NCBI GenBank assembly: GCA_027923505.1
Contig: BROI01000011.1
Coordinates: 620,001-684,000, forward strand
Length of the DNA stretch: 64,000 nt
From: Mayamaea pseudoterrestris
Lineage: Eukaryota > Bacillariophyta > Bacillariophyceae > Sellaphorales > Sellaphoraceae
Direction of reading: 5' to 3'
This document shows, in pieces, positions 1 to 64,000 of this stretch. The notes under the pieces were generated by a model that saw only the letters and a list, made by a program, of their open reading frames with translations, was not told the origin of the DNA and did no database searches. The position numbers and the translations under genes were made by a program. Every line of letters begins with the position of its first letter. Positions within the stretch are counted from its first letter, which is position 1.

Positions 1-100
1 TGTGACTCAACCCTGCACAGGATTAAATGCATACAAAACACAGGTAGCTAACCGTCTTGTCATAAGACGCAGGTCAACTCAACTCAATAATATTGTGTCA
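1..100 (-). repeat. Partial 3' LTR of the copia fossil (cut by window edge)
   Basis: Immediately after the purine-rich tract AAGGGGGA (minus strand, 108-101) the sequence begins TGACACAATATT, as expected for the first bases of a 3' LTR. No second copy is in the window, so the LTR length and its divergence, and therefore the insertion age, cannot be measured here. Confidence 0.5.
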
Positions 101-1628
101 TCCCCCTTGATCTAGGCTTGTGACAACGATCGGTTTGCCGTATCGCCCTTCCAGAAAAGAATCGGAATGATCAGGGGTCGGAACGTGGCATGCGGCAAGA
201 ACTTGGTAAGAACGTCGGCGACGTTCTGCTTGCCGAAGATGTGCTCAAAATACAGAACATTGCTTGCAATGGCCTCGCGAACTCGATGGTAGGCGAGCGC
301 ATTGTGTCGCTTAGAAAGTGTGGAGTGCGGGATCGTTGACGACTTCTTGACACTTTCGTTGTCGCCGAACATCCAGGCTGGTCCACTCAAAGGAACTCCC
401 AACATGCGTAGGGAGTATCGGAAATCCATAATCTGTTCCGTCGCGGTCTTGGCGACGACGAATTCGGATCCATACGTTGCAGTCTCGACAGTATTCTGAC
501 GCTTGCAGAACCATTCGACGGGCGTCTGGTTCAGGAAATGCAGGACTCCCATTGCGGAACGTCCAGTAGTGTAATCATGGTACAGGTTCGCGTCCATAAA
601 GGTAGTTAGTTGCACAGGCTTGCCCTTCGGGATCGGCATGTTCCACGGAAGCTCTTTGCTTGAGTTGCCGGGACCGATTGCAACCAATCATACTTGGTAG
701 GTTCCCGTGATCGACGATCTTCGCGGAAACGAATCGCCGCATCAGGGTACTCAGCTAGGTAACCGCAGACTCGCTTGGCTCGGTCCAGGTGCCCGGGGGG
801 GGCGCAGCGGAAGCGCCCAAGTGTCATTACGGCACAATGAATGTCAAGTCGACGCAAGAGTCACTGCCCACTGGAGGGCACCGATAAGAGACTGAGTACT
901 GTTGAATGCCACGGGCATCCAGCTCTTCGGTAAGGTCAAGTTCGGGTGGTCCCGTTGTCAAGCGGTGACTTGCGCTTGCGTGGCTTCTCGCCAAACATGG
1001 TCTCGTAGTTCTTGAGCATGCGACCGACGTAGGTCTTTGCGCTCATGCAGAGGGTTCCATCGGGATCACGATAGAAGTCGGCTCCAAGGTGATACTTGAT
1101 GTCGCCGTCCTTCAACTTGTACTTGTACTTCTCTTTGAGGAGGTCCGTGAAGGCTTGTGGATCTTTCATGGCCATAGCCAGATCGTCGACGAACACGCCG
1201 ACGTACTCGTAGTGAGTGCCACAGTCTTTCATCCAGACGCCAGGATCCGCGAGCTTTGGTAGAATCCAATGTCGCGGAGTGTGTCGGCAAAGTGCTCATA
1301 TGCCAACGCGCCGCCAGAAGTGCGCAACCGTTATAGTGCCTTGTAGATGACCAAGGTATGGCCTTCCAATGGTCCAAACTCGGGACCGGCAACAATGTAG
1401 AGCCTTTTCCTTGGTCTTGGCCTCGAGGTAAAGCGTTACCGACATCGGCAGCCCAAAACTTGAGGTCGTTCAGTTCAGCTAACAGTGCTATGGTTCGAAT
1501 GCTTCGCATAGATACAACGCCGGAGTAGGCGGAGTCTTTGGCGGAGCGGTCAGATGTCCCCCGGGCGAACAGTCGGGCCTTACGTCGAGATCGTTCTTGC
1601 AGTCGAAAACAAGATGCGCATTGACACG
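1..1628 (-). mobile_element. Ty1/copia LTR retrotransposon fossil, 3' part only
   Basis: Conceptual translations on the minus strand show copia pol parts in order. The start of reverse transcriptase lies near 1628-1490 (HLVFDCKND and GGHLTAPPK motifs), the central RT with the VDD catalytic motif (GVFVDDLAM) near 1200, and RNase H near 690-130 (TTFMDANLYHD, HIFGKQNVADVLTKF). A purine tract at 108-101 and a partial LTR follow. Gag, protease and integrase are absent: the copy starts abruptly at the beginning of RT, where it abuts a host F-box gene in the same orientation. It is broken, with several disruptions, and looks old enough to have decayed but young enough to be easily recognised. The window edge cuts its far end. 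The family is the copia type that is common in diatoms (CoDi-like); assignment to a sublineage was not attempted. Confidence 0.88.
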
Positions 1629-2723
1629 AAATAAATCTCGACTTGGCACATCAGGGACTGCCAGTAAGCTCTGCGATTTAATGCTGGGCAAAGGCCAATT
1701 TCGACGCTCCAACATGAGGCGCCATAAATTAGGCGATTGTCCAATTTCTTGGTGCCAAGCTTTGCAAACTTGCGTTGCAACAGCGACAGCTGAATCCGGA
1801 AGAAACGTAAGGGTGTACTCTAAAATTGATCCGGGAAAACTAAGCAACGTTTCATTTGGCAGTGTAGTGTCATCCCTCGACAGTCTACCTCCGTTATCAG
1901 TTTTTAAGCCAATATCATTGATCAAAAGCCCTCCCTGATTTCTGTCGTAGATAAGCTTGTTATTCACCACGGCGTATACAACACTCGCCGGTTTGACACC
2001 ATGAGCTGTTAATTGGTTTGTAATCGCGTCGCTAATGAAAGTGTCGTCATCGCCACTATCAACTTGGATGTGCATGTAGTGAATCATTTCCATCGCCGCG
2101 TCGCCTGATGCTGTACCGGCGTACGCCGCGTTCTCAGCTGATTGTTGCAGCGCTCGCTCACTCGTCTGCGTCTTTCGCGCTTTTAAAACGTCACATAGAG
2201 TTTTGTATGGAGCAAAGTAGTGATTGTAGCGGCATCCACCTTTTTTGCCCTTCACATCTAGGCATTTGCCGGTAAAGAAGTGGGCTTTGCACAGGAACAT
2301 AGGCTGAGACGGCCTTTCTTCGTCGACGCTGGCGAGATTCGGTCTGTTTGAATCATTGACCGAGTTGCTTCGCACACGACCCTTACCAGAGATCAAAGTT
2401 CCACGCAAACCAGTCAGTAAATTGCTCCCTCGTGCAGCAGCATCGTCATAATCATGCATTGATTCTGCCCGCGCTCGTCGCTTGTCACTTTGCTCGAACC
2501 GAACTGCATCCAATAGGGGAATACTATCCGTCGGTATACAGTCTGTCCAAACATGGATATTCAGTGGACGCTGCGCATGACGATCAATCATTGAAAGCAA
2601 CTCTTGCGCCATGCTTTTTTGCTGCCGCTTGTCGGCAGTTTTCTGCTTGCGCAGTTTTGTCTCGCTTCGACGAATCTCAGTGATTTCAGCACGGCGTTCC
2701 CAACCTTGGTTTTGTTTGACCAT
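1629..2723 (-). pseudogene. CCCH zinc-finger / F-box protein, C-terminus replaced by copia sequence
   Basis: From ATG 2723 about 365 host residues are readable. A basic helical N-terminus (res. 5-45) is followed by a segment reading LNIHVWTDCIPTDS. A CCCH-like finger lies at about res. 143-167 (CKAHFFTGKC then GGCRYNHY), and an F-box-like motif at about res. 293-343 (LEYTLTFLPD, SPNLWRLMLERRNWPLP). F-box proteins bind SKP1 in SCF ubiquitin ligases. The reading frame then runs into the reverse-transcriptase part of the copia fossil after SRDLF, so the natural C-terminus is lost. The frame stays open until position 1488, giving a chimeric tail. An in-frame GTG at 2804 lies upstream, but ATG 2723 is the first ATG. 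It could still be expressed as a truncated protein. Confidence in the F-box is good and in substrate or role is nil. Confidence 0.7.
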
Positions 2724-3195
2724 ATTTTTGTTAAGCTTGGCTGTTGTTCTAGCCTGTCTAAAAGGTTCAATTCTTATGCAATGAAGCAAAAATAGTGTCA
2801 GCACACGATGCCGTCCTCTGATCTACATCCACGAGATTCCATCGGAGGTCCGTTTCCAATTCACGCCTTGAAAACCCAAGCATCACCTTTCGTCCTCACG
2901 TTTCAGAAGAAAATGAGGGTCGACCGGCGCGCTCACTCAACGGAGGTCACATAGAGCCAGGCGAGCCGTTAGAAGTTGAACCGACCGATGGTGCATGTCC
3001 TCACAAAACCATTGCCGTCAAACCTGTGTCCTTGCAGCATTTTCTTATTCGAAGACAGCCTATTGCCAGCTGCTCATCAATCTATTGTCACTTGAGCCCC
3101 ACATTGCAAGTTATAGCTGATCATATAAGTCAGCATTGCTTCGAACAGCAAGGAAAACAACGAGCAGCATAACAGCAGAAGGCAGCGCTGACAAA
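2724..3195. other. Intergenic, divergent, 472 bp
   Basis: This lies between the divergent F-box remnant and the membrane-protein gene. The only feature noticed is a TATA-like run (CATATAAG) at 3122-3129, about 70 bp before the ATG at 3196; its role is conjecture. Confidence 0.4.
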
Positions 3196-4581
3196 ATGTC
3201 GCAAGGCACGCAGCAACTTCATGACCTCGTCAGAGCGTTAGAGATAATTGCGTATGATGATGCGGTTGCGCTCGATCCACCGGAAGAGACAAACACCGCT
3301 AGTTTTCCAGTGGCTGTTACAGCTGCCCCAACAGAAGCGCCTGTCGACCAAATCATTGCGGACCAACTACCTCAAGCAAACGACCCAGACGACACGCCCG
3401 CATCCGCCTTCAACGCCACGACCGATATCAGCAACTACTTTGACAACTCTGAAGCCGATTGTACCTTCTCCAGCAATCCAGACGCGCTGTTATGCAACGT
3501 CACCGCCTTTCGTTGCTCCAACAGTCAATCCTTTGTGACGATTCCATACGACTACGAGATTGTTCACAAAGCAAGCGACGTCAGTCGTCTATCACATCTG
3601 CTTGAGGTTATTGAAGGGAATATTCTTGATCAGCTTTCAATGGATATAGGGCTGAAGAACTGTGCGAAATCGTTTGGAGGTCGCCGAGCTCAAGCGGAAA
3701 CTAGCTTTGGAAATGATCAGATGGACTATCAGCTCACCGGCATGAGCCTTCTACCGAGAGACAAAACGACTACGGAGAAGTGTTTGTCGACAATCGACGA
3801 TGGAATGGCTGTTTGTAGCAGCATCAAGGGCGCGCTGACTGTGTATACCTTGCAGACAACGGCGGAGGCAATGCTTTCGAACGAAGAACGCCTTGCACTG
3901 CAGCAAGCAGTCCTAGAAGTGATTCAAGAAGGTATGCTTGAAGAAAAGTTTCTGACTTCTGCGCATGGTGAAAAGGTTGTATACATAGGGGATCGCCTTG
4001 CGGTATTGTCAAGTCAGCAGAGTCAAACAATGACGGAGACAGGATGGACTACTCGCTCAAAAGGTCTCGTTTCAGCAGCGATAATCTTATCTCTGCTCGT
4101 TATTGCTGTGCTGTGCTACATTCGGTGTTACTTAAAGTTTGGCAAGGGCTCTCGTTATGTGCGCGACACAAGTGGCTCGTCAGTGGACACAGATGCACGT
4201 CCTGATACAGTGGAACAAATGGCAAGCAATTTGAGTTCCCTTGGACCGCAAGATCTTCCAGCGGTGCATGGAGATGCAAAAGGCATCCCGACCACAGCGA
4301 TGAAGTTGAATCAATCTGGGTCGCAAGATCAAGGCACGGAATGTATTGAGTTTGACAAGTCGTCAGAGCTTGATGAATCGATGGGCAGCATGGGAGTCGC
4401 CACGTTTGATCTGGATACACTGGTGGAAACCACGACAGACATTGGCAATTACCAGTTTAGCTATGACCAAGGCATCTCACCAATCAATGAAACCTTTGAC
4501 AATCTTTACGAAGACGTGGAGATTCCCATGACATTTGATGATGCTTCGAATGGATCAGTTGGTCAACGACTCAAGAACTGA
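3196..4581 (+). CDS. Unknown single-pass membrane protein (461 aa)
   Basis: I do not recognise a family. The start is ATG 3196 in good context (aaaATGT); the frame is open upstream to a TTG at 3136 but without another ATG. The protein has an acidic, Ala/Thr/Pro-rich N-terminal third, then a folded-looking segment (res. about 85-280) with Cys residues (ADCTFSSNPDALLCNVTAFRC, two N-x-T sites, later NCAKSF, TEKCL, VCSS) that would suit an oxidised extracellular or lumenal domain. One clear membrane helix follows at about res. 290-312 (VSAAIILSLLVIAVLCYI), then basic residues and a 145-residue acidic tail. The basic residues after the helix suggest that the tail is cytosolic (type I-like), yet no N-terminal signal peptide is visible. 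A short upstream exon encoding one is possible. No intron was seen. Confidence 0.72.
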   Translation: MSQGTQQLHDLVRALEIIAYDDAVALDPPEETNTASFPVAVTAAPTEAPVDQIIADQLPQANDPDDTPASAFNATTDISNYFDNSEADCTFSSNPDALLCNVTAFRCSNSQSFVTIPYDYEIVHKASDVSRLSHLLEVIEGNILDQLSMDIGLKNCAKSFGGRRAQAETSFGNDQMDYQLTGMSLLPRDKTTTEKCLSTIDDGMAVCSSIKGALTVYTLQTTAEAMLSNEERLALQQAVLEVIQEGMLEEKFLTSAHGEKVVYIGDRLAVLSSQQSQTMTETGWTTRSKGLVSAAIILSLLVIAVLCYIRCYLKFGKGSRYVRDTSGSSVDTDARPDTVEQMASNLSSLGPQDLPAVHGDAKGIPTTAMKLNQSGSQDQGTECIEFDKSSELDESMGSMGVATFDLDTLVETTTDIGNYQFSYDQGISPINETFDNLYEDVEIPMTFDDASNGSVGQRLKN

Positions 4582-4960
4582 GTTACACTTTGTAAGCATG
4601 CGTACGATAATTTTCATAATGTAATTGTTATTTAGTGTTCATAACTTTTCATTTTTCTTGCTGGTGTTATCGGTCTGAGGAACAAGCAAGTGGAAGGGCG
4701 TTGGTGAGGTACGAGCATTGAAACGAGCATAGGTAGCTAAACATAGGAACTGACGCACCCATCATGACCGCATTTGCGGCCAACCGTAAGCAAGTCTGAC
4801 CGTGATGAAAACCCAAAAACGGATGAGGGGCGACGAGGGACATGGACGCAAATGATTGAGTAGGTCAAAGCGTTCCAACAAGCTTTTCAGCCTTTAGTGT
4901 TTTACTACCACTGAACACACTTTCTTGTTCAACGCAGGCTCAAGCATTTTGTGCAGCGTA
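4582..4960. other. Intergenic, 379 bp
   Basis: Spacer between two genes in the same orientation. Nothing beyond AT-rich 3' flank sequence was recognised. Confidence 0.4.
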
Positions 4961-5755
4961 ATGCCGAAATCATCTCCTCGTCCCTCACTTGACGAACACT
5001 TTGCCAAAAAGGAAGCATCTTCAACGCCGAGCGACAGCAAGACGAAGAAGGATTGGGATGATGCTAGCGGCAATAGTTTGGGTGATCTAAGTCTCGATGC
5101 CGACATTCAAGCCATGTCTCGAGAAACTCATGCGTTGCTGAACCAGATTTTGAACGATACGTCCGAGTCAAATTCCACCACTCCCACCAAGTCCAAATCG
5201 CCTCGACGCAAAAAGGGAGGCGAGAATTTGGATACGAGCTACGACAACGAAGAGCTGGAAGAGGAACTGCATCGAGTAGATGATGTATCGGACGGCATAA
5301 GGGCGCTTAGTGCGGAATTAAATGCTGTAGGCACTAACGAACGGGGTGAAGTGATTGCGGCTATGCTACCAGCGGCGTTAGCTGCCGACGAGCATAATCA
5401 ATTGGAATTGTTGGAATCTGTCGAATTGACCTGCACTCCAAGGCTCTACAGAAACAACGATGTATCTAGCGACGGAACAAAGATGGTACGCTTTGACCCT
5501 GCTGTTGAACAACTCAAGGCATTGCGCGTCGCCATTTCGAACAAGGACATTGCTCCGGTGCCCCCGCGAGGTCGGGCCTTGAAGAAAGAACTTCCCGGAC
5601 GTCTAGAAGAGGGCGTCGACCAGGTGATTCTATTTGCTTGCATCATTATTTGGACCGTTATTGTGATCATCGTCGATCACACTCGCATGGGAATGATGAA
5701 TCATGACGAGGGTACTTTGCAGCATCCCTGGATCTTTCGCCTTTTCTGTAAATAA
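4961..5755 (+). CDS. Unknown C-terminally anchored protein (264 aa)
   Basis: Starts at ATG 4961 (gtaATGC); an open frame extends upstream only to a TTG at 4925. The protein is polar and charged, with a Ser/Lys-rich segment around res. 70-90 (SKSPRRKKGG) and an acidic helix around res. 95-130 that may form a short coiled coil (DNEELEEELHRVDD). A single hydrophobic helix lies near the C-terminus at about res. 221-238 (VILFACIIIWTVIVIIV), followed by only 26 residues. This is the layout of a tail-anchored or C-terminally anchored protein with a cytosolic N-terminus. No SNARE zero-layer pattern was convincing. Its stop lies 23 bp from the stop of the convergent MaoC-like gene, so the two 3' UTRs probably overlap. 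Confidence 0.72.
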   Translation: MPKSSPRPSLDEHFAKKEASSTPSDSKTKKDWDDASGNSLGDLSLDADIQAMSRETHALLNQILNDTSESNSTTPTKSKSPRRKKGGENLDTSYDNEELEEELHRVDDVSDGIRALSAELNAVGTNERGEVIAAMLPAALAADEHNQLELLESVELTCTPRLYRNNDVSSDGTKMVRFDPAVEQLKALRVAISNKDIAPVPPRGRALKKELPGRLEEGVDQVILFACIIIWTVIVIIVDHTRMGMMNHDEGTLQHPWIFRLFCK

Positions 5756-5778
5756 AATACTTATATTCCAAAAATATT

Positions 5779-6417
5779 TTAATCTTTTGATGTTCCATGT
5801 ACGATCCATACATCTGCGCTTCCTTTAATGTGCACCAAACCGTTTCCGCCGGTGACAATAGTGTCACATGTCAGCACAATGCCGCGTCGCTTCCAGTGTC
5901 GAATGGATGTAATCGTTACCCTGCCCTTTACAACATCATTTGCGTAGACTGGTTTGCAGAAATCTATCTTTTGCTTCAAGTATATGGAACCTGGGATGAG
6001 CGTGCCAAATATGCAGGTAAAAAGGCTGGCGACGAGCATGCCATGAGTAAGAACCTTGGTTGAATGAGAGCTACTATCGTCCTTGCTATTAGCTTCATTC
6101 CATTGCACCAAGGGACTTGTTTTTATAACAGTCGGTTCAGTTCCATGCCTCCATGATTGATGCAAAGGGTTCATGTCGCCAACGAGCCGTCCGTATTCTT
6201 CGATGTCACACTCGGAAAAGCGTCGCTCGACTTCAGCGTGCTGGCCGACGACGACCCCTTGGCCGTTCTTAGGTATTGTCCCAATTATTTTATAATCATG
6301 GTAGGATCTACTACGGATACAGCATCGTTTTGAAAGCCGACATGAAGCGTTTGGAATGAGTCGAAAGTAGCTGTACATTAGAGAAGCAAGTGGCAGCGAT
6401 GGTGGATAAAAGAACAT
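5779..6417 (-). CDS. MaoC-like hot-dog dehydratase, probably mitochondrial (212 aa)
   Basis: The core matches (R)-specific enoyl-CoA hydratase / MaoC proteins. FSECDIEEYGRLVGDMNPLH carries the conserved Asp and the GD-x-NPLH hydratase motif. It is followed by HGMLVASLFTCIFGTLIPGS, the helix and FGT-PG turn, and by KQKIDFCKPVYANDVVKG. This family dehydrates 3-hydroxyacyl thioesters in mitochondrial fatty-acid synthesis (HTD2 type) or hydrates enoyl-CoA in beta-oxidation. The N-terminus before about res. 45 is basic and rich in Arg, Ser and Cys with no acidic residues, consistent with a mitochondrial presequence (inference). ATG 6417 was chosen; the frame opens further to a GTG at 6447. There is about a 15-residue insertion rich in Ser/Asp between the two motifs. 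No intron. The alternative role, peroxisomal hydratase, is less likely without a C-terminal PTS1 (it ends TSKD). Confidence 0.82.
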   Translation of the reverse strand: MFFYPPSLPLASLMYSYFRLIPNASCRLSKRCCIRSRSYHDYKIIGTIPKNGQGVVVGQHAEVERRFSECDIEEYGRLVGDMNPLHQSWRHGTEPTVIKTSPLVQWNEANSKDDSSSHSTKVLTHGMLVASLFTCIFGTLIPGSIYLKQKIDFCKPVYANDVVKGRVTITSIRHWKRRGIVLTCDTIVTGGNGLVHIKGSADVWIVHGTSKD

Positions 6418-6814
6418 GATGCGATCCAAATAACGAAGCAGCCGCACGCACTTGAAAATTAGCTACGGCAAGTCTACCAGAAAGCGAATGGAAGGCTGAG
6501 CATGATGTAGTCAAGCAAGAAATACACAAAATGGCTTATCAAATGTTAAGCTACTTCCAAGTAGTAGCTACCTCCGCAGATCTCGCTACATCTCGCAACA
6601 TAAACACCCAAATCGAATCGATCGGCAGCTTGGATCATATATGATCATCATCACAGCACATCAACAACAAAAGCACTACCGGGCTAACACATGACCAAAT
6701 CATTACTTGATCGCTTCTTGCCTTGATCACAAACTTACAATCCTTTGGAAAAATGATCGGAAATAGACAAACGTGTCGGCTGTGGGACGACGCCAGTGCG
6801 ATGAAAATCATACT
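6418..6814. other. Intergenic, about 400 bp
   Basis: 5' flank of the MaoC-like gene. I see no gene or clear repeat; GATC-containing short words such as TATATGATCATCATC near 6640 are unremarkable. Confidence 0.35.
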
Positions 6815-7141
6815 CTGGCAACTGCCACGAAGACATTCAACGGCGACTCAGCATACCTCCTTCCGGGACATTTGTGTTGGCCACCTCGAAACGTCTCCGT
6901 CTTGACAAACTGCAAGTCCTGATCCTCGCGCTCGGGCAAAAACTCAATACTCGCTGCACTCACACGGGCGGAGTACTGACTCAATGGGCAAGCTCCGAGT
7001 TGGTTGCATCCTGCGCGGCAAACATAAAGTCAAGCACCCATCGAGGTGAGGCACCTCGTGCAGCTCGCACCCAAGCTCCTTGGCAGCGTCAATAATGCTT
7101 TTGCACCAGTGCCCAATCATGCAGCGCGATTGATTTAGCAC
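6815..7141 (-). pseudogene. Cytochrome P450 relic (CYP710/CYP61-like)
   Basis: Two conserved P450 blocks can be read on the minus strand in different frames. Near 7045-6975 one frame gives VLDFMFAAQDATNSELAH, which resembles the I-helix oxygen-activation segment of sterol C22-desaturase P450s (DFLFAAQDAST type). Near 6950-6815 another frame gives IEFLPEREDQDLQFVKTE and then FRGGQHKCPGRRYAESPLN, a good match to the haem-binding loop (F-x-G-x-H-x-C-x-G-R) with its Cys ligand. In an intact enzyme roughly 120-150 residues, including the ExxR helix, separate the blocks; here they are almost adjacent. A large internal deletion and frame breaks make this a dead fragment. No intact P450 gene lies in the window. 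CYP710 versus CYP61 cannot be decided. Confidence 0.55.
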
Positions 7142-7574
7142 GCCAATTCATCTTCATGGTCAATTTTGCTGATACGTGTCCTTGTGCCGGTGTTGAAAGG
7201 GTCTTTTGCTTTGCGAGTGCCGCAATTGTCGCGCTCATTTCTCATTTATGACAACCAACCACTGCAAGGTGAATTGCTCTTTTAATCATGGTAACAGCAA
7301 ACGCTCTGTTTCCTCCGATCACTTCATGTATTAGTTTATGACTGTTTTTCGACAAGAAGAGCGCTTGCAACCCTTTATAGTAGTCTTCTATTCTTCTAGT
7401 CAAGCATTGGTGATTGATTGTCGAATTATCGAGTGATTTTAACACGGACGAATGCGAGTCCCAGTACGATGTTGGGACTTGATTCAGTCGTGTGAAATAA
7501 TCCTTGTACCAATCGTCGTAGAATTCTACAAGGGATGGCCGGAGCGCGCGATCAGCTTGCACCACAAATCCACC
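7142..7574. other. Intergenic / 5' flank of the PDI gene, 433 bp
   Basis: This lies between the P450 relic and the PDI start. A minus-strand open frame spans 7598-7242, but it has no recognisable content and starts inside the PDI gene. I see nothing else. Confidence 0.35.
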
Positions 7575-8956
7575 ATGGGATTCATGAGACCTATGCATCT
7601 GAGTTTTCTCATCTTCGTATGCTGCATTGTCAGTTTACTTGCAGTAAGCAAGGCAGAATCAATCTACGAAAAGGATGCGAATGTAAATGTCATTTCAAGC
7701 CATGAACAGTTCGTCGCCGAAGTGGAGACATCCGATTCGATTTGGCTTCTCCATGTGTACTCGTCAGTGAATCCGAAGCAAGCTGCTGTCGTCTCTGCTA
7801 TCGCTAAATTAATGAAAGGAATATTTTCAGTGGCAGCTGTTGATATGGAGAGTTACCGAGATGCCGAAACACTCAAGCAAAAGTATTCTATCAGCTCGTC
7901 ATCGACCTTGCTCATTTTGGCCGACGACAAGCAAACGAAAGCCCACACCACATTATCGACAGGTGACTTGAATTTGCAGAAATTAACGGATTCTCTTGTG
8001 CAAGCTGCTGGACAAACCATTTCGGAGCGTTCTCGTGCGCTTAATGGTGCTTCAACCACCGATTCCAGCAACGGTGGTGGCCATGGCTCTAGCATTCTTG
8101 TCACATCAACGGACGCTACGTTTGCAAATGACGTTTTAAACAATCCTCTGGTTGTCATGGTTGCATTTACAGCTCCATGGTGTGGACATTGTAAGCGGCT
8201 TGAACCGGAATGGAACCAAGCGGCACAAATTTTGGCCAAGCAAGCATACGCTCGCAACGCGATTCGTTTGGTGTGGGTCGACGCGACGGAAAATCCGAAA
8301 GTCACGTCCAAATTTCAAGTCAAAGGATATCCAACGATTAAAATCTTTCCCGGAACAAACAGCAGCAGTGCGGTTAGTCACAACAAGAGGGCCACTGACG
8401 CCAAGGACTACACCGGCGAGAGAAATGCGGCAGGCATGGTGCAAGCTCTCTTGGAAGAAGTTGACAGGACGGGCATTCCATTGGAAATTGCCGAATTGAC
8501 AAGCGCTAAAGTATTGCAGGAGCATTGTGCCGGCTCGAACCATATTTGTATTCTTGCGGGTTTACCGCACATTGTTGAAAGTGGCGCTGACGGTCGACGC
8601 AAAATTTGGAAAAGGTTGGCCAAGTCGCCAAGGCGTTTCGATCTTCCATGGCATTTTCGTTCTTGTGGTTTGAAGGCACCTCGCAACCGGAGCTTGAAAG
8701 TACTCTTGAACTAACTTTTGGATTCCCAGCTGTAGTTGCATTGTCCATGGACCGGAAAGCGTATGCAGTGATGCGAGGAGCTTTCACGGAGAAGGGCATG
8801 GCGTCGTTTTTGCATTCATTGACAACAGGACGACAGATGACAGTTCATATGCAAAGTCTACCAACTATTGAAGCAGTCGAGCCTTGGGACGGACAAGACA
8901 CAGTGCCAGGGGAGGAAGAATTCAGTCTTGAAGATATAATGGGTGAAGATCTGTAA
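7575..8956 (+). CDS. P5/PDIA6-type protein disulfide isomerase, one frame disturbance
   Basis: ER thiol oxidoreductase. ATG 7575 in strong context (caccATGG) opens a signal peptide (HLSFLIFVCCIVSLLAV, res. 8-24). The first thioredoxin-fold domain (about res. 35-150) has no CxxC: the active-site position reads HVYSSVNPKQ. The second domain (about res. 170-300) has the full active site APWCGHCKRLEPEW (CGHC at 203-206) and the cis-Pro turn GYPT. After RRKI (codon 344, near 8604) the frame is lost, and the rest of the P5 C-terminal domain (LEKVGQVAKAFRSSMAF, GAFTEKGMASFLHSL, ending EDIMGEDL) continues in another frame to 8956. One missing T in the TTT run at 8605-8607 would account for it, so sequencing error, recent mutation or an unusual transcript are all possible. 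Without restoration the protein stops at 8714 after unrelated residues. GEDL may be a divergent ER-retention tail. Confidence 0.85.
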
Positions 8957-9354
8957 TTGTTGCACGCGAAGAGTCGCTACACAAAGACTTTGAGTTTAAC
9001 ATTGCTTATCAAACACTTAAAAAACACTTTTAGACAAGGTCCGCTGACGCGGTTTGCATTGACCCTGGGCTCCATGCTATGTGTATGGTGGACTTGTGTA
9101 TAATAAATTCATCATAGGCTATTACTAATTGTTTGAATAAAGTCTACACAAGACGCTGTTGAGTGCCTCTTGCTTTGATGGGTTGTTAATCACTAGCCAG
9201 AACCAACTACCCATATATGTTTTTATCCCGTTCGTATCTCTTTGGGAACGACATTTGTGTGCCTTCACCTGCTTCCGTATCCCTTAAGCCACTTTGTGTG
9301 GCCAACAGACGGTGAGATGGACAACAACGACATTTTGAATCAATCAACCAGCTC
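8957..9354. other. Intergenic, 398 bp, 3' flank of the PDI gene
   Basis: Contains AATAAA-like polyadenylation words (near 9102 and 9136). No gene is supported. The satellite-related sequence begins at its right edge. Confidence 0.4.
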
Positions 9355-9466
9355 AGCTGGGTGAATGAGGGCATTTGGAGGTCAAGACATCTGCAGGCTG
9401 AAACTGGTGAGAAGACTGAGACACCAGCCAGATATTCCATCTTGTTGCGCATCCTGAAAAAGTTGT
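9355..9466 (-). repeat. Degenerate satellite unit in inverted orientation
   Basis: Read on the minus strand, 9466-9376 aligns with the 169-bp satellite. It reads TTCAGGATGCGCAACAAGAT, then CTGGCTGGTGTCTCAG, then TTCTCACCAGTTTCAGCCTG and CAGATGTCTTGAC. The roughly 26 bases that hold the left half of the unit's 17-bp palindrome are missing. Similarity fades out toward 9355. The regular array starts right next to it in the opposite orientation. Confidence 0.75.
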
Positions 9467-12400
9467 TTAGGGTGCGCTACATGGTGGTATTCTTAGCTCA
9501 TGTCTTAGGGAATGGCAATGTGTTTGGTGACAACTTGTCACCAGTCTGTAGATGCCATGACTTTTGAACGCCTCTACGACAAGCCATGAATACACCCAAA
9601 TTACACCAGAATGGTGCCAACATCATTATTCAGTCTGCACCACAAAGTGGTATGCTTTGCACATGTCCCAGGGATTGGCAATGTATTTGGTGACAACTTG
9701 TCACCAGTCTCGGTCCGCAGAAGCCGTGACATTCAAACGCACCTACAGCAAGCCCTGTAGGTGCCCAAATCACACCAGAAATGGTGGCAACATCATTATT
9801 CAGGCTGCGCTACAAGATGGTAGGCTTGGCTGGTGTCTCAGGGGATGGCAATGTATTTGGTGACAACTTGTCACCAGTCTCAGCCCGCAGATGCCGGGAC
9901 ATTCAAACGCACCTACAGCAAGCCCTGTAGGTGCCCAAGTTACTCCAGAATGGTGGCAACATCATCATTCAGGCTGCACTACAAGATGGTAGGCTTGGCT
10001 GTTGTCTCAGGGAATGGCAATGTATTTGGTGACAACTTGTCACCAGTCTCAGCCCGCAGATGCCGGGACATTCAAACGCACCTACAGCAAGCCCTGTGGG
10101 TGCCCAAATTACACCAGAATGGTGCCAGCATCATTATTCAGGCTGCGCTACGAAATGGTTAGCTTAACTGTTGTCTCAGGAATTGGCAATGTATTTGGTG
10201 ACAACTTGTCACCAGTCTCTGCCCACAGATGCCATGACATTTAAACGCACCTACAGCAAGCCCTGTAGGTGCCCACATTACACCAGAATGGTGCCAACAT
10301 CATTATTCAGGATGCGCTACAAGATGGTAGGCTTAGCTGTTGTCTCAGGGAATGGCAATGTATTTGGTGACAACTTGTCACCAGTCTCAGCCCGCAGATG
10401 CCGTGACATTCAAACGCACCTACAGCAAGCCCTGTAGGTGCCCAAATTACACCAGAATGGTGCCAACATCATTATTCAGGCTGCGCTACAAGATGGTAGG
10501 CTTGATGGGTGTCTCAGGGCATGGCAATGTATTTGGTGACAACTTGTCACCAGTCTCAGCCCGCAGATGCCGGGACATTCAAACGCACCTACAGCAAGCC
10601 CTGTGGGTGCCCAAATTACACCAGAATGGTGCCAGCATCATTATTCAGGCTGCGCTACAAGATGGTAGGCTTGGCGGTTGTCTCAGGGAATGGCAATGTA
10701 TTTGGTGACAACTTGTCACCAGTCTCAGCCCGCAGATGCCGTGACATTCAAACGCACCTACAGCAAGCCCTGTAGGTGCCCAAATTACACCAGAATGGTG
10801 CCAGCATCATTATTCAGGCTGCGCTACAAGATGGTAGGCTTGGTGGGTGTCTCAGGGCATGGCAATGTATTTGGTGACAACTTGTCACCAGTCTCAGCCC
10901 GCAGATGCCGGGACATTCAAACGCACCTACAGCAAGCCCTGTGGGTGCCCAAATTACACCAGAATGGTGCCAGCATCATTATTCAGGCTGCGCTACAAGA
11001 TGGTTAGCTTAACTGTTGTCTCAGGGAATGGCAATGTATTTGGTGACAACTTGTCACCAGTCTCAGCCCGCAGATGCCGTGACATTCAAACGCACCTACA
11101 GCAAGCCCTGTAGGTGCCCAAATTACACCAGAATGGTGCCAGCATCATTATTCAGGCTGCGCTACAAGATGGTAGGCTTGGCTGGTGTCTCAGGGAATGG
11201 CAATGTATTTGGTGACAACTTGTCACCAGTCTCAGCCCGCAGATGCCGTGACATTCAAACGCACCTACAGCAAGCCCTGTAGGTGCCCAAATTACACCAG
11301 AATGGTGCCAACATCATTATTCAGGCTGCGCTACAAGATGGTAGGCTTGGCTGGTGTCTCAGGGCATGGCAATGTATTTGGTGACAACTTGTCACCAGTC
11401 TCAGCCCGCAGATGCCGTGACATTCAAACGCACCTACAGCAAGCCCTGTAGGTGCCCAAATTACACCAGAATGGTGCCAGCATCATTATTCAGGCTGCGC
11501 TACAAGATGGTAGGCTTGGCTGGTGTCTCAGGGAATGGCAATGTATTTGGTGACAACTTGTCACCAGTCTCAGCCCGCAGATGCCGTGACATTCAAACGC
11601 ACCTACAGCAAGCCCTGTAGGTGCCCACATTACACCAGAATGGTGCCAACATCATTATTTAGGCTGCGCTACAAGATGGTAGGCTTGGCCGGTGTCTCAG
11701 GGAATGGCAATGTATTTGGTGACAACTTGTCACCAGTCTCAGCTGGCAGATGCCGTGACATTCAAACGCCCCTACAGCAAGCCCTGTATGTGCCCAAATT
11801 ACACCAGAATGGTGGCAACATCTTATTCAGGCTGCGCTACAAGATGGTAGGCTTGGCCGGTGTCTCAGGGCATGGCAATGTATTTGGTGACAACTTGTCA
11901 CCAGTCTCAGCCCGCAGATGCCGGGACATTCAAACGCACCTACAGCAAGCCCTGTAGGTGCCCAAATTACACCAGAATGGTGCCAACATCATTATTCAGG
12001 CTGCGCTACAAGATGGTAGGCTTGGCGGGTGTCTCAGGGAATGGCAATGTATTTGGTGACAACTTGTCACCAGTCTCAGCCCGCAGATGCCGTGACATTC
12101 AAACGCACCTACAGCAAGCCCTGTAGGTGCCCAAATTACACCAGAATGGTGCCAACATCATTATTCAGGCTGCGCTACAAGATGGTAGGCTTGGCTGGTG
12201 TCTCAGGGAATGGCAATGTATTTGGTGACAACTTGTCACCAGTCTCAGCTCGCAGATGCCGTGACATTCAAACGCACCTACAGCAAGCCCTGTAGGTGCC
12301 CAAATTACACCAGAATGGTGCCAGCATCATTATTCAGGCTGCGCTACAAGATGGTAGGCTTGGCGGTTGTCTCAGGGCATGGCAATGTATTTGGTGACAA

Positions 12401-15400
12401 CTTGTCACCAGTCTCAGCTCGCAGATGCTGGGACATTCAAACGCACCTACAGCAAGCCCTGTAGGTGCCCAAGTTACTCCAGAATGGTGGCAACATCATC
12501 ATTCAGGCTGCACTACAAGATGGTAGGCTTGGCTGGTGTCTCAGGTTATGGCAATGTATTTGGTGACAACTTGTCGCCAGTCTCAGCTCGCAGAAGCCGG
12601 GACATTCAAACGCACCTACAGCATGGTGGCAACATCATCATTCAGGCTGCACTACAAGATGGTAGGCTTGGCTGGTGTCTCAGGTTATGGCAATGTATTT
12701 GGTGACAACTTGTCACCAGTCTCAGCTCGCAGCAAGCCCTGTAGGTGCCCAAATTACACCAGAATGGTGCCAACATCATTATTCAGGCTGCGCTACAAGA
12801 TGGTAGGCTTGGCTGGTGTCTCAGGGAATGGCAATGTATTTGGTGACAACTTGTCACCAGTCTCAGCCCGCAGATGCCGTGACATTCAAACGCCCCTACA
12901 ACAAGCCCTGTAGGTGCCCAAATTACACCAGAATGGTGCCAACATCATTATTCAGGCTGCGCTACAAGATGGTAGGCTTGGTGGGTGTCTCAGGGATGGA
13001 GCCCGAGGTGCCCAAATACACCATGTCATTTCAGGCTGCGCTACAAGATAGCTGTTGTCTCAGGGAATGGCAATGTATTTGGTGACAACTTGTCACCAGT
13101 CTCAGCCCGCAGATGCCGTGACATTCAAACGCACCTACAGCAAGCCCTGTAGGTGCCCAAATTACACCAGAATGGTGCCAGCATCATTATTCAGGCTGCG
13201 CTACAAGATGGTAGGCTTGGTGGTTGTCTCAGGGAATGGCAATGTATTTGGTGACAACTTGTCACCAGTCTCAGCTCGCAGATGCTGGGACATTCAAACG
13301 CACCTACAGCAAGCCCTGTAGGTGCCCAAATTACACCAGAATGGTGCCAGCATCATTATTCAGGCTGCGCTACAAGATGGTAGGCTTGGTGGGTGTCTCA
13401 GGGCATGGCAATGTATTTGGTGACAACTTGTCACCAGTCTCAGCCCGCAGATGCCGTGACATTCAAACGCACCTACAGCAAGCCCTGTAGGTGCCCAAGT
13501 TACTCCAGAATAATGGCAACATCATCTTTCAGGCTGCACTACAAGATGGTAGGCTTGGCAGGTGTCTCAGGGATTGGCAATGTATTTGGTGACAACTTGT
13601 CACCAGTCTCTGCCCACAGATGCCGTGACATTCAAACGCACCTACAGCAAGCCCTGTAGGTGCCCAAATTACACCAGAATGGTGCCTTGCCAGCATCAAT
13701 ATTCAGGCTGTGCTACAAGATGGTAGGCTTGGTGGTTGTCTCAGGGAATGGCAATGTATTTGGTGACAACTTGTCACCAGTCTCAGCCCGCAGATGCCGT
13801 GACATTCAAATGCCCCTACAGCAAGCCCTGTAGGTGCCCAAATTACACCAGAATGGTGCCAACATCATTATTCAGGCTGCGCTACAAGATGGTAGGCTTG
13901 GCGGGTGTCTCAGGGCATGGCAATGTATTTGGTGACAACTTGTCACCAGTCTCAGCCCGCAGATGCCGTGACATTCAAACGCCCCTACAGCAAGCCCTGT
14001 AGGTGCCCAAAATACACCAGAATGGTGCCAACATCATTGTTCAGGATGCGCTACAGGATGATTAGCTTAACTGTTGTCTCAGGGAATGGCAATGTATTTG
14101 GTGACAACTTCTCACCAGTCTCAGCCTGCAGTTGCCGTGACATTCAAATGCACCTACAGCAAGCCCTGTAGGTGCCCAAATTACACCAGAATGGTGCCAG
14201 CATCATTATTCAGGCTGCGCTACAAGATGGTAGGCTTGGCTGGTGTCTCAGGGGATGGCAATGTATTTGGTGACAACTTGTCACCAGTCTCAGCCCGCAG
14301 ATGCCGTGACATTCAAACACACCTACAGCAAGCCCTGTAGGCGCCCAAAATACACCAGAATGGTGCCAACATCATTATTCAGGCTGCGCTACAAGATGGT
14401 AGGCTTGGCTGGTGTCTCAGGGGATGGCAATGTATTTGGTGACAACTTGTCACCAGTCTCAGCCCGCAGATGCCGTGACATTCAAACGCCCCTACAGCAA
14501 GCCCTGTAGGTGCCCAAATTACACCAGAATGGTGCCAACATCATTATTCAGGCTGCGCTACAAGATGGTAGGCTTGGCTGGTGTCTCAGGGCATGGCAAT
14601 GTATTTGGTGACAACTTGTCACCAGTCTCAGCCCGCAGATGCTGTGACATTCAAACGCCCCTACAGCAAGCCCTGTAGGTGCCCAAATTACACCAGAATG
14701 GTGCCAACATCATTATTCAGGCTGCGCTACAAGATGGTAGGCTTGGCTGGTGTCTCAGGGGATGGCAATGTATTTGGTGACAACTTGTCACCAGTCTCAG
14801 CCCGCAGATGCCGTGACATTCAAACGCCCCTACAGCAAGCCCTGTAGGTGCCCAAATTACACCAGAATGGTGCCAACATCATTATTCAGGCTGCGCTACA
14901 AGATGGTAGGCTTGGCTGGTGTCTCAGGGAATGGCAATGTATTTGGTGACAACTTGTCACCAGTCTCAGCCCGCAGATGCCGTGACATTCAAACGCCCCT
15001 ACAGCAAGCCCTGTAGGTGCCCAAATTACACCAGAATGGTGCCAACATCATTATTCAGGCTGCGCTACAAGATGGTAGGCTTGGCTGGTGTCTCAGGGAA
15101 TGGCAATGTATTTGGTGACAACTTGTCACCAGTCTCAGCCCGCAGATGCTGTGACATTCAAACGCCCCTACAGCAAGCCCTGTAGGTGCCCAAATTACAC
15201 CAGAATGGTGCCAACATCATTATTCAGGCTGCGCTACAAGATGGTAGGCTTGGCTGGTGTCTCAGGGGATGGCAATGTATTTGGTGACAACTTGTCACCA
15301 GTCTCAGCCCGCAGATGCCGTGACATTCAAACGCACCTACAGCAAGCCCTGTAGGTGCCCAAATTACACCAGAATGGTGCCAACATCATTATTCAGGCTG

Positions 15401-18400
15401 CGCTACAAGATGGTAGGCTTGGCTGGTGTCTCAGGGGATGGCAATGTATTTGGTGACAACTTGTCACCAGTCTCAGCCCGCAGATGCCGTGACATTCAAA
15501 CGCCCCTACAGCAAGCCCTGTAGGTGCCCAAAATACACCAGAATGGTGCCAACATCATTATTCAGGCTGCGCTACAAGATGGTAGGCTTGGCTGGTGTCT
15601 CAGGGAATGGCAATGTATTTGGTGACAACTTGTCACCAGTCTCAGCTGGCAGATGCCGTGACATTCAAACGCCCCTACAGCAAGCCCTGTATGTGCCCAA
15701 ATTACACCAGAATGGTGCCAACATCATTATTCAGGCTGCGCTACAAGATGGTAGGCTTGGCTGGTGTCTCAGGGGATGGCAATGTATTTGGTGACAACTT
15801 GTCACCAGTCTCAGCCCGCAGATGCCGTGACATTCAAACGCCCTACAGCAAGCCCTGTAGGTGCCCAAAATACACCAGAATGGTGCCAACATCATTATTC
15901 AGGCTGCGCTACAAGATGGTAGGCTTGGCTGGTGTCTCAGGGCATGGCAATGTATTTGGTGACAACTTGTCACCAGTCTCAGCCCGCAGATGCCGTGACA
16001 TTCAAACGCCCCTACAGCAAGCCCTGTAGGTGCCCAAAATACACCAGAATGGTGCCAACATCATTATTCAGGCTGCGCTACAAGATGGTAGGCTTGGCTG
16101 GTGTCTCAGGGGATGGCAATGTATTTGGTGACAACTTGTCACCAGTCTCAGCCCGCAGATGCCGTGACATTCAAACGCCCCTACAGCAAGCCCTGTAGGT
16201 GCCCAATTACACCAGAATGGTGCCAACATCATTATTCAGGCTGCGCTACAAGATGGTAGGCTTGGCTGGTGTCTCAGGGGATGGCAATGTATTTGGTGAC
16301 AACTTGTCACCAGTCTCAGCCCGCAGATGCCGTGACATTCAAACGCCACTACAGCAAGCCCTGTAGGTGCCCAAAATTCACCAGAATGGTGCCAACATCA
16401 TTATTCAGGCTGCGCTACAAGATGGTAGGCTTGGCTGGTGTCTCAGGGGATGGCAATGTATTTGGTGACAACTTGTCACCAGTCTCAGCCCGCAGATGCC
16501 GTGACATTCAAACGCCCCTACAGCAAGCCCTGTAGGTGCCCAAAATACACCAGAATGGTGCCAACATCATTATTCAGGCTGCGCTACAAGATGGTAGGCT
16601 TGGCTGGTGTCTCAGGGGATGGCAATGTATTTGGTGACAACTTGTCACCAGTCTCAGCCCGCAGATGCCGTGACATTCAAACGCCCCTACAGCAAGCCCT
16701 GTAGGTGCCCAAATTACACCAGAATGGTGCCAACATCATTATTCAGGCTGCGCTACAAGATGGTAGGCTTGGCTGGTGTCTCAGGGGATGGCAATGTATT
16801 TGGTGACAACTTGTCACCAGTCTCAGCCCGCAGATGCCGTGACATTCAAACGCCCCTACAGCAAGCCCTGTAGGTGCCCAAATTACACCAGAATGGTGCC
16901 AACATCATTATTCAGGCTGCGCTACAAGATGGTAGGCTTGGCTGGTGTCTCAGGGGATGGCAATGTATTTGGTGACAACTTGTCACCAGTCTCAGCCCGC
17001 AGATGCCGTGACATTCAAACGCCCCTACAGCAAGCCCTGTAGGTGCCCAAATTACACCAGAATGGTGCCAACATCATTATTCAGGCTGCGCTACAAGATG
17101 GTAGGCTTGGCTGGTGTCTCAGGGGATGGCAATGTATTTGGTGACAACTTGTCACCAGTCTCAGCCCGCAGATGCCGTGACATTCAAACGCCCCTACAGC
17201 AAGCCCTGTAGGTGCCCAAATTACACCAGAATGGTGCCAACATCATTATTCAGGCGGCGCTACAAGATGGTAGGCTTGGCTGGTGTCTCAGGGGATGGCA
17301 ATGTATTTGGTGACAACTTGTCACCAGTCTCAGCCCGCAGATGCCGTGACATTCAAACGCCCCTACAGCAAGCCCTGTAGGTGCCCAAATTACACCAGAA
17401 TGGTGCCAACATCATTATTCAGGCTGCGCTACAAGATGGTAGGCTTGGCGGGTGTCTCAGGGGATGGCAATGTATTTGGTGACAACTTGTCACCAGTCTC
17501 AGCCCGCAGATGCCGTGACATTCAAACGCCCCTACAGCAAGCCCTGTGGGTGCCCAAATTACACCAGAATGGTGCCAACATCATTATTCAGGCTGCGCTA
17601 CAAGATGGTAGGCTTGGCTGGTGTTTCAGGGGGATGGCAATGTATTTGGTGACAACTTGTCACCAGTCTCAGCCCGCAGATGCTGTGACATTCAAACGCC
17701 CCTACAGCAAGCCCTGTAGGTGCCCAAATTACACCAGAATGGTGCCAACATCATTATTCAGGCTGCGCTACAAGATGGTAGGCTTGGCTGGTGTCTCAGG
17801 GCATGGCAATGTATTTGGTGACAACTTGTCACCAGTCTCAGCCCGCAGATGCCGTGACATTCAAACGCCCCTACAGCAAGCCCTGTAGGTGCCCAAATTA
17901 CACCAGAATGGTGCCAACATCATTATTCAGGCTGCGCTACAAGATGGTAGGCTTGGCTGGTGTCTCAGGGGATGGCAATGTATTTGGTGACAACTTGTCA
18001 CCAGTCTCAGCCCGCAGATGCCGTGACATTCAAACGCCCCTACAGCAAGCCCTGTAGGTGCCCAAAATACACCAGAATGGTGCCAACATCATTATTCAGG
18101 CTGCGCTACAAGATGGTAGGCTTGGCTGGTGTCTCAGGGGATGGCAATGTATTTGGTGACAACTTGTCACCAGTCTCAGCCCGCAGATGCCGTGACATTC
18201 AAACGCCCCTACAGCAAGCCTCCCAACCCAGATAGGTGCGCACAAGATGGTAGCTCGGTGTCTCAGGAATGGCAATGTATTTGGTGACAACTTGTCACCA
18301 GTCTCAGCCCGCAGATGCCGACATTCAAACCCCCACCAAGCTGCCACGCCTACAAGATGGTAGGCTGGGCTGGTGTTTAAGGGATGGCAATGTATTTGGT

Positions 18401-21198
18401 GACAACTTGTCACCAGTCTCAGCCCGCAGATGCCGTGACATTCAAACGCCCCTACAGCAAGCCCTGTAGGTGCCCAAATTACACCAGAATGGTGCCAACA
18501 TCATTATTCAGGCTGCGCTACAAGATGGTAGGCTTGGTGGGTGTCTCAGGGAATGGCAATGTATTTGGTGACAACTTGTCACCAGTCTCAGCCCGCAGAT
18601 GCCGTGACATTCAAACGCACCTACAGCAAGCCCTGTAGGTGCCCAAATTACACCAGAATGGTGCCAACATCATTATTCAGGCTGCGCTACAAGATGGTAG
18701 GCTTGGCGGGTGTCTCAGGGAATGGCAATGTATTTGGTGACAACTTGTCACCAGTCTCAGCCCGCAGATGCCGTGACATTCAAACGCACCTACAGCAAGC
18801 CCTGTAGGTGCCCAAATTACACCACAATGGCGCCAACATCATATTCAGGCTGCGCTACAAGATGGTAAGCTTAGCTGTTGTCTCAGGGAATGGCAATGTA
18901 TTTGGTGACAACTTATCACCAGTCTCGGCCCGCAGATGCCGTGACATTCAAACGCACCTACAGCAAGCCCTGTAGGTGCCCAAAATACACCAGAATGGTG
19001 CCAACATCATTTTTCAGGCTGCGCTACAAGATGGTAGGCTTGGCGGTGTCTCGCATGGCAGTGTATTTGGTGACAACTTGTCACCAGTCTCCCTGTGCGT
19101 GACATTCAAACGCCCCTACAGCAAGACCTGTAGGTGCCCATAATACACCAGAATGGTGCCAAAATCCGTATTCAGGCTGCGCTACAAGATGGTAGGCTTG
19201 GCGGGTGTCTCAGGTTATGGCAATGTATTTGGTGACAACTTGTCACCAGTCTCAGCCCGCAGATGCCGTGACATTCAAACGCCCCTACAGCAAGCCCTGT
19301 AGATGCCCAAATTACACCAGAATGGTGCCAGCATCATTATTCAGGCTGCGCTACAAGATGGTAGGCTTGATGGTAGTCTCAGGGGATGGCAATGTATTTG
19401 GTGACAACTTGTCACCAGTCTCAGCTCGCAGATGCCGTGACATTCAAACGCACCTACAGCAAGCCCTGTAGGTGCCCAAATTACACCAAAATGTTGCCAG
19501 CATCATTATTCAGGCTGCGCTACAAGATGGCAGGCTTGGTGGTTGTCTCATGGAATGGCAATGTATTTGGTGACAACTTGTCACCAGTCTCAGCCCGCAG
19601 ATGCCGGGACATTCAAACGCACCTACAGCAAGCCCTGTAGGTGCCCAAATTACACCAGAATGGCGCCAGCATCATTATTCAGGCTGCGCTACAAGATGGA
19701 ACTAAGCTTGGCTGTTCTCTTTGGTAATGGAAATGTATTTGGTGACAACTTGTCACCAGTCTCAGCCCGCAGATGCCGGGACATTCAAACGCACCTACAG
19801 CAAGCCCTGTGGGTGCCCAAATTACACCAGAATGGTGCCAGCATCATTATTCAGGCTGCGCTACAAGATGGTAGGCTTGGTGGGTGTCTCAGGGCATGGC
19901 AATGTATTTGGTGACAACTTGTCACAAGTCTCAGCCTGCAGATGCCGTGACATTCGAAGGCACCTACAGCATGCCCTGTAGCTGCCCAAATTACACCAGA
20001 ATGGTGCCAACATCATCATTCAGGCTGCGCTACAAGATGGTAGGCTTGGTGGGTGTCTCAGGGCATGGCAATGTATTTGGTGACAACTTGTCACCAGTCT
20101 CAGCCCGCAGATGCCGTGACATTCAAACGCACCTACAGCAAGCCCTGTGGGTGCCCAAATTACACCAGAATGGTGCCAGCATCATTATTCAGGCTGCGCT
20201 ACAAGATGGTAGGCTTGGCGGTTGTCTCAGGGAATGGCAATGTATTTGGTGACAACTTGTCACCAGTCTCGGCCCGCAGATGCCGTGACATTCAAACGCA
20301 CCTACAGCAAGCCCTGTAGGTGCCCAAATTACACCAGAATGGTGGCAACATCATCATTCAGGCTGCACTATAAGATGGTAGGCTTGGCTGGAATCTTAGG
20401 GGATGGCAATGTATTTGGTGACAACTTGTCAACAGTCTCAGCCTGCAGATGCCGTGACATTCAAAGGCACCTACAGCAAGCCCTGTAGGTGCCCAAATTA
20501 CACCAGAATGGTGCCAACATTATTATTCCGGCTGCACTAAAAGATGGTAGGCTTGGCGGTTGTCTCAGGGCATGGCAATGTATTTGGTGACAACTTGTCA
20601 CCAGTCTCGGCCCGCAGATGCCATGACATTCAAACGCACCTACAGCAAGCCCTGTGGGTGCCCAAATTACACCAGAATGGTGCCAGCATCAATATGAAGG
20701 CTGCGATACAAGATGGTAGGCTTGGCTGGTGTCTCAGGGGATGGCAATGTATTTGGTTACAACTTGTCACCAGTCTCAGCCCGCAGATGCCGTGATATTA
20801 AAACGCACCTACAGCAAGCCCTGTAGGTGCCCAAAGAATGGTGCCAGCATCATTATTCAGGATGCGCTACAAGATGGTAGGCTTGGTGGGTGTCTCAGGG
20901 CATGGCAATGTATTTGGTGACAACTTGTCACCAGTCTTTGCCTACAGATGCTGTGACATTCAAACGCACCTACAGCAAGCCCTGTAGGTGCCTAAGTTAC
21001 TCCAGAATGGTGGCAACATCATCATTCAGGCTGCACTACAAGATGGTAGGCTTGGCGGTTGTCTCAGGGAATGGCAATGTATTTGGTGACAACTTGTCAC
21101 CAGTCTCTGCCCGCAGAAGCCGTGACATTCAAACGCACCTACAGCAAGCCCTGTGGGTGCCCAAATTACACCAGAATGGTGCCAGCATCATTATTCAG
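9467..21198 (+). repeat. 169-bp satellite array, about 69 head-to-tail units
   Basis: The period is 169 bp over most of the array (unit boundaries at 10012, 10181, 10350 and so on). Each unit is about 51% GC by hand count of a consensus copy. Counting from GAATGGCAAT, a unit contains three inverted repeats: 17-33 GGTGACAA-C-TTGTCACC; 68-91 CACCTACAG, 6-nt loop, CTGTAGGTG; and 101-113 CACCA-GAA-TGGTG. Units from about 14.2 to 18.2 kb are nearly identical and share the variants CGCCCCTACAG and often CAGGGGATGG. Flanking units mostly keep CGCACCTACAG and differ more. Truncated or rearranged units occur near 12.61-12.73, 13.00-13.06, 18.22-18.38, 19.05-19.10 and 20.83 kb. The first units (9467-9800) are the most diverged. 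The array stops sharply within a unit at 21198 (CATTATTCAG, then TTAATTAAC). Not coding: 169 is not a multiple of 3. Unit size close to a nucleosomal repeat is typical of heterochromatic or centromeric satellites, but a centromere role is only a possibility. Confidence 0.97.
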
Positions 21199-21367
21199 TT
21201 AATTAACACTAAGTGGCCATCTACCATCAAGCACCATACCTGGGGGCACTTTCGCTGCGATCATTCCATCCACTGTCGGCGTGTTGCGCTACGACATCTG
21301 AACGACATATCTGAATTTTCCATTCAGCTCCATGTGCATTGGCTCATTGGCTCGTGCAACCCATACT

Positions 21368-22453
21368 ATGACGAATGCAACTCCTGAAGTCGAAAAGTAC
21401 AAATCGGTTTATCTTCGCAACACTTCATTACAATTCACAGATAAGCGAGACTACCGCTTCATTGCCAGCAGTTTTAGACAAAGTCACGAGAACCGAGACT
21501 CATTGACCGTTGACAAGCAAAAGTCCAATATGATGCATGGTGCTTCCTGTCCGTTTCAATGCTTTGTTGAAAATGAAAGGGGGTTGAAATTTTTATTTAC
21601 ACCCGATTCTATCAATAAAAATTCGGCATTTTGGTTGGTGCCACCGACGAATGGTACTGTTTCCACCAGCATCAACAGTCCAAGTCAGGATGTGACACTC
21701 GTTATCGAATCGACGCTAGGCGCCTTTGTATTAGCAGGTTTTCTGCTAGAGAGTAACTCGAAAATGGTGCAAATTTATCTCCAGAAGAGCGAGGACGCTC
21801 CAAAGGAATATCTTACTACCTGCCGTGGCGTTGGAAAGCCCTGCAAAGCAACTTGTTCCATTCCAGGTGGTCCACGGCAGGTATGTCGGCTTTATCTTGA
21901 ACTCAAAAGTTTACAGCCAACCGATAGTGAGACTGCGATTGCACAAATAAGCTCTTTGAAATTAACAGCAAGAGTTACACATGTCAAGAAAGATGTCGCA
22001 GCATCGCCAGCCGGATTGATTGCTGGCTCGCTGCAAAGCCAACCTCCCATAGAATCTGCAGCTGCCTTGCCCAACACACTGTTTCAGAGCGATTCTTTGA
22101 ACCAAGAGAGTGTATCTTCGACCGTGGCTGTCATCTCTTCGATGATGCAAGCGACTGAAAAACGCATTGTTCACGCAGTCAGTCTGCAAGGATCGCAGCA
22201 AGAAGAGAAGCAGGAGCAGCGCTTAGAAGGGTTGACTCGTGCCTTAGCAGATCAACGACTCTGTATACAACAGCAGTCCCAGCTTCTTACAGTGCAAACG
22301 GCATTGCTTCATCAACAGGCGGAACAAATTGTGGAGCTCAAAAATGGACAAGCCTTTATACTACGCTCCATCAATCAGCAGCGCACAAACGCGGAACATG
22401 ACGCATTAGCAACAATGCCATCGGACAATTTGATTGCATTGGAGGATGGTTAA
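21368..22453 (+). CDS. Unknown protein with C-terminal coiled coil, possibly PAAT-like (361 aa)
   Basis: ATG 21368 (-3 A) is preferred over ATG 21332, which is in frame 12 codons upstream but has a weak context and lies within 170 bp of the satellite. The N-terminal 190 residues look like a beta-rich domain: CPFQCFVENERGLKFLFTPD, a strand reading DVTLVIESTLGAFVLAGFLL, VQIYLQKSEDAPKEYLTTCR and CRLYLELKSLQP. The order of strands, with an acidic residue before a TCRG motif, loosely recalls ATPase PAAT/C10orf88 proteins, but I am not sure. Residues about 250-345 are Gln/Glu-rich and helical (QQEEKQEQRLEGLTRALADQ, LHQQAEQIVELKNGQ), a probable coiled coil for oligomerisation. No signal peptide, membrane segment or intron seen. 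Its promoter must lie close to or inside the satellite edge. Confidence 0.7.
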   Translation: MTNATPEVEKYKSVYLRNTSLQFTDKRDYRFIASSFRQSHENRDSLTVDKQKSNMMHGASCPFQCFVENERGLKFLFTPDSINKNSAFWLVPPTNGTVSTSINSPSQDVTLVIESTLGAFVLAGFLLESNSKMVQIYLQKSEDAPKEYLTTCRGVGKPCKATCSIPGGPRQVCRLYLELKSLQPTDSETAIAQISSLKLTARVTHVKKDVAASPAGLIAGSLQSQPPIESAAALPNTLFQSDSLNQESVSSTVAVISSMMQATEKRIVHAVSLQGSQQEEKQEQRLEGLTRALADQRLCIQQQSQLLTVQTALLHQQAEQIVELKNGQAFILRSINQQRTNAEHDALATMPSDNLIALEDG

Positions 22454-22893
22454 AGACTTAAATAGTGCACTTTGGAAATGACTAAACCAACGACACAGTG
22501 TTAATGCCAGGCACATTCCGACTGACCAGTTTGCAGCTTTACACGGCATGTCTAATGTCTCCTGACCATTATAGTAAAGTGTAAACTGATCATATATCTA
22601 ACACTTGAATGGCGGGCATGGTGCCGCTACATCTTGGAGAAATTTGGAGCTCATAGCTAGACAGGATCATGCGCGTTGTACTTGTCGCAACGGTACAGTC
22701 ATTGCAGACTGGAATCTTGCCACCATCCGGCTGCGCGCTAGGGATTGATGTGGAACGCTCGACGTGATGGTGAGCAGCGACATCTTTGCACCAACACGCT
22801 CCTTCGGTGCTGTCGGTATTGTCAGTCACAGTAATCTCCTTCTAGAAGTACGAGAGTGCCTATCCACTTTCCATACAGCAAGCTGACTTGATC
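22454..22893. other. Intergenic, 440 bp
   Basis: Spacer between co-oriented genes. A minus-strand open frame (22829-22590) has no ATG at its start and no recognisable domain, so it is not called. Nothing else seen. Confidence 0.35.
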
Positions 22894-24238
22894 ATGTCTT
22901 TCCGTCAAAGTTTGTCTCGCGTCATACAGCAAAAAGTGCAGCTCCGAAGGCAGTCGACACAAACAAAGACAGCCTCTGGGCTCGCATCGGACTTTTTCTC
23001 ATCTCTTCGATGGAAAGCGGCTTCCGTTTTAACGGCTTCTTTATCGGAAGCAGAGAAGAATGAATTGTTTACGAAGTTGCAAATCAGTGCTCCTGTTGCA
23101 ATACGTGACGCGCAGAACGTGAAGAATGATGAATCAACCGAACGAGTGATGGAGCACAGCATTGCCGAAGCCGTCGCCAAGGCCCGAACAGAGGAAGCGC
23201 AGAAGCAACAAGACAAGTGGGAGAAGGAACGCGAACAACTGACGCTTCAGGCGCAACAAGCGGCGCAAGCTCGCATTGAACAGGAGGTTGCGATTCACAA
23301 GCAACGTACCAAGCGGTTCGATGAATGGACGCGAGAGCTGAGCGAGGCCAAGGGGGAGACTACCGGTACAAATGCAGTTACTCGTACTCAAGTCGAAGAA
23401 AGCAGTCATCATCCGGTGCTGGGACCTGTTATTTCGGATTTCGGCTACAAACGCATTCACTCTGTGCCGGCCAAGGCCCTTTCGGACATTGCCGTCTGGA
23501 AGAGACAGCGAACGTATCGCCATGATCGCGCCAAGAACATGGCAAAGGACAAGCAAAAGTCAATTCATTTGGGCTTTCCTGGGATTATTGTCTTGCATGA
23601 GGTGAGTAGAACGATAGAACGCTCGTATGCCTTGCCGATAAAGTATGTCACTTGCATCGTAAGGCCTCTCATATGACTTTCTGCTTCCGTAGGATCCGGA
23701 GGGCAATCTCAAGGTTGTCGACGGCCAGCATCGCGTTGGTATGATGTCACTTATGCAGGAGCAAGCCGACGCTTCGGGAGTGGACTTGGACAATATTTTG
23801 GTGGAAGTGTATCCCCAGCAACCGCACCATGACGAGAATCACGCCGAGCAGCTTTTCGTGGAAGTCAACAAGGCTGAACCTGTCAAGCTGATTGACATGC
23901 CTGGCGTTGCCAAGGTTTCCGAGCGCAACGCCATTTCGGCAGCCGCGGAGGGGCTCTTGAAACAGTTTCCAACCATGTTTAGTGCCAGTCAGAGGTGCCG
24001 GGCACCCAACTTGAACATTGATAATTTACGCGACGAATTATTTGCCGCCAAGATCATGTCGCGGCATGGCATAAAAAGTGGAGCTGCATTGGAAAAGTGG
24101 ATGCTTGAGCAAAATGACCTTTTGGCAACCAAGGCGGCGAATCAAGAATTGCAAGGATCATTTTCCCAGAGCCAATTGCAAAAGGCCAAGGCTAGTGGAT
24201 TTTATCTCGGTCTTGACAAGACATGGTACTACAACTGA
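22894..24238 (+). CDS. DGQHR-motif (ParB/DndB-like) protein, two exons (417 aa)
   Basis: Exons are 22894-23601 and 23693-24238. The 91-bp intron has donor GTGAGT and acceptor CCGTAG, and splicing joins VLHE to DPEGNLKVVDGQHRVGMM in frame. The N-terminus (RQSLSRVIQQKVQLRRQSTQ) is basic, Ser/Gln-rich and lacks acids, which suggests mitochondrial targeting. Residues about 90-150 form a long charged coiled coil. The C-terminal half carries VVDGQHRVGMM, the hallmark of the DGQHR/ParB-Srx fold, followed by NILVEVYP and LFVEVNKAEPVKLIDMP, which parallels the VFVDIN-K-V segment of bacterial DndB-type proteins. In bacteria such proteins act in DNA phosphorothioation control or partition; ParB-fold proteins bind nucleotides. 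The role in a diatom is unknown. The stop lies 36 bp from the convergent RhaM-like gene. Confidence 0.78.
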
Positions 24239-24274
24239 ATGTAATTCGTGTAAACAGGAATGATTAGTACGAGT

Positions 24275-24973
24275 TTAGGTTGTTAATTTAGCAAAGTCCG
24301 AGTCTCGCTGCTCCTTGGCATATGCCAGAGGCCAGTGACCGCAGTACGCGACGCATTCGCAAGGCGCCCACCAGGAGTATGTATTCTTCGCTGCCGCGTT
24401 GTTGCTACCTGCAACTGTACCCTCGACTTGCCGCGAGGGAGGTGTTGCATCAAAAGGCCATTGCGAGAATGGCTCTTGGCAAGGCTCGCATTCCTTCCAC
24501 CACTCCTTGGTAACAGGATCGTTTGCGATACTGCTCATGTCTGCTTGGAATAGTCTCTCTTCATCCTCTTTATCACGGCATGATGTTTTCCAGTGTCCAA
24601 TCCACTCGAAATGTTGGAAGAGTGTTCTTGTTTCTTCATGGTAGTAAATGACGAAGTTTCGAATATTTGCTCTAGTCATGGCGTTCAGAACCTGCGGCCA
24701 GACATTATCGTGGAGCTCCCGATACTTCTGATAATATCCGGGACGTAGTCGAATGACTGAACCGAATCGACGTGGTGCTGGCGAAGAAGATGTTGTTGGA
24801 GCAGCATCAAGAATGCAATCGTCTGCGTCGTCTGCATCGGGATCATTGGTTCTCGTCGCTAGTCTTTGCCGTCGCCTCGCAGCCACTTGCGCCAAAATTA
24901 GACCTGCACATGTACCGATGAAGAATGAAGCGGCAACAACTGTATCTAAATGTTTTTGGCGAGTCCTGCTCAT
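24275..24973 (-). CDS. Membrane-anchored L-rhamnose mutarotase (RhaM)-like protein (232 aa)
   Basis: ATG 24973. A hydrophobic helix (res. about 11-33, TVVAASFFIGTCAGLILAQV) followed by basic residues gives an N-terminal anchor or signal-anchor. Residues 69-165 match the small dimeric alpha-beta barrel of RhaM: RFGSVIRLRPGYYQKYRELH (conserved Arg and His), NVWPQVLNAM, NIRNFVIYYHEE, LFQHFEWIG, and the C-terminal DPVTKEWWKECEPCQEPF (the tandem Trp motif of the family). RhaM interconverts alpha- and beta-L-rhamnopyranose anomers in bacteria; rhamnose is common in diatom polysaccharides. The 65-residue C-terminal extension is unusual. Whether it is a true mutarotase or another DUF718-type enzyme cannot be told. 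No intron. Confidence 0.83.
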   Translation of the reverse strand: MSRTRQKHLDTVVAASFFIGTCAGLILAQVAARRRQRLATRTNDPDADDADDCILDAAPTTSSSPAPRRFGSVIRLRPGYYQKYRELHDNVWPQVLNAMTRANIRNFVIYYHEETRTLFQHFEWIGHWKTSCRDKEDEERLFQADMSSIANDPVTKEWWKECEPCQEPFSQWPFDATPPSRQVEGTVAGSNNAAAKNTYSWWAPCECVAYCGHWPLAYAKEQRDSDFAKLTT

Positions 24974-25253
24974 GGTGTTTGTGCGGCAACGAGCGATGGA
25001 TGTGAAATGATGGATGAAGCAAAATCCAAAATCCGTGATCGTGTCGCACCATTATTAAAATGTCGCACCAAGAATGATCATCGCATCCGATTCATCCGTT
25101 CATCGGATCGAATGTTCATGTGCGCGCCGCGACACGCATCTCCTTCGTCGCCATCATGCAAGCTAAATGCCAATTAGTATCAATTTGCTGATTTCGAATA
25201 TCGTATGATTCTTGCCATAAAACTGTTTTGGCGTTTTTGAGCTAGCAGGCAAC

Positions 25254-26882
25254 ATGCCGACTTTCTCCGCCTGGCCCGTGGGGCTGGTGAGTGGTCCATC
25301 AAAGTCACCGCCATCAAGTACGAGCACCTTGCCCGAGAAGAGTAAGGATGCGTCATTTGAGTTTGATGGCAGCATTCAAGTCACTCCCGAGCACAGTTAT
25401 ATGGATCTCACACCTCCCTCCAAGTGTGCCATGCGTCGCATCAGTCCAATCATTCCAAGAGCGAGTACGAACTCCACTGATTCATCATCGTCAGACGCCA
25501 TCAACGATCAGCTACAGCAGTGGGCCAGTCTCAAGCTCAGTACAAGCAGCGAGTCCGAGTTTGACGTTGATGATCTCCTCTCAAATTCCGCCAGTTACGA
25601 ACCACTCTTTAACGATCGCCTCCTTCACGAGTTCAAGGACAACTATGACCTCCCAGATGAAGATGTTGGCAACGGCTCGGGTACCAAACACATTCTGCGG
25701 CGAGCTCGCTGGACGTACCAGTCAGGTAGCAACAGCAAAGAGAACAAGACGCCAGAGTCCAAGAAAGCTCATCAGATCAATGGCGGTGGATCGCCCGATA
25801 CGGCAACGACAGCCCCTCCGTCCTTTTCCACAAATGGGACGCCGGATTACGAGCAGGAGGATGAAGATGACAAGGAAATGGACATTTCTGCAATTACCAC
25901 CGATCATGAAGAAATTGACGTTTTGATTATGGATGATAATATTGATGGCAACCGAAAGGCTTCGAAAAAGACTCCGCCTCCAGTAGCATCGCCTTTCAAC
26001 ACTCATTCCCACTTGAATGGACTCCGTCAGTTACTCTGGCCAGCACCAAAAGCTCAGGACGATGACAATGACTTGAGCAACATGTACGAGGACTTTAGTA
26101 CAACCTTTGAACAAACCACAGCCGCTGGTAGCCGCAGTACTTTTGCCTACTCGTTTCTACAACAGGTCACGTGCTGTGCCGGCCTCGTGGTGCTACCGAC
26201 GCGTCGATCAAACTTTGCCAGCAAGTCGGACGATGATGCATACTTGGTCATGGACACGTCTGTTGGTAGTTTTCTGTATCTTGATGACGATGAAGACGAG
26301 ACCTACTACGTACAAGAGTATGAACAGGATGAAGAATACAAAAGCAGCGTCTATGATTCGCCCGAGCTTGGCACTTCGGTCAAGCAAATGGCCAAGATGG
26401 CCTTGGCTGCCAACTGCAGTCGCCCGTCATCCTTTGACGAGGACGACAAATCCGTCTTGGAAACTCGTGAGACATCCTTTGCCTCCTACAATCAGTCGAC
26501 CCTTCAGGACTCGCTGAATGCGCACTTTTTAAACGCCCCAAACAAAACTCCTGCATCGTCGGCTGCAGGCGTTGCCAACGAGGACGAACTGAACAAGAGT
26601 GGAGCATCAAGCTACGCGTCAGGCGAATTGCTCAACCAGTTTTATACCTTGGATGACAGTAGCTTCGAGGATGATCAAACTGAATCAGCCGTTTCGGAAT
26701 CCTCCATGGTGACAACGCCGCGAAAGAACTCTGGTCGCGACGAAACCATGTCCACGAGATCAGTCTTTACGGAAGACAATGACGACGAGGAAGACCAGGA
26801 TGGCTTGGAGCCTCCTCCCTTGCGTTTAAGGACGAGGGTTCGAAGCATTGCGTCGTACGAGGATCATGGGTTTTTGTGTTAA
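25254..26882 (+). CDS. Unknown acidic, Ser-rich protein (542 aa)
   Basis: Starts at ATG 25254 and is intronless. The protein is rich in Ser, Asp, Glu and Thr throughout, with long low-complexity acidic stretches (EQEDEDDKEMDIS, LDDDEDETYYVQEYEQDEEY). It has few hydrophobic segments apart from FLQQVTCCAGLVVLP (about res. 300-314), which is too short for a confident membrane helix. It looks largely disordered. No catalytic motif, repeat or targeting signal was recognised. Coding is supported by the length of the open frame, an ATG start and dense, non-repetitive codon use. Its stop is 112 bp from the stop of the convergent ABHD-type gene. Confidence 0.7.
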   Translation: MPTFSAWPVGLVSGPSKSPPSSTSTLPEKSKDASFEFDGSIQVTPEHSYMDLTPPSKCAMRRISPIIPRASTNSTDSSSSDAINDQLQQWASLKLSTSSESEFDVDDLLSNSASYEPLFNDRLLHEFKDNYDLPDEDVGNGSGTKHILRRARWTYQSGSNSKENKTPESKKAHQINGGGSPDTATTAPPSFSTNGTPDYEQEDEDDKEMDISAITTDHEEIDVLIMDDNIDGNRKASKKTPPPVASPFNTHSHLNGLRQLLWPAPKAQDDDNDLSNMYEDFSTTFEQTTAAGSRSTFAYSFLQQVTCCAGLVVLPTRRSNFASKSDDDAYLVMDTSVGSFLYLDDDEDETYYVQEYEQDEEYKSSVYDSPELGTSVKQMAKMALAANCSRPSSFDEDDKSVLETRETSFASYNQSTLQDSLNAHFLNAPNKTPASSAAGVANEDELNKSGASSYASGELLNQFYTLDDSSFEDDQTESAVSESSMVTTPRKNSGRDETMSTRSVFTEDNDDEEDQDGLEPPPLRLRTRVRSIASYEDHGFLC

Positions 26883-26994
26883 AAAGAGCTCTTTACAAGT
26901 AGTGTACAGCAAGCTAGAATAAACAAGACTGTAGATAGCACCCGCAGATAAGCCGCAAGTTATAGAAAACATAGTGCCGAGTTGCTACAGAATT

Positions 26995-28647
26995 TCATAG
27001 TCTTGATCTTATAAGGGCTTGTGCGCCAGTTCGCGACACCGTTGAGTGTGTTTCCCGCTCGTTGATCGTCTCCACAACAGCAGCAATAAAGTCCGTCGTC
27101 GCTACGTCTGCCCAGCTAGTGCCAAGCATACCATTAGCGCTTCCATCCGGCGGCGACTCTTGCCAGCCAAGATGACCTCCGCACTTTGTCTCCACGACGA
27201 GTACGTTTGGATTATTGACGCAGAATTGAAGGCGCGCTCGCGACGAATGAAACACTAGGAAATCATCCGCTGCCAGGAGCAGCATGGTTGGGACAGGAAT
27301 ATGTGGGGACTGAACAAAGGAGCTGGCATCATTCCAGTAAGCCTCTGCGTTCTCGTATCCAATTTTGTATGCGAACGGATACTCAGGTTCATTGCGCGGT
27401 GAAATGGGTGCTAGTGCCTCGTCAACTCCCGCAAGGGTCGGCGCCAAGAATGCCTTTCGAAAGCTCGTTCGAGAATAAGAGTCGTGCATGTGCCGAAAAC
27501 TGGACCAGTTGTCGAGTAAACCCTTCTTGGCTCCAAGTGCCATGACGCACGACATGAACGGACCGATGCGGTCCGATCGTATCGACATTGGATTACCGAG
27601 CGAGACGCCGCCCGCAACGCATGATGGTAGTGTTCCACTCAATCCTTCCTCTCCCAAGTACTTGGTCACAAGGTTTGCTCCCAGCGAATGTCCAACGATG
27701 AAGAGCTTTCCATTGACTGGTAACTTGGCTGCAATTTGCCACACTACGTTGCGAAGATCCCCGGTATATGCTCCTGTATAATTTCTGGGCGTCGCCAGTG
27801 GTTGCCTTCCGCATCCGCGAAAATTAAAACCGCATGCCAACCAGCCACGGTCGGTGCAAGCCCGCATGAGGGATCGAATGTAGCCAAAACTTGCGTCGTT
27901 GTTGATGCCATGAAGAATTAAAACGACAATGTTGCATGCGGTTATTGGTCCATGCATAACTTGACGCTGAAGGTTCAAAAGTGCGTCAGCTCGGTCCGGT
28001 GCTGATTCGGGTTCGGGAAGCTCCCAGTCTAGCGCAATCTGGGCTCCGTCCTGTGTCATGGTGAGAACCTGCCGAAAGGATCGACTCGGCAATTGGGATC
28101 CATTAAGGTGCATATTCGAAACACCAGAGAGCGACCACAACATGGCATCAGGACCACGCGCCAGATAAGCAGCGACGCTGGAGAGCAGGCCCCGCGTCCC
28201 AATTAATAGCGAAGGTCGAATGGTTCGTCGGAGAATTGAATCGGGCGATGCCGTGAGCTTGGAGTGAATGTCAGACAGCAGCGAAGAATCAGATGTAGAA
28301 TCTGCTTTGGTTCCAACTTGTCCATAAACAGTAGGAGGTCCTGTAAGTCGTCGCTGCAATGCTATTTCGTATACGACAGTGACACAACCGAGAAGCGATA
28401 GTAGCGCCGCCCAGCCATGAGGAGTGTCAGGAAATTGATCCGTCACGGAGGATCGACGACGCACCAGTTCGTTAGAGATCCGTGAAGACCAGCGTCTTTT
28501 GTCATGATCATCATGCTCAATCACTGCATTGTCAGATATATCTTGGTGTTGATGTCTATCTTTTCTTTTCTGCTCATTGTCGTCGATAAGATGTGCATCT
28601 GCCAATGAATGAGGGTGGTTGTTCGTGTCATGATGTTCTTTCGGCAT
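26995..28647 (-). CDS. ABHD1/3 (YheT/EMB8)-type alpha/beta hydrolase, membrane anchored (550 aa)
   Basis: ATG 28647. A His/Asp/Lys-rich N-terminus is followed by a membrane helix at about res. 79-97 (WAALLSLLGCVTVVYEIAL). The hydrolase domain spans about res. 190-540. It has oxyanion loop LILHGINNDASFGYIRSL, the family-typical GFNFRGCGRQPLATPRNY, nucleophile elbow GHSLGAN (319-325), the acid region LLAADDFLVF and catalytic His in CGGHLGWQES. This arrangement is that of the YheT/ABHD1-3 group, which act on medium- and long-chain acyl lipids, for example ABHD3 on phosphatidylcholines with oxidised or short acyl chains. Substrate here is unknown. No intron is visible over 1.6 kb. It diverges from the NDH-2 gene with 355 bp between the start codons. 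Confidence 0.88.
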   Translation of the reverse strand: MPKEHHDTNNHPHSLADAHLIDDNEQKRKDRHQHQDISDNAVIEHDDHDKRRWSSRISNELVRRRSSVTDQFPDTPHGWAALLSLLGCVTVVYEIALQRRLTGPPTVYGQVGTKADSTSDSSLLSDIHSKLTASPDSILRRTIRPSLLIGTRGLLSSVAAYLARGPDAMLWSLSGVSNMHLNGSQLPSRSFRQVLTMTQDGAQIALDWELPEPESAPDRADALLNLQRQVMHGPITACNIVVLILHGINNDASFGYIRSLMRACTDRGWLACGFNFRGCGRQPLATPRNYTGAYTGDLRNVVWQIAAKLPVNGKLFIVGHSLGANLVTKYLGEEGLSGTLPSCVAGGVSLGNPMSIRSDRIGPFMSCVMALGAKKGLLDNWSSFRHMHDSYSRTSFRKAFLAPTLAGVDEALAPISPRNEPEYPFAYKIGYENAEAYWNDASSFVQSPHIPVPTMLLLAADDFLVFHSSRARLQFCVNNPNVLVVETKCGGHLGWQESPPDGSANGMLGTSWADVATTDFIAAVVETINERETHSTVSRTGAQALIRSRL

Positions 28648-29002
28648 GACAAACGAAGATTGTTTTCAAACTGCACGTCCACATTCACAAGATGAAGCAG
28701 CCATGCAGTTAAAGTAGCCCTGCTTGGTGAGAGGGCTCGTCAAACGAGTAAATTCGATCATGGTCGAACGCCAAAAAGGGAGAGGCTGCTGAAAACGAGA
28801 GTGTGACGCCATTTTTCTTTCCCTTTGGAAATCACACCGTTACTCACAAGACGAATGAGGGTGGGCCGAACCTCGAGGCTCGCTCGCTCGGAACTTCTTG
28901 GAATTGCGCGCGTCGCATGCACGTGAACGTTCGTCCACCGCGAGATTTCAGAAAGGCCGAGCGCTTGACCGGATCAGAAATGACAAGGCAACCATTGTTA
29001 AT
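28648..29002. other. Divergent promoter region, 355 bp
   Basis: Shared 5' flank of the ABHD-type hydrolase (minus) and NDH-2 (plus). No clear TATA box or named element was recognised. Confidence 0.4.
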
Positions 29003-30691
29003 ATGAATAACTTTCATCTTGTCTCTCGGCGACTTGCATCGGGATGTTTGCAGCAGCCATTTAGAGCAGCATCGTCTTCGTCAGCAAATCGCGTGGTCGT
29101 CTTGGGCTCAGGATGGGGAGGCTTCCAAGTGGTGCGTTCGTCTTGGCTATGCTACTTTGTATAGTTGAGACACTTTTGAGCTCGTTTGAATTTGGTTCGA
29201 TCCCTCTGTTTCTTTTTGTCGAAAGGGTTTCGCTTAGATTAATGCAACTTGCGTCTTCTTCCGTGATTCCGTGGCATGGACCCTGCTTTTACTCATAACA
29301 ACGTCGTTGCTTCTCTCACGCACAGACGATGGATATCGACAAGAACACACCATATACAGTGGTATCGCCTCACAACCATTTTGTATTCACTCCACTACTT
29401 GCAAGTACAGCTGTTGGGACGCTCGAACCTCGGTAAGCGTACTCTGTTTGATCACGACAGAGCAGAGCAGACGATGCTTCACAATCTCACCTTGCACTGC
29501 ACATCTACGTTGCACAGCTGCATACAGGAAAATGTTCGCGTTCGGCTCAGTCCAAATGGTAGCTACATTTCCGGCAAGGCCAGGTCAATTGATACTGAAC
29601 GTAAGACAGTTTCTGTCGAGTCCTTCACCAACGACATTTTCGAACTTGAATACGACAAGCTGGTAATTGCAGTTGGCGTCAAGACGAATACATTCGGTTT
29701 CGAAAGCATCAAGTCAGCACAAGAGCGTGGCGATGATGTTTATTTTTTGAAACGTCTAGCTCACGCTCGGTCGATTAGAACAAATATTATTGATTCGTTT
29801 GAGAAGGCAAGTTTGCCGAATGTGAGCGTCGACGAGAAGAAGCGTTTACTTTCGTTTCTCGTTGTTGGAGGCGGGCCGACCTCATGCGAGTTCACGGCAG
29901 AGCTGCATGACTTTGTGCGTTATGATGTGAAGCGACTTTACAAGGATTTACTACCTTACGTGAAAATTACCATAGTCGAAGCTGGACCGACACTGCTGGG
30001 TCCGTTTGACAAGGCTTTGCAAGATTACGCTCACGGTTTGTTCAAAAAGCGTGCCATTGACGTTCGACTGGGAACAGCCGTATTGGGCATGGAAGACTTT
30101 GTGGGTGAAGGATATCATTTTCCTGCGAAACGAGCGTTGCTATCAAATGGTGACAAGATGGAGTTTGGGACCATGGTATGGTCGGCGGGCTTGGCACCTC
30201 GAAGCTTCACGGAGAACCTGAACGGTAGCTTTACTCGACACGCACGAACTAAGCGTATACTTGTCGACGAATACTTGCGCGTTAAAGGCCATGAAGGTTC
30301 CATATGGGCTATAGGCGATGCATGTGTTAACGAGAAGGGTCCACCGATTCCGCAGCTCGCACAGGTGGCGCGGCAACAAGGCATCTATCTGGCCAAAGTG
30401 TTAAATGGAAAGATAGGAATTGATGAAAAGCCTTTCCGGTTCTTCAGTTTGGGCTCAATGGCATTCATGGGTGAGCTGAAGGGTATATACGATGGGTCGT
30501 CCGCTGGAACACTTGCTTCTAATCCAGATGCCCCGCACAAGACGAAACCGCCGGCCATAACAGGCTTCGCCGCGCTGCTAATGTGGCGCTTCGCCTACTG
30601 GGGAAGGCAAGTATCTTGGGTCAACAAGATGCTAATTCCGTTGTATTGGTTCAAGGCGTGGCTTTTTGGGAGAGATGTGAGCCGGTTTTAA
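29003..30691 (+). CDS. Type II NAD(P)H:quinone oxidoreductase (NDH-2), three exons (469 aa)
   Basis: Exons are 29003-29131, 29326-29432 and 29518-30691. Introns of 194 and 85 bp both have GT-AG ends, and splicing restores the continuous family sequence VVVLGSGWGGFQV / TVVSPHNHFVFTPLLAST / RCIQENVRV. The enzyme is a single-subunit flavoprotein that passes electrons from NAD(P)H to ubiquinone without proton pumping. Two Rossmann motifs are visible: VLGSGWGGF (FAD) and FLVVGGGPTSCEFTAEL (NADH). Further conserved parts are WAIGDACV (FAD), QLAQVARQQGIYLAKVLN, and a C-terminal amphipathic membrane-binding region (WGRQVSWVNKMLIPLYWFKAW). No EF-hand insertion is present, so calcium control is not expected. 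The Arg/Ser-rich N-terminus (VSRRLASGCLQQPFRAASSS) suggests mitochondrial import. Confidence 0.95.
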
Positions 30692-31003
30692 TAAGCAGAG
30701 TAAGTTAAAGAAGTCTTGTTAATTTGCCCCGAGCGTGATGTAGGTTATAATAAAGATGTCGGGACGGCGTCGTGCCTGCACGGCATTACATGAATTTAGA
30801 TTGATTTCGTAGGAACTTCCACAATAGCTAGGGCCAGTTGGCGCTTGGACGAGGGGCGCGAAGTGCGTCAGCTTCGCGGGTCGCGCATCCACCATCACGC
30901 GCGACCGCAGCGCCACCCATCATCGGCTCGCCCATCACGACGACAACTACTTGTGTTGCAGAACATCAAATCAAAGAATACTTACAAGATCTACAAGACG
31001 AAT
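30692..31003. other. Intergenic, 312 bp
   Basis: Spacer before the small plastid-protein gene. The frame of that gene is open upstream to 30845, but it contains no further ATG and reads as low-complexity Arg/His, so it is treated as 5' UTR. Confidence 0.4.
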
Positions 31004-31441
31004 ATGCGTACTGTAGCATTTCTCCTCGCAGTCAGTGGCGTCGCAGCCTTTGCGCCAACTTTTGGCGTGCCATCGAGTCGCACTCGAAGTGCTCTGTCAG
31101 CTGCATCAACCATGAAGGAAGTTCGAAAGTCGATTGGCAAACTATCAAAAGATAACATGTCAAGCACACTGTCTGAGATTGAGCCTTTTCTTTTGAACAA
31201 CGCTGGTCCTTCATTTTACTCCAAAAGTATGGGAAGAATCACTGCGAAGGCAAAGGCACTGGGAGCTGAGGTGCCGGCCGGTTACGCCAAGGCGGCCAAA
31301 GCCACTGAAAAGCGACGGGAGAAGCAAGATGCTTTCGTAAAGGCCAAGATTGCCGAGGCGGATGAGGCTGCTGCCGCGGCGGCCGCTGAAGCAGCGGAGG
31401 CTGCAGCAGCTCCAGCGGACGACGTCGTTACTGCAGAATAG
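31004..31441 (+). CDS. Small plastid-targeted protein of unknown function (145 aa)
   Basis: ATG 31004. The N-terminus is a textbook diatom bipartite plastid presequence. A signal peptide (MRTVAFLLAVSGVA) runs into AFAPTFGVPSSRTRSALSAA, where the Phe after the cleavage site is needed for import, and the transit part is rich in Ser/Arg/Thr. The mature protein is about 110 residues, helical and basic, with the conserved-looking segments SEIEPFLLNNAGPSFYSKSM and KAKALGAEVPAGYAKAAKAT. It ends in an Ala/Glu-rich low-complexity tail (AAAAAAAEAAEAAAAPADD). No membrane helix remains after processing, so it is a soluble stromal or peripheral thylakoid protein. I do not recognise a named family. Confidence 0.85.
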   Translation: MRTVAFLLAVSGVAAFAPTFGVPSSRTRSALSAASTMKEVRKSIGKLSKDNMSSTLSEIEPFLLNNAGPSFYSKSMGRITAKAKALGAEVPAGYAKAAKATEKRREKQDAFVKAKIAEADEAAAAAAAEAAEAAAAPADDVVTAE

Positions 31442-32028
31442 ATGAATTGGGAGTCGGACTTACTGGCCATTGAGGTCTGTCAACTTTTCAAACAATCGCC
31501 GATACTTGTTGTGGGTTAACAGGGAATAAAGCTAACGTAAAGCTTAAATTTTAGTAGTTGGATGCGTAATATTTCTACCGGTAGCTCCACCAGTCGCCCT
31601 CGCGCATAAATGGCAACCGCAGCCGACATAATGACATAACTCCCGCGCCTTTCAAACTTGCTCCTATTGATTTTGTCTCGCCATGCACAAAGACGCGCTA
31701 CCACTGCAATGCCATGACCACAGGTAGATGAAGGTCTGGTTGGTGCTTCACACAGTGGCGCAGTGCATGCTCAAAAGATAACTGGATGATTAGTCGGACA
31801 TGTCACCAGAAGGAATTCATCGCTCCCAAATTGAAGTCAACTTTCAAGACATATGATCGTTATTTCTATTTAAACTCAAGTCTCCACAAAGCGCCTAAGC
31901 TTAACTTTTACTTGTCGGCCATTGAGGTAACTACTTGTTCCCTCGAGCAGCGTCATTCGTTCAAGCCAGCTTCCATACACTAATGTCGACTTTTGGAGTC
32001 CTTGCTATGCTGGGCGTATCTGTAAACC
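31442..32028. other. Convergent intergenic region, 587 bp, holds a candidate SECIS
   Basis: This lies between the 3' ends of the small plastid gene and the selenoprotein candidate. The half nearest the latter should be its 3' UTR and contains the hairpin described separately. No other gene is supported. Confidence 0.4.
31911..31966 (-). promoter_or_regulatory. Candidate SECIS element in the selenoprotein 3' UTR
   Basis: On the minus strand the core ATGA lies at 31956-31953. Thirteen bases later an AA pair (31939-31938) sits in a 13-nt apical loop closed by GAGG (31944-31941) with CCTC (31927-31924). Below it GCTG can pair with TGGC, with one mismatch and one bulge. The opposing GA is at 31916-31915 (CGAC), giving the UGA/GA quartet of eukaryotic SECIS. 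A lower stem (GCTTGA with TTAAGC) can form outside the core. It begins about 75 bases past the expected stop codon. The structure was folded by eye, so it may be chance. Confidence 0.4.
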
Positions 32029-32920
32029 CTATGCAACTAACGCACGCGCTATTGAAAGGACCTTATCCATCGGGGCGTGAGACGCAGTCGATGGGTCGTA
32101 GTGGGCATACACCGTCTTGTCGCCCGCAATGACAAACGTTCCGCCTTGTAGAAACGCCTGCTCATTCTTTGGAGGGATGTAAAAGGCTTTCGACACCAAG
32201 ATGTTCGAATGTTAGCGTCATTCTAAAGTCAATAGCGTGTAAACCCAATACATATCCTTCCATCGTACCTTTCGTCCACTTGCACAAAACCTTCTTAAGA
32301 TCGTCCACGCCATCCTTCCTTGTAAACCGATCCAAGAATGCAAATGGCGTGTTCACATTGAAAAAGGTACGTTGAATGCCACGATTAAGGTCGAGCTCAT
32401 CGTACAAGATGTTTTCAGGGTCCACGTAAAGATACTGTGATCCATTTTCTATCTCCAGGTGTTCGATTAAACTCGCCAGTTTCTCCGGCGTCCCAATCGA
32501 CACCATAACAAGCGTGATGTTGCTACGTTCCAGCTCGTTCACCACTTTCATCCATTGCAAAATGGATTCTTGGCACAAAGGTCACCCGAGCGAGCGCAGA
32601 AAGACAGTAATCACCGGTCGGTTTGACTCCCTTGCTGGAAGTAAGCTATCGAAGACGACCGACTCGCCAGTGGCGCTGTAGACGGAGGTTCCTTGCACTG
32701 CTTGTCGCGCGTTTAGTTGTTGTGCGCGGCTGGATGGCTCACCTGAGAATTCAGTGGGTGTGCCGCAGCCGCAGTCTTCCTGGATCACGTCCAATCCTTC
32801 CATAGCGCGAAGAGCGTGTGCTGATCGAAACTTGGTGCGAGATGGAAGGAGGGCGTAGCTAGCCACGTTGTCGGCGACCGCTAATATGCCAATAATCAGC
32901 CATGTGATGGCGCAGTTCAT
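32029..32920 (-). CDS. PRXL2/SelU-type (AhpC-TSA2) thioredoxin-fold protein, probable selenoprotein
   Basis: ATG 32920. The N-terminus has a signal peptide (WLIIGILAVADNVAS) followed by YALLPSRTKFRSAH, compatible with diatom plastid targeting (aromatic at +1). The thioredoxin-like domain starts with ESNRPVITVFLRSLG, after which TGA (32584-32582) is followed in frame by PLCQESILQW. In PRXL2/FAM213 proteins this spot is G-C-x-x-C or, in SelU, G-U-x-x-C, so the TGA falls exactly on the redox-active residue and is best read as selenocysteine 113. The domain continues with VMVSIGTPEKLASLIEHL and GIQRTFFN. Near 32190 the frame shifts: one frame reaches a TGA at 32164, while another carries the expected family C-terminus (FYIPPKNEQAFLQGGTFVIA, then KTVYAHYDPSTASHA) and stops at 32029. 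That second disturbance may be a sequencing error or real decay. Role: redox protein of unknown partner. Confidence 0.72.
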
Positions 32921-33436
32921 CCTTAATTCGCCTTTCTATGTTGTGGCCGGGCGACAATTAAGACCGCAGTCAATAAAGTGAGCACCAAAGCCACCATGGT
33001 GATCATCAGCGTAATCGATTTATTTGATGAGTCAGTGCAGCGACGCTGTTTTTACGCGTTGTCATTCGCGATCTTTTAGCGTCACAGTGACGCCTGATTG
33101 AGTACCGATACGACCAAAAAGTTGACACTCTTTCGCGATTTTTTGCATGCTTGCTGCTTGGTGCAACCTGCAACTCAGTACAAGAACCTCGTTGTTGCTA
33201 GACAATTCACTCAAGTTGCAAAGACAATGAGCCTTGTCCCGATTATGCTAAATATTTGCAGTTATAGCGTTTAAGTGCGCTCACTGTTGTGGCTCGTGCT
33301 CAGTCACGGTCAGTCCACGGATCGGATCTTGCTCATCGGTTCGGATATCGCCAGATCAAGAGGCCAAGTACAACTCACGATTTAAATTTACGGTGAAACG
33401 TTGTCCATTTCATACGAAACTCACTTGTAGAACAGT
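32921..33436. other. Divergent intergenic region, 516 bp
   Basis: Between the selenoprotein candidate (minus) and the carrier-like gene (plus). Nothing beyond unassigned promoter sequence recognised. Confidence 0.35.
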
Positions 33437-34851
33437 ATGTCCTCCGCTTCCATTCAACAACGAGACGACGCAGACGCACATTCCAGTCGACGTCGGCCTG
33501 TTCCGACAACTCATTCGCACCATGTGCGACGGCAGCATATACCCTCCGAAGTGTCTGCTCGTGATCTGGGCGTGCCATGGAACGTAGCGCAGCCCGCGCT
33601 TGTGGCGTACCGATCCACCGGAATAGGGTTTTTTGGAGCCTTGATGCGCTACCTTGGCATGCCGTTGGAAAAGATTGCTCTTTACATGAACTCGAGTCAA
33701 GTCTCCGGGAAGGGTCAATTCCGACAAGCTATTCAACTGACTTTTGCGGAAGGAGCGTTGGCGCCATATCGAGTTGTTGGTCCATCGAGTTTGACGGCCT
33801 GGTTCATGCAGTATTCCGTCATGGTACGTAGGACATATGTCATTCTTAAGCAGCAGTGGTAAGGCTGATATAATTGGACTCATGCATTCTTCTCGCTCCG
33901 CTATGCTAGGGAGTAGCATTCCAGCTAGTAGATCAAACGCTCAGTAACTTGATGGGTGTCCGTCCGGTTTATTACGGCCATCAGCTCATGCAACCCCCTG
34001 ACAATGATCTGGTCAACGCTCCATTATCCTATCAAATCAAGGTTGCCGCCAAAACTTTAATTTGTCCTGTAATCTCAGGCTGCTTTGAATCCTTTGTCGC
34101 TAATCGAGCCGAGGTGCAGCGATATTTCGGGCCAGTCCGGTTTGCCGAGATTGAAAGTCGCCTTGCCAACAATTCCTTCGTTCGAATTGCTGGCCCGGCA
34201 TTTGCGCCCAACGCGGCGAGAAACATCATCATGTGCCAAACATCCTTTCTGCTAACGCCCCTTACCTACAAGCGATACTTTCCACAAGAGTATAAATCTA
34301 AGACGACGTTGTTTTGGTACGGTCTCGGCTGCAATATATTTGTCGGCAACATGATTGCCATTACGCAGCAAGCAGCATGGGGCCGATCGTTGGATTACCT
34401 GGCAAGAAATGGTTGCGTATCGTACAGCCAGATGATTCAGGAAAGCTTGGCCAAGGATGGCATCTCAGCGTTCTTCACATTGTCGAAATGGTCGTCGCGA
34501 GTGCTGATGAATGCCCCGGCTCAAGGTACGCTGCCATGGTTCTACAACGAGGTGCTTCCTCTTGGCGAGCGCTGGCTTTTGCAAGGCGTCAAGCATCTAT
34601 TTTACGACTCATTCTTGGCGAGAGGATCAATGGCTACTACCGAACCAGTTGCGATACCTAAGCGGCTATCTGCGCTACAGCGTCAGCGTAGTCGGATAGG
34701 CACGTTGACCACGGCAAATCCTGACTTTTTGGATGAGACGGATGATGACGCGTTTGCTTATGATAGTGTCATAAATATAGTGGGAATCCCCGCGCCTCCC
34801 GAAGGACTGGACGGCGTTAGCGCTCGATCGTCTGACTGGAGCCACCGTTGA
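33437..34851 (+). CDS. Degenerate mitochondrial-carrier-like membrane protein, two exons (442 aa)
   Basis: Exons are 33437-33823 and 33910-34851. The 86-bp intron has donor GTACGT and acceptor GCTAG, and splicing joins QYSVM to GVAFQLVDQTLSNLMGVRP in frame. Carrier-type features are present but eroded. MPLEKIALYMNSSQ stands where the PxDxxK signature would be, followed by GKGQFRQAIQLTFAEGALAP and YRVVGPSSL, and later by YSQMIQESLAKDGISAFFTL and SRVLMNAPAQGTLPWFYNEV. Both resemble the second half of a carrier repeat (G-x-x-A-F-F-x-G, R-V-x-x-x-A-P-x-Q). The N-terminal 50 residues are polar and His/Arg-rich, and the C-terminal 65 residues are polar. Substrate unknown. It could be a carrier that has become structural, like the MTCH proteins. 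Confidence in the carrier fold is moderate. Confidence 0.72.
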
Positions 34852-35617
34852 CTCCTCAAAATGACATGTGTCACTGTAACCATCATGACTGCAGCATGTG
34901 GATTGCAAATCCCGCAGCGTCGCATCACTGACAGCGCGACGTCATAAGTCTCAGATTCGATATAACTGATGTAGCTATGGCATTGATTGTAGAGAATTTC
35001 AAACTCCCGTATATAGAATACTCGGTAATTATGGCAAAGTCGGATGACGGAAAGCATGATCTCGCCTTCAAGGCGGCCAGTAGCTCCGTGATACCTGCTC
35101 CTTTTGGCTGCCACTTTTTGTGCTCGACAAGCACTTGCAGCTTGATTTGATTCAGACACGTCTCGTACAATTCGAGGGTCGCGCCATGGTCGCGGGAGCG
35201 AGGGATTCCAGGAAATTCTTGTCCGGCCACGGGCAGACGTCAAGTGCGTCATAATGTCTTCCAGAATTCCGATCCGGCATTGGAATTCGTCGGCGGCGCA
35301 CAGACACCATGCGTTGATTGCAAAAGAAAGCGCTGCACCGCGCGTGAATAACTGGCAGTCCAGTGCTCCTCTCTTTGAACGTCTTTTGCAAACCTTAGGT
35401 TGTTTACTTAGTCTCTCGACCTTGTATCACGACTCCTCCTGACATCGACCTTGCTTACTAGAACTCGCTGCAGCTGCTCAACGTCTTTTCGTCACGCTTC
35501 GTCTAATTTGCGCAATCTCCCATGCCACTGCAAGTCCTCGATCACAGATAGCATCCCCTACTCCCTTTTTAGACCGAATTTACCTTAATATACAAGCCAT
35601 TGTGCCCCCCAAGACGA
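34852..35617. other. Intergenic, 766 bp
   Basis: The longest gene-free spacer outside the satellite. Minus-strand open frames in 34.76-35.25 kb show no domain, and the larger ones overlap each other without clear starts. Stretches such as GATLELYETCLNQIKLQVLV look protein-like, but no ATG start or homology is visible, so no gene is called. Confidence 0.35.
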
Positions 35618-37661
35618 ATGAACAACCTTTTTGTCGACGAAAATACTCGGCAGCAGCAGCAAAGTGCGAGTCCGAAGAGTCAAGCAGGCTGCGCACTTTC
35701 GAAAAAGTTCTTTTCCTTTGGGCACGTTGGCAGCTCAGACAGTAACGACAGGGACGAACGTTTTGTATTGCCTTGGTCTAGTAAGACTATTTACGGCACT
35801 ACTGGCTTGAGCTCATCGCCGCCCAAGGAAATTGTCGTTGTGCCAGCGTACGATAGCATGCATGCATTGAATGTGGAAGCTCCTTCGACTCCAACATTGA
35901 GCGGTCACCAATGCCGCAGCAGCTACCAAGAGACTGGCGAATTATGCCATGCTGGCACTATCCATTTAAATGGATCAGCGGCGAATAATGATCATTTTGA
36001 CGTGGAGCTGGCGCCCGAATTACATCCAGTCGATCCCTTTGAATCGCACGTTTCAAGCAAAATATCTATGCTGCCACTCGCAATTATGGTCTTTTACAGC
36101 GTCAGTGGAGGACCCTTTGGTGTCGAAGCCAGTGTACGATCCGCTGGCAACTTTTATACGCTTCTTGGGTTTCTGGTCATGCCGTTTGTTTGGAGTGTGC
36201 AGGAAGCGCTCATGACGGCGGAACTTGGAACGGCCTTTCCCGAAGCGTCGGGGGGAGTCGCTTGGGTGGAAACGGCGTTTGGAACCTCGGCTGGCTGGAT
36301 GGCGGGATATCTAGGCTGGGTTGCAGGTACGAAACTTGTCTGACTTTTACATTTAATGCTCGCGCCCTGTGATTCCCAACACACATTTGCATTATTCAGG
36401 CGCGACGGACAATGCCATTTATCCAGTGCTTTTTCTGGACTACGTTCTGCAAGCTTTTTGGAGTAGCGGCGATGGTGGCGAAAATCCAGGTGACTTGCAT
36501 CCAGTGTGGCGCATGATTCTTCTGTCGTCGGTATCAATTGGCCTCGCCTACGTGAACTGGTTGGGGCTGCCACTGGTGGGCAAAATGAGCGTCTCGATTT
36601 GCATGGTGGCCATGAGCCCCTTTCTCGTTCTCACCCTGGTTGGAAGCTTCAAAGTTGACCCTTCGCGCTGGTTTCAAATGCCGGATCAAAACCGCACGGC
36701 TGTTGAATCCATGTTTGACGACGATCACATTGAACACGGGCTCATTCCGATCCCTGGAGCCACCATGGGAGGTGTCTTGTGGCGTCCCTTGCTGAATAAT
36801 CTGTTTTGGAATCTGAACTCGTTTGATGCAGCTGGAAGCTTTGCTGCAGATGTTGAGAATCCGGGGCAGGTATTGCCGCGGGCCATGATGTGGTCTGTAT
36901 TTTTGGTTGTGATTGGTTACTTCATTCCGTTGCTGGTTGCTTTGGGAGCTTCTGAAGCCAAGCAAGAAGATTGGGTAGATGGATATTTAGCCAAGGCGTG
37001 CTCGGACATTGTTGGGCCGTGGCTCGGAGCTTGGACTGTTTTTGCCGCTGGTATCAGCAACATTGCTTTGTTCCAGGCGGAGCTAAGCGCTGATGCATTT
37101 CAGCTCATGGGCATGGCTGATAGGGGCTATCTGCCGAAAGTATTGGGTACGCGCAGTCGCCATGGAACCCCGACGTACGGTATTATGATTGGAACTGCGA
37201 TTATTGTTGCCATGGGAGTTTCGGATTTGGAAGGTTTGATTGAGATGCTCAACTTCAACTATGCGATTAGTTTGTTGATGGAGTACTGCGCTTTCATCAA
37301 GCTACGTATTGCTCGACCGGACCTTCATCGGCCTTGGCGCATTCCTTTGAACACGGTGGGCTGCATCATTTGCCTTATACCCACCTTCCTCTTTACGCTT
37401 CTCGTCTTGGCACTTGCGACCCCAGCCACTTACTTGTTCTGTATTGGCATCAACATTGTCGGCGTTGGCATTTATGTTGGTCGAAAACCAAATGCTCGAA
37501 GCCTGACAAAGGAACTATGCCAAAGTGTTTGCTCTCGAAAGTCGTATGATCGTGTTGGTACAGACGCGTCTCTCGACTCGACTTCTGGAACGACCCTTTC
37601 GCCTCCATCTTGCGTCGCCGATGACGCAAACAGTGTCAATTCGCTGCCTTCGATTTCCTGA
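35618..37661 (+). CDS. APC-superfamily permease, polyamine-uptake (PUT/LAT)-like, two exons (656 aa)
   Basis: Exons are 35618-36326 and 36400-37661. The 73-bp intron is GT-AG (GTACGA, TTCAG), and splicing restores GYLGWVAGATDNAIYPVLF. The N-terminal 145 residues are hydrophilic and cytosolic. The APC core then begins with LPLAIMVFYSVSGGPFGVEA, the family's first helix with its substrate-binding break (SGGPFGVE as in plant PUT transporters). AFPEASGGVAWVETAFG and about ten more hydrophobic helices follow, including NLFWNLNSFDAAGSFAADVE. The C-terminal about 70 residues are cytosolic and Ser-rich. Plant relatives are proton-coupled polyamine transporters (also paraquat-importing RMV1); relatives in other groups import amino acids. 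In a diatom polyamines matter for silica deposition, but substrate is not proven by sequence. ATG 35618 is the first ATG in frame. Confidence 0.9.
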
Positions 37662-38164
37662 CACGAATCGTATCGGCGCCTTTTTGCATACAATACATAT
37701 ATACTAGTACAAAGAGTTTTGTAACTCATTTGCCTTAGTGCATAGATATGTTGTTCATGAAATTCTACAAATCAATTTATGAGCCTATGGAAAACAGTAA
37801 AAAGGTACCTGAACGATTGGTCATTGATTCTGATAGCAAGGTAAGGGATGCACCAATAATAGCTTCATAGCCATGCATAATGGTTACTTAAAAGAGTCAT
37901 GTATTGTATGACATGACTTGGTTGAGCGAGGTACTGGTGCAAATAATACAAGGTAGATTCGTATCGCAGCGCGACTCACGGTGAAATCGCGTGGAGACTG
38001 GCGTCCACCTCACATTTTGACGGATGGATTTCCAATTCACTTCATTTTGTCGCAATTGTTTCCAACATAACAAGGTGTAGTCAGCAAAGCAGAAAGTCTA
38101 CCGCAAGTTGCCCATGTGCGATTAGTTCCAAAGTCGTCTATAACTGTGCCGCGTGCAGAAACCT
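37662..38164. other. Intergenic, 503 bp
   Basis: Spacer between two co-oriented genes, AT-rich at its start (ATACATATATACTAGTA near 37694). No gene or repeat recognised. Confidence 0.35.
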
Positions 38165-40152
38165 ATGACGACTTCCTACAGCTTGCTTTGCTTGGTAGTG
38201 CTACTGTCATCAACATGCCACGCATCGGCATTTCTACCTCTTGCACGACCCACAGTCACTACCGGTAGACTATGTGACTTTCAAAGGTGTCTGCCTTTCA
38301 TGGTGCAGCAAGATCGTCACCCTAAAGCCATACGGTTACGACAGTCGAGTCGAATTTCACTAGCCTCGCAAGACGGCGACACTGGCGCTGTATCCGAAGA
38401 TCTGGAGCCTTTGGAAAATCTTTTTAACAAATACTGCGATAGTGACGGACTCATGGGCAAGGCAGCTGTGATGAGCGTTCCCTTCTTTGCAGAGTTACTG
38501 GTGAGTGAGTTAGCCAGATCGGGTCGAAGGGCTCAAAGATGTTCGTGTCGATGAGGAAGAAAATTTTGCTCTAGAATTACTCCGCGACAATGTAGGAAAA
38601 AAGACGATCGATTCTGAGACATGAACTTGAATTCACTCTGCTTTTATAGTAAATTGTAGTATAGCTCATTCTGTTCCCCTATCCGCAGGCCGAAGGCGAT
38701 ATGCTTGTGGAAGAATTCGACGCAGTTTGGACTCGCGCACCAAAGTTCCCCGAGGTTGCGACCTCGGGAGAACGAGTGGATGTCGATTCGTTTGTGCAAA
38801 TTTATAGAGATATCGACGACCTATTTGAAGACGAGGGTGATTCCGCCACTGCTGCCGCAGCTGTCGTCAATTCAGTCAAAACGGGCGACAAGTATAACGA
38901 TGGCGATAGTCAAGAGAACGAGGCCATGGAAGCAGAACTGGAAGCCATTTTTAAATCCATATGTGACAAGGATAGTCTTCTATCGTTTGATCGTATCAAG
39001 GAATGGGACGAAGTGCAAAAGCTGCTGGAAGACGGACTATTGGGTGATGATGAGCTTGAAGCCTTATGGTCTAGAACAAAAAAGGCTCCTGGTTCAGTCG
39101 ATTGTCTCGATGTCGATGGTTTTCTTAGCTTTAACATTGAGCTTGACGGTTTGTTCGAATTTGATGATGGCGAATTGGAAGAGGAAGACTTTGAAGCTGA
39201 CGCCATTGTATCTCAATCAGAGTCGCGACCTCGGACAATGGTTGATGGAGATGACTTGCCAGTCGCTGTACTATTCTCCTCTTTGATGGGGCGAGACGGA
39301 AAAGTAGGTCTGGACGATCTCTCGTACTGGTCGGAGCTGAAGGAAATGATTTCCGCTGGTGATTTGCTTGAATCCGAATTCGAAGGACTGTTTATTGATG
39401 CAGGCCAAGGCAAGCCGAGGTTAGATGAGACAGAGTTTGGCGCACTTGCGCAGGCAATAGACAACCTGTTTGAAAATGATGAAGAGGACATGGACCAATT
39501 GGGCAACTCTTCACCGTCACAGTCTGATGCAGATATGCTCAAACAAGAGCTCCTCGAGGCGTTGGAACGTTTTGACGACCCTGATCTTCTGCCATGCGGT
39601 CTTGACTTTAACGAGAAGGAGCAAAAGGAAATATTGAGTATTGTGAGCGATCTTGAAGGTCAACCATGTAACTTAGTTCGACGACAAGCGTCGAACATTC
39701 AAGTTGCCGATCTTGCTGGAGTTTGGGACCTTGTTTATTCCAGCTCGTCGGCGATGAGGTTCAATAAAGGCCTCAGTGGCATTGGTGGCTCGTTCCCGAA
39801 CGGTCGTTTTGCTGGAGTGACACAGAATCTAAAAGCATCAAAGTATTTGACTGACGTCGAATATCTTGAACGCATTGAGGTCAACCCATCAAGCGCTTCT
39901 TTCGACGTGAAAGTAACTGGCAGTTGGGACCTTCAGAAGAGCGTTTCCTTGTTCACTGGCGAGCCATCCGTTGTTTTAACGATCGTACCCGACATGGTAA
40001 CATATGGTCCGACGTTCACACGGGCTGACCATTGGAAGAGCCTTGGTCCGACAAATATGCTGGATATCACTTATTTGGACAACGATCTTCGCATCATGCG
40101 CGGCAACACGGCCGTGGAGAACATTTTTATTTACCGAAGATCGAAAAGGTAG
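38165..40152 (+). CDS. Plastid PAP/fibrillin protein with three EF-hand-like repeats (599 aa)
   Basis: Exons are 38165-38500 and 38689-40152. The 188-bp intron has donor GTGAGT and acceptor CCGCAG, and splicing gives FFAELLAEGDMLVEEFD. The N-terminus is signal peptide plus ASAF motif (SYSLLCLVVLLSSTCHASAF), so a plastid address is well supported. Three repeats of about 70 residues follow at about 84-155, 196-270 and 304-373. Each starts with a leucine-rich helix, then an acidic EF-hand-like loop (CDSDGLMG, CDKDSLLS, GRDGKVGL), a Trp/Phe helix, a second acidic segment with DVDSF, DVDGF or DETEF, and ends LF(E). The PAP domain at about 396-599 has LAGVWDLVYSSSSAMRFNKG, GRFAGVTQNL and the ending DNDLRIMRGNTAVENIFIYRR. 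PAP/fibrillins bind lipids or carotenoids in plastoglobules and thylakoids. The repeats suggest divalent-ion sensing, an inference. Confidence 0.88.
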
Positions 40153-40526
40153 AATGGGGTGTGTCCCGCCCACCAGTACTTGGTACAGCACCTGGCTGCT
40201 TAAAATTATCTTAGTGCAAACAACAGAAATATCTTATGATAGTCAATATGTTTTTACCATCCTAGAAACGATCGCGAACTGGATGTCTTTACAGTCAGCA
40301 TAAGCTTTTTCATTGCTTAGAATGCAACTCGTTATTTTGCAACCGGACGCCCTGCCGCTAAAGAGGCGATGCTTAACTGTAAATCTAATTATGACGCATG
40401 TATTTCCAGTAAGCATCACATACAGATTCACAGCATATTTCACGAGCTCGACGTCCCGACATGTACAAAGAGCAAAAAATATACTTTAAAGACAAGTTAC
40501 AAGATTACGAAAAGCGGACTCCGAAC
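40153..40526. other. Convergent intergenic region, 374 bp
   Basis: Between the 3' ends of the PAP gene and SSRP1. Nothing but 3' flank sequence recognised. Confidence 0.4.
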
Positions 40527-43222
40527 TCAATCCTCGTCGCTGTCGCTTTCGTCATCATCGTCTTCGTCATCAATTACATCATTCACCCCTTCAGAGTCGC
40601 TGTCAGCTTTGCCATCGGCGTCACTCTCATTTTCGTCTTTTCCTCCCTTCTTGGACGACTGAAAATCATCCATTTGTCGCTTGTAGCGCTGCTTGTCTTT
40701 TTGAGCGATCTGTTCATACTTTTCCTTCTCCTCGGACGTCAAGTTGCGGAACATTTCTGCAATAGAGATGTGGTAAGAAAGAATCGACCGCCTCGTATGC
40801 AGATAACGGCAACCTCTACTCACCTCCAATCTTCTTTCCCAATTCTCCAAAAGACGCGTCGGGATAGTCAGCTTTAACCTTGGGGCGAATTTCATTGGAA
40901 AAGGCCAAGAATGAAGTGGTGGCTTTCTTTGGAGCATTTGGGTCCTTCTTCCGCTTTCCTTTCTTTCCTTTGGCGGGGGATGAGTCGGAATCATCCGGCT
41001 GAGTATAGTCCTTCATCGCTTCCTTATAGCGCTCCTTGTCCGCGGTGGCCATCACGTCATACTTTTCCTTGTCTTCACTAGACAGTGATTTCCATTCAGC
41101 GCCGGCCAATTTACCCTATACGAATATGCGACATAAAAGAAGGTCAGCTGAGTTTGACACTATTAGATCGCAGCCCCACAGAAATACCTACCAGCTGGCC
41201 AAATTCGGCGTCGGGATTCTCCTCCTTAATGCGACCTCGATTCTCGTTTGTAAAAAACATGTACGCAGACATGGGCCTCTTTGGCGCATTCGGGTCCTTT
41301 TTCTTCTTGGTTTTCTTCGCGGGTTCGTCGTCGTCCGAATCACCTGACTTCGTCTTGACCACCTTAGACTTAGGCTTTTTCTTGGGAGTGGTTTCCGTTT
41401 CGCTCTCACTGTCGCTACCGCCCTGCTTCGACTTTCGCTTTTTCTTCCCTTCTTTTCGGGCTTCTTCCAAATCAGAATCAAGATCCTCATCGACCTCCGA
41501 TCCTAAGTCGTCGTCGTCCGCAGTATCACTGCCAGACGACTCGCCCTCCTCTTCGGCATTTTCGTCAAAATCTTCATCGGGGGACCCGTCGTCTTCGTCC
41601 ATGGCTGGTCCACCGTAAATCTCGTCTTCATTGTAGACAGGTTTGCGAGAGACTTCCGGTTCACCGAATACTGACTCGCCCTGCAAGTTTTTAATGCGAA
41701 TGTTCTTGCTCGTAATAAAATTATACAATCCTTGGTAATCGGACCGGTCAATACCTTGGAATGTGTATTCCTTTGCTCCGCCTCCTGTCGCACTCGAATT
41801 GAGGTTGATGCAAAGATCAAAGTTCCGCGTCGATCCCTGGCCGCCAGCGTAGCGCTGAAACTCGATGCTTTCAATTTCGCTGTTGCGAATAAGAATGGGC
41901 GGCTTGTGGATAAAGATAAACTGCTTCTCGAGCGGGTAGAGTAGACCCTCATTGGCGCGATAGGCGCACTTGACGCATGCTTGTTGGGTGGCGTTAGCAA
42001 ACTTTCCTGGAATGAATACTTTCTTTTTGGCGATCACCTTGAACGTCTTTGCAATTAGATTCGCCAGCGACCCGCGCATGACTGGCTGGAGCTCGCCAGC
42101 GTATTCCTTCTCGAGAGTCTTTGCATCAAGATTCACCAAAACTTCGTCCGGGTCCTTGGGAGCTTGCAAAACTAAATACTGGTAGCGTTGCTGACCCTGG
42201 CGAATTGCCTTGTCAAGTGCTATCACAAAGGCCATGTGCACCTCGTCTGGCTTGGGCAGTAGAAACAATCGATTGATGTCATCGTATTTAATCTTGTAGT
42301 CATACTTTTGGCCACGAAGCCGTAAAAAGATATCGTAGAGCTCAATCCCGTATCGACCACGAGGCGTGAGAAAGGTTCCCTTGGTCTGATCAAAGCTCAC
42401 AATCACGTCGCCAGTCGTCTTGCGAATATTGGCCGTTTGCATAATGAGCTTTTGCAATGTCTCCGCCGCTGTATCGGCTTCCTTGTCAGCGGGATCCGCC
42501 TCCGGATCTGGTGGAATATACATTCGAATCGAGACTGCGAGGTTGTGGAGGCGCGCAGATGCTGTGAGTATCGCAATCGAATTATTCTCGCTCACAGGCG
42601 ATGTCAAGTATTACTCACCCAATTGGTCCGTCCCAGCTTCTACGGTGTCCGACTCTGGAAACTGAATTTCAATTTCATTCCGATTGTTTCCAGGCAAGAC
42701 GCACTGACTGACTTCATGCAAATCGAGCGACATCATTTCATCTTCGGCGCGCGGCTCAAACTCTTGCCCCTCCTCGTTCATTTCATCCAAAAGGCAATGA
42801 CGAAAAACGAGATTCTTTCCCTTGATTTCCGTAAGCCCATATTGCGCCCCTGCTGCCGAAACATTGTGAATCTTGAGCTCAACCTTGAATTTCTCATCAA
42901 GCGCCTCTTTCAAAAGTTCAAAGTCGTGCGCCGGAAAACCATCAAATCGAAGCTCATGCTTGAGCTGCTGTCTAGCATTTTGCTGATCCTGCTGCTTGGT
43001 TCCAATCCGCAAATGTCCATTTCGACCAAAGATTGTCCATTGCGCGTACGCAATAAGACTGGCAGGAATGGATCGCTGCGTGCCGCTACCAGCATCGTCA
43101 CGGCCGGCAATGGCGGATTTCCACAAAATACGATCCGCCTCGCATGAAAAAGTTCCGACGGAATGACCGTGCAAACCAATATGCTTCCAAACGACCGATC
43201 CAGTGCTGGCGTTGGTTGCCAT
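40527..43222 (-). CDS. SSRP1: FACT complex subunit SSRP1 with two HMG boxes, four exons (831 aa)
   Basis: Exons (minus) are 43222-42619, 42561-41192, 41115-40824 and 40756-40527; all three introns (57, 76 and 67 bp) are GT-AG and keep frame. With SPT16 this histone chaperone lets polymerases pass nucleosomes. The N-terminal part fits the dimerisation and PH-like domains of POB3/SSRP1 ([40 protein letters not shown]). The middle double-PH region shows [33 protein letters not shown] and [10 protein letters not shown]. An acidic stretch ([20 protein letters not shown]) and a Lys/Ser-rich linker precede two HMG boxes. Box 1 (about 622-690) begins [20 protein letters not shown] and box 2 (about 719-788) begins [20 protein letters not shown]. 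The protein ends in an acidic Asp/Ser tail. Animal and plant SSRP1 usually have one box and yeast Pob3 none. Confidence 0.96.
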
Positions 43223-43678
43223 GATGGTACGTGTATGCTACTGCTGATTGAAGAATGTAAGGATTTGAGTTCGCTGCAGCAACTACAAGAAGATATTGCC
43301 ACGAGCGCATGGCATGATGGACGGATGCGAAAGCGAGAGGTGGATGCGCGATGCGACGCCAATGCGCTGAGGCTGGCACGCTTAACTTTAACCCTAACTA
43401 TGTGAATACTCCCGTGTGCTCGAAACAGCTAAACAACGAGCGCCACGTGGCGGCAAGTGCTGACGTCGGAGCATCTCGCGCCGGCTGTCATCGGCGCGCC
43501 GATTTCTTCCCCGTTCGGAGTTCCTTCACACATCAAAACTTGGGCTCGCTCACTCTTTGAGCAGGAACATCACACACGACGTTTCTCCACTTGACACCCG
43601 ACGACGAACTCATTGTCAGCATCCGTGGAATAATTGAGACCCGCTCATAACCACAGCACTGCGAAAGCAAGAGAGAAG
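43223..43678. other. Divergent promoter region, 456 bp
   Basis: Shared 5' region of SSRP1 and the monoglyceride-lipase-like gene; GC-rich around 43440-43510. No named element recognised. Confidence 0.4.
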
Positions 43679-45038
43679 ATGTTGCGAAGAAGGCAGCAAC
43701 AACAATCCAAGGTTCAGTTTGATTGCGACGAGGTGCTTCGACAGACGATCATGGAAACGGCACCGAAACCTATTCAAGTTTCGGATGCTGCCTCGGTCGA
43801 GTCCAATATCATGGACGACTTGCCTAGTCGATTCAGTATGCCATTTGATCCTGCTCCTCTTGTTCCGCAGTCAGTCATTCTAATCTTTGGCGGCTTCATC
43901 TTTGTACTTGCCTTGATTTGGCCTCCCCTTATTTTGCTTGTGGCCTACATGTGCTCCAAGCTGATTCCCTACTCGTTTCGCGAAAATGACGACGCTACGA
44001 GTCGCCGACAGCTTTTTCACGAGTTTTCCAAGGAAGACGACCTTCCGGAACACTTTAAAAACATGCCAGAGAACATTCGACTTGATGAAGAATATGTCGT
44101 GAACGAACGGTACGTGCGTGGCTATACCTTTATGGTTTTGCAGCTAAAAATCATCAATCTCACGCTCTTCCCATCTTTAACTCGACAGTGGCATGCTTTT
44201 GTATGCATCTACATTGACTCCGACCGACCAGCCCGTTAAAGCTGTCGTATGCTTTTGCCACGGATACACGGATAGTGCTTCCTTTTCGAAACGCATGGAG
44301 TTTCAGAGACTGGTTCATCAAGGCATTGCCTTTGTCGCAATTGAATATGAAGGACATGGCCGCTCGGATGGAGCCGTCGGTCTGATTAGTGACTGGGAAC
44401 GATTGATTGATGATGTTTCCAACTTTTACTCCAAAGTTGCGACGGAGCGATTTGAAGGGATCCCAACCTTTCTCATGGGAGAGTCCATGGGAGGAGCAGT
44501 TGCTTACTGCACCTACGACCGGACTCCATCACTCTATCGAGGTGTAGTTTTCATTTGCCCAATGTGCAAGATTGCCGACGAGATGCTTCCTCCAACCTGG
44601 GTTATTGAAATCCTCATGTGGTGCATTGGCAAACGAGGTACGACATCAGTTTTGGGATACCTTCCAATTGCTCCAGCCCGTGGAAGCCTTGAGAATACGA
44701 CTCACAAGGTGCCGGAGAAGCGTCGGTTGGTGTCTCGATGTCCCACCTACCTTGACCGCAATCCTCGCTTGGCTACTGCACGAGAGCTAATTCACGTAAC
44801 TCAGCGAATATCAAACAATTTGCATGAGTTTGAAGCTCCCTTTCTTGTTCTTCACGGCAAGGAGGATCGCGTGACAGATCCTGCCCTATCGGTCGCCTTG
44901 TACGAGGAAAGCAAGTCTAAGGATAAGTCAATTCGCTTGTACGATGGCATGTGGCATGCGCTCACTGGCGGAGAGACTGATGAAGACATTGATATGGTGT
45001 TTGCGGACATGATCGGCTGGATTTTGAAGCGCTTATGA
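43679..45038 (+). CDS. Monoglyceride-lipase-like alpha/beta hydrolase with membrane hairpin, two exons (426 aa)
   Basis: Exons are 43679-44109 and 44189-45038. The 79-bp intron has donor GTACGT and acceptor CGACAG, and splicing gives YVVNERGMLLYASTLTP, the usual family start of this domain. ATG 43679 is used; the frame opens to a TTG at 43634. A long hydrophobic segment at about res. 64-91 (SVILIFGGFIFVLALIWPPL, then ILLVAYM) should anchor the N-terminus. The hydrolase domain has CHGYTDSASF (oxyanion), EYEGHGRSDGAVG (family GHGxSxG), the nucleophile GESMGGAV, acid GKEDRVTD and catalytic His in MWHALTGGE. All triad residues are present. Relatives cleave monoacylglycerols, lysophospholipids or caffeoylshikimate. 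A lipid substrate is likely given the anchor. Confidence 0.92.
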
Positions 45039-45267
45039 TAAATGATGGAATGAAAGTACTACCGGTAGTTGCACATAACTCCTAATATGAGTCTTTCTGA
45101 TTAACAATAGCATTTATAGTTGCCAATAAGATGCTGGTGCAGTTGCGTGGGTGAGTACTCACCTACTACTTGTTCCGGTACAGCTGAAAGTTACACCTGT
45201 CATTCAAGGGTCGTACCGTTACTCAGACACTTGTCAAGCTCCACAGAAATGCGGTGCAAATCTCACC

Positions 45268-46488
45268 ATGGGAGTCAGCCGCCAGCGAGGCCTTGTTACG
45301 CTGCTACGGCTTCTTTGGTGCTATATCATTTTACGTAGCATTCATGGACTACAACCTCGAAGTACGAAATCGTCGTCATCTCCGCGCATCAAGATTAAAA
45401 AGTCGTCATGGAACGTTTTCTTCGAACAGCTCCAAGCCTTTCATCGTCGTCATGGCCACGCGGTTGTGAGCAAACGAGATGACCCCAGCTTGTATCGATG
45501 GACATGCCAACAACGATCAAGTCTACGTCATCGAGCTGAGAGCCAGCTGTCGAATGTGGCCGTTCGGCCGAGGATGACATTCTACAAGGTGCAGCAGCTG
45601 TCGAGCATTGACTTTGTCTGGGACGTTCAAGAGTATCGCTGGAACCAGCGATACGAAGAACTCCGGGCGTATGTGAATGCAACAAATAATACTCTAGTAC
45701 CAGCTAATCACCCTGGTGCTCTTGGAGTGTGGGTGCAGAATCAAAGACGCGAGCTCAAGCGTTTTCTGCGAGGCGAAAATTCAACATTGACAGTTTCGCG
45801 CATTCTGGCCTTGAAGGAGCTGCAATTTGATCGAGACACGACAACATGGAACGATTTGTGGCATCAGCGATATCATGAGCTTTTAGATTTTGTCAAGGAA
45901 CATGGTCACACGCATGTGCCTGAAGACTATCGAAAGAATCCAGCGCTTGGCCAGTGGGTCATGAACCAACGGACCCACTATCGTCGATATGCCGACGGAG
46001 AACCGTCAGCCTTGTCGGAGGAACGTTTGGAGCTGCTGGAAAAGGTAGATTTCAAGTGGAGATATCGGGAAGACAAGTGGCACGAGATGAAGCTGCGTTT
46101 ACTTGACTACTATGAACAGCATGGTCATTTGCGGATCAATCCGCGCGATGCCAAGAATAGCGACTTACGCTTGTGGCTGATTCTCCAACGACATTACTAT
46201 AATCGCCTTCAGCAAGGAAGAGAGTCGCCCATGACTCAGGATCGAATTGACGCTCTGGAAGGCGAGATCCCCAACTTTCCCTGGCAAGGTCGCAACAAGC
46301 GTGGTCCCTCCAAGAGCGATTGGGCGCGCATGTTTGAAGCCATGCGCGAAAAGGGCATTGATACGGGAACGCGAGCCAAATCACATTGGTTTGAGGGCGT
46401 CAACCCGCTAACGTCACAAGTCAAATCATTTTGGAGCGATGAGGAGCTTCTTGCCTTGTGGTATTCGGAGGGAGAGGAAGAAGAATGA
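45268..46488 (+). CDS. Four-repeat helicase-associated (HA) domain protein with signal peptide (406 aa)
   Basis: ATG 45268 in strong context (caccATGG); the frame is open upstream to 45151 without another ATG. The first 27 residues (RGLVTLLRLLWCYIILRSIH) look like a signal peptide and are followed by GLQPRSTKSSSS. Four HA repeats of about 65-70 residues lie at about 48-117, 125-188, 194-264 and 271-338. They share W-x(2-3)-F/Y-x-x-L-x-x-F/Y, then HGHxxVP/I, a turn, LGxWVxNQR and a closing L-x-x-L/I-x-F-W. HA domains are thought to bind nucleic acid when attached to helicases; here there is no helicase. Stand-alone HA proteins are abundant in diatoms and their role is unknown. A signal peptide would send this one to the ER, plastid or outside. 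No intron. Confidence 0.85.
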   Translation: MGVSRQRGLVTLLRLLWCYIILRSIHGLQPRSTKSSSSPRIKIKKSSWNVFFEQLQAFHRRHGHAVVSKRDDPSLYRWTCQQRSSLRHRAESQLSNVAVRPRMTFYKVQQLSSIDFVWDVQEYRWNQRYEELRAYVNATNNTLVPANHPGALGVWVQNQRRELKRFLRGENSTLTVSRILALKELQFDRDTTTWNDLWHQRYHELLDFVKEHGHTHVPEDYRKNPALGQWVMNQRTHYRRYADGEPSALSEERLELLEKVDFKWRYREDKWHEMKLRLLDYYEQHGHLRINPRDAKNSDLRLWLILQRHYYNRLQQGRESPMTQDRIDALEGEIPNFPWQGRNKRGPSKSDWARMFEAMREKGIDTGTRAKSHWFEGVNPLTSQVKSFWSDEELLALWYSEGEEEE

Positions 46489-46821
46489 CTTTTACAGCAG
46501 TAGCTACTGCTTATTGACTGGAGTTTACGATTACTTAGCCTGTTTTTTACAACAGTCCACATTATCGTTCTGCAACGACTTGACCGGGCAGTACGGTAGC
46601 GATTCAAGGCGTCGCACTTTACTTTGGTGTCGCAGTGAGTCACGGTGCGACTGTTTATTGCGAGCAGTAAACGCCGGTCGCCATTCGACCGCACGACGAC
46701 TCACCATGGCATTGTGCCGGAAAGCCCTACAAGAATATAACAACCAAAATTCCTAGTTCTGATTTAGAACACCGATTGCTGGAACTATACAAAGTGGCAA
46801 TCTGCTCTTTCCACTCATGCG
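46489..46821. other. Intergenic, 333 bp
   Basis: Spacer upstream of the kinesin gene. Nothing recognised. Confidence 0.35.
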
Positions 46822-49800
46822 ATGAAGCTCGTCGAGACATGGCTGCAAGGCATTGGCCTCCATGCGCACATTGGAACCTTTGAGGCCGCCGGAATAACAA
46901 CTCCGTCCGCCCTAGCAGAGCTTGATGTTTCGCATTTTGAGGCGCTTGGAATTCAGAATGCTGATAATCGACGGAAACTCTTTTTTCTGGTACAGCGGAT
47001 CAAGAAGGAACTGGCCGAAAATTGCACTCTCGCCAACAATGCTTCAGCTAGTGAATGTTTCGTCGAGCAAAAGCAGCCGAGCAATAAGCCGAGAATCGAA
47101 AACAATGCAGACAAGAAAGGAGAGACGACCGATGTTTATGAAAGTCGGATCTCATCGAGTGCGAGTGAAACGACGAAGCGAAACGTCACTCAGCAATCAG
47201 CCGATGGACATGATTTAGAGGATGAGGTATTGGACAATTTACTAAATTCTACGGACGACGAGAGTATAGCAGAGAAGCACAATGGAGCACTTGCTCGTGA
47301 AAACGCTGCTGCCGCTCTGCAAGGCCATTCAATAGCTTCTCGCAAAAGCAGGCGCTTGCAGCAGAAGCAACCACCAGCAGCCTCGACAAATGCAGCATCA
47401 ATGGTTGCCACGAGGAGCCGAGTCACGTCGTCTCAACTGTCCAAGGAGGCAGCATCAGCAGGTGCACCTGTAGCCAATAGCAGAACAAGAGCAACCATAT
47501 CTCGGCGTTCAACAGACGGCGCAGTATCCAGCGGAAGCAGCACTGACTCCTCCGAGCCACGACGGCTTAGTGGAATGACTGCGCCCAAAAGGCGCACTGG
47601 CGATTCGCGAGTGCAAGCACCGTCCTCTATGCGCACCGGAAAACAACTAGCAGCCATCCCTTCAAATACAATTGCACCCATGTCCCCGTTGGTAGACCTG
47701 CCCAGAACATCAAAGCTCATTCACAGGGATGATGCAAATGGCGACGAGGACGACTTGAGTAAACGACTTTTAAATCGTGGTCGACGGCGCTCCAGTTCAT
47801 TTGGCGACCGTACCAGAGGTAATGTCAGCGATAGTGATTCTGGGGCAGGTAATATGAGTGATCTTTCGAATAAGTCTTCCTCGCGGCAGCGCCGACGATC
47901 GCTTTCGGACCAAAGACCACCACGCCCAGCGACAAGGAATGCCGGTAAGAGCAGCGTTGTCCATGGTATGGATAAAACCAAAATGCGACAATCGCTTGGG
48001 CCGCAAAGCTCAGTAAAGGAAGCAAATGGTCGACCTCGGCGCTCATTAGGTGGTCGAGCTCAAAGTGACTTGGGGCAGTCCTCTTTAGCCGCTTTTCCTG
48101 CAGTCACAGTGCAAGGCACAAAGGTGGACGACTCATTTAAAGCTCAAATTAAACGGCTCCGAGATGACGCAAACGCTGAGCATGAACTTTTTGCTGAATC
48201 TGCGGTGCAGGATGACTGTGAGATGCGAATACGAGTGGTGATTCGCAAACGGCCAATGAGTAAACGGGAAGTGGCCGCAGCTGGCGACGTTGATGTCATT
48301 CACCCTTTGGATTGTGGGACGTACGGCAAAGTGTTGGTCTATCAACCCAAAACTCGTGTCGACCTCACAAAGGAGATTGAGACTTTACCGTTTGCGTTTG
48401 ACAATGTTTTCGATGAAGTTTCGACCAACCGTCAGCTGTACGAGCGATGCGTCCGCAATCTTATTCCTTTGCTATTTGAGGAAGAGCATTCTGGAGTTAG
48501 TATATTTGCTTACGGTCAGACTGGTAGTGGAAAGACCTTCACTATGCTTGGCTCTTCTCTGACGGGCATAAAAGACGGTAGCTCAGTCGAAAGCTTCAAC
48601 AACCTTGGCATATACTATATGGCTTCGCTGGATATCTTCCACTTAATCCAAATTTCCGAGTACAAATCATTTTCTGTGAGCTTGTCACTGTTTGAAATCT
48701 ATGGAGGCAAGCTTTTTGACTTATTGAACGATCGCGCGAGTGTGAAGTGTCTCGAAGACCAACGCGGCAAGGTGAATTTCCCTGGTTTGACGGAGCACGA
48801 CCTTCCAAACCCAGCGTATCTTCTGGAGCTGATTAATTTGGGCGCTGCGAATCGATCGACGGGCTCCACGTCGAGGAATGCGGATAGCAGTCGCTCGCAC
48901 GCCATCATGCAGATTCATATTAAGCGGCCTGATGTGCGTGGCAGAAAGGTTGAACATAGTCGATTGACGATAGTTGACCTTGCCGGAAGTGAGCGCGGGG
49001 CAGATACTGCGAATGCGAGTCGAGCTACCCGCCTCGAAGGTGCTGAAATCAACACAAGTCTTCTAGCTTTGAAAGAAGTGATTCGAGCAATGGCAACTGG
49101 CGATGCAATGACGCACGTGCCTTTTCGCGGAAGCAAATTGACGCAGGTGCTAAAAGAAAGCTTTGTCGGGAAGCATTGCAAAAGTGTGTAAGTCCACGTT
49201 TTGGATAACGTAACCAGCCCGCTTGCCACATTACTTACTTCGTGCACATCGTTCCATTTAGCATGATTGGGTGCATTTCACCGAACATTGGCAACTGCGA
49301 GCAGACACTTAATACGTTACGTTACGCAGACCGCGTCAAAGAACGAAATTCAAGTACAGGAGAATATGCAGGACGGGTCGATCAGCCTTCCGCTCGACCA
49401 GTGGCTATTCGATCGCCCAATTTGACATTTGGAGCACTTTTGCCAGGTCCCGACGGAAAACTGGTATGCGCTGAGTCGAATGAGAGGATGAAGATTGGTT
49501 CTGAGGAAGACGCTACAGTCTCGGCAATGTTGGAAGATCTTCTCTCGTCGCCCTCAAACAAGTCTTCCCCTCATTCTCCCCATGATGATGCTGTTGCAGC
49601 TGCTCTCGGTACAGACGCTCGTGCTCAAGGCGACTTCAACGTTCGCCGTGCAGCGAACGACCTTATAGACAATCATAAAGAGGCCATGGCACGCATGCTG
49701 GATATGTTGAAAGATGAAATGGAACTAGTCAACCAGGTGGATGGCGATAACGATGGACTTGAAGGGTATGTGTTTCGTTTGATGGAGATGCAGGAGCAGC

Positions 49801-49922
49801 AGCTGTCGCATATTGTTACCATACGAGAACATCTGCTTCGCTATCACGCAGCGCGCAATTCAACATCCACGGCAAGCTTGAATTCTCTATCAGATGAAAG
49901 TTTTGAAGACCTCCGTGATTAG
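46822..49922 (+). CDS. Kinesin-13 (MCAK/KIF2-type) with N-terminal SAM domain, two exons (1008 aa)
   Basis: Exons are 46822-49187 and 49262-49922. The 74-bp intron is GT-AG (GTAAGT, TTTAG), and splicing joins GKHCKSV to MIGCISPNIGNCEQTLNTLR. A SAM domain covers res. 1-66 (VETWLQGIGLHAHIGTFEAA, ending RRKLFFLVQRIKKEL). A 380-residue Ser/Arg-rich linker follows. The motor starts near 467 (MRIRVVIRKRP) and holds P-loop GQTGSGKTFTM, switch I NADSSRSHAIMQIH and switch II LTIVDLAGSERGAD. The family-13 neck/motor pattern is clear from RIRVVIRKRPMSKRE and the internal position of the motor. Kinesin-13 proteins depolymerise microtubule ends rather than walk. The C-terminal 150 residues are helical (KEAMARMLDMLKDEMELVNQ). 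Its stop lies 47 bp from the convergent SGNH-like gene. Confidence 0.94.
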
Positions 49923-49969
49923 GTCTAAGAGATAAAGCTAGCTTGGCATTTAATTCGATGTTTTTTACG

Positions 49970-52663
49970 TTATGTCCAGTATAAGTGTGTTAGACCGATC
50001 ATGCAGTCATGTCCACAATCACGGAGCCGGATGGCGACTTCAACATTGGTGCTCGAAAAGCTAGCATCGTCCAGCAAAGTTATCATTTCAAAAACCCGTT
50101 GCGGTTCTATTATTCGAAGCAAGAATTCGTCCTTGCTTAAGGTCGTCACCGCTCCGTTTACTGAGTACTCCAATTTAAAACTGTCAGGAAATTCTTTCGC
50201 TGTCAGCCGCCTTGCAGCATTGGTGTCCATGGGGTTCTCCATGTCGTAATGTAGGTCAGATTGCATGGACAACCGTCTTAATGTTTCGTTTGAGCCTAGA
50301 CGAAGCGACCTCCGCTCATTATTCACCGACGTCCAGTCCTTCGTCATAGGACTATCTTCAGATGTAAGGTACGACAAGAACCTTAGCATTATGAGACCAT
50401 TTTTCACTTCCGGAATATCCATTACAATCCAGCCCGACAACTCATTGCCGACAATTGTTCCTCGGCTATCATGGTGTGCCAGCGCTGGGCAATCATCATT
50501 TGATGCCCTCCCGCAGATAGAATAGTAATCACCGTCGCATAAACCAGGTTTTTCGTAAACGAGTTCCCATCCCTTGCCCGGAACGACTCCTGCTAGATAG
50601 CGCGAAGAGCTATCACGTAATGGATATGACAACAACAAAGAAGCATCTGCATCAATCAGTTGCCTTCGTCCACTCACTATGGTGAGAGTGTCGATATCAT
50701 CATCAGCGACATCGTAGCAAGGGTTGTGGCCGTCCGGCCCATCGTACAAGGGCTTGGCGGATATATATGGTTTGTAGCCACTTGCCGTAGGTCTAATAAT
50801 TGACGTCAAACCTGACTGCGAGGGGTTCACTCTCGGGGTATGTTCCCCACGTCCCTGAAATTGATAGCTGAGTTTTGCAAAAATTCAACAATAGCAAATA
50901 AAGGCGGCAGTGATACGTACATGCATTGGCTTTAAACATGCACGAGAAGGCCATTGGCCGTCAAAGCAAAGTCCACTATCTAACGCATTCACCTTGTTCC
51001 GAATGTTGTCGTAATAGGCAGTGATGTGCCAGTAGTCGTCGTCCAACGGTGGCCCGCCTATAAAGAAGGTGGGAATTCTTTTTTGAGTAAGGCGCGAAGA
51101 TGATCATGTTCGGCATGCAGTACACGTACCCATTGTACCCTCGCTCCATTGTTGGACTGCATCCTGTAAAGCCTCAAGCAAAGCAAACGCAAGTAAGCGA
51201 CCTGTTAGCTGGTGCGCTTGCCAACCTGGATGCCATCGTACTTGGCCGCCAATGTTTGGTCGAATAGGAGGGAACCCCAGTTTCTGCGGGTCGAGATCGG
51301 TCCGCAGCCAGCACGATGCACAAAACCGTTCTGCATTTTTGCACAAGTCCTCAACGCCGCTTTCGCAGCTCATATACCGCACTGCTTTCGGCAACGTCTT
51401 GGCTTGCTTATTGCTATTCGTCTTTAATATCCCTGCCATTGCAGTACCCCATTCTCCAACGTCAACGTCGGCAGCATCGTGTAAATGACTCAACGCTTCA
51501 AAGTATTCTCCATGACCCGCCCAAACAACCGGTACCTTCTTTCCTGAAAGCAACGCTTGTCGCAAAAATAAGTCAAAAGCTTCCTTTCCTTCCGTCATGC
51601 CAGAATCCCACAAGATTAAGTCAATATCATCACCATACATGTCAGCAAACGCCAACGCCATGGGCAAGGTCCCTAAGCCACCAATCGCTTGATTTCGAGT
51701 CACAAGTTGAACACCGAGTCGAGCAAAAATGGGCGCCATAATTTTGTGCATTTGATGAATATAAGACTGATGAAAATGATTTCCGTGACCAGCAGCCGCC
51801 GAGTGACCTGCGAGTACTACAGTAAACTTGTCATTGGTCATCATGGCGTGTAGCAAGCGTCGTACAAGTCCCTGAAAGGACCGCTTGGTCGTCCATCCAC
51901 CCTGCGTCGGATCGCCCGTTCCCTTGGTCTTGTCAAATGGATATCCATGTTCAGTCAACGAACCATCAGGCTTGTCCCAATGAAACATTTTTAGTCGCTC
52001 CGCCAATCCTTCCGGTGGTAGTGGCTTGCCGTGTCCGTACTCCGTAAATATGGCTTCCTTGGCACGCGAAATAAGCTGTTCGGCCGCATCCAAGTAGTGA
52101 TTCACAAAGACGGCATCAGCCTGCCACGCATTGTCGGGAAAGGCATCTCCAGGAATGTCGCGATTTGTGAATGCGGCGCAGTAATCTCCCTTTGGTCGCA
52201 TTTCTTCGTCGCCGTCCCAAAATTTCCATTTCGACCACTTTTCTTGCAATGTTTGTAGTTTTTCGTCGGATGGCTGTGAAACGTATGGATCGGGAACAAT
52301 GGTGGCGTAATTTGAATATAAAAGTTCGGTCGAATGGTTCATCTTTCGATTGATTAGTGAATTGCCGTTGGAAGAGTCTGTGCTTGATGATGATGACGAT
52401 GAAGAGGAAGTTGTTGATGAAGCACTTGAAGCTTGTCCGGCGTCATTTCCCTCATCATCGTAGTCACCATCTGGAGCTACTCCACTGAAGATCAGTACGA
52501 TAACGACAATTAGCATGAATGAACTGGCTAATTTTCCATTCGGAGTAGCAAAGAAGGAAGGTTTTACTGGCTTTTTCGTCTCACGTAGTGCTCGGTCGTC
52601 GGGATCGAGAAAGGACTCTTGCTCATGCTCGTCTGCATCAAATTCCATTTCTAATGCCTTCAT
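49970..52663 (-). CDS. Type II membrane SGNH-like hydrolase, three exons (851 aa)
   Basis: Exons (minus) are 52663-51130, 51057-50921 and 50854-49970. The introns (72 and 66 bp) have donor GTACGT in both cases and end in TATAG and TTCAG. The middle exon joins EGTMG to GPPLDDDYWHITAYYDN and KPMH to GRGEHTPRVNPSQSG in frame. The protein has an acidic cytosolic N-terminus, one membrane helix (about 46-63, SSFMLIVVIVLIFSGVA) and a Ser-only-like linker. The lumenal domain contains KFTVVLAGHSAAAGHGNHFH (possible block I Ser), TRNQAIGGLGTLPMALAF (block II-like Gly) and IDLILWDSGMTEG (block III-like). These parts suit an SGNH/PC-esterase-like fold acting on glycans, but a clear DxxH block is not evident. 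The C-terminal 300 residues look beta-rich, with paired Cys. Golgi or secretory location is inferred. Confidence 0.8.
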
Positions 52664-53094
52664 GATGCTCGGTGATTGTTATCACGGCTTTATAGTAGTG
52701 AAAATGCGTTGCTGTACTGGCAGACAGGATACAATGATCGGAACGTCGGCAGTCATTCGTCATGGTCGACTTGACGGTCATCGCGGCCGACATGTCGTAC
52801 TGGTTGTAAACCAGAATCTCGGTCACGAGAATGACGTCATTATACGGTTTCCGTTCCGCTGTTTCGTTGCAAACCCAAACGACCACAACCGAGCATCATC
52901 ATGGCACGAAATGAATGAGAGCGACAGATAGGCTAGAAACTTGACAAGCTTTGTTAAAAGAGGCTTCACCTTCTTCAGGGAATAGGGAAAGAAGAAGAGG
53001 GAAAACTGTGTTCTCTTAAGGCTTAAAATAATAGCGAGACGCTGCACCAGCGTGCGAGCGACCGAGCGACCAGCAAACCTTGAATACTACAAGA
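52664..53094. other. Divergent promoter region, 431 bp
   Basis: Shared 5' flank of the SGNH-like gene and the PH-PDZ gene. No specific element recognised. Confidence 0.35.
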
Positions 53095-56000
53095 ATGGAC
53101 GATCAACAGCAGCATGATCAGTATTCGTCATTAACTACGGAACGTCGTCAGCCACAGCATCTACATGCAATACATAGCTATGATAACCATGAGTCGAAGC
53201 GACGACCTCTTGTATTGACGGCAGCAGCAACATCGTCGTCATCACATTCATCGCCAATTAATGAAACAGGCATGCCCAGCAATCAACGCCGATTACGATT
53301 CGCGCAGCAACCAATTACTCCAGCAGCTCCGTTACACAATCTACGAGACTGGATGCATCTGCCGACGCCTCCAACTGCTGCCAAGAGTAGCAGTAATGCA
53401 GCCAGCAACAGCAACAGTCGTCAAAATGGCAGAATGCAGTATGGAAGGAACAATTCGCATCGACCGTCACCACTCATCGTGCCATCGCTTTTGAATGCAA
53501 CAGACCAAGGGTCCATTGCATCTACTCCCTCATTTTCGCATTCATCAAGTGCAGCTCCAAGCACTCCACCAGCTTGTACGCTGGCCGAGCAAGCACCAGC
53601 GTCGGGGTATCTGTTGAAAGTGGCTGCTGCAACGAGCTCGGACGCCAAAACGCGGCATGACCAAGCTACTCCAACCACAAGACTGAAGCGACGATACTTT
53701 ATTCTGCAACCGGGAACTTTTCTCTATTACTTTCTATCGGATCAAGATACAGTCCCTCGAGGGTGTCTGGATTTGGAGGGAAGTTGGTTGCAGGAGGAAC
53801 CACCTGATGAAGGTAACGACGTGCATCACGATGACTCTGGCTTTCGATTTTCCGTCAATTGGACCAAGACGAACCAAAAGGTCATTTTACAAGCTCCCGA
53901 TGAAGTACAGGGTCGAGCCTGGATGGAGGCGTTGGAAACCATGCGGCTCGATTATGCGCAACAGTTGCTGCTCAAGCAATCGGCCCGCAACTCTGCACTG
54001 ACGAGTCGAGTGCGTGAACTGGAGCAACAAGTTCGTAACTTCAAGTTGGTGGAGGAGGAAAAAGATTTAGCAATGCACGATGCAATAATGTGGAAGCAGA
54101 AAATGGAAGTACTGGATGAAAATGTGAGAAAGTTGTCACTCTTGTTGCTACGGCAATCAAGGAATGATAACTCGCTCGCGAAAGGTGAGAAGGGCAATGC
54201 AGACGGTTTCGATTTAGACGAAAAACACGATGCTACCAATGACACACTTGGCAATTCACGCGAAATATCGTTGTTCGACAATGAAGTGAGCAGTCATGAG
54301 TTTGACGAGGACGAAACTCGACTCTCGATTGACGCCATGGCTGTACCCGGACAACATTTCCCATCACTCTACAATGCCTGCGAAATGATGCGCGATAATG
54401 TAAGGCTAGCGGCGAATGAAGCAACAACGGCCGTTCAGGATTTGCACGCCGCGAATGAAAAGGTTGAGGCGATTGAAAAACGCATGCTCAAGGCAGAAAA
54501 GCATCTATGCAAAATATGGGAGGAGAATTGCGCACTGCGAAAAGAGCTCAAAATGAAAAAGCAAGAAAAGAAAGTGTTGGTCAAAGAGGTGTTGACTTTG
54601 CGAACATTAGCAAGTAGCGGCACCATTGCGTCAGTTTCTGAACAGCCGTCAGTGCAGAATCGTGAACGCAATGATGAAGATATCTCAAGCGACGCGGCGG
54701 CGTCAGCGTCGTTGAGCGAAGAGGAAAAACTCATCAATGAACTTGAAAACCATGTTTTGTCTAGTATTCGTCTGCACGAACAAATGTTAATGGCCGGCAG
54801 TGGACTAACGCCGAGTGGACACGTTGCAGTTGATGAAGACGGCGTGGATGACATTAGCGGTGGCAATATTCCGGCGTCTGCCCAAATTGACCAACTTGCA
54901 CGGCACGGAGAGACGAACAATCTACTTACAAGACGTACACTCCCAGTTGCTTCACTATTCGATGGTGATGAAGACTCGCACTCGGGGAGTGGCGAAGTGC
55001 AGCTCGATCGCAAAGGGGAATTGTTAGCTGCATCGATATCGTCTACTGCAGTGGAAACCAGCGACGGTGAGGATGACTTTGATGCTATACACCAGAAACC
55101 ATTAGAGGAAGTCGATATTTCCGCATCGTCACATGCAAGCACACCAGAACGTCTAAACCCACTCAATCAGTTGGATGTGGACACGCCGGACAAAATGGAA
55201 TATTTCGTTGCCGAGGAAGTGTCGCGACCTGGATTCACTTATGACAAGGCTACGAGCAGAATCGCCTGTCCCCTAGCCGACGTGATTGGCACGCGCAAGA
55301 CAGCAAACGATATTGTCAGCAAATCATTTGGAACGGATGAGCTCCAAGTATATCACCTGACGTTTTACTCTCAAAAGATTGGCCTCCAATTTCAGAAGAT
55401 TCCTCCTCCACCAGCAAAGTCAAATGGATTGTTAACGGATGCCATTAAGGCAGACATGAAAGATGAACGTGGTAAAACTACTCGAACCGCTGAAGAACTA
55501 CGACGAATTGCAGCCATTTCCAACTCCACTAAAAGGCCAGAAGATAACGCGAATGTTACATGCCCACTTGCTCAGCCAGTTCATGCGGTCATTGTCTGTG
55601 GATTCGAAGGGTTTGATGAATCGGGAAGTAATATTAGGCCCAGGCTCGGGGCGCGATTAGTAGCCTTCGATGGAGTGTCTGTGGAAGTGGGCAAATGGAC
55701 GTTCGAGAGTATTCGCAAGGCGATCAAGGCTCGCGAGCGACCTTTGACTTTGAGCTTTCGAAACGACTTTCTGACGACGGAGCAGCGAAGTATTCTGACA
55801 AGAGCTATTCGGGAAGTTGCAGCAAAGGGTGGCTCCCAAAAATTAAAGAGGACAGTTCCTATGCACACGGCTCCAGTTTATACCCATCGTCGAAGGCCAT
55901 CCATTGATCCTTCCGTGCAATCATGCATCACATACGAGTCGGATCCTTTTCCGTTGAATCACAGTACGTTTCAAAATGATGACGACTGGAGTGTTTCCGT

Positions 56001-56286
56001 AGGAGGTGGAAGCGAGCAGCACAAGGGGACGCAAAAATCATCAACCAATGTGCCGCAATCCTTTTCGGCTGGACGAAGCTTCGCGTCGTCTGTAGATCCG
56101 CGCTCTTTTAGCGAGGCTGGATCTTCCACATCGGCAATTATGTCAGCGGTGGGTCCGCTGGTGACAAGTTTGCTGAGCCGAAGTCAACGCAGTAAGGAGC
56201 CGTTTTCGCCCGACTTTTTGCGGCGACCACCAGCGTCAGTCGAGAATACGCCACAGCATGCCGATTTTTGTTCCGAACTACTATAG
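53095..56286 (+). CDS. PH domain - coiled coil - PDZ-like protein (1063 aa)
   Basis: ATG 53095 (agaATGG); the frame opens only to a TTG at 53080. The first 165 residues are Ser/Gln/Pro-rich and disordered. A PH domain spans about 170-290: SGYLLKVAA, LKRRYFILQPGTFLYYF, GCLDLEGSW, and the C-terminal helix with its invariant Trp in GRAWMEALETMRLDY. Coiled coils follow (NSALTSRVRELEQQVRNFKL; ATTAVQDLHAANEKVEAIEK, EKHLCKIWEENCALRKELKM). At about 745-890 a PDZ-like fold is visible: VYHLTFYSQKIGLQFQKIPP (carboxylate-loop region), VHAVIVCGFEGFD, RPRLGARLVAFDGVSVE and ERPLTLSFRN. The tail is Ser-rich. This suggests a membrane-recruited scaffold. No catalytic domain and no intron were seen over 3.2 kb. 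Confidence 0.85.
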   Translation: MDDQQQHDQYSSLTTERRQPQHLHAIHSYDNHESKRRPLVLTAAATSSSSHSSPINETGMPSNQRRLRFAQQPITPAAPLHNLRDWMHLPTPPTAAKSSSNAASNSNSRQNGRMQYGRNNSHRPSPLIVPSLLNATDQGSIASTPSFSHSSSAAPSTPPACTLAEQAPASGYLLKVAAATSSDAKTRHDQATPTTRLKRRYFILQPGTFLYYFLSDQDTVPRGCLDLEGSWLQEEPPDEGNDVHHDDSGFRFSVNWTKTNQKVILQAPDEVQGRAWMEALETMRLDYAQQLLLKQSARNSALTSRVRELEQQVRNFKLVEEEKDLAMHDAIMWKQKMEVLDENVRKLSLLLLRQSRNDNSLAKGEKGNADGFDLDEKHDATNDTLGNSREISLFDNEVSSHEFDEDETRLSIDAMAVPGQHFPSLYNACEMMRDNVRLAANEATTAVQDLHAANEKVEAIEKRMLKAEKHLCKIWEENCALRKELKMKKQEKKVLVKEVLTLRTLASSGTIASVSEQPSVQNRERNDEDISSDAAASASLSEEEKLINELENHVLSSIRLHEQMLMAGSGLTPSGHVAVDEDGVDDISGGNIPASAQIDQLARHGETNNLLTRRTLPVASLFDGDEDSHSGSGEVQLDRKGELLAASISSTAVETSDGEDDFDAIHQKPLEEVDISASSHASTPERLNPLNQLDVDTPDKMEYFVAEEVSRPGFTYDKATSRIACPLADVIGTRKTANDIVSKSFGTDELQVYHLTFYSQKIGLQFQKIPPPPAKSNGLLTDAIKADMKDERGKTTRTAEELRRIAAISNSTKRPEDNANVTCPLAQPVHAVIVCGFEGFDESGSNIRPRLGARLVAFDGVSVEVGKWTFESIRKAIKARERPLTLSFRNDFLTTEQRSILTRAIREVAAKGGSQKLKRTVPMHTAPVYTHRRRPSIDPSVQSCITYESDPFPLNHSTFQNDDDWSVSVGGGSEQHKGTQKSSTNVPQSFSAGRSFASSVDPRSFSEAGSSTSAIMSAVGPLVTSLLSRSQRSKEPFSPDFLRRPPASVENTPQHADFCSELL

Positions 56287-56688
56287 TTAATCAAGTATAA
56301 ACTTATATATTGGGGTATGGAATGTGTACATTACTCTACGTATCTTATATCAATGACTGTCGTGGACTGAAGGCCTCTGTTGCCTCTTGGATACGTCTCC
56401 TATATGGTGCCTAGGTGGAATCTCGCCCTACACTATTTGCTTACTCCGGTACCACTCACAATTGTACAATCTTTTGCCAGACGAGGGTTTGTTGTGAATG
56501 TATGAAAGTGAGGGACTTTCAGGAAGTTGGCTTATCAAACGCGTGGTTTCGTTGCCGTCCGGTAGCTGATGTCACAATGGTTCTCCTTCCCTCCGCGACA
56601 ACATCATCGTGGCAACTCCACCTTCCCATCTTGCCATTTCGTCGAGTACGCAACCCAGCAGCGAACACGCTTTAACATCGCTAGCGCC
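56287..56688. other. Intergenic, 402 bp
   Basis: 5' flank of the SGT1 gene. The frame is open upstream of its ATG to 56569, but that part reads as non-conserved. Nothing else recognised. Confidence 0.35.
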
Positions 56689-58017
56689 ATGGAAGCTTGC
56701 CCCAACAACGAGTTTGAGTCCACTAGCAAAAGCATCTTGTCTTCCATGAGTTGCTTGAACGATAATACAGACGCAGCTGCCGCCCAAAAGCAAGCGTCAA
56801 CAAACTCGTTGCTCGCCCTTGGTGACTCGTTCCTCGTTGACGAAAACTACGAGGAGGCTGTTTCGGCGTACACGGCCGCGCTCAAGCAACCAAACAACAA
56901 TAATCTCGACGGCTTTCGAATTCTCGCTCATCGATCCGCCGCTTACTATCACTTGAAGCAGTATGAAAAGGCCTTGGAAGATGCGCAGAATGCTCCGCGC
57001 AAACTAGAGCATCATGACGTGTCATGCCTTCGCCGTGGAGAATCAGAGGTTTGCATTTACCGCGAAGGCCTGGCGGCGCTGGCGCTTGGAAGAGCGGAAT
57101 ATGCGCGAGCTCTCTTTGAGTCTGCCCAGCAAATGGCCATTACGAGTGGACGCGAATTTTGGAAGTATCAAAAGCATTTGGCGCTTTGTGACGAAAAGTT
57201 GCATGCGGCAACAAAGACTGGAAATAATACGACGAAGAACGATCAGGAGGAATCTATTGCGGAAGCAGACTCGCCGGCTGTAGCTGCGGCTCCTCCAGCA
57301 CCAAGTGCTCGCAGCAGCAACGACTCCATGCTCAATACTGTTCCCAAATACCAGTACTATCAGTCGGACAAGTTTGTTACGATTCAGATTCTCGAGCCTC
57401 GTGTCGAAGCCGAGGATTTGAATGTTCGTTTTCAAAAGAATCACCTTGTAGTGACGTTGCGCAAGGCGAACAAACTATGGACGGTGATTTGCGGCGAATT
57501 GTACGATGAGATTGATGTTGAACGCTCCAAGACGATGATCAAGGACGACAAGGTCGTGTTGAAAATCGCCAAGAGCAATGTCTCGTATGAATGGCCAGAA
57601 CTGCTTGGCAAGGCAAAGATTGGTGGTAACGTTAGCGCTGCTACTGCTGCCGACGAGTCGTTGCTCTCGGCTGATTCCTCCATGTCGGAGGCAGACGCAC
57701 CAGAAGTTGCTGCTCGGAACGATACTGGCACGTCGCCACCACTAGCAAATCGGCCTCGGCCATATACTAGCGGCAAGGATTGGGACAAGATTGAAAAGGA
57801 TATTGCAAAGGAAGTCGAGGATGAGACGGATCCCACTAATAAGCTCTTTCAGATGATTTACGGAAATGCGGATGAGGATACGAAGCGAGCCATGATCAAA
57901 TCATATCAAACATCGGGTGGAACGGTGCTATCAACGGATTGGAATGAAGTCAAGAAAGCTGACTATGAGAAAGAACGCACCGCTCCAAAGGGAATGGAGT
58001 GGAAGAGCGACAAGTGA
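56689..58017 (+). CDS. SGT1: SGT1 co-chaperone (TPR-CS-SGS) (442 aa)
   Basis: ATG 56689 in strong context (gccATGG). All three SGT1 domains are readable. A TPR region covers about 38-150 (ALGDSFLVDENYEEAVSAYT, LAHRSAAYYHLKQYEKALED). The CS domain covers about 220-305 (KYQYYQSDKFVTIQILEPRV, LWTVICGELYDEIDVERSKT, KVVLKIAKSNVSYEWPEL). The SGS domain covers about 355-442 (RPYTSGKDWDKIEKDIAKEV, NKLFQMIYGNADEDTKRAMI, KGMEWK). SGT1 is an HSP90 adaptor that stabilises SCF ubiquitin ligases and, in plants, immune receptors. Length and order fit plant SGT1. A linker of about 45 residues between TPR and CS is Ala/Ser/Pro-rich. No intron. Its stop is 78 bp from the convergent phosphatase gene. Confidence 0.96.
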   Translation: MEACPNNEFESTSKSILSSMSCLNDNTDAAAAQKQASTNSLLALGDSFLVDENYEEAVSAYTAALKQPNNNNLDGFRILAHRSAAYYHLKQYEKALEDAQNAPRKLEHHDVSCLRRGESEVCIYREGLAALALGRAEYARALFESAQQMAITSGREFWKYQKHLALCDEKLHAATKTGNNTTKNDQEESIAEADSPAVAAAPPAPSARSSNDSMLNTVPKYQYYQSDKFVTIQILEPRVEAEDLNVRFQKNHLVVTLRKANKLWTVICGELYDEIDVERSKTMIKDDKVVLKIAKSNVSYEWPELLGKAKIGGNVSAATAADESLLSADSSMSEADAPEVAARNDTGTSPPLANRPRPYTSGKDWDKIEKDIAKEVEDETDPTNKLFQMIYGNADEDTKRAMIKSYQTSGGTVLSTDWNEVKKADYEKERTAPKGMEWKSDK

Positions 58018-58095
58018 AGGAGGACGATTGAGAAGTATCCCGAGCCGTACTATGTTGTTAAGTTGCATAGCAATAATTATTCAAAATAGTTCTTT

Positions 58096-59604
58096 TTATT
58101 CGTATCGCACGACGACACAGGATATATCGTCTACCTTTCCGCCAAGGCCACTGGCGTAGTCGGGGTTATTTTGCTTCTTGGCGGCCACAGCGTAGGGTGT
58201 CTCGGCTTTTCTGTCCAAAGATACTTTTCTCGCCTTTTCACCAATAGCTTTCGCTAAAACAGAAGCTGGCTTGGAGGATCCGGCAGCTTGTATTGCTTCT
58301 ATCAGCAAAGCATCTGGTAGATTGTCAAAGACGCCATCGGATCCGGACACTAGCAAATCGCCCTTGACTAGCTCACAGTTCAATTTTGTTCCGTCACGTG
58401 GCTTGTCGGGAGAAATTTCAGAGAATTGATAGGGACATTCATAAAAATGACTGATTTCCTTGGTGCGTGCCACGACCTTGTCGCCTCGAACAACGACCAA
58501 ACTTGCATCACCAACATTCAGCACCCGCAGAAAGCCATCGGAACCAATTGACGCAAGTAAAGCCGTGGTCGCACCTGTTGCCTTTTCGTTACATATTTTG
58601 ACACTCTCCACCAGTATCTTCTGCATGTCCTGAATGGTAAGTGTTTGCTCCGTTGCAATGCGCTCGTCGCAGAGTTGAGCTAGCATTTTGGAATAGAGTG
58701 GTCGTCCAGTCAGTTTTTCAGCTCCCGACACTCCATCAAACACCCCAAACGTCCGACGCTTGGTAAATATTGCGTCCTCCCCTCCCCAAAGCATCTTTTG
58801 CGGAGCCGCTAACACAAATCCCCCAATGTCAGGAACAATGACGGTGGGAGATTCGTCTTCGCCATAATCCTCGTCGTCAAATGATTCAGTGGAAGTCTCC
58901 TGAGCAACTCGTACTCTAGTCTTTGCCACAAGCTTATCAAAGAAACTTTCCTTTTTGAATTGCTTGGATGCTTCCGCCGAAGAATCAATGTCTGATATGT
59001 CTGTTGAAGGCTGTTCGATAATTGCTTCTGTTGATTGTGATGCTGCTCGAGCTTTCAAGCCACCAAACCAGTCGCTGGATTCGCTTGGTAGCGACGTTCC
59101 AGATTCTTCTTTTTGCTCATTTGCCTTTGTTTCAACAGGGGCTAGAAAGCTAAACCAGTCCTCTTCCTCTTTCTTCCCAATCTTTTCCTTTAGCATGGAA
59201 GAGAAGAAGCTCGTCGACCCATCCTTCGCCTTGCTGGCAGCCGTGGCAGCTCTATATTGCTTTTGCTTCTCTTCTGCTATTCGTTTCTGACTCCGTGATA
59301 GTTTCACAGCGGGAAAGGTGCTTGTTGGTGGAACCCATCGGCTTTCTCCCGTCTTGCCGTTAAAGTAGTAGCACAAGCCAGTGGATGTTTCGTCTAGATA
59401 CGCCGTCCATTCGTTTTCAGTGGCAAGCGGTTCTGGTACACTAGTAGTGATATTGCTACTGCTCGCAAATAGTTGTTGATTTGAATGTCTTGGTGATGTT
59501 GCTATGAAAGGTGACTGTGAATATGGAAGGACTAATCGTTGAAGGAAACAGGAAACGGATCGCAAACCCAAAATGTGAAGCAAAATTAATGAATGTCGCC
59601 GCAT
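58096..59604 (-). CDS. Plastid-targeted WW domain - PP2C (PTC7-like) phosphatase (502 aa)
   Basis: ATG 59604 was chosen; a GTG lies at 59613. Signal peptide SLILLHILGLRSVSC is followed by FLQRLVLPYSQSPF, matching a diatom plastid presequence (Phe after the cleavage site). A WW domain lies at about 64-95 (NEWTAYLDETSTGLCYYFNG, then RWVPP), with both conserved Trp and the final Pro. A polar linker follows. The PPM/PP2C domain runs from about 260 to 502: FGVFDGVSGAEKLTG (metal-binding Asp), GATTALLASIGSDGFLRVLN, GDASLVVVRGDKVV, LLVSGSDGVFDNLPD (metal Asp) and the last VDDISCVVVRYE (metal Asp). This matches the PTC7/PPTC7 subgroup of organelle phosphatases. Combination with a WW domain, which binds Pro-rich ligands, is unusual. 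Confidence 0.9.
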   Translation of the reverse strand: MRRHSLILLHILGLRSVSCFLQRLVLPYSQSPFIATSPRHSNQQLFASSSNITTSVPEPLATENEWTAYLDETSTGLCYYFNGKTGESRWVPPTSTFPAVKLSRSQKRIAEEKQKQYRAATAASKAKDGSTSFFSSMLKEKIGKKEEEDWFSFLAPVETKANEQKEESGTSLPSESSDWFGGLKARAASQSTEAIIEQPSTDISDIDSSAEASKQFKKESFFDKLVAKTRVRVAQETSTESFDDEDYGEDESPTVIVPDIGGFVLAAPQKMLWGGEDAIFTKRRTFGVFDGVSGAEKLTGRPLYSKMLAQLCDERIATEQTLTIQDMQKILVESVKICNEKATGATTALLASIGSDGFLRVLNVGDASLVVVRGDKVVARTKEISHFYECPYQFSEISPDKPRDGTKLNCELVKGDLLVSGSDGVFDNLPDALLIEAIQAAGSSKPASVLAKAIGEKARKVSLDRKAETPYAVAAKKQNNPDYASGLGGKVDDISCVVVRYE

Positions 59605-59976
59605 GATTCGCACTCGACGAGAGAGAATCTATCTCCAACGTTGCTTTGTTTGGGCTCTATGCTAAAGTGCGACCAAGTCTTGAGTGTCAAACCCAGGATA
59701 TAGAGACGGAATGTTGATGATCCCATCGTCACGACGAGCAGATCTGATTTTCGTCGGCAAACTGACGCACCCCAATTAGAACCGGTGCGATGTTCAGCTG
59801 CGGTATTAACCTGCTTCTTCAAAGCAGTTGGCGATGGCCAAAAAAGGCAGACCCCATTCCTGTTTCAAAACTATTTCAACTTATATTGGAGCTCAAAGCT
59901 ATCATAATATAAAAAAACCTTATTAATATGCATATTATGCGACGTTCAGCGAGGCAAGGTCCGAAGCGAGAGACTC
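59605..59976. other. Intergenic, 372 bp
   Basis: Between two minus-strand genes; AT-rich near 59905-59935 (TATAATATAAAAAAACC). No gene recognised. Confidence 0.35.
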
Positions 59977-60579
59977 TCATGCTTGCCGACGTCTCTTGGG
60001 ATTGGGAACAAACTGGACCTCTTCGTTATCGCTATCATCATCGTCTGCAATATCAATCATTTCAATTGGCTTGCGTTGAGTGTCTTCAATGACTTCAATA
60101 TCGCTATCGTCGTCGTCATCATCATCATCGTCGCTTGAAGGCGGCGCCGACGCAGCAGCTTGGGCCGCAACCTTCATATGCTGTACCTCGTCATTCCCTT
60201 CTTCCTCTTGCTGCTGCTGATTATTCCGAGGAATTGCCATGAAATGAATGACATTGACTCCATGTTGGTGTCCCAAGAGCTTTTCCAACGACCGATTCGA
60301 TTTCAGCTCGCGACCCAGGTAAAAGATGCGCTGGTCAGCTGCTGGAACGCAACCCAATTTTTTCGATACTGCAATTGCGTCTTTCAAATCGGACAGAGTT
60401 TGTAACAGACTCATGGTTATCTTGGTGTATAATGATATAAAGAAAATGAGTGAAACGAATGTTTATGTAAGATCCATGCAGGCGTCATGGAGCGCACAAA
60501 ACCCTTGCCCACTCACCTCATCTCGCTCTCCGGTAGAACGATAGACTTGTAGCTTCAATGAATCATCATTGTCGCTCAT
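59977..60579 (-). CDS. Ubiquitin-like domain protein with SUMO-interaction motifs, two exons (168 aa)
   Basis: Exons (minus) are 60579-60517 and 60420-59977. The 96-bp intron has donor GTGAGT and acceptor CCAAG. The first exon (MSDNDDSLKLQVYRSTGERD) supplies beta strand 1, and splicing continues EITMSLLQTLSDLKDAIA, the helix. It then reads VPAADQRIFYLGRELKSNRS (the P-x-x-Q-R-I/L-x-x-x-G-R-E-L signature of ubiquitin-like folds) and ends LLGHQHGVNVIHFMA. There is no Gly-Gly end, so it is a domain, not a conjugated modifier. The C-terminal half is acidic and contains two candidate SUMO-interaction motifs flanked by Asp/Ser (DIEVIED and PIEMIDIADD). It ends with a basic PKRRRQA, a likely nuclear signal. 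Plausible role: adaptor linking ubiquitin-like and SUMO pathways in the nucleus. Confidence 0.82.
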
Positions 60580-61015
60580 ATTGGCTTTAAAGCTTTGTGT
60601 AAGCGCGGGAAAACTGAATCAATCTAGTAAATGATTGGATTGACTCTCGATAACGCAAGACGCAATCTACGCGCGAGCAAAGATATCAATTCGCGAACTC
60701 TAGAAATCAGAAAAATCCCTTGCAGAAAGAGACTAGTAGATGATCAATTCTCGACTTGATTTGCTTCGATGACAGCTCCGCGCCCAAAGGGTGTCGTCCT
60801 GTTTGATCGTGGTGATTCGATTTCCTGCGCGAATGTCGCCAGGAAAAAGGTCAACCGGGCCGAAGGAAACTGGTTCTGAGCGCGACAGGCTGGCGCGCAT
60901 GTCGGTTTCGCCGTCCGACCATGGCAGTCGTCGAATTTGCCATTTGACGAGATTCTTTTGGCATTGCTACCGTGCATACCATATATCATTTGCCATTCGC
61001 TGAAGAAGTTACGGA
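60580..61015. other. Divergent promoter region, 436 bp
   Basis: Shared 5' flank of the ubiquitin-like gene and the long coiled-coil gene. Nothing specific recognised. Confidence 0.35.
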
Positions 61016-63369
61016 ATGTCGCGCAACAATAAGCTCAATCGAAATGCCGCAGCTGCAGGTCGCCTGCCTCCTTCACACCCACTCGAGCATTACGAGGAGC
61101 ACCGAGCCTTCTTGATCCGGTCGCTGGAGCGCAATGACAAGGAGATTGCAGCTCTTGTTGATCTCACGCGATCGATTCGATCTGCAAAGAAAGAAATAAT
61201 TGAGGAATGTGGAGAATTAACTTTGCTGGATTTGGGGAGTGGAAAGATTCGTCTCGCATTAAATGGAAAAGATCTCACAATGGTGGACGATGAGATGCAA
61301 GGCGCAGTGACGAACAAGGTGTCTCCCGAGAAGTCAACGCTTCCACTGAACGACCGCGCCCAAGAACTCTGCGTCGACTTTTTACTGCGGCTGAAACTTC
61401 GCCGCAAGCTTCTCAGTCGGTTGTTTCGCCGTGTCAATCGAGTAGCGCATGCCATGGATGGAATTGATGTTAGTCCTCCAGTGCCACCACGCTACGGAGA
61501 CTTGCGTCTTCACATTGAACCCAGCCAAGTGGAAGCCTACCATGAGCATTGGAAGCGGCAACAAGCAGCGATCAAAATGATGGAGGCATTGAAGGAACAG
61601 TCACCAAATACTGCAGTCGTCGCCACTGACGATGATATCGCAAGTACGTTTTCTTCCATTGACGATAACGAAGCTGCCGGCGACGCTGGAACTACGAAAG
61701 AGACCAACAGCACTGTCGAACAGCCAAAGACAGCATCTGCGACGCTGGAGGAAAAGAGTCGAGCTTTTGGTTATGGAGCGCTCGTTTCGTTTGACGACGA
61801 ATACGAGAAGATTGTCAATCCAGAAACCGGCGACATTCGTTACGCCATTCTTGATCGAACTCACGAAGAAGACTATATCAAAATCAAGTCTACATCAGGT
61901 ATAGGAGCTACGCATCATGGTATGTCGGCAAAGGATAAGGAGACGGAATTTGTACGTTGGCAGACTGCAATTTTAAATCGCATTCCCGAGCAACCAACCT
62001 ATGCTGACTTGGGACTTGAGCATCGCGTCTTTTTTCTAGAAAAGCGCCGCAAGCGAGCATTGGAGGCAGCCAAGGAATCTCCTTCCAATAAGCGATCGTT
62101 TGCAGATGACAATGATGAGCGACCGGAAAAGGGTAGAGGCGGCAAGTCATTGCGCAAGCTGCAGGAGGAGAAGGATATTAAGGAAGGTAAAAAGCATGGC
62201 AACGACAAGAGTGACACGGATGTGAAGCAAGAAGTTCACGAAGGAGACCAAGGCACGGTTGAAATGGATGAGAAGGAACTCGCCTCTGAGACGGAAGAGG
62301 CGGTCGAGGATGCAACAGACAAAGGAAGGGACGCTAACAAAACAGTGCCTGCATCTGCTGAAGAGGAAAAGAAAAGTGCCGAGGAAGTAGTTGACAATAC
62401 GGAGGCGGTTGTTAAGCGAACAAATCCGATTTCGCTTCAGCCTGTTCCGTCTTTTTACGACCAAGACTTGAAGCGCATTCGAACGGTTCATCGCGAGCTC
62501 TTGGCATCATCGATCCTATCGCATTCCCGCCAACGACTTGAATTGGTCATTCGAGACTACAATCAAGGTACGTGTTACATCAATACTGTTTCTCATTAAA
62601 TTTGATACGCACTGATGGTGTTTTTTGTTGCAACGTAGCGCTTCGTTTATCGCAAGACGCTGGGCGTCGCCGTCAGCAGGCTGACTCCAAGCTTCAGCAA
62701 ATTTCCTTTGAAATTAAGCGAGAGCAAGCTGAGTACGATGTAAAGTTATCAGCAGCACACGGAGAGTGGATGAAACGACTCAATACTTTTAACAATGAGA
62801 AATTGAATAAGGCATTCAAGTCTCGTTGGAACCAGCAGCCGCAAGGAACAGTTTACACCAGTCACTATGGAACGCGTCCTGAACCCATTCGAAAGGAAGT
62901 TGCACTTTGCGCCGCCGACCTTGTTGACGCTGTCGAGCGGATTGTTGACGGGCAGCTGGTTAATCCCGTGTTCAATGAGCGGTTTATGCCGCCTCCTAAT
63001 ACCTCGCGACTGAATGAGGTAGATGCAGCAACTGGTCAAGTTGTGGCACCACAGAAACAGCGAATTCAATCACATTACAGGAAAGAATCAGATGCGTTGG
63101 CTCAGCAGTTCCGTCAGTGCGAGGAAGAGCGCCAGCGTGCGTGGCGTCGAATGCTCAAGGTCAAATCGGAGCTAAACGTTCCGCAGCTCATCGTATCTGG
63201 CCATCGTCCGGTGCAGATGCCGGTCACTGATAGCAACTATCACATTATTGCCATGCCGAACGTTGCTGTTGCCGGTATGGAAGTTATTCCTCGGGAACTG
63301 GATGCGACTCGAGCGGTGGTTTCTAGCTACGTTCCTATGCGCCATACGCGCGGGCTCGAGCAAAGTTAA
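61016..63369 (+). CDS. Unknown charged coiled-coil protein, two exons (760 aa)
   Basis: Exons are 61016-62567 and 62639-63369. The 71-bp intron has donor GTACGT and acceptor ACGTAG, and splicing gives RDYNQALRLSQDAGRRRQQA. ATG 61016. No family recognised. The N-terminal 170 residues are helical and Arg/Leu-rich (HYEEHRAFLIRSLERNDKEI, LLRLKLRRKLLSRLFRRVNR). A compact conserved-looking segment sits near 245-345 (FGYGALVSFDDEYEKIVNPE, HRVFFLEKRRKRALEA). A Lys/Glu-rich low-complexity stretch at about 350-470 contains nuclear-localisation-like clusters. The second exon forms a coiled coil and then a region with NPVFNERFMPPPNTS and a Val/Pro-rich end. The general look is of a nuclear scaffold. Its stop is 63 bp from the convergent DECR2-like gene. 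Confidence 0.78.
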
Positions 63370-63432
63370 ATAAGAGGATACGATTGCTCATGATATTTAG
63401 ACTTTGTCGTATCGTCGTCATAATAACTCTCG

Positions 63433-64000
63433 TTAAAGCCGCGACATTGGTGCCTGAGTCCTGGAAGCTGCTTCTACTCGACGCGACAATTCCGCAACCA
63501 TCTCCTTTGGGACCCACGGTTCCCGATGAAGTCTCTCTCCTCCATCGACAACGAGCACAGCTCCAGTTACATAGCGTGCTGTACAAAGATACACAGCGGC
63601 GAATGCAATCTCGGTCGTTTCTCCCATGCGGCCCAAAGGAATTCTGTCTCTGAGCTGACTCGATGAGTCGTCTTCCGTCGGAGCCAATTTAGACGTTCCA
63701 GGAGTATTTGCGATAGGCCCCGGTGCAATCCCAACAACTCTAATCTTGTCAGGTCCCCATTCAATCGCAAGGCTTCTGGTCAGACTGTCGACAGCCGCTT
63801 TGGCAGCGCTTGCATGCGCTTGCCAATAGGTGGCGCCATGATGCAAGGTTGCCGAAATGTTGATTACCACACCTCCATTGCTTTCCTTCAGCAAACAAAA
63901 TGCAGCACGCGACATGTTAAAGGTTCCAAGAGCATCGATGGCCATAACTGTCGCAAAGCCTCGCGGAGAGATGTCTTGGGCGGCAGCAAGAAAGTTTCCT
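63433..64000 (-). CDS. Peroxisomal 2,4-dienoyl-CoA reductase (DECR2-like), partial at window edge
   Basis: The C-terminal 189 residues of a short-chain dehydrogenase are present; the frame is open past ATG 63945 to the window end, reading GNFLAAAQDISPRGFATVMA, so the gene starts beyond 64000. Motifs: AGN-type strand, GTFNMSRAAF, GGVVINISATLH (substrate-side Ser region), then HASAAKAAVDSLTRSLAIEW, where HASAAKA replaces the usual YxxxK catalytic pair as in DECR1/DECR2 enzymes. IRVVGIAPGPIANTPGTSKL and VTGAVLVVDGGERL close the domain. The C-terminus MSRL ends in SRL, a peroxisomal PTS1. The enzyme removes a double bond from 2,4-dienoyl-CoA with NADPH during beta-oxidation of polyunsaturated fatty acids, fitting the PUFA-rich lipids of diatoms. 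Confidence 0.92.
   Translation of the reverse strand, partial: GNFLAAAQDISPRGFATVMAIDALGTFNMSRAAFCLLKESNGGVVINISATLHHGATYWQAHASAAKAAVDSLTRSLAIEWGPDKIRVVGIAPGPIANTPGTSKLAPTEDDSSSQLRDRIPLGRMGETTEIAFAAVYLCTARYVTGAVLVVDGGERLHREPWVPKEMVAELSRRVEAASRTQAPMSRL

Follow-up and report, generated by a model that had tools for sequence, protein, structure and literature searches.

Genes and features at the locus

The window, i.e. the whole stretch of 64,000 nucleotides analysed here (positions 620,001 to 684,000 of contig BROI01000011.1 of the diatom Mayamaea pseudoterrestris, assembly GCA_027923505.1), carries on its minus strand a peroxiredoxin-like gene whose reading frame starts with the ATG at 32920 and runs through 112 codons to an in-frame TGA at positions 32582-32584, corresponding to residue 113. 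The frame continues open past this codon and, with the TGA written as U, reads ...RPVITVFLRSLGUPLCQESILQWMKVV..., where U replaces the first cysteine of a CxxC motif to give UxxC (U-P-L-C, in FLRSLG-U-PLC).

The coding part of exon 1 (32269-32920, minus strand) extends from the ATG to the first base of the split codon 218 and encodes a hydrophobic N-terminus and the start of the redox domain, with 104 codons between the TGA and the exon end at 32269. It is followed by a predicted 82-nt intron, GTACGA...GAAAG (32187-32268), and by the coding part of exon 2 (32029-32186), which completes the split codon, adds 51 further codons (exon 2 sequence FYIPPKNEQAFLQGGTFVIAGDKTVYAHYDPSTASHAPMDKVLSIARALVA) and ends at the TAG at 32031-32029. 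The spliced product has 269 residues, encoded in one frame of 269 codons with no further stop or frameshift. The intron is predicted from the reading frame and from the family score: removal of positions 32268-32187 raises the match to the PF13911 (AhpC-TSA_2) profile from 28.5 to 46.1 bits, which supports both the intron and conserved coding after the TGA. The first-pass annotation had counted more than 130 open, conserved codons beyond the TGA; conserved coding does continue there. The 138-codon open reading frame listed after the TGA overshoots into the predicted intron.

In all three coding segments (upstream of the TGA, downstream of it, and exon 2) the used frame has the best codon-usage score, by a small margin (before the TGA, 0.124 compared to 0.091 in one antisense frame) and with reference to 13 open reading frames of the window selected by ourselves. 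Within exon 1, the other two sense frames are interrupted by four to six stops both upstream and downstream of the TGA. A 17-nt splice that would excise the TGA (GTGACC...CAAG) was considered and rejected, being too short and leading to the loss of the motif. The AlphaFold2 model of exon 1 alone had a mean pLDDT of 34.7 and was not used.

The N-terminus of the protein (32800-32920, minus strand) resembles a signal peptide and is followed by VASYALLP, which we take to be loosely similar to the diatom plastid-targeting motif, so judging by these residues the protein could be imported into the plastid. Elsewhere in the window, an open reading frame on the plus strand (7452-8714) contains WCGHCKR, recognized by eye as a protein-disulfide-isomerase-like active site.

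Family assignment and relatives

The PF13911 match covers residues 127-249 of the spliced protein (E 7.3e-12), a stretch that falls entirely downstream of the TGA and bridges the intron; the score of 46.1 bits exceeds the curated cut-off of 27. The TGA itself is spanned by a match to NF040769 (SelL-related redox protein), which extends over residues 99-262 and profile positions 23-171 of 173 (E 1.1e-15) and is the sole NCBIfam match of the protein at E up to 0.1, its 57.8 bits being below the curated cut-off of 120. The membership of the PRXL2/SelU-like group suggested earlier holds as far as PF13911 is concerned. The sole NCBIfam match is SelL-related and below its cut-off; judging from the profile scores, the protein may be SelL-like or belong to another Prx-like branch.

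Seven PF13911 matches were found in the genome. The site corresponding to residue 113 is a TGA in the window gene and in a second SelU-like gene (L008) and a cysteine in L009, L010, L011 and L012, and a match below the cut-off, L014, has no such cysteine by eye. When the window protein is aligned with L008, L009, L011 and L012 and U is written as C, 11 columns are invariant, R109, G112 and residue 113 among them, the last being Cys or Sec in all five proteins (TGA in the window gene and L008, Cys in the other three). The in-frame UGA at the redox position claimed by the first-pass annotation is confirmed by this column together with the frame.

The second SelU-like gene (G000:C32:238074-241382, protein at 1432-1935 on the minus strand) has the UxxC site CFVVRRCG-U-FFCREQ, and its stop codon is followed by a hairpin with the GAAUGAC core. 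It scores 14.8 with NF040769 and more than the window protein with PF13911, and it may represent the more typical SelU in this genome.

Outside the genome, relatives of the window protein were not found in the collections of viral contigs and genome contigs, exon 1 as a query gave no match to plasmids at 1e-3, and the PDB sequence search returned nothing better than E 0.28. The spliced protein matched plasmids in five places with E of 0.1-0.6; the one compared at the site, a weakly matching Fusobacteriota plasmid protein (E 0.1, 27% identity over 110 columns), has CPYC opposite U-PLC.

Selenocysteine machinery and other TGA-containing genes

The genome searched (30.6 Mb, 41 contigs) contains homologues of tRNA-Sec, SepSecS, SPS and eEFSec. 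There are two tRNA-Sec genes with the anticodon TCA, located separately on one contig (L001 and L002, G000:C7). SepSecS is represented by two matches, one of which has a TGA near its end that is probably an exon edge. In the SPS gene (SPS2, L017), GUACK is read in the preceding exon. The search with TIGR00475 gave 19 matches with none over the cut-off, the best of them being eEFSec according to the PDB, where it best matches the entry "Selenocysteine-specific elongation factor" (E 4.5e-126).

Six other genes possess a TGA at the selenocysteine site: two coding for GPx (L006, L007), one each for SelT (L022), SelM (L041) and SPS (L017), and the SelU-like L008, the positions being what we take to be the known Sec sites of these families. 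A single TGA lay inside the match for two of three GPx, one of five Rdx and the only Sep15/SelM match, and the TGAs of L008 and SPS, outside the matched stretch, were spotted by reading the sequence. The two GPx genes and those for SelT, SelM and SPS2 are probable further selenoprotein genes. None of the ten AhpC-TSA matches contained an internal stop. MsrA was rejected as a TGA gene: one of its nine matches has two internal TGAs, but the locus reads GCYWG, the Cys form. Two loci about 11 kb apart (L018-L021; G000:C1, about 1.883 and 1.894 Mb) each contain two tandem Rdx (SelT/SelW-like) matches; at the L018/L020 locus both tandem matches have CxxC.

Candidate SECIS element

Downstream of all six of these genes, which served as controls, there is a SECIS-like hairpin with the core GAAUGAC, and a hairpin of the same kind is a candidate SECIS of the window gene (31890-31981, minus strand). 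Its core (31958-31952, with the UGA at 31955 on the coding strand) begins at base 71 of the 3′ UTR, and the 3′ GA lies at 31916-31915. The 3′ UTR, 587 nt long, contains one GAATGAC, whereas 0.07 would be expected at the window's own rate.

In the sample comprising the window and loci L001-L041 minus the overlapping L004, L013, L016, L020 and L021 (183,552 bases, both strands), 43 GAATGAC sites have enough flanking sequence, and the SECIS geometry was found in seven of them, namely the six controls and the window site, and in none of the other 36; the geometric bounds were taken from the controls (L006, L007, L008, L017, L022, L041), which hence pass by construction. Under alternative sets of thresholds with the GAATGAC core the window site was kept and no site outside the seven was added. 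When the core is relaxed to AAUGA, the geometry is found at 26 of 682 sites, including 19 beyond the seven, so that taken alone it occurs at about 3% of such sites. Of 2000 sequences with shuffled flanks, 106 passed the geometry irrespective of energy and 65 when the energy of the window hairpin was also demanded. One GAATGAC against 0.07 expected, multiplied by 0.03-0.05 for the fold, is suggestive, bearing in mind that the core was noticed with the controls and the window candidate both in view and that the test was devised afterwards and not blind.

The hairpin consists of a 17-pair outer stem and an upper stem of 3 + 4 + 2 pairs interrupted by internal loops. It is the weakest of the seven: in 108-nt stretches with the core held unpaired it has an energy of -23.5 kcal/mol vs -27.5 to -40.6 kcal/mol in the controls, and once the energies of the controls are required the window site fails and 5 of 1000 shuffles pass. 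The folding z-scores of -0.53 and -0.48 show its stability to be ordinary for its composition.

Other scans gave little. Rfam yielded no SECIS match in the window at gathering scores, nor at E up to 10 in the gene region or in six loci including five controls, and no match to SECIS_1 in the whole genome, where 133 of 474 first-look candidates were scored; this silence says little, since the tested controls were missed as well. The first, cruder scan of the window UTR detected nothing, a scan requiring the apical AA detected nothing in any of the six UTRs scanned (five from controls), and the usual SECIS rules pointed in the window UTR to weak other sites only (UGA at 31878 and 31846, upper stems of -5.2 and -4.4). 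An unrestricted UGA..GA scan gave a best value of -14.1 in this UTR at a site other than the candidate, equalled by 14 of 40 shuffles. For the controls, its best value was equalled in 6 of 40 shuffles for L008, 20 of 40 for L022 and 6 of 40 for L041, while for L006 and L007 the best site (0 of 40 shuffles each) differs from the GAAUGAC site; such a scan is a poor judge of SECIS elements.

By eye, the hairpins of L006, L008, L017 and L022, four of the seven, lack AA or CC at 8-13 nt after UGAC, and this would account for their being missed by Rfam and by the AA-based scans; in L007 and L041 the AA stands exactly 8 nt after UGAC. A doubtful further idea is that the hairpins form a lineage-specific SECIS type with a fixed GAAUGAC core and an apical AA that is often absent, in which case the window protein would be a branch of UxxC selenoproteins between SelU and SelL in this lineage. 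A search of the 3′ UTR for a SECIS, suggested in the first-pass annotation, has turned up a hairpin 71 nt in, albeit the weakest beside the six controls and with no Rfam match, and the candidate can be regarded as only moderately supported.

Interpretation of the TGA codon

The TGA, the open frame around it, the family match and the homologues of the selenocysteine machinery are all directly visible in the sequence, and the best explanation for them is very probably that the TGA at 32582-32584 is read as selenocysteine. This reading, already put forward in the first-pass annotation, is preferred because the TGA stands in an invariant Cys/Sec column, the machinery genes and six other TGA genes are present in the same genome, and a SECIS candidate follows the stop codon.

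It is quite improbable that the TGA is an assembly or sequencing error in place of TGT or TGC, making the product an ordinary cysteine protein. The TGA is one base away from the cysteine codons and the protein search returned this single locus only, but the error would have had to strike precisely the codon at which the relatives carry Cys or Sec, when the genome contains six further TGA genes of this sort and the GAATGAC hairpin lies in the UTR. The weakness of that hairpin would fit a dying gene with a nonsense mutation, in which the UGA is a real stop. Against such a pseudogene, the 269 codons contain neither a further stop nor a frameshift, the splice signals are plausible and the family match is retained past the TGA, and we consider it very improbable. 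Hardly credible is a third possibility, that the UGA functions as a stop and the gene yields a 112-residue product serving some other role: the open reading frame up to the TGA is indeed intact, yet such a product would end directly before the active site and the PF13911 match lies entirely beyond it.

Under the selenocysteine reading, the product would be a 269-residue peroxiredoxin-like thiol/selenol oxidoreductase of the AhpC-TSA_2/PRXL2 superfamily with Sec as the first active-site residue. The ribosome would decode the UGA as selenocysteine by means of tRNA-Sec and eEFSec, directed by the putative SECIS hairpin soon after the stop codon. The selenol probably attacks a peroxide or a disulfide, and the cysteine three residues later would resolve the intermediate (UxxC), like the Cys pair of CxxC homologues.

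A gene caller treating UGA as a stop would truncate this gene directly upstream of the active site, and the GAAUGAC core shared by the hairpins is a simple means of finding other overlooked selenoprotein genes of the genome. The outcome is a gene correction and one more probable selenoprotein of a kind known from diatoms.

Comparison with known selenoproteins

Among the titles and abstract beginnings that the literature search covered, none names this very gene. The occurrence of selenoproteins in diatoms, which the first-pass annotation had taken as known, is reported in PMC2375036 and PMC7539508. According to the latter (Jiang and colleagues), diatoms have 20 to 44 selenoprotein genes, and the stramenopile and haptophyte algae examined in PMC6627142, including Thalassiosira pseudonana, are described there as possessing the complete Sec machinery.

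With SelU, the window protein has in common the PF13911 domain, the presumed Sec in a CxxC-like motif and the algal host. SelU belongs to the PRXL2 family. The window protein is only 22% identical to the other SelU-like protein of the genome, L008, which has the higher PF13911 score (61.1 vs 46.1 bits). Two of the 16 selenoprotein genes of T. pseudonana are SelU according to Lobanov and colleagues (PMC2375036), and SELENOU is listed among the four most widespread selenoproteins in 36 algal genomes in PMC7539508.

The likeness to SelL consists in the NF040769 match, which covers the Sec site. SelL has two selenocysteines in a UxxU motif, whereas the window protein has one predicted Sec and a cysteine in the second position (UxxC). 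In PMC2398784, SelL is called Prx-like and marine Prx-like UxxC selenoproteins are listed.

The third protein to be compared is AhpC_b, which Jiang and colleagues (PMC7539508) report from Thalassiosira oceanica as a selenoprotein with a UxxC motif. It resembles the window protein in the UxxC motif, the AhpC_TSA domain and the diatom host, and differs from it in that the PF00578 score of the window protein, 23.1, is under the cut-off of 26.
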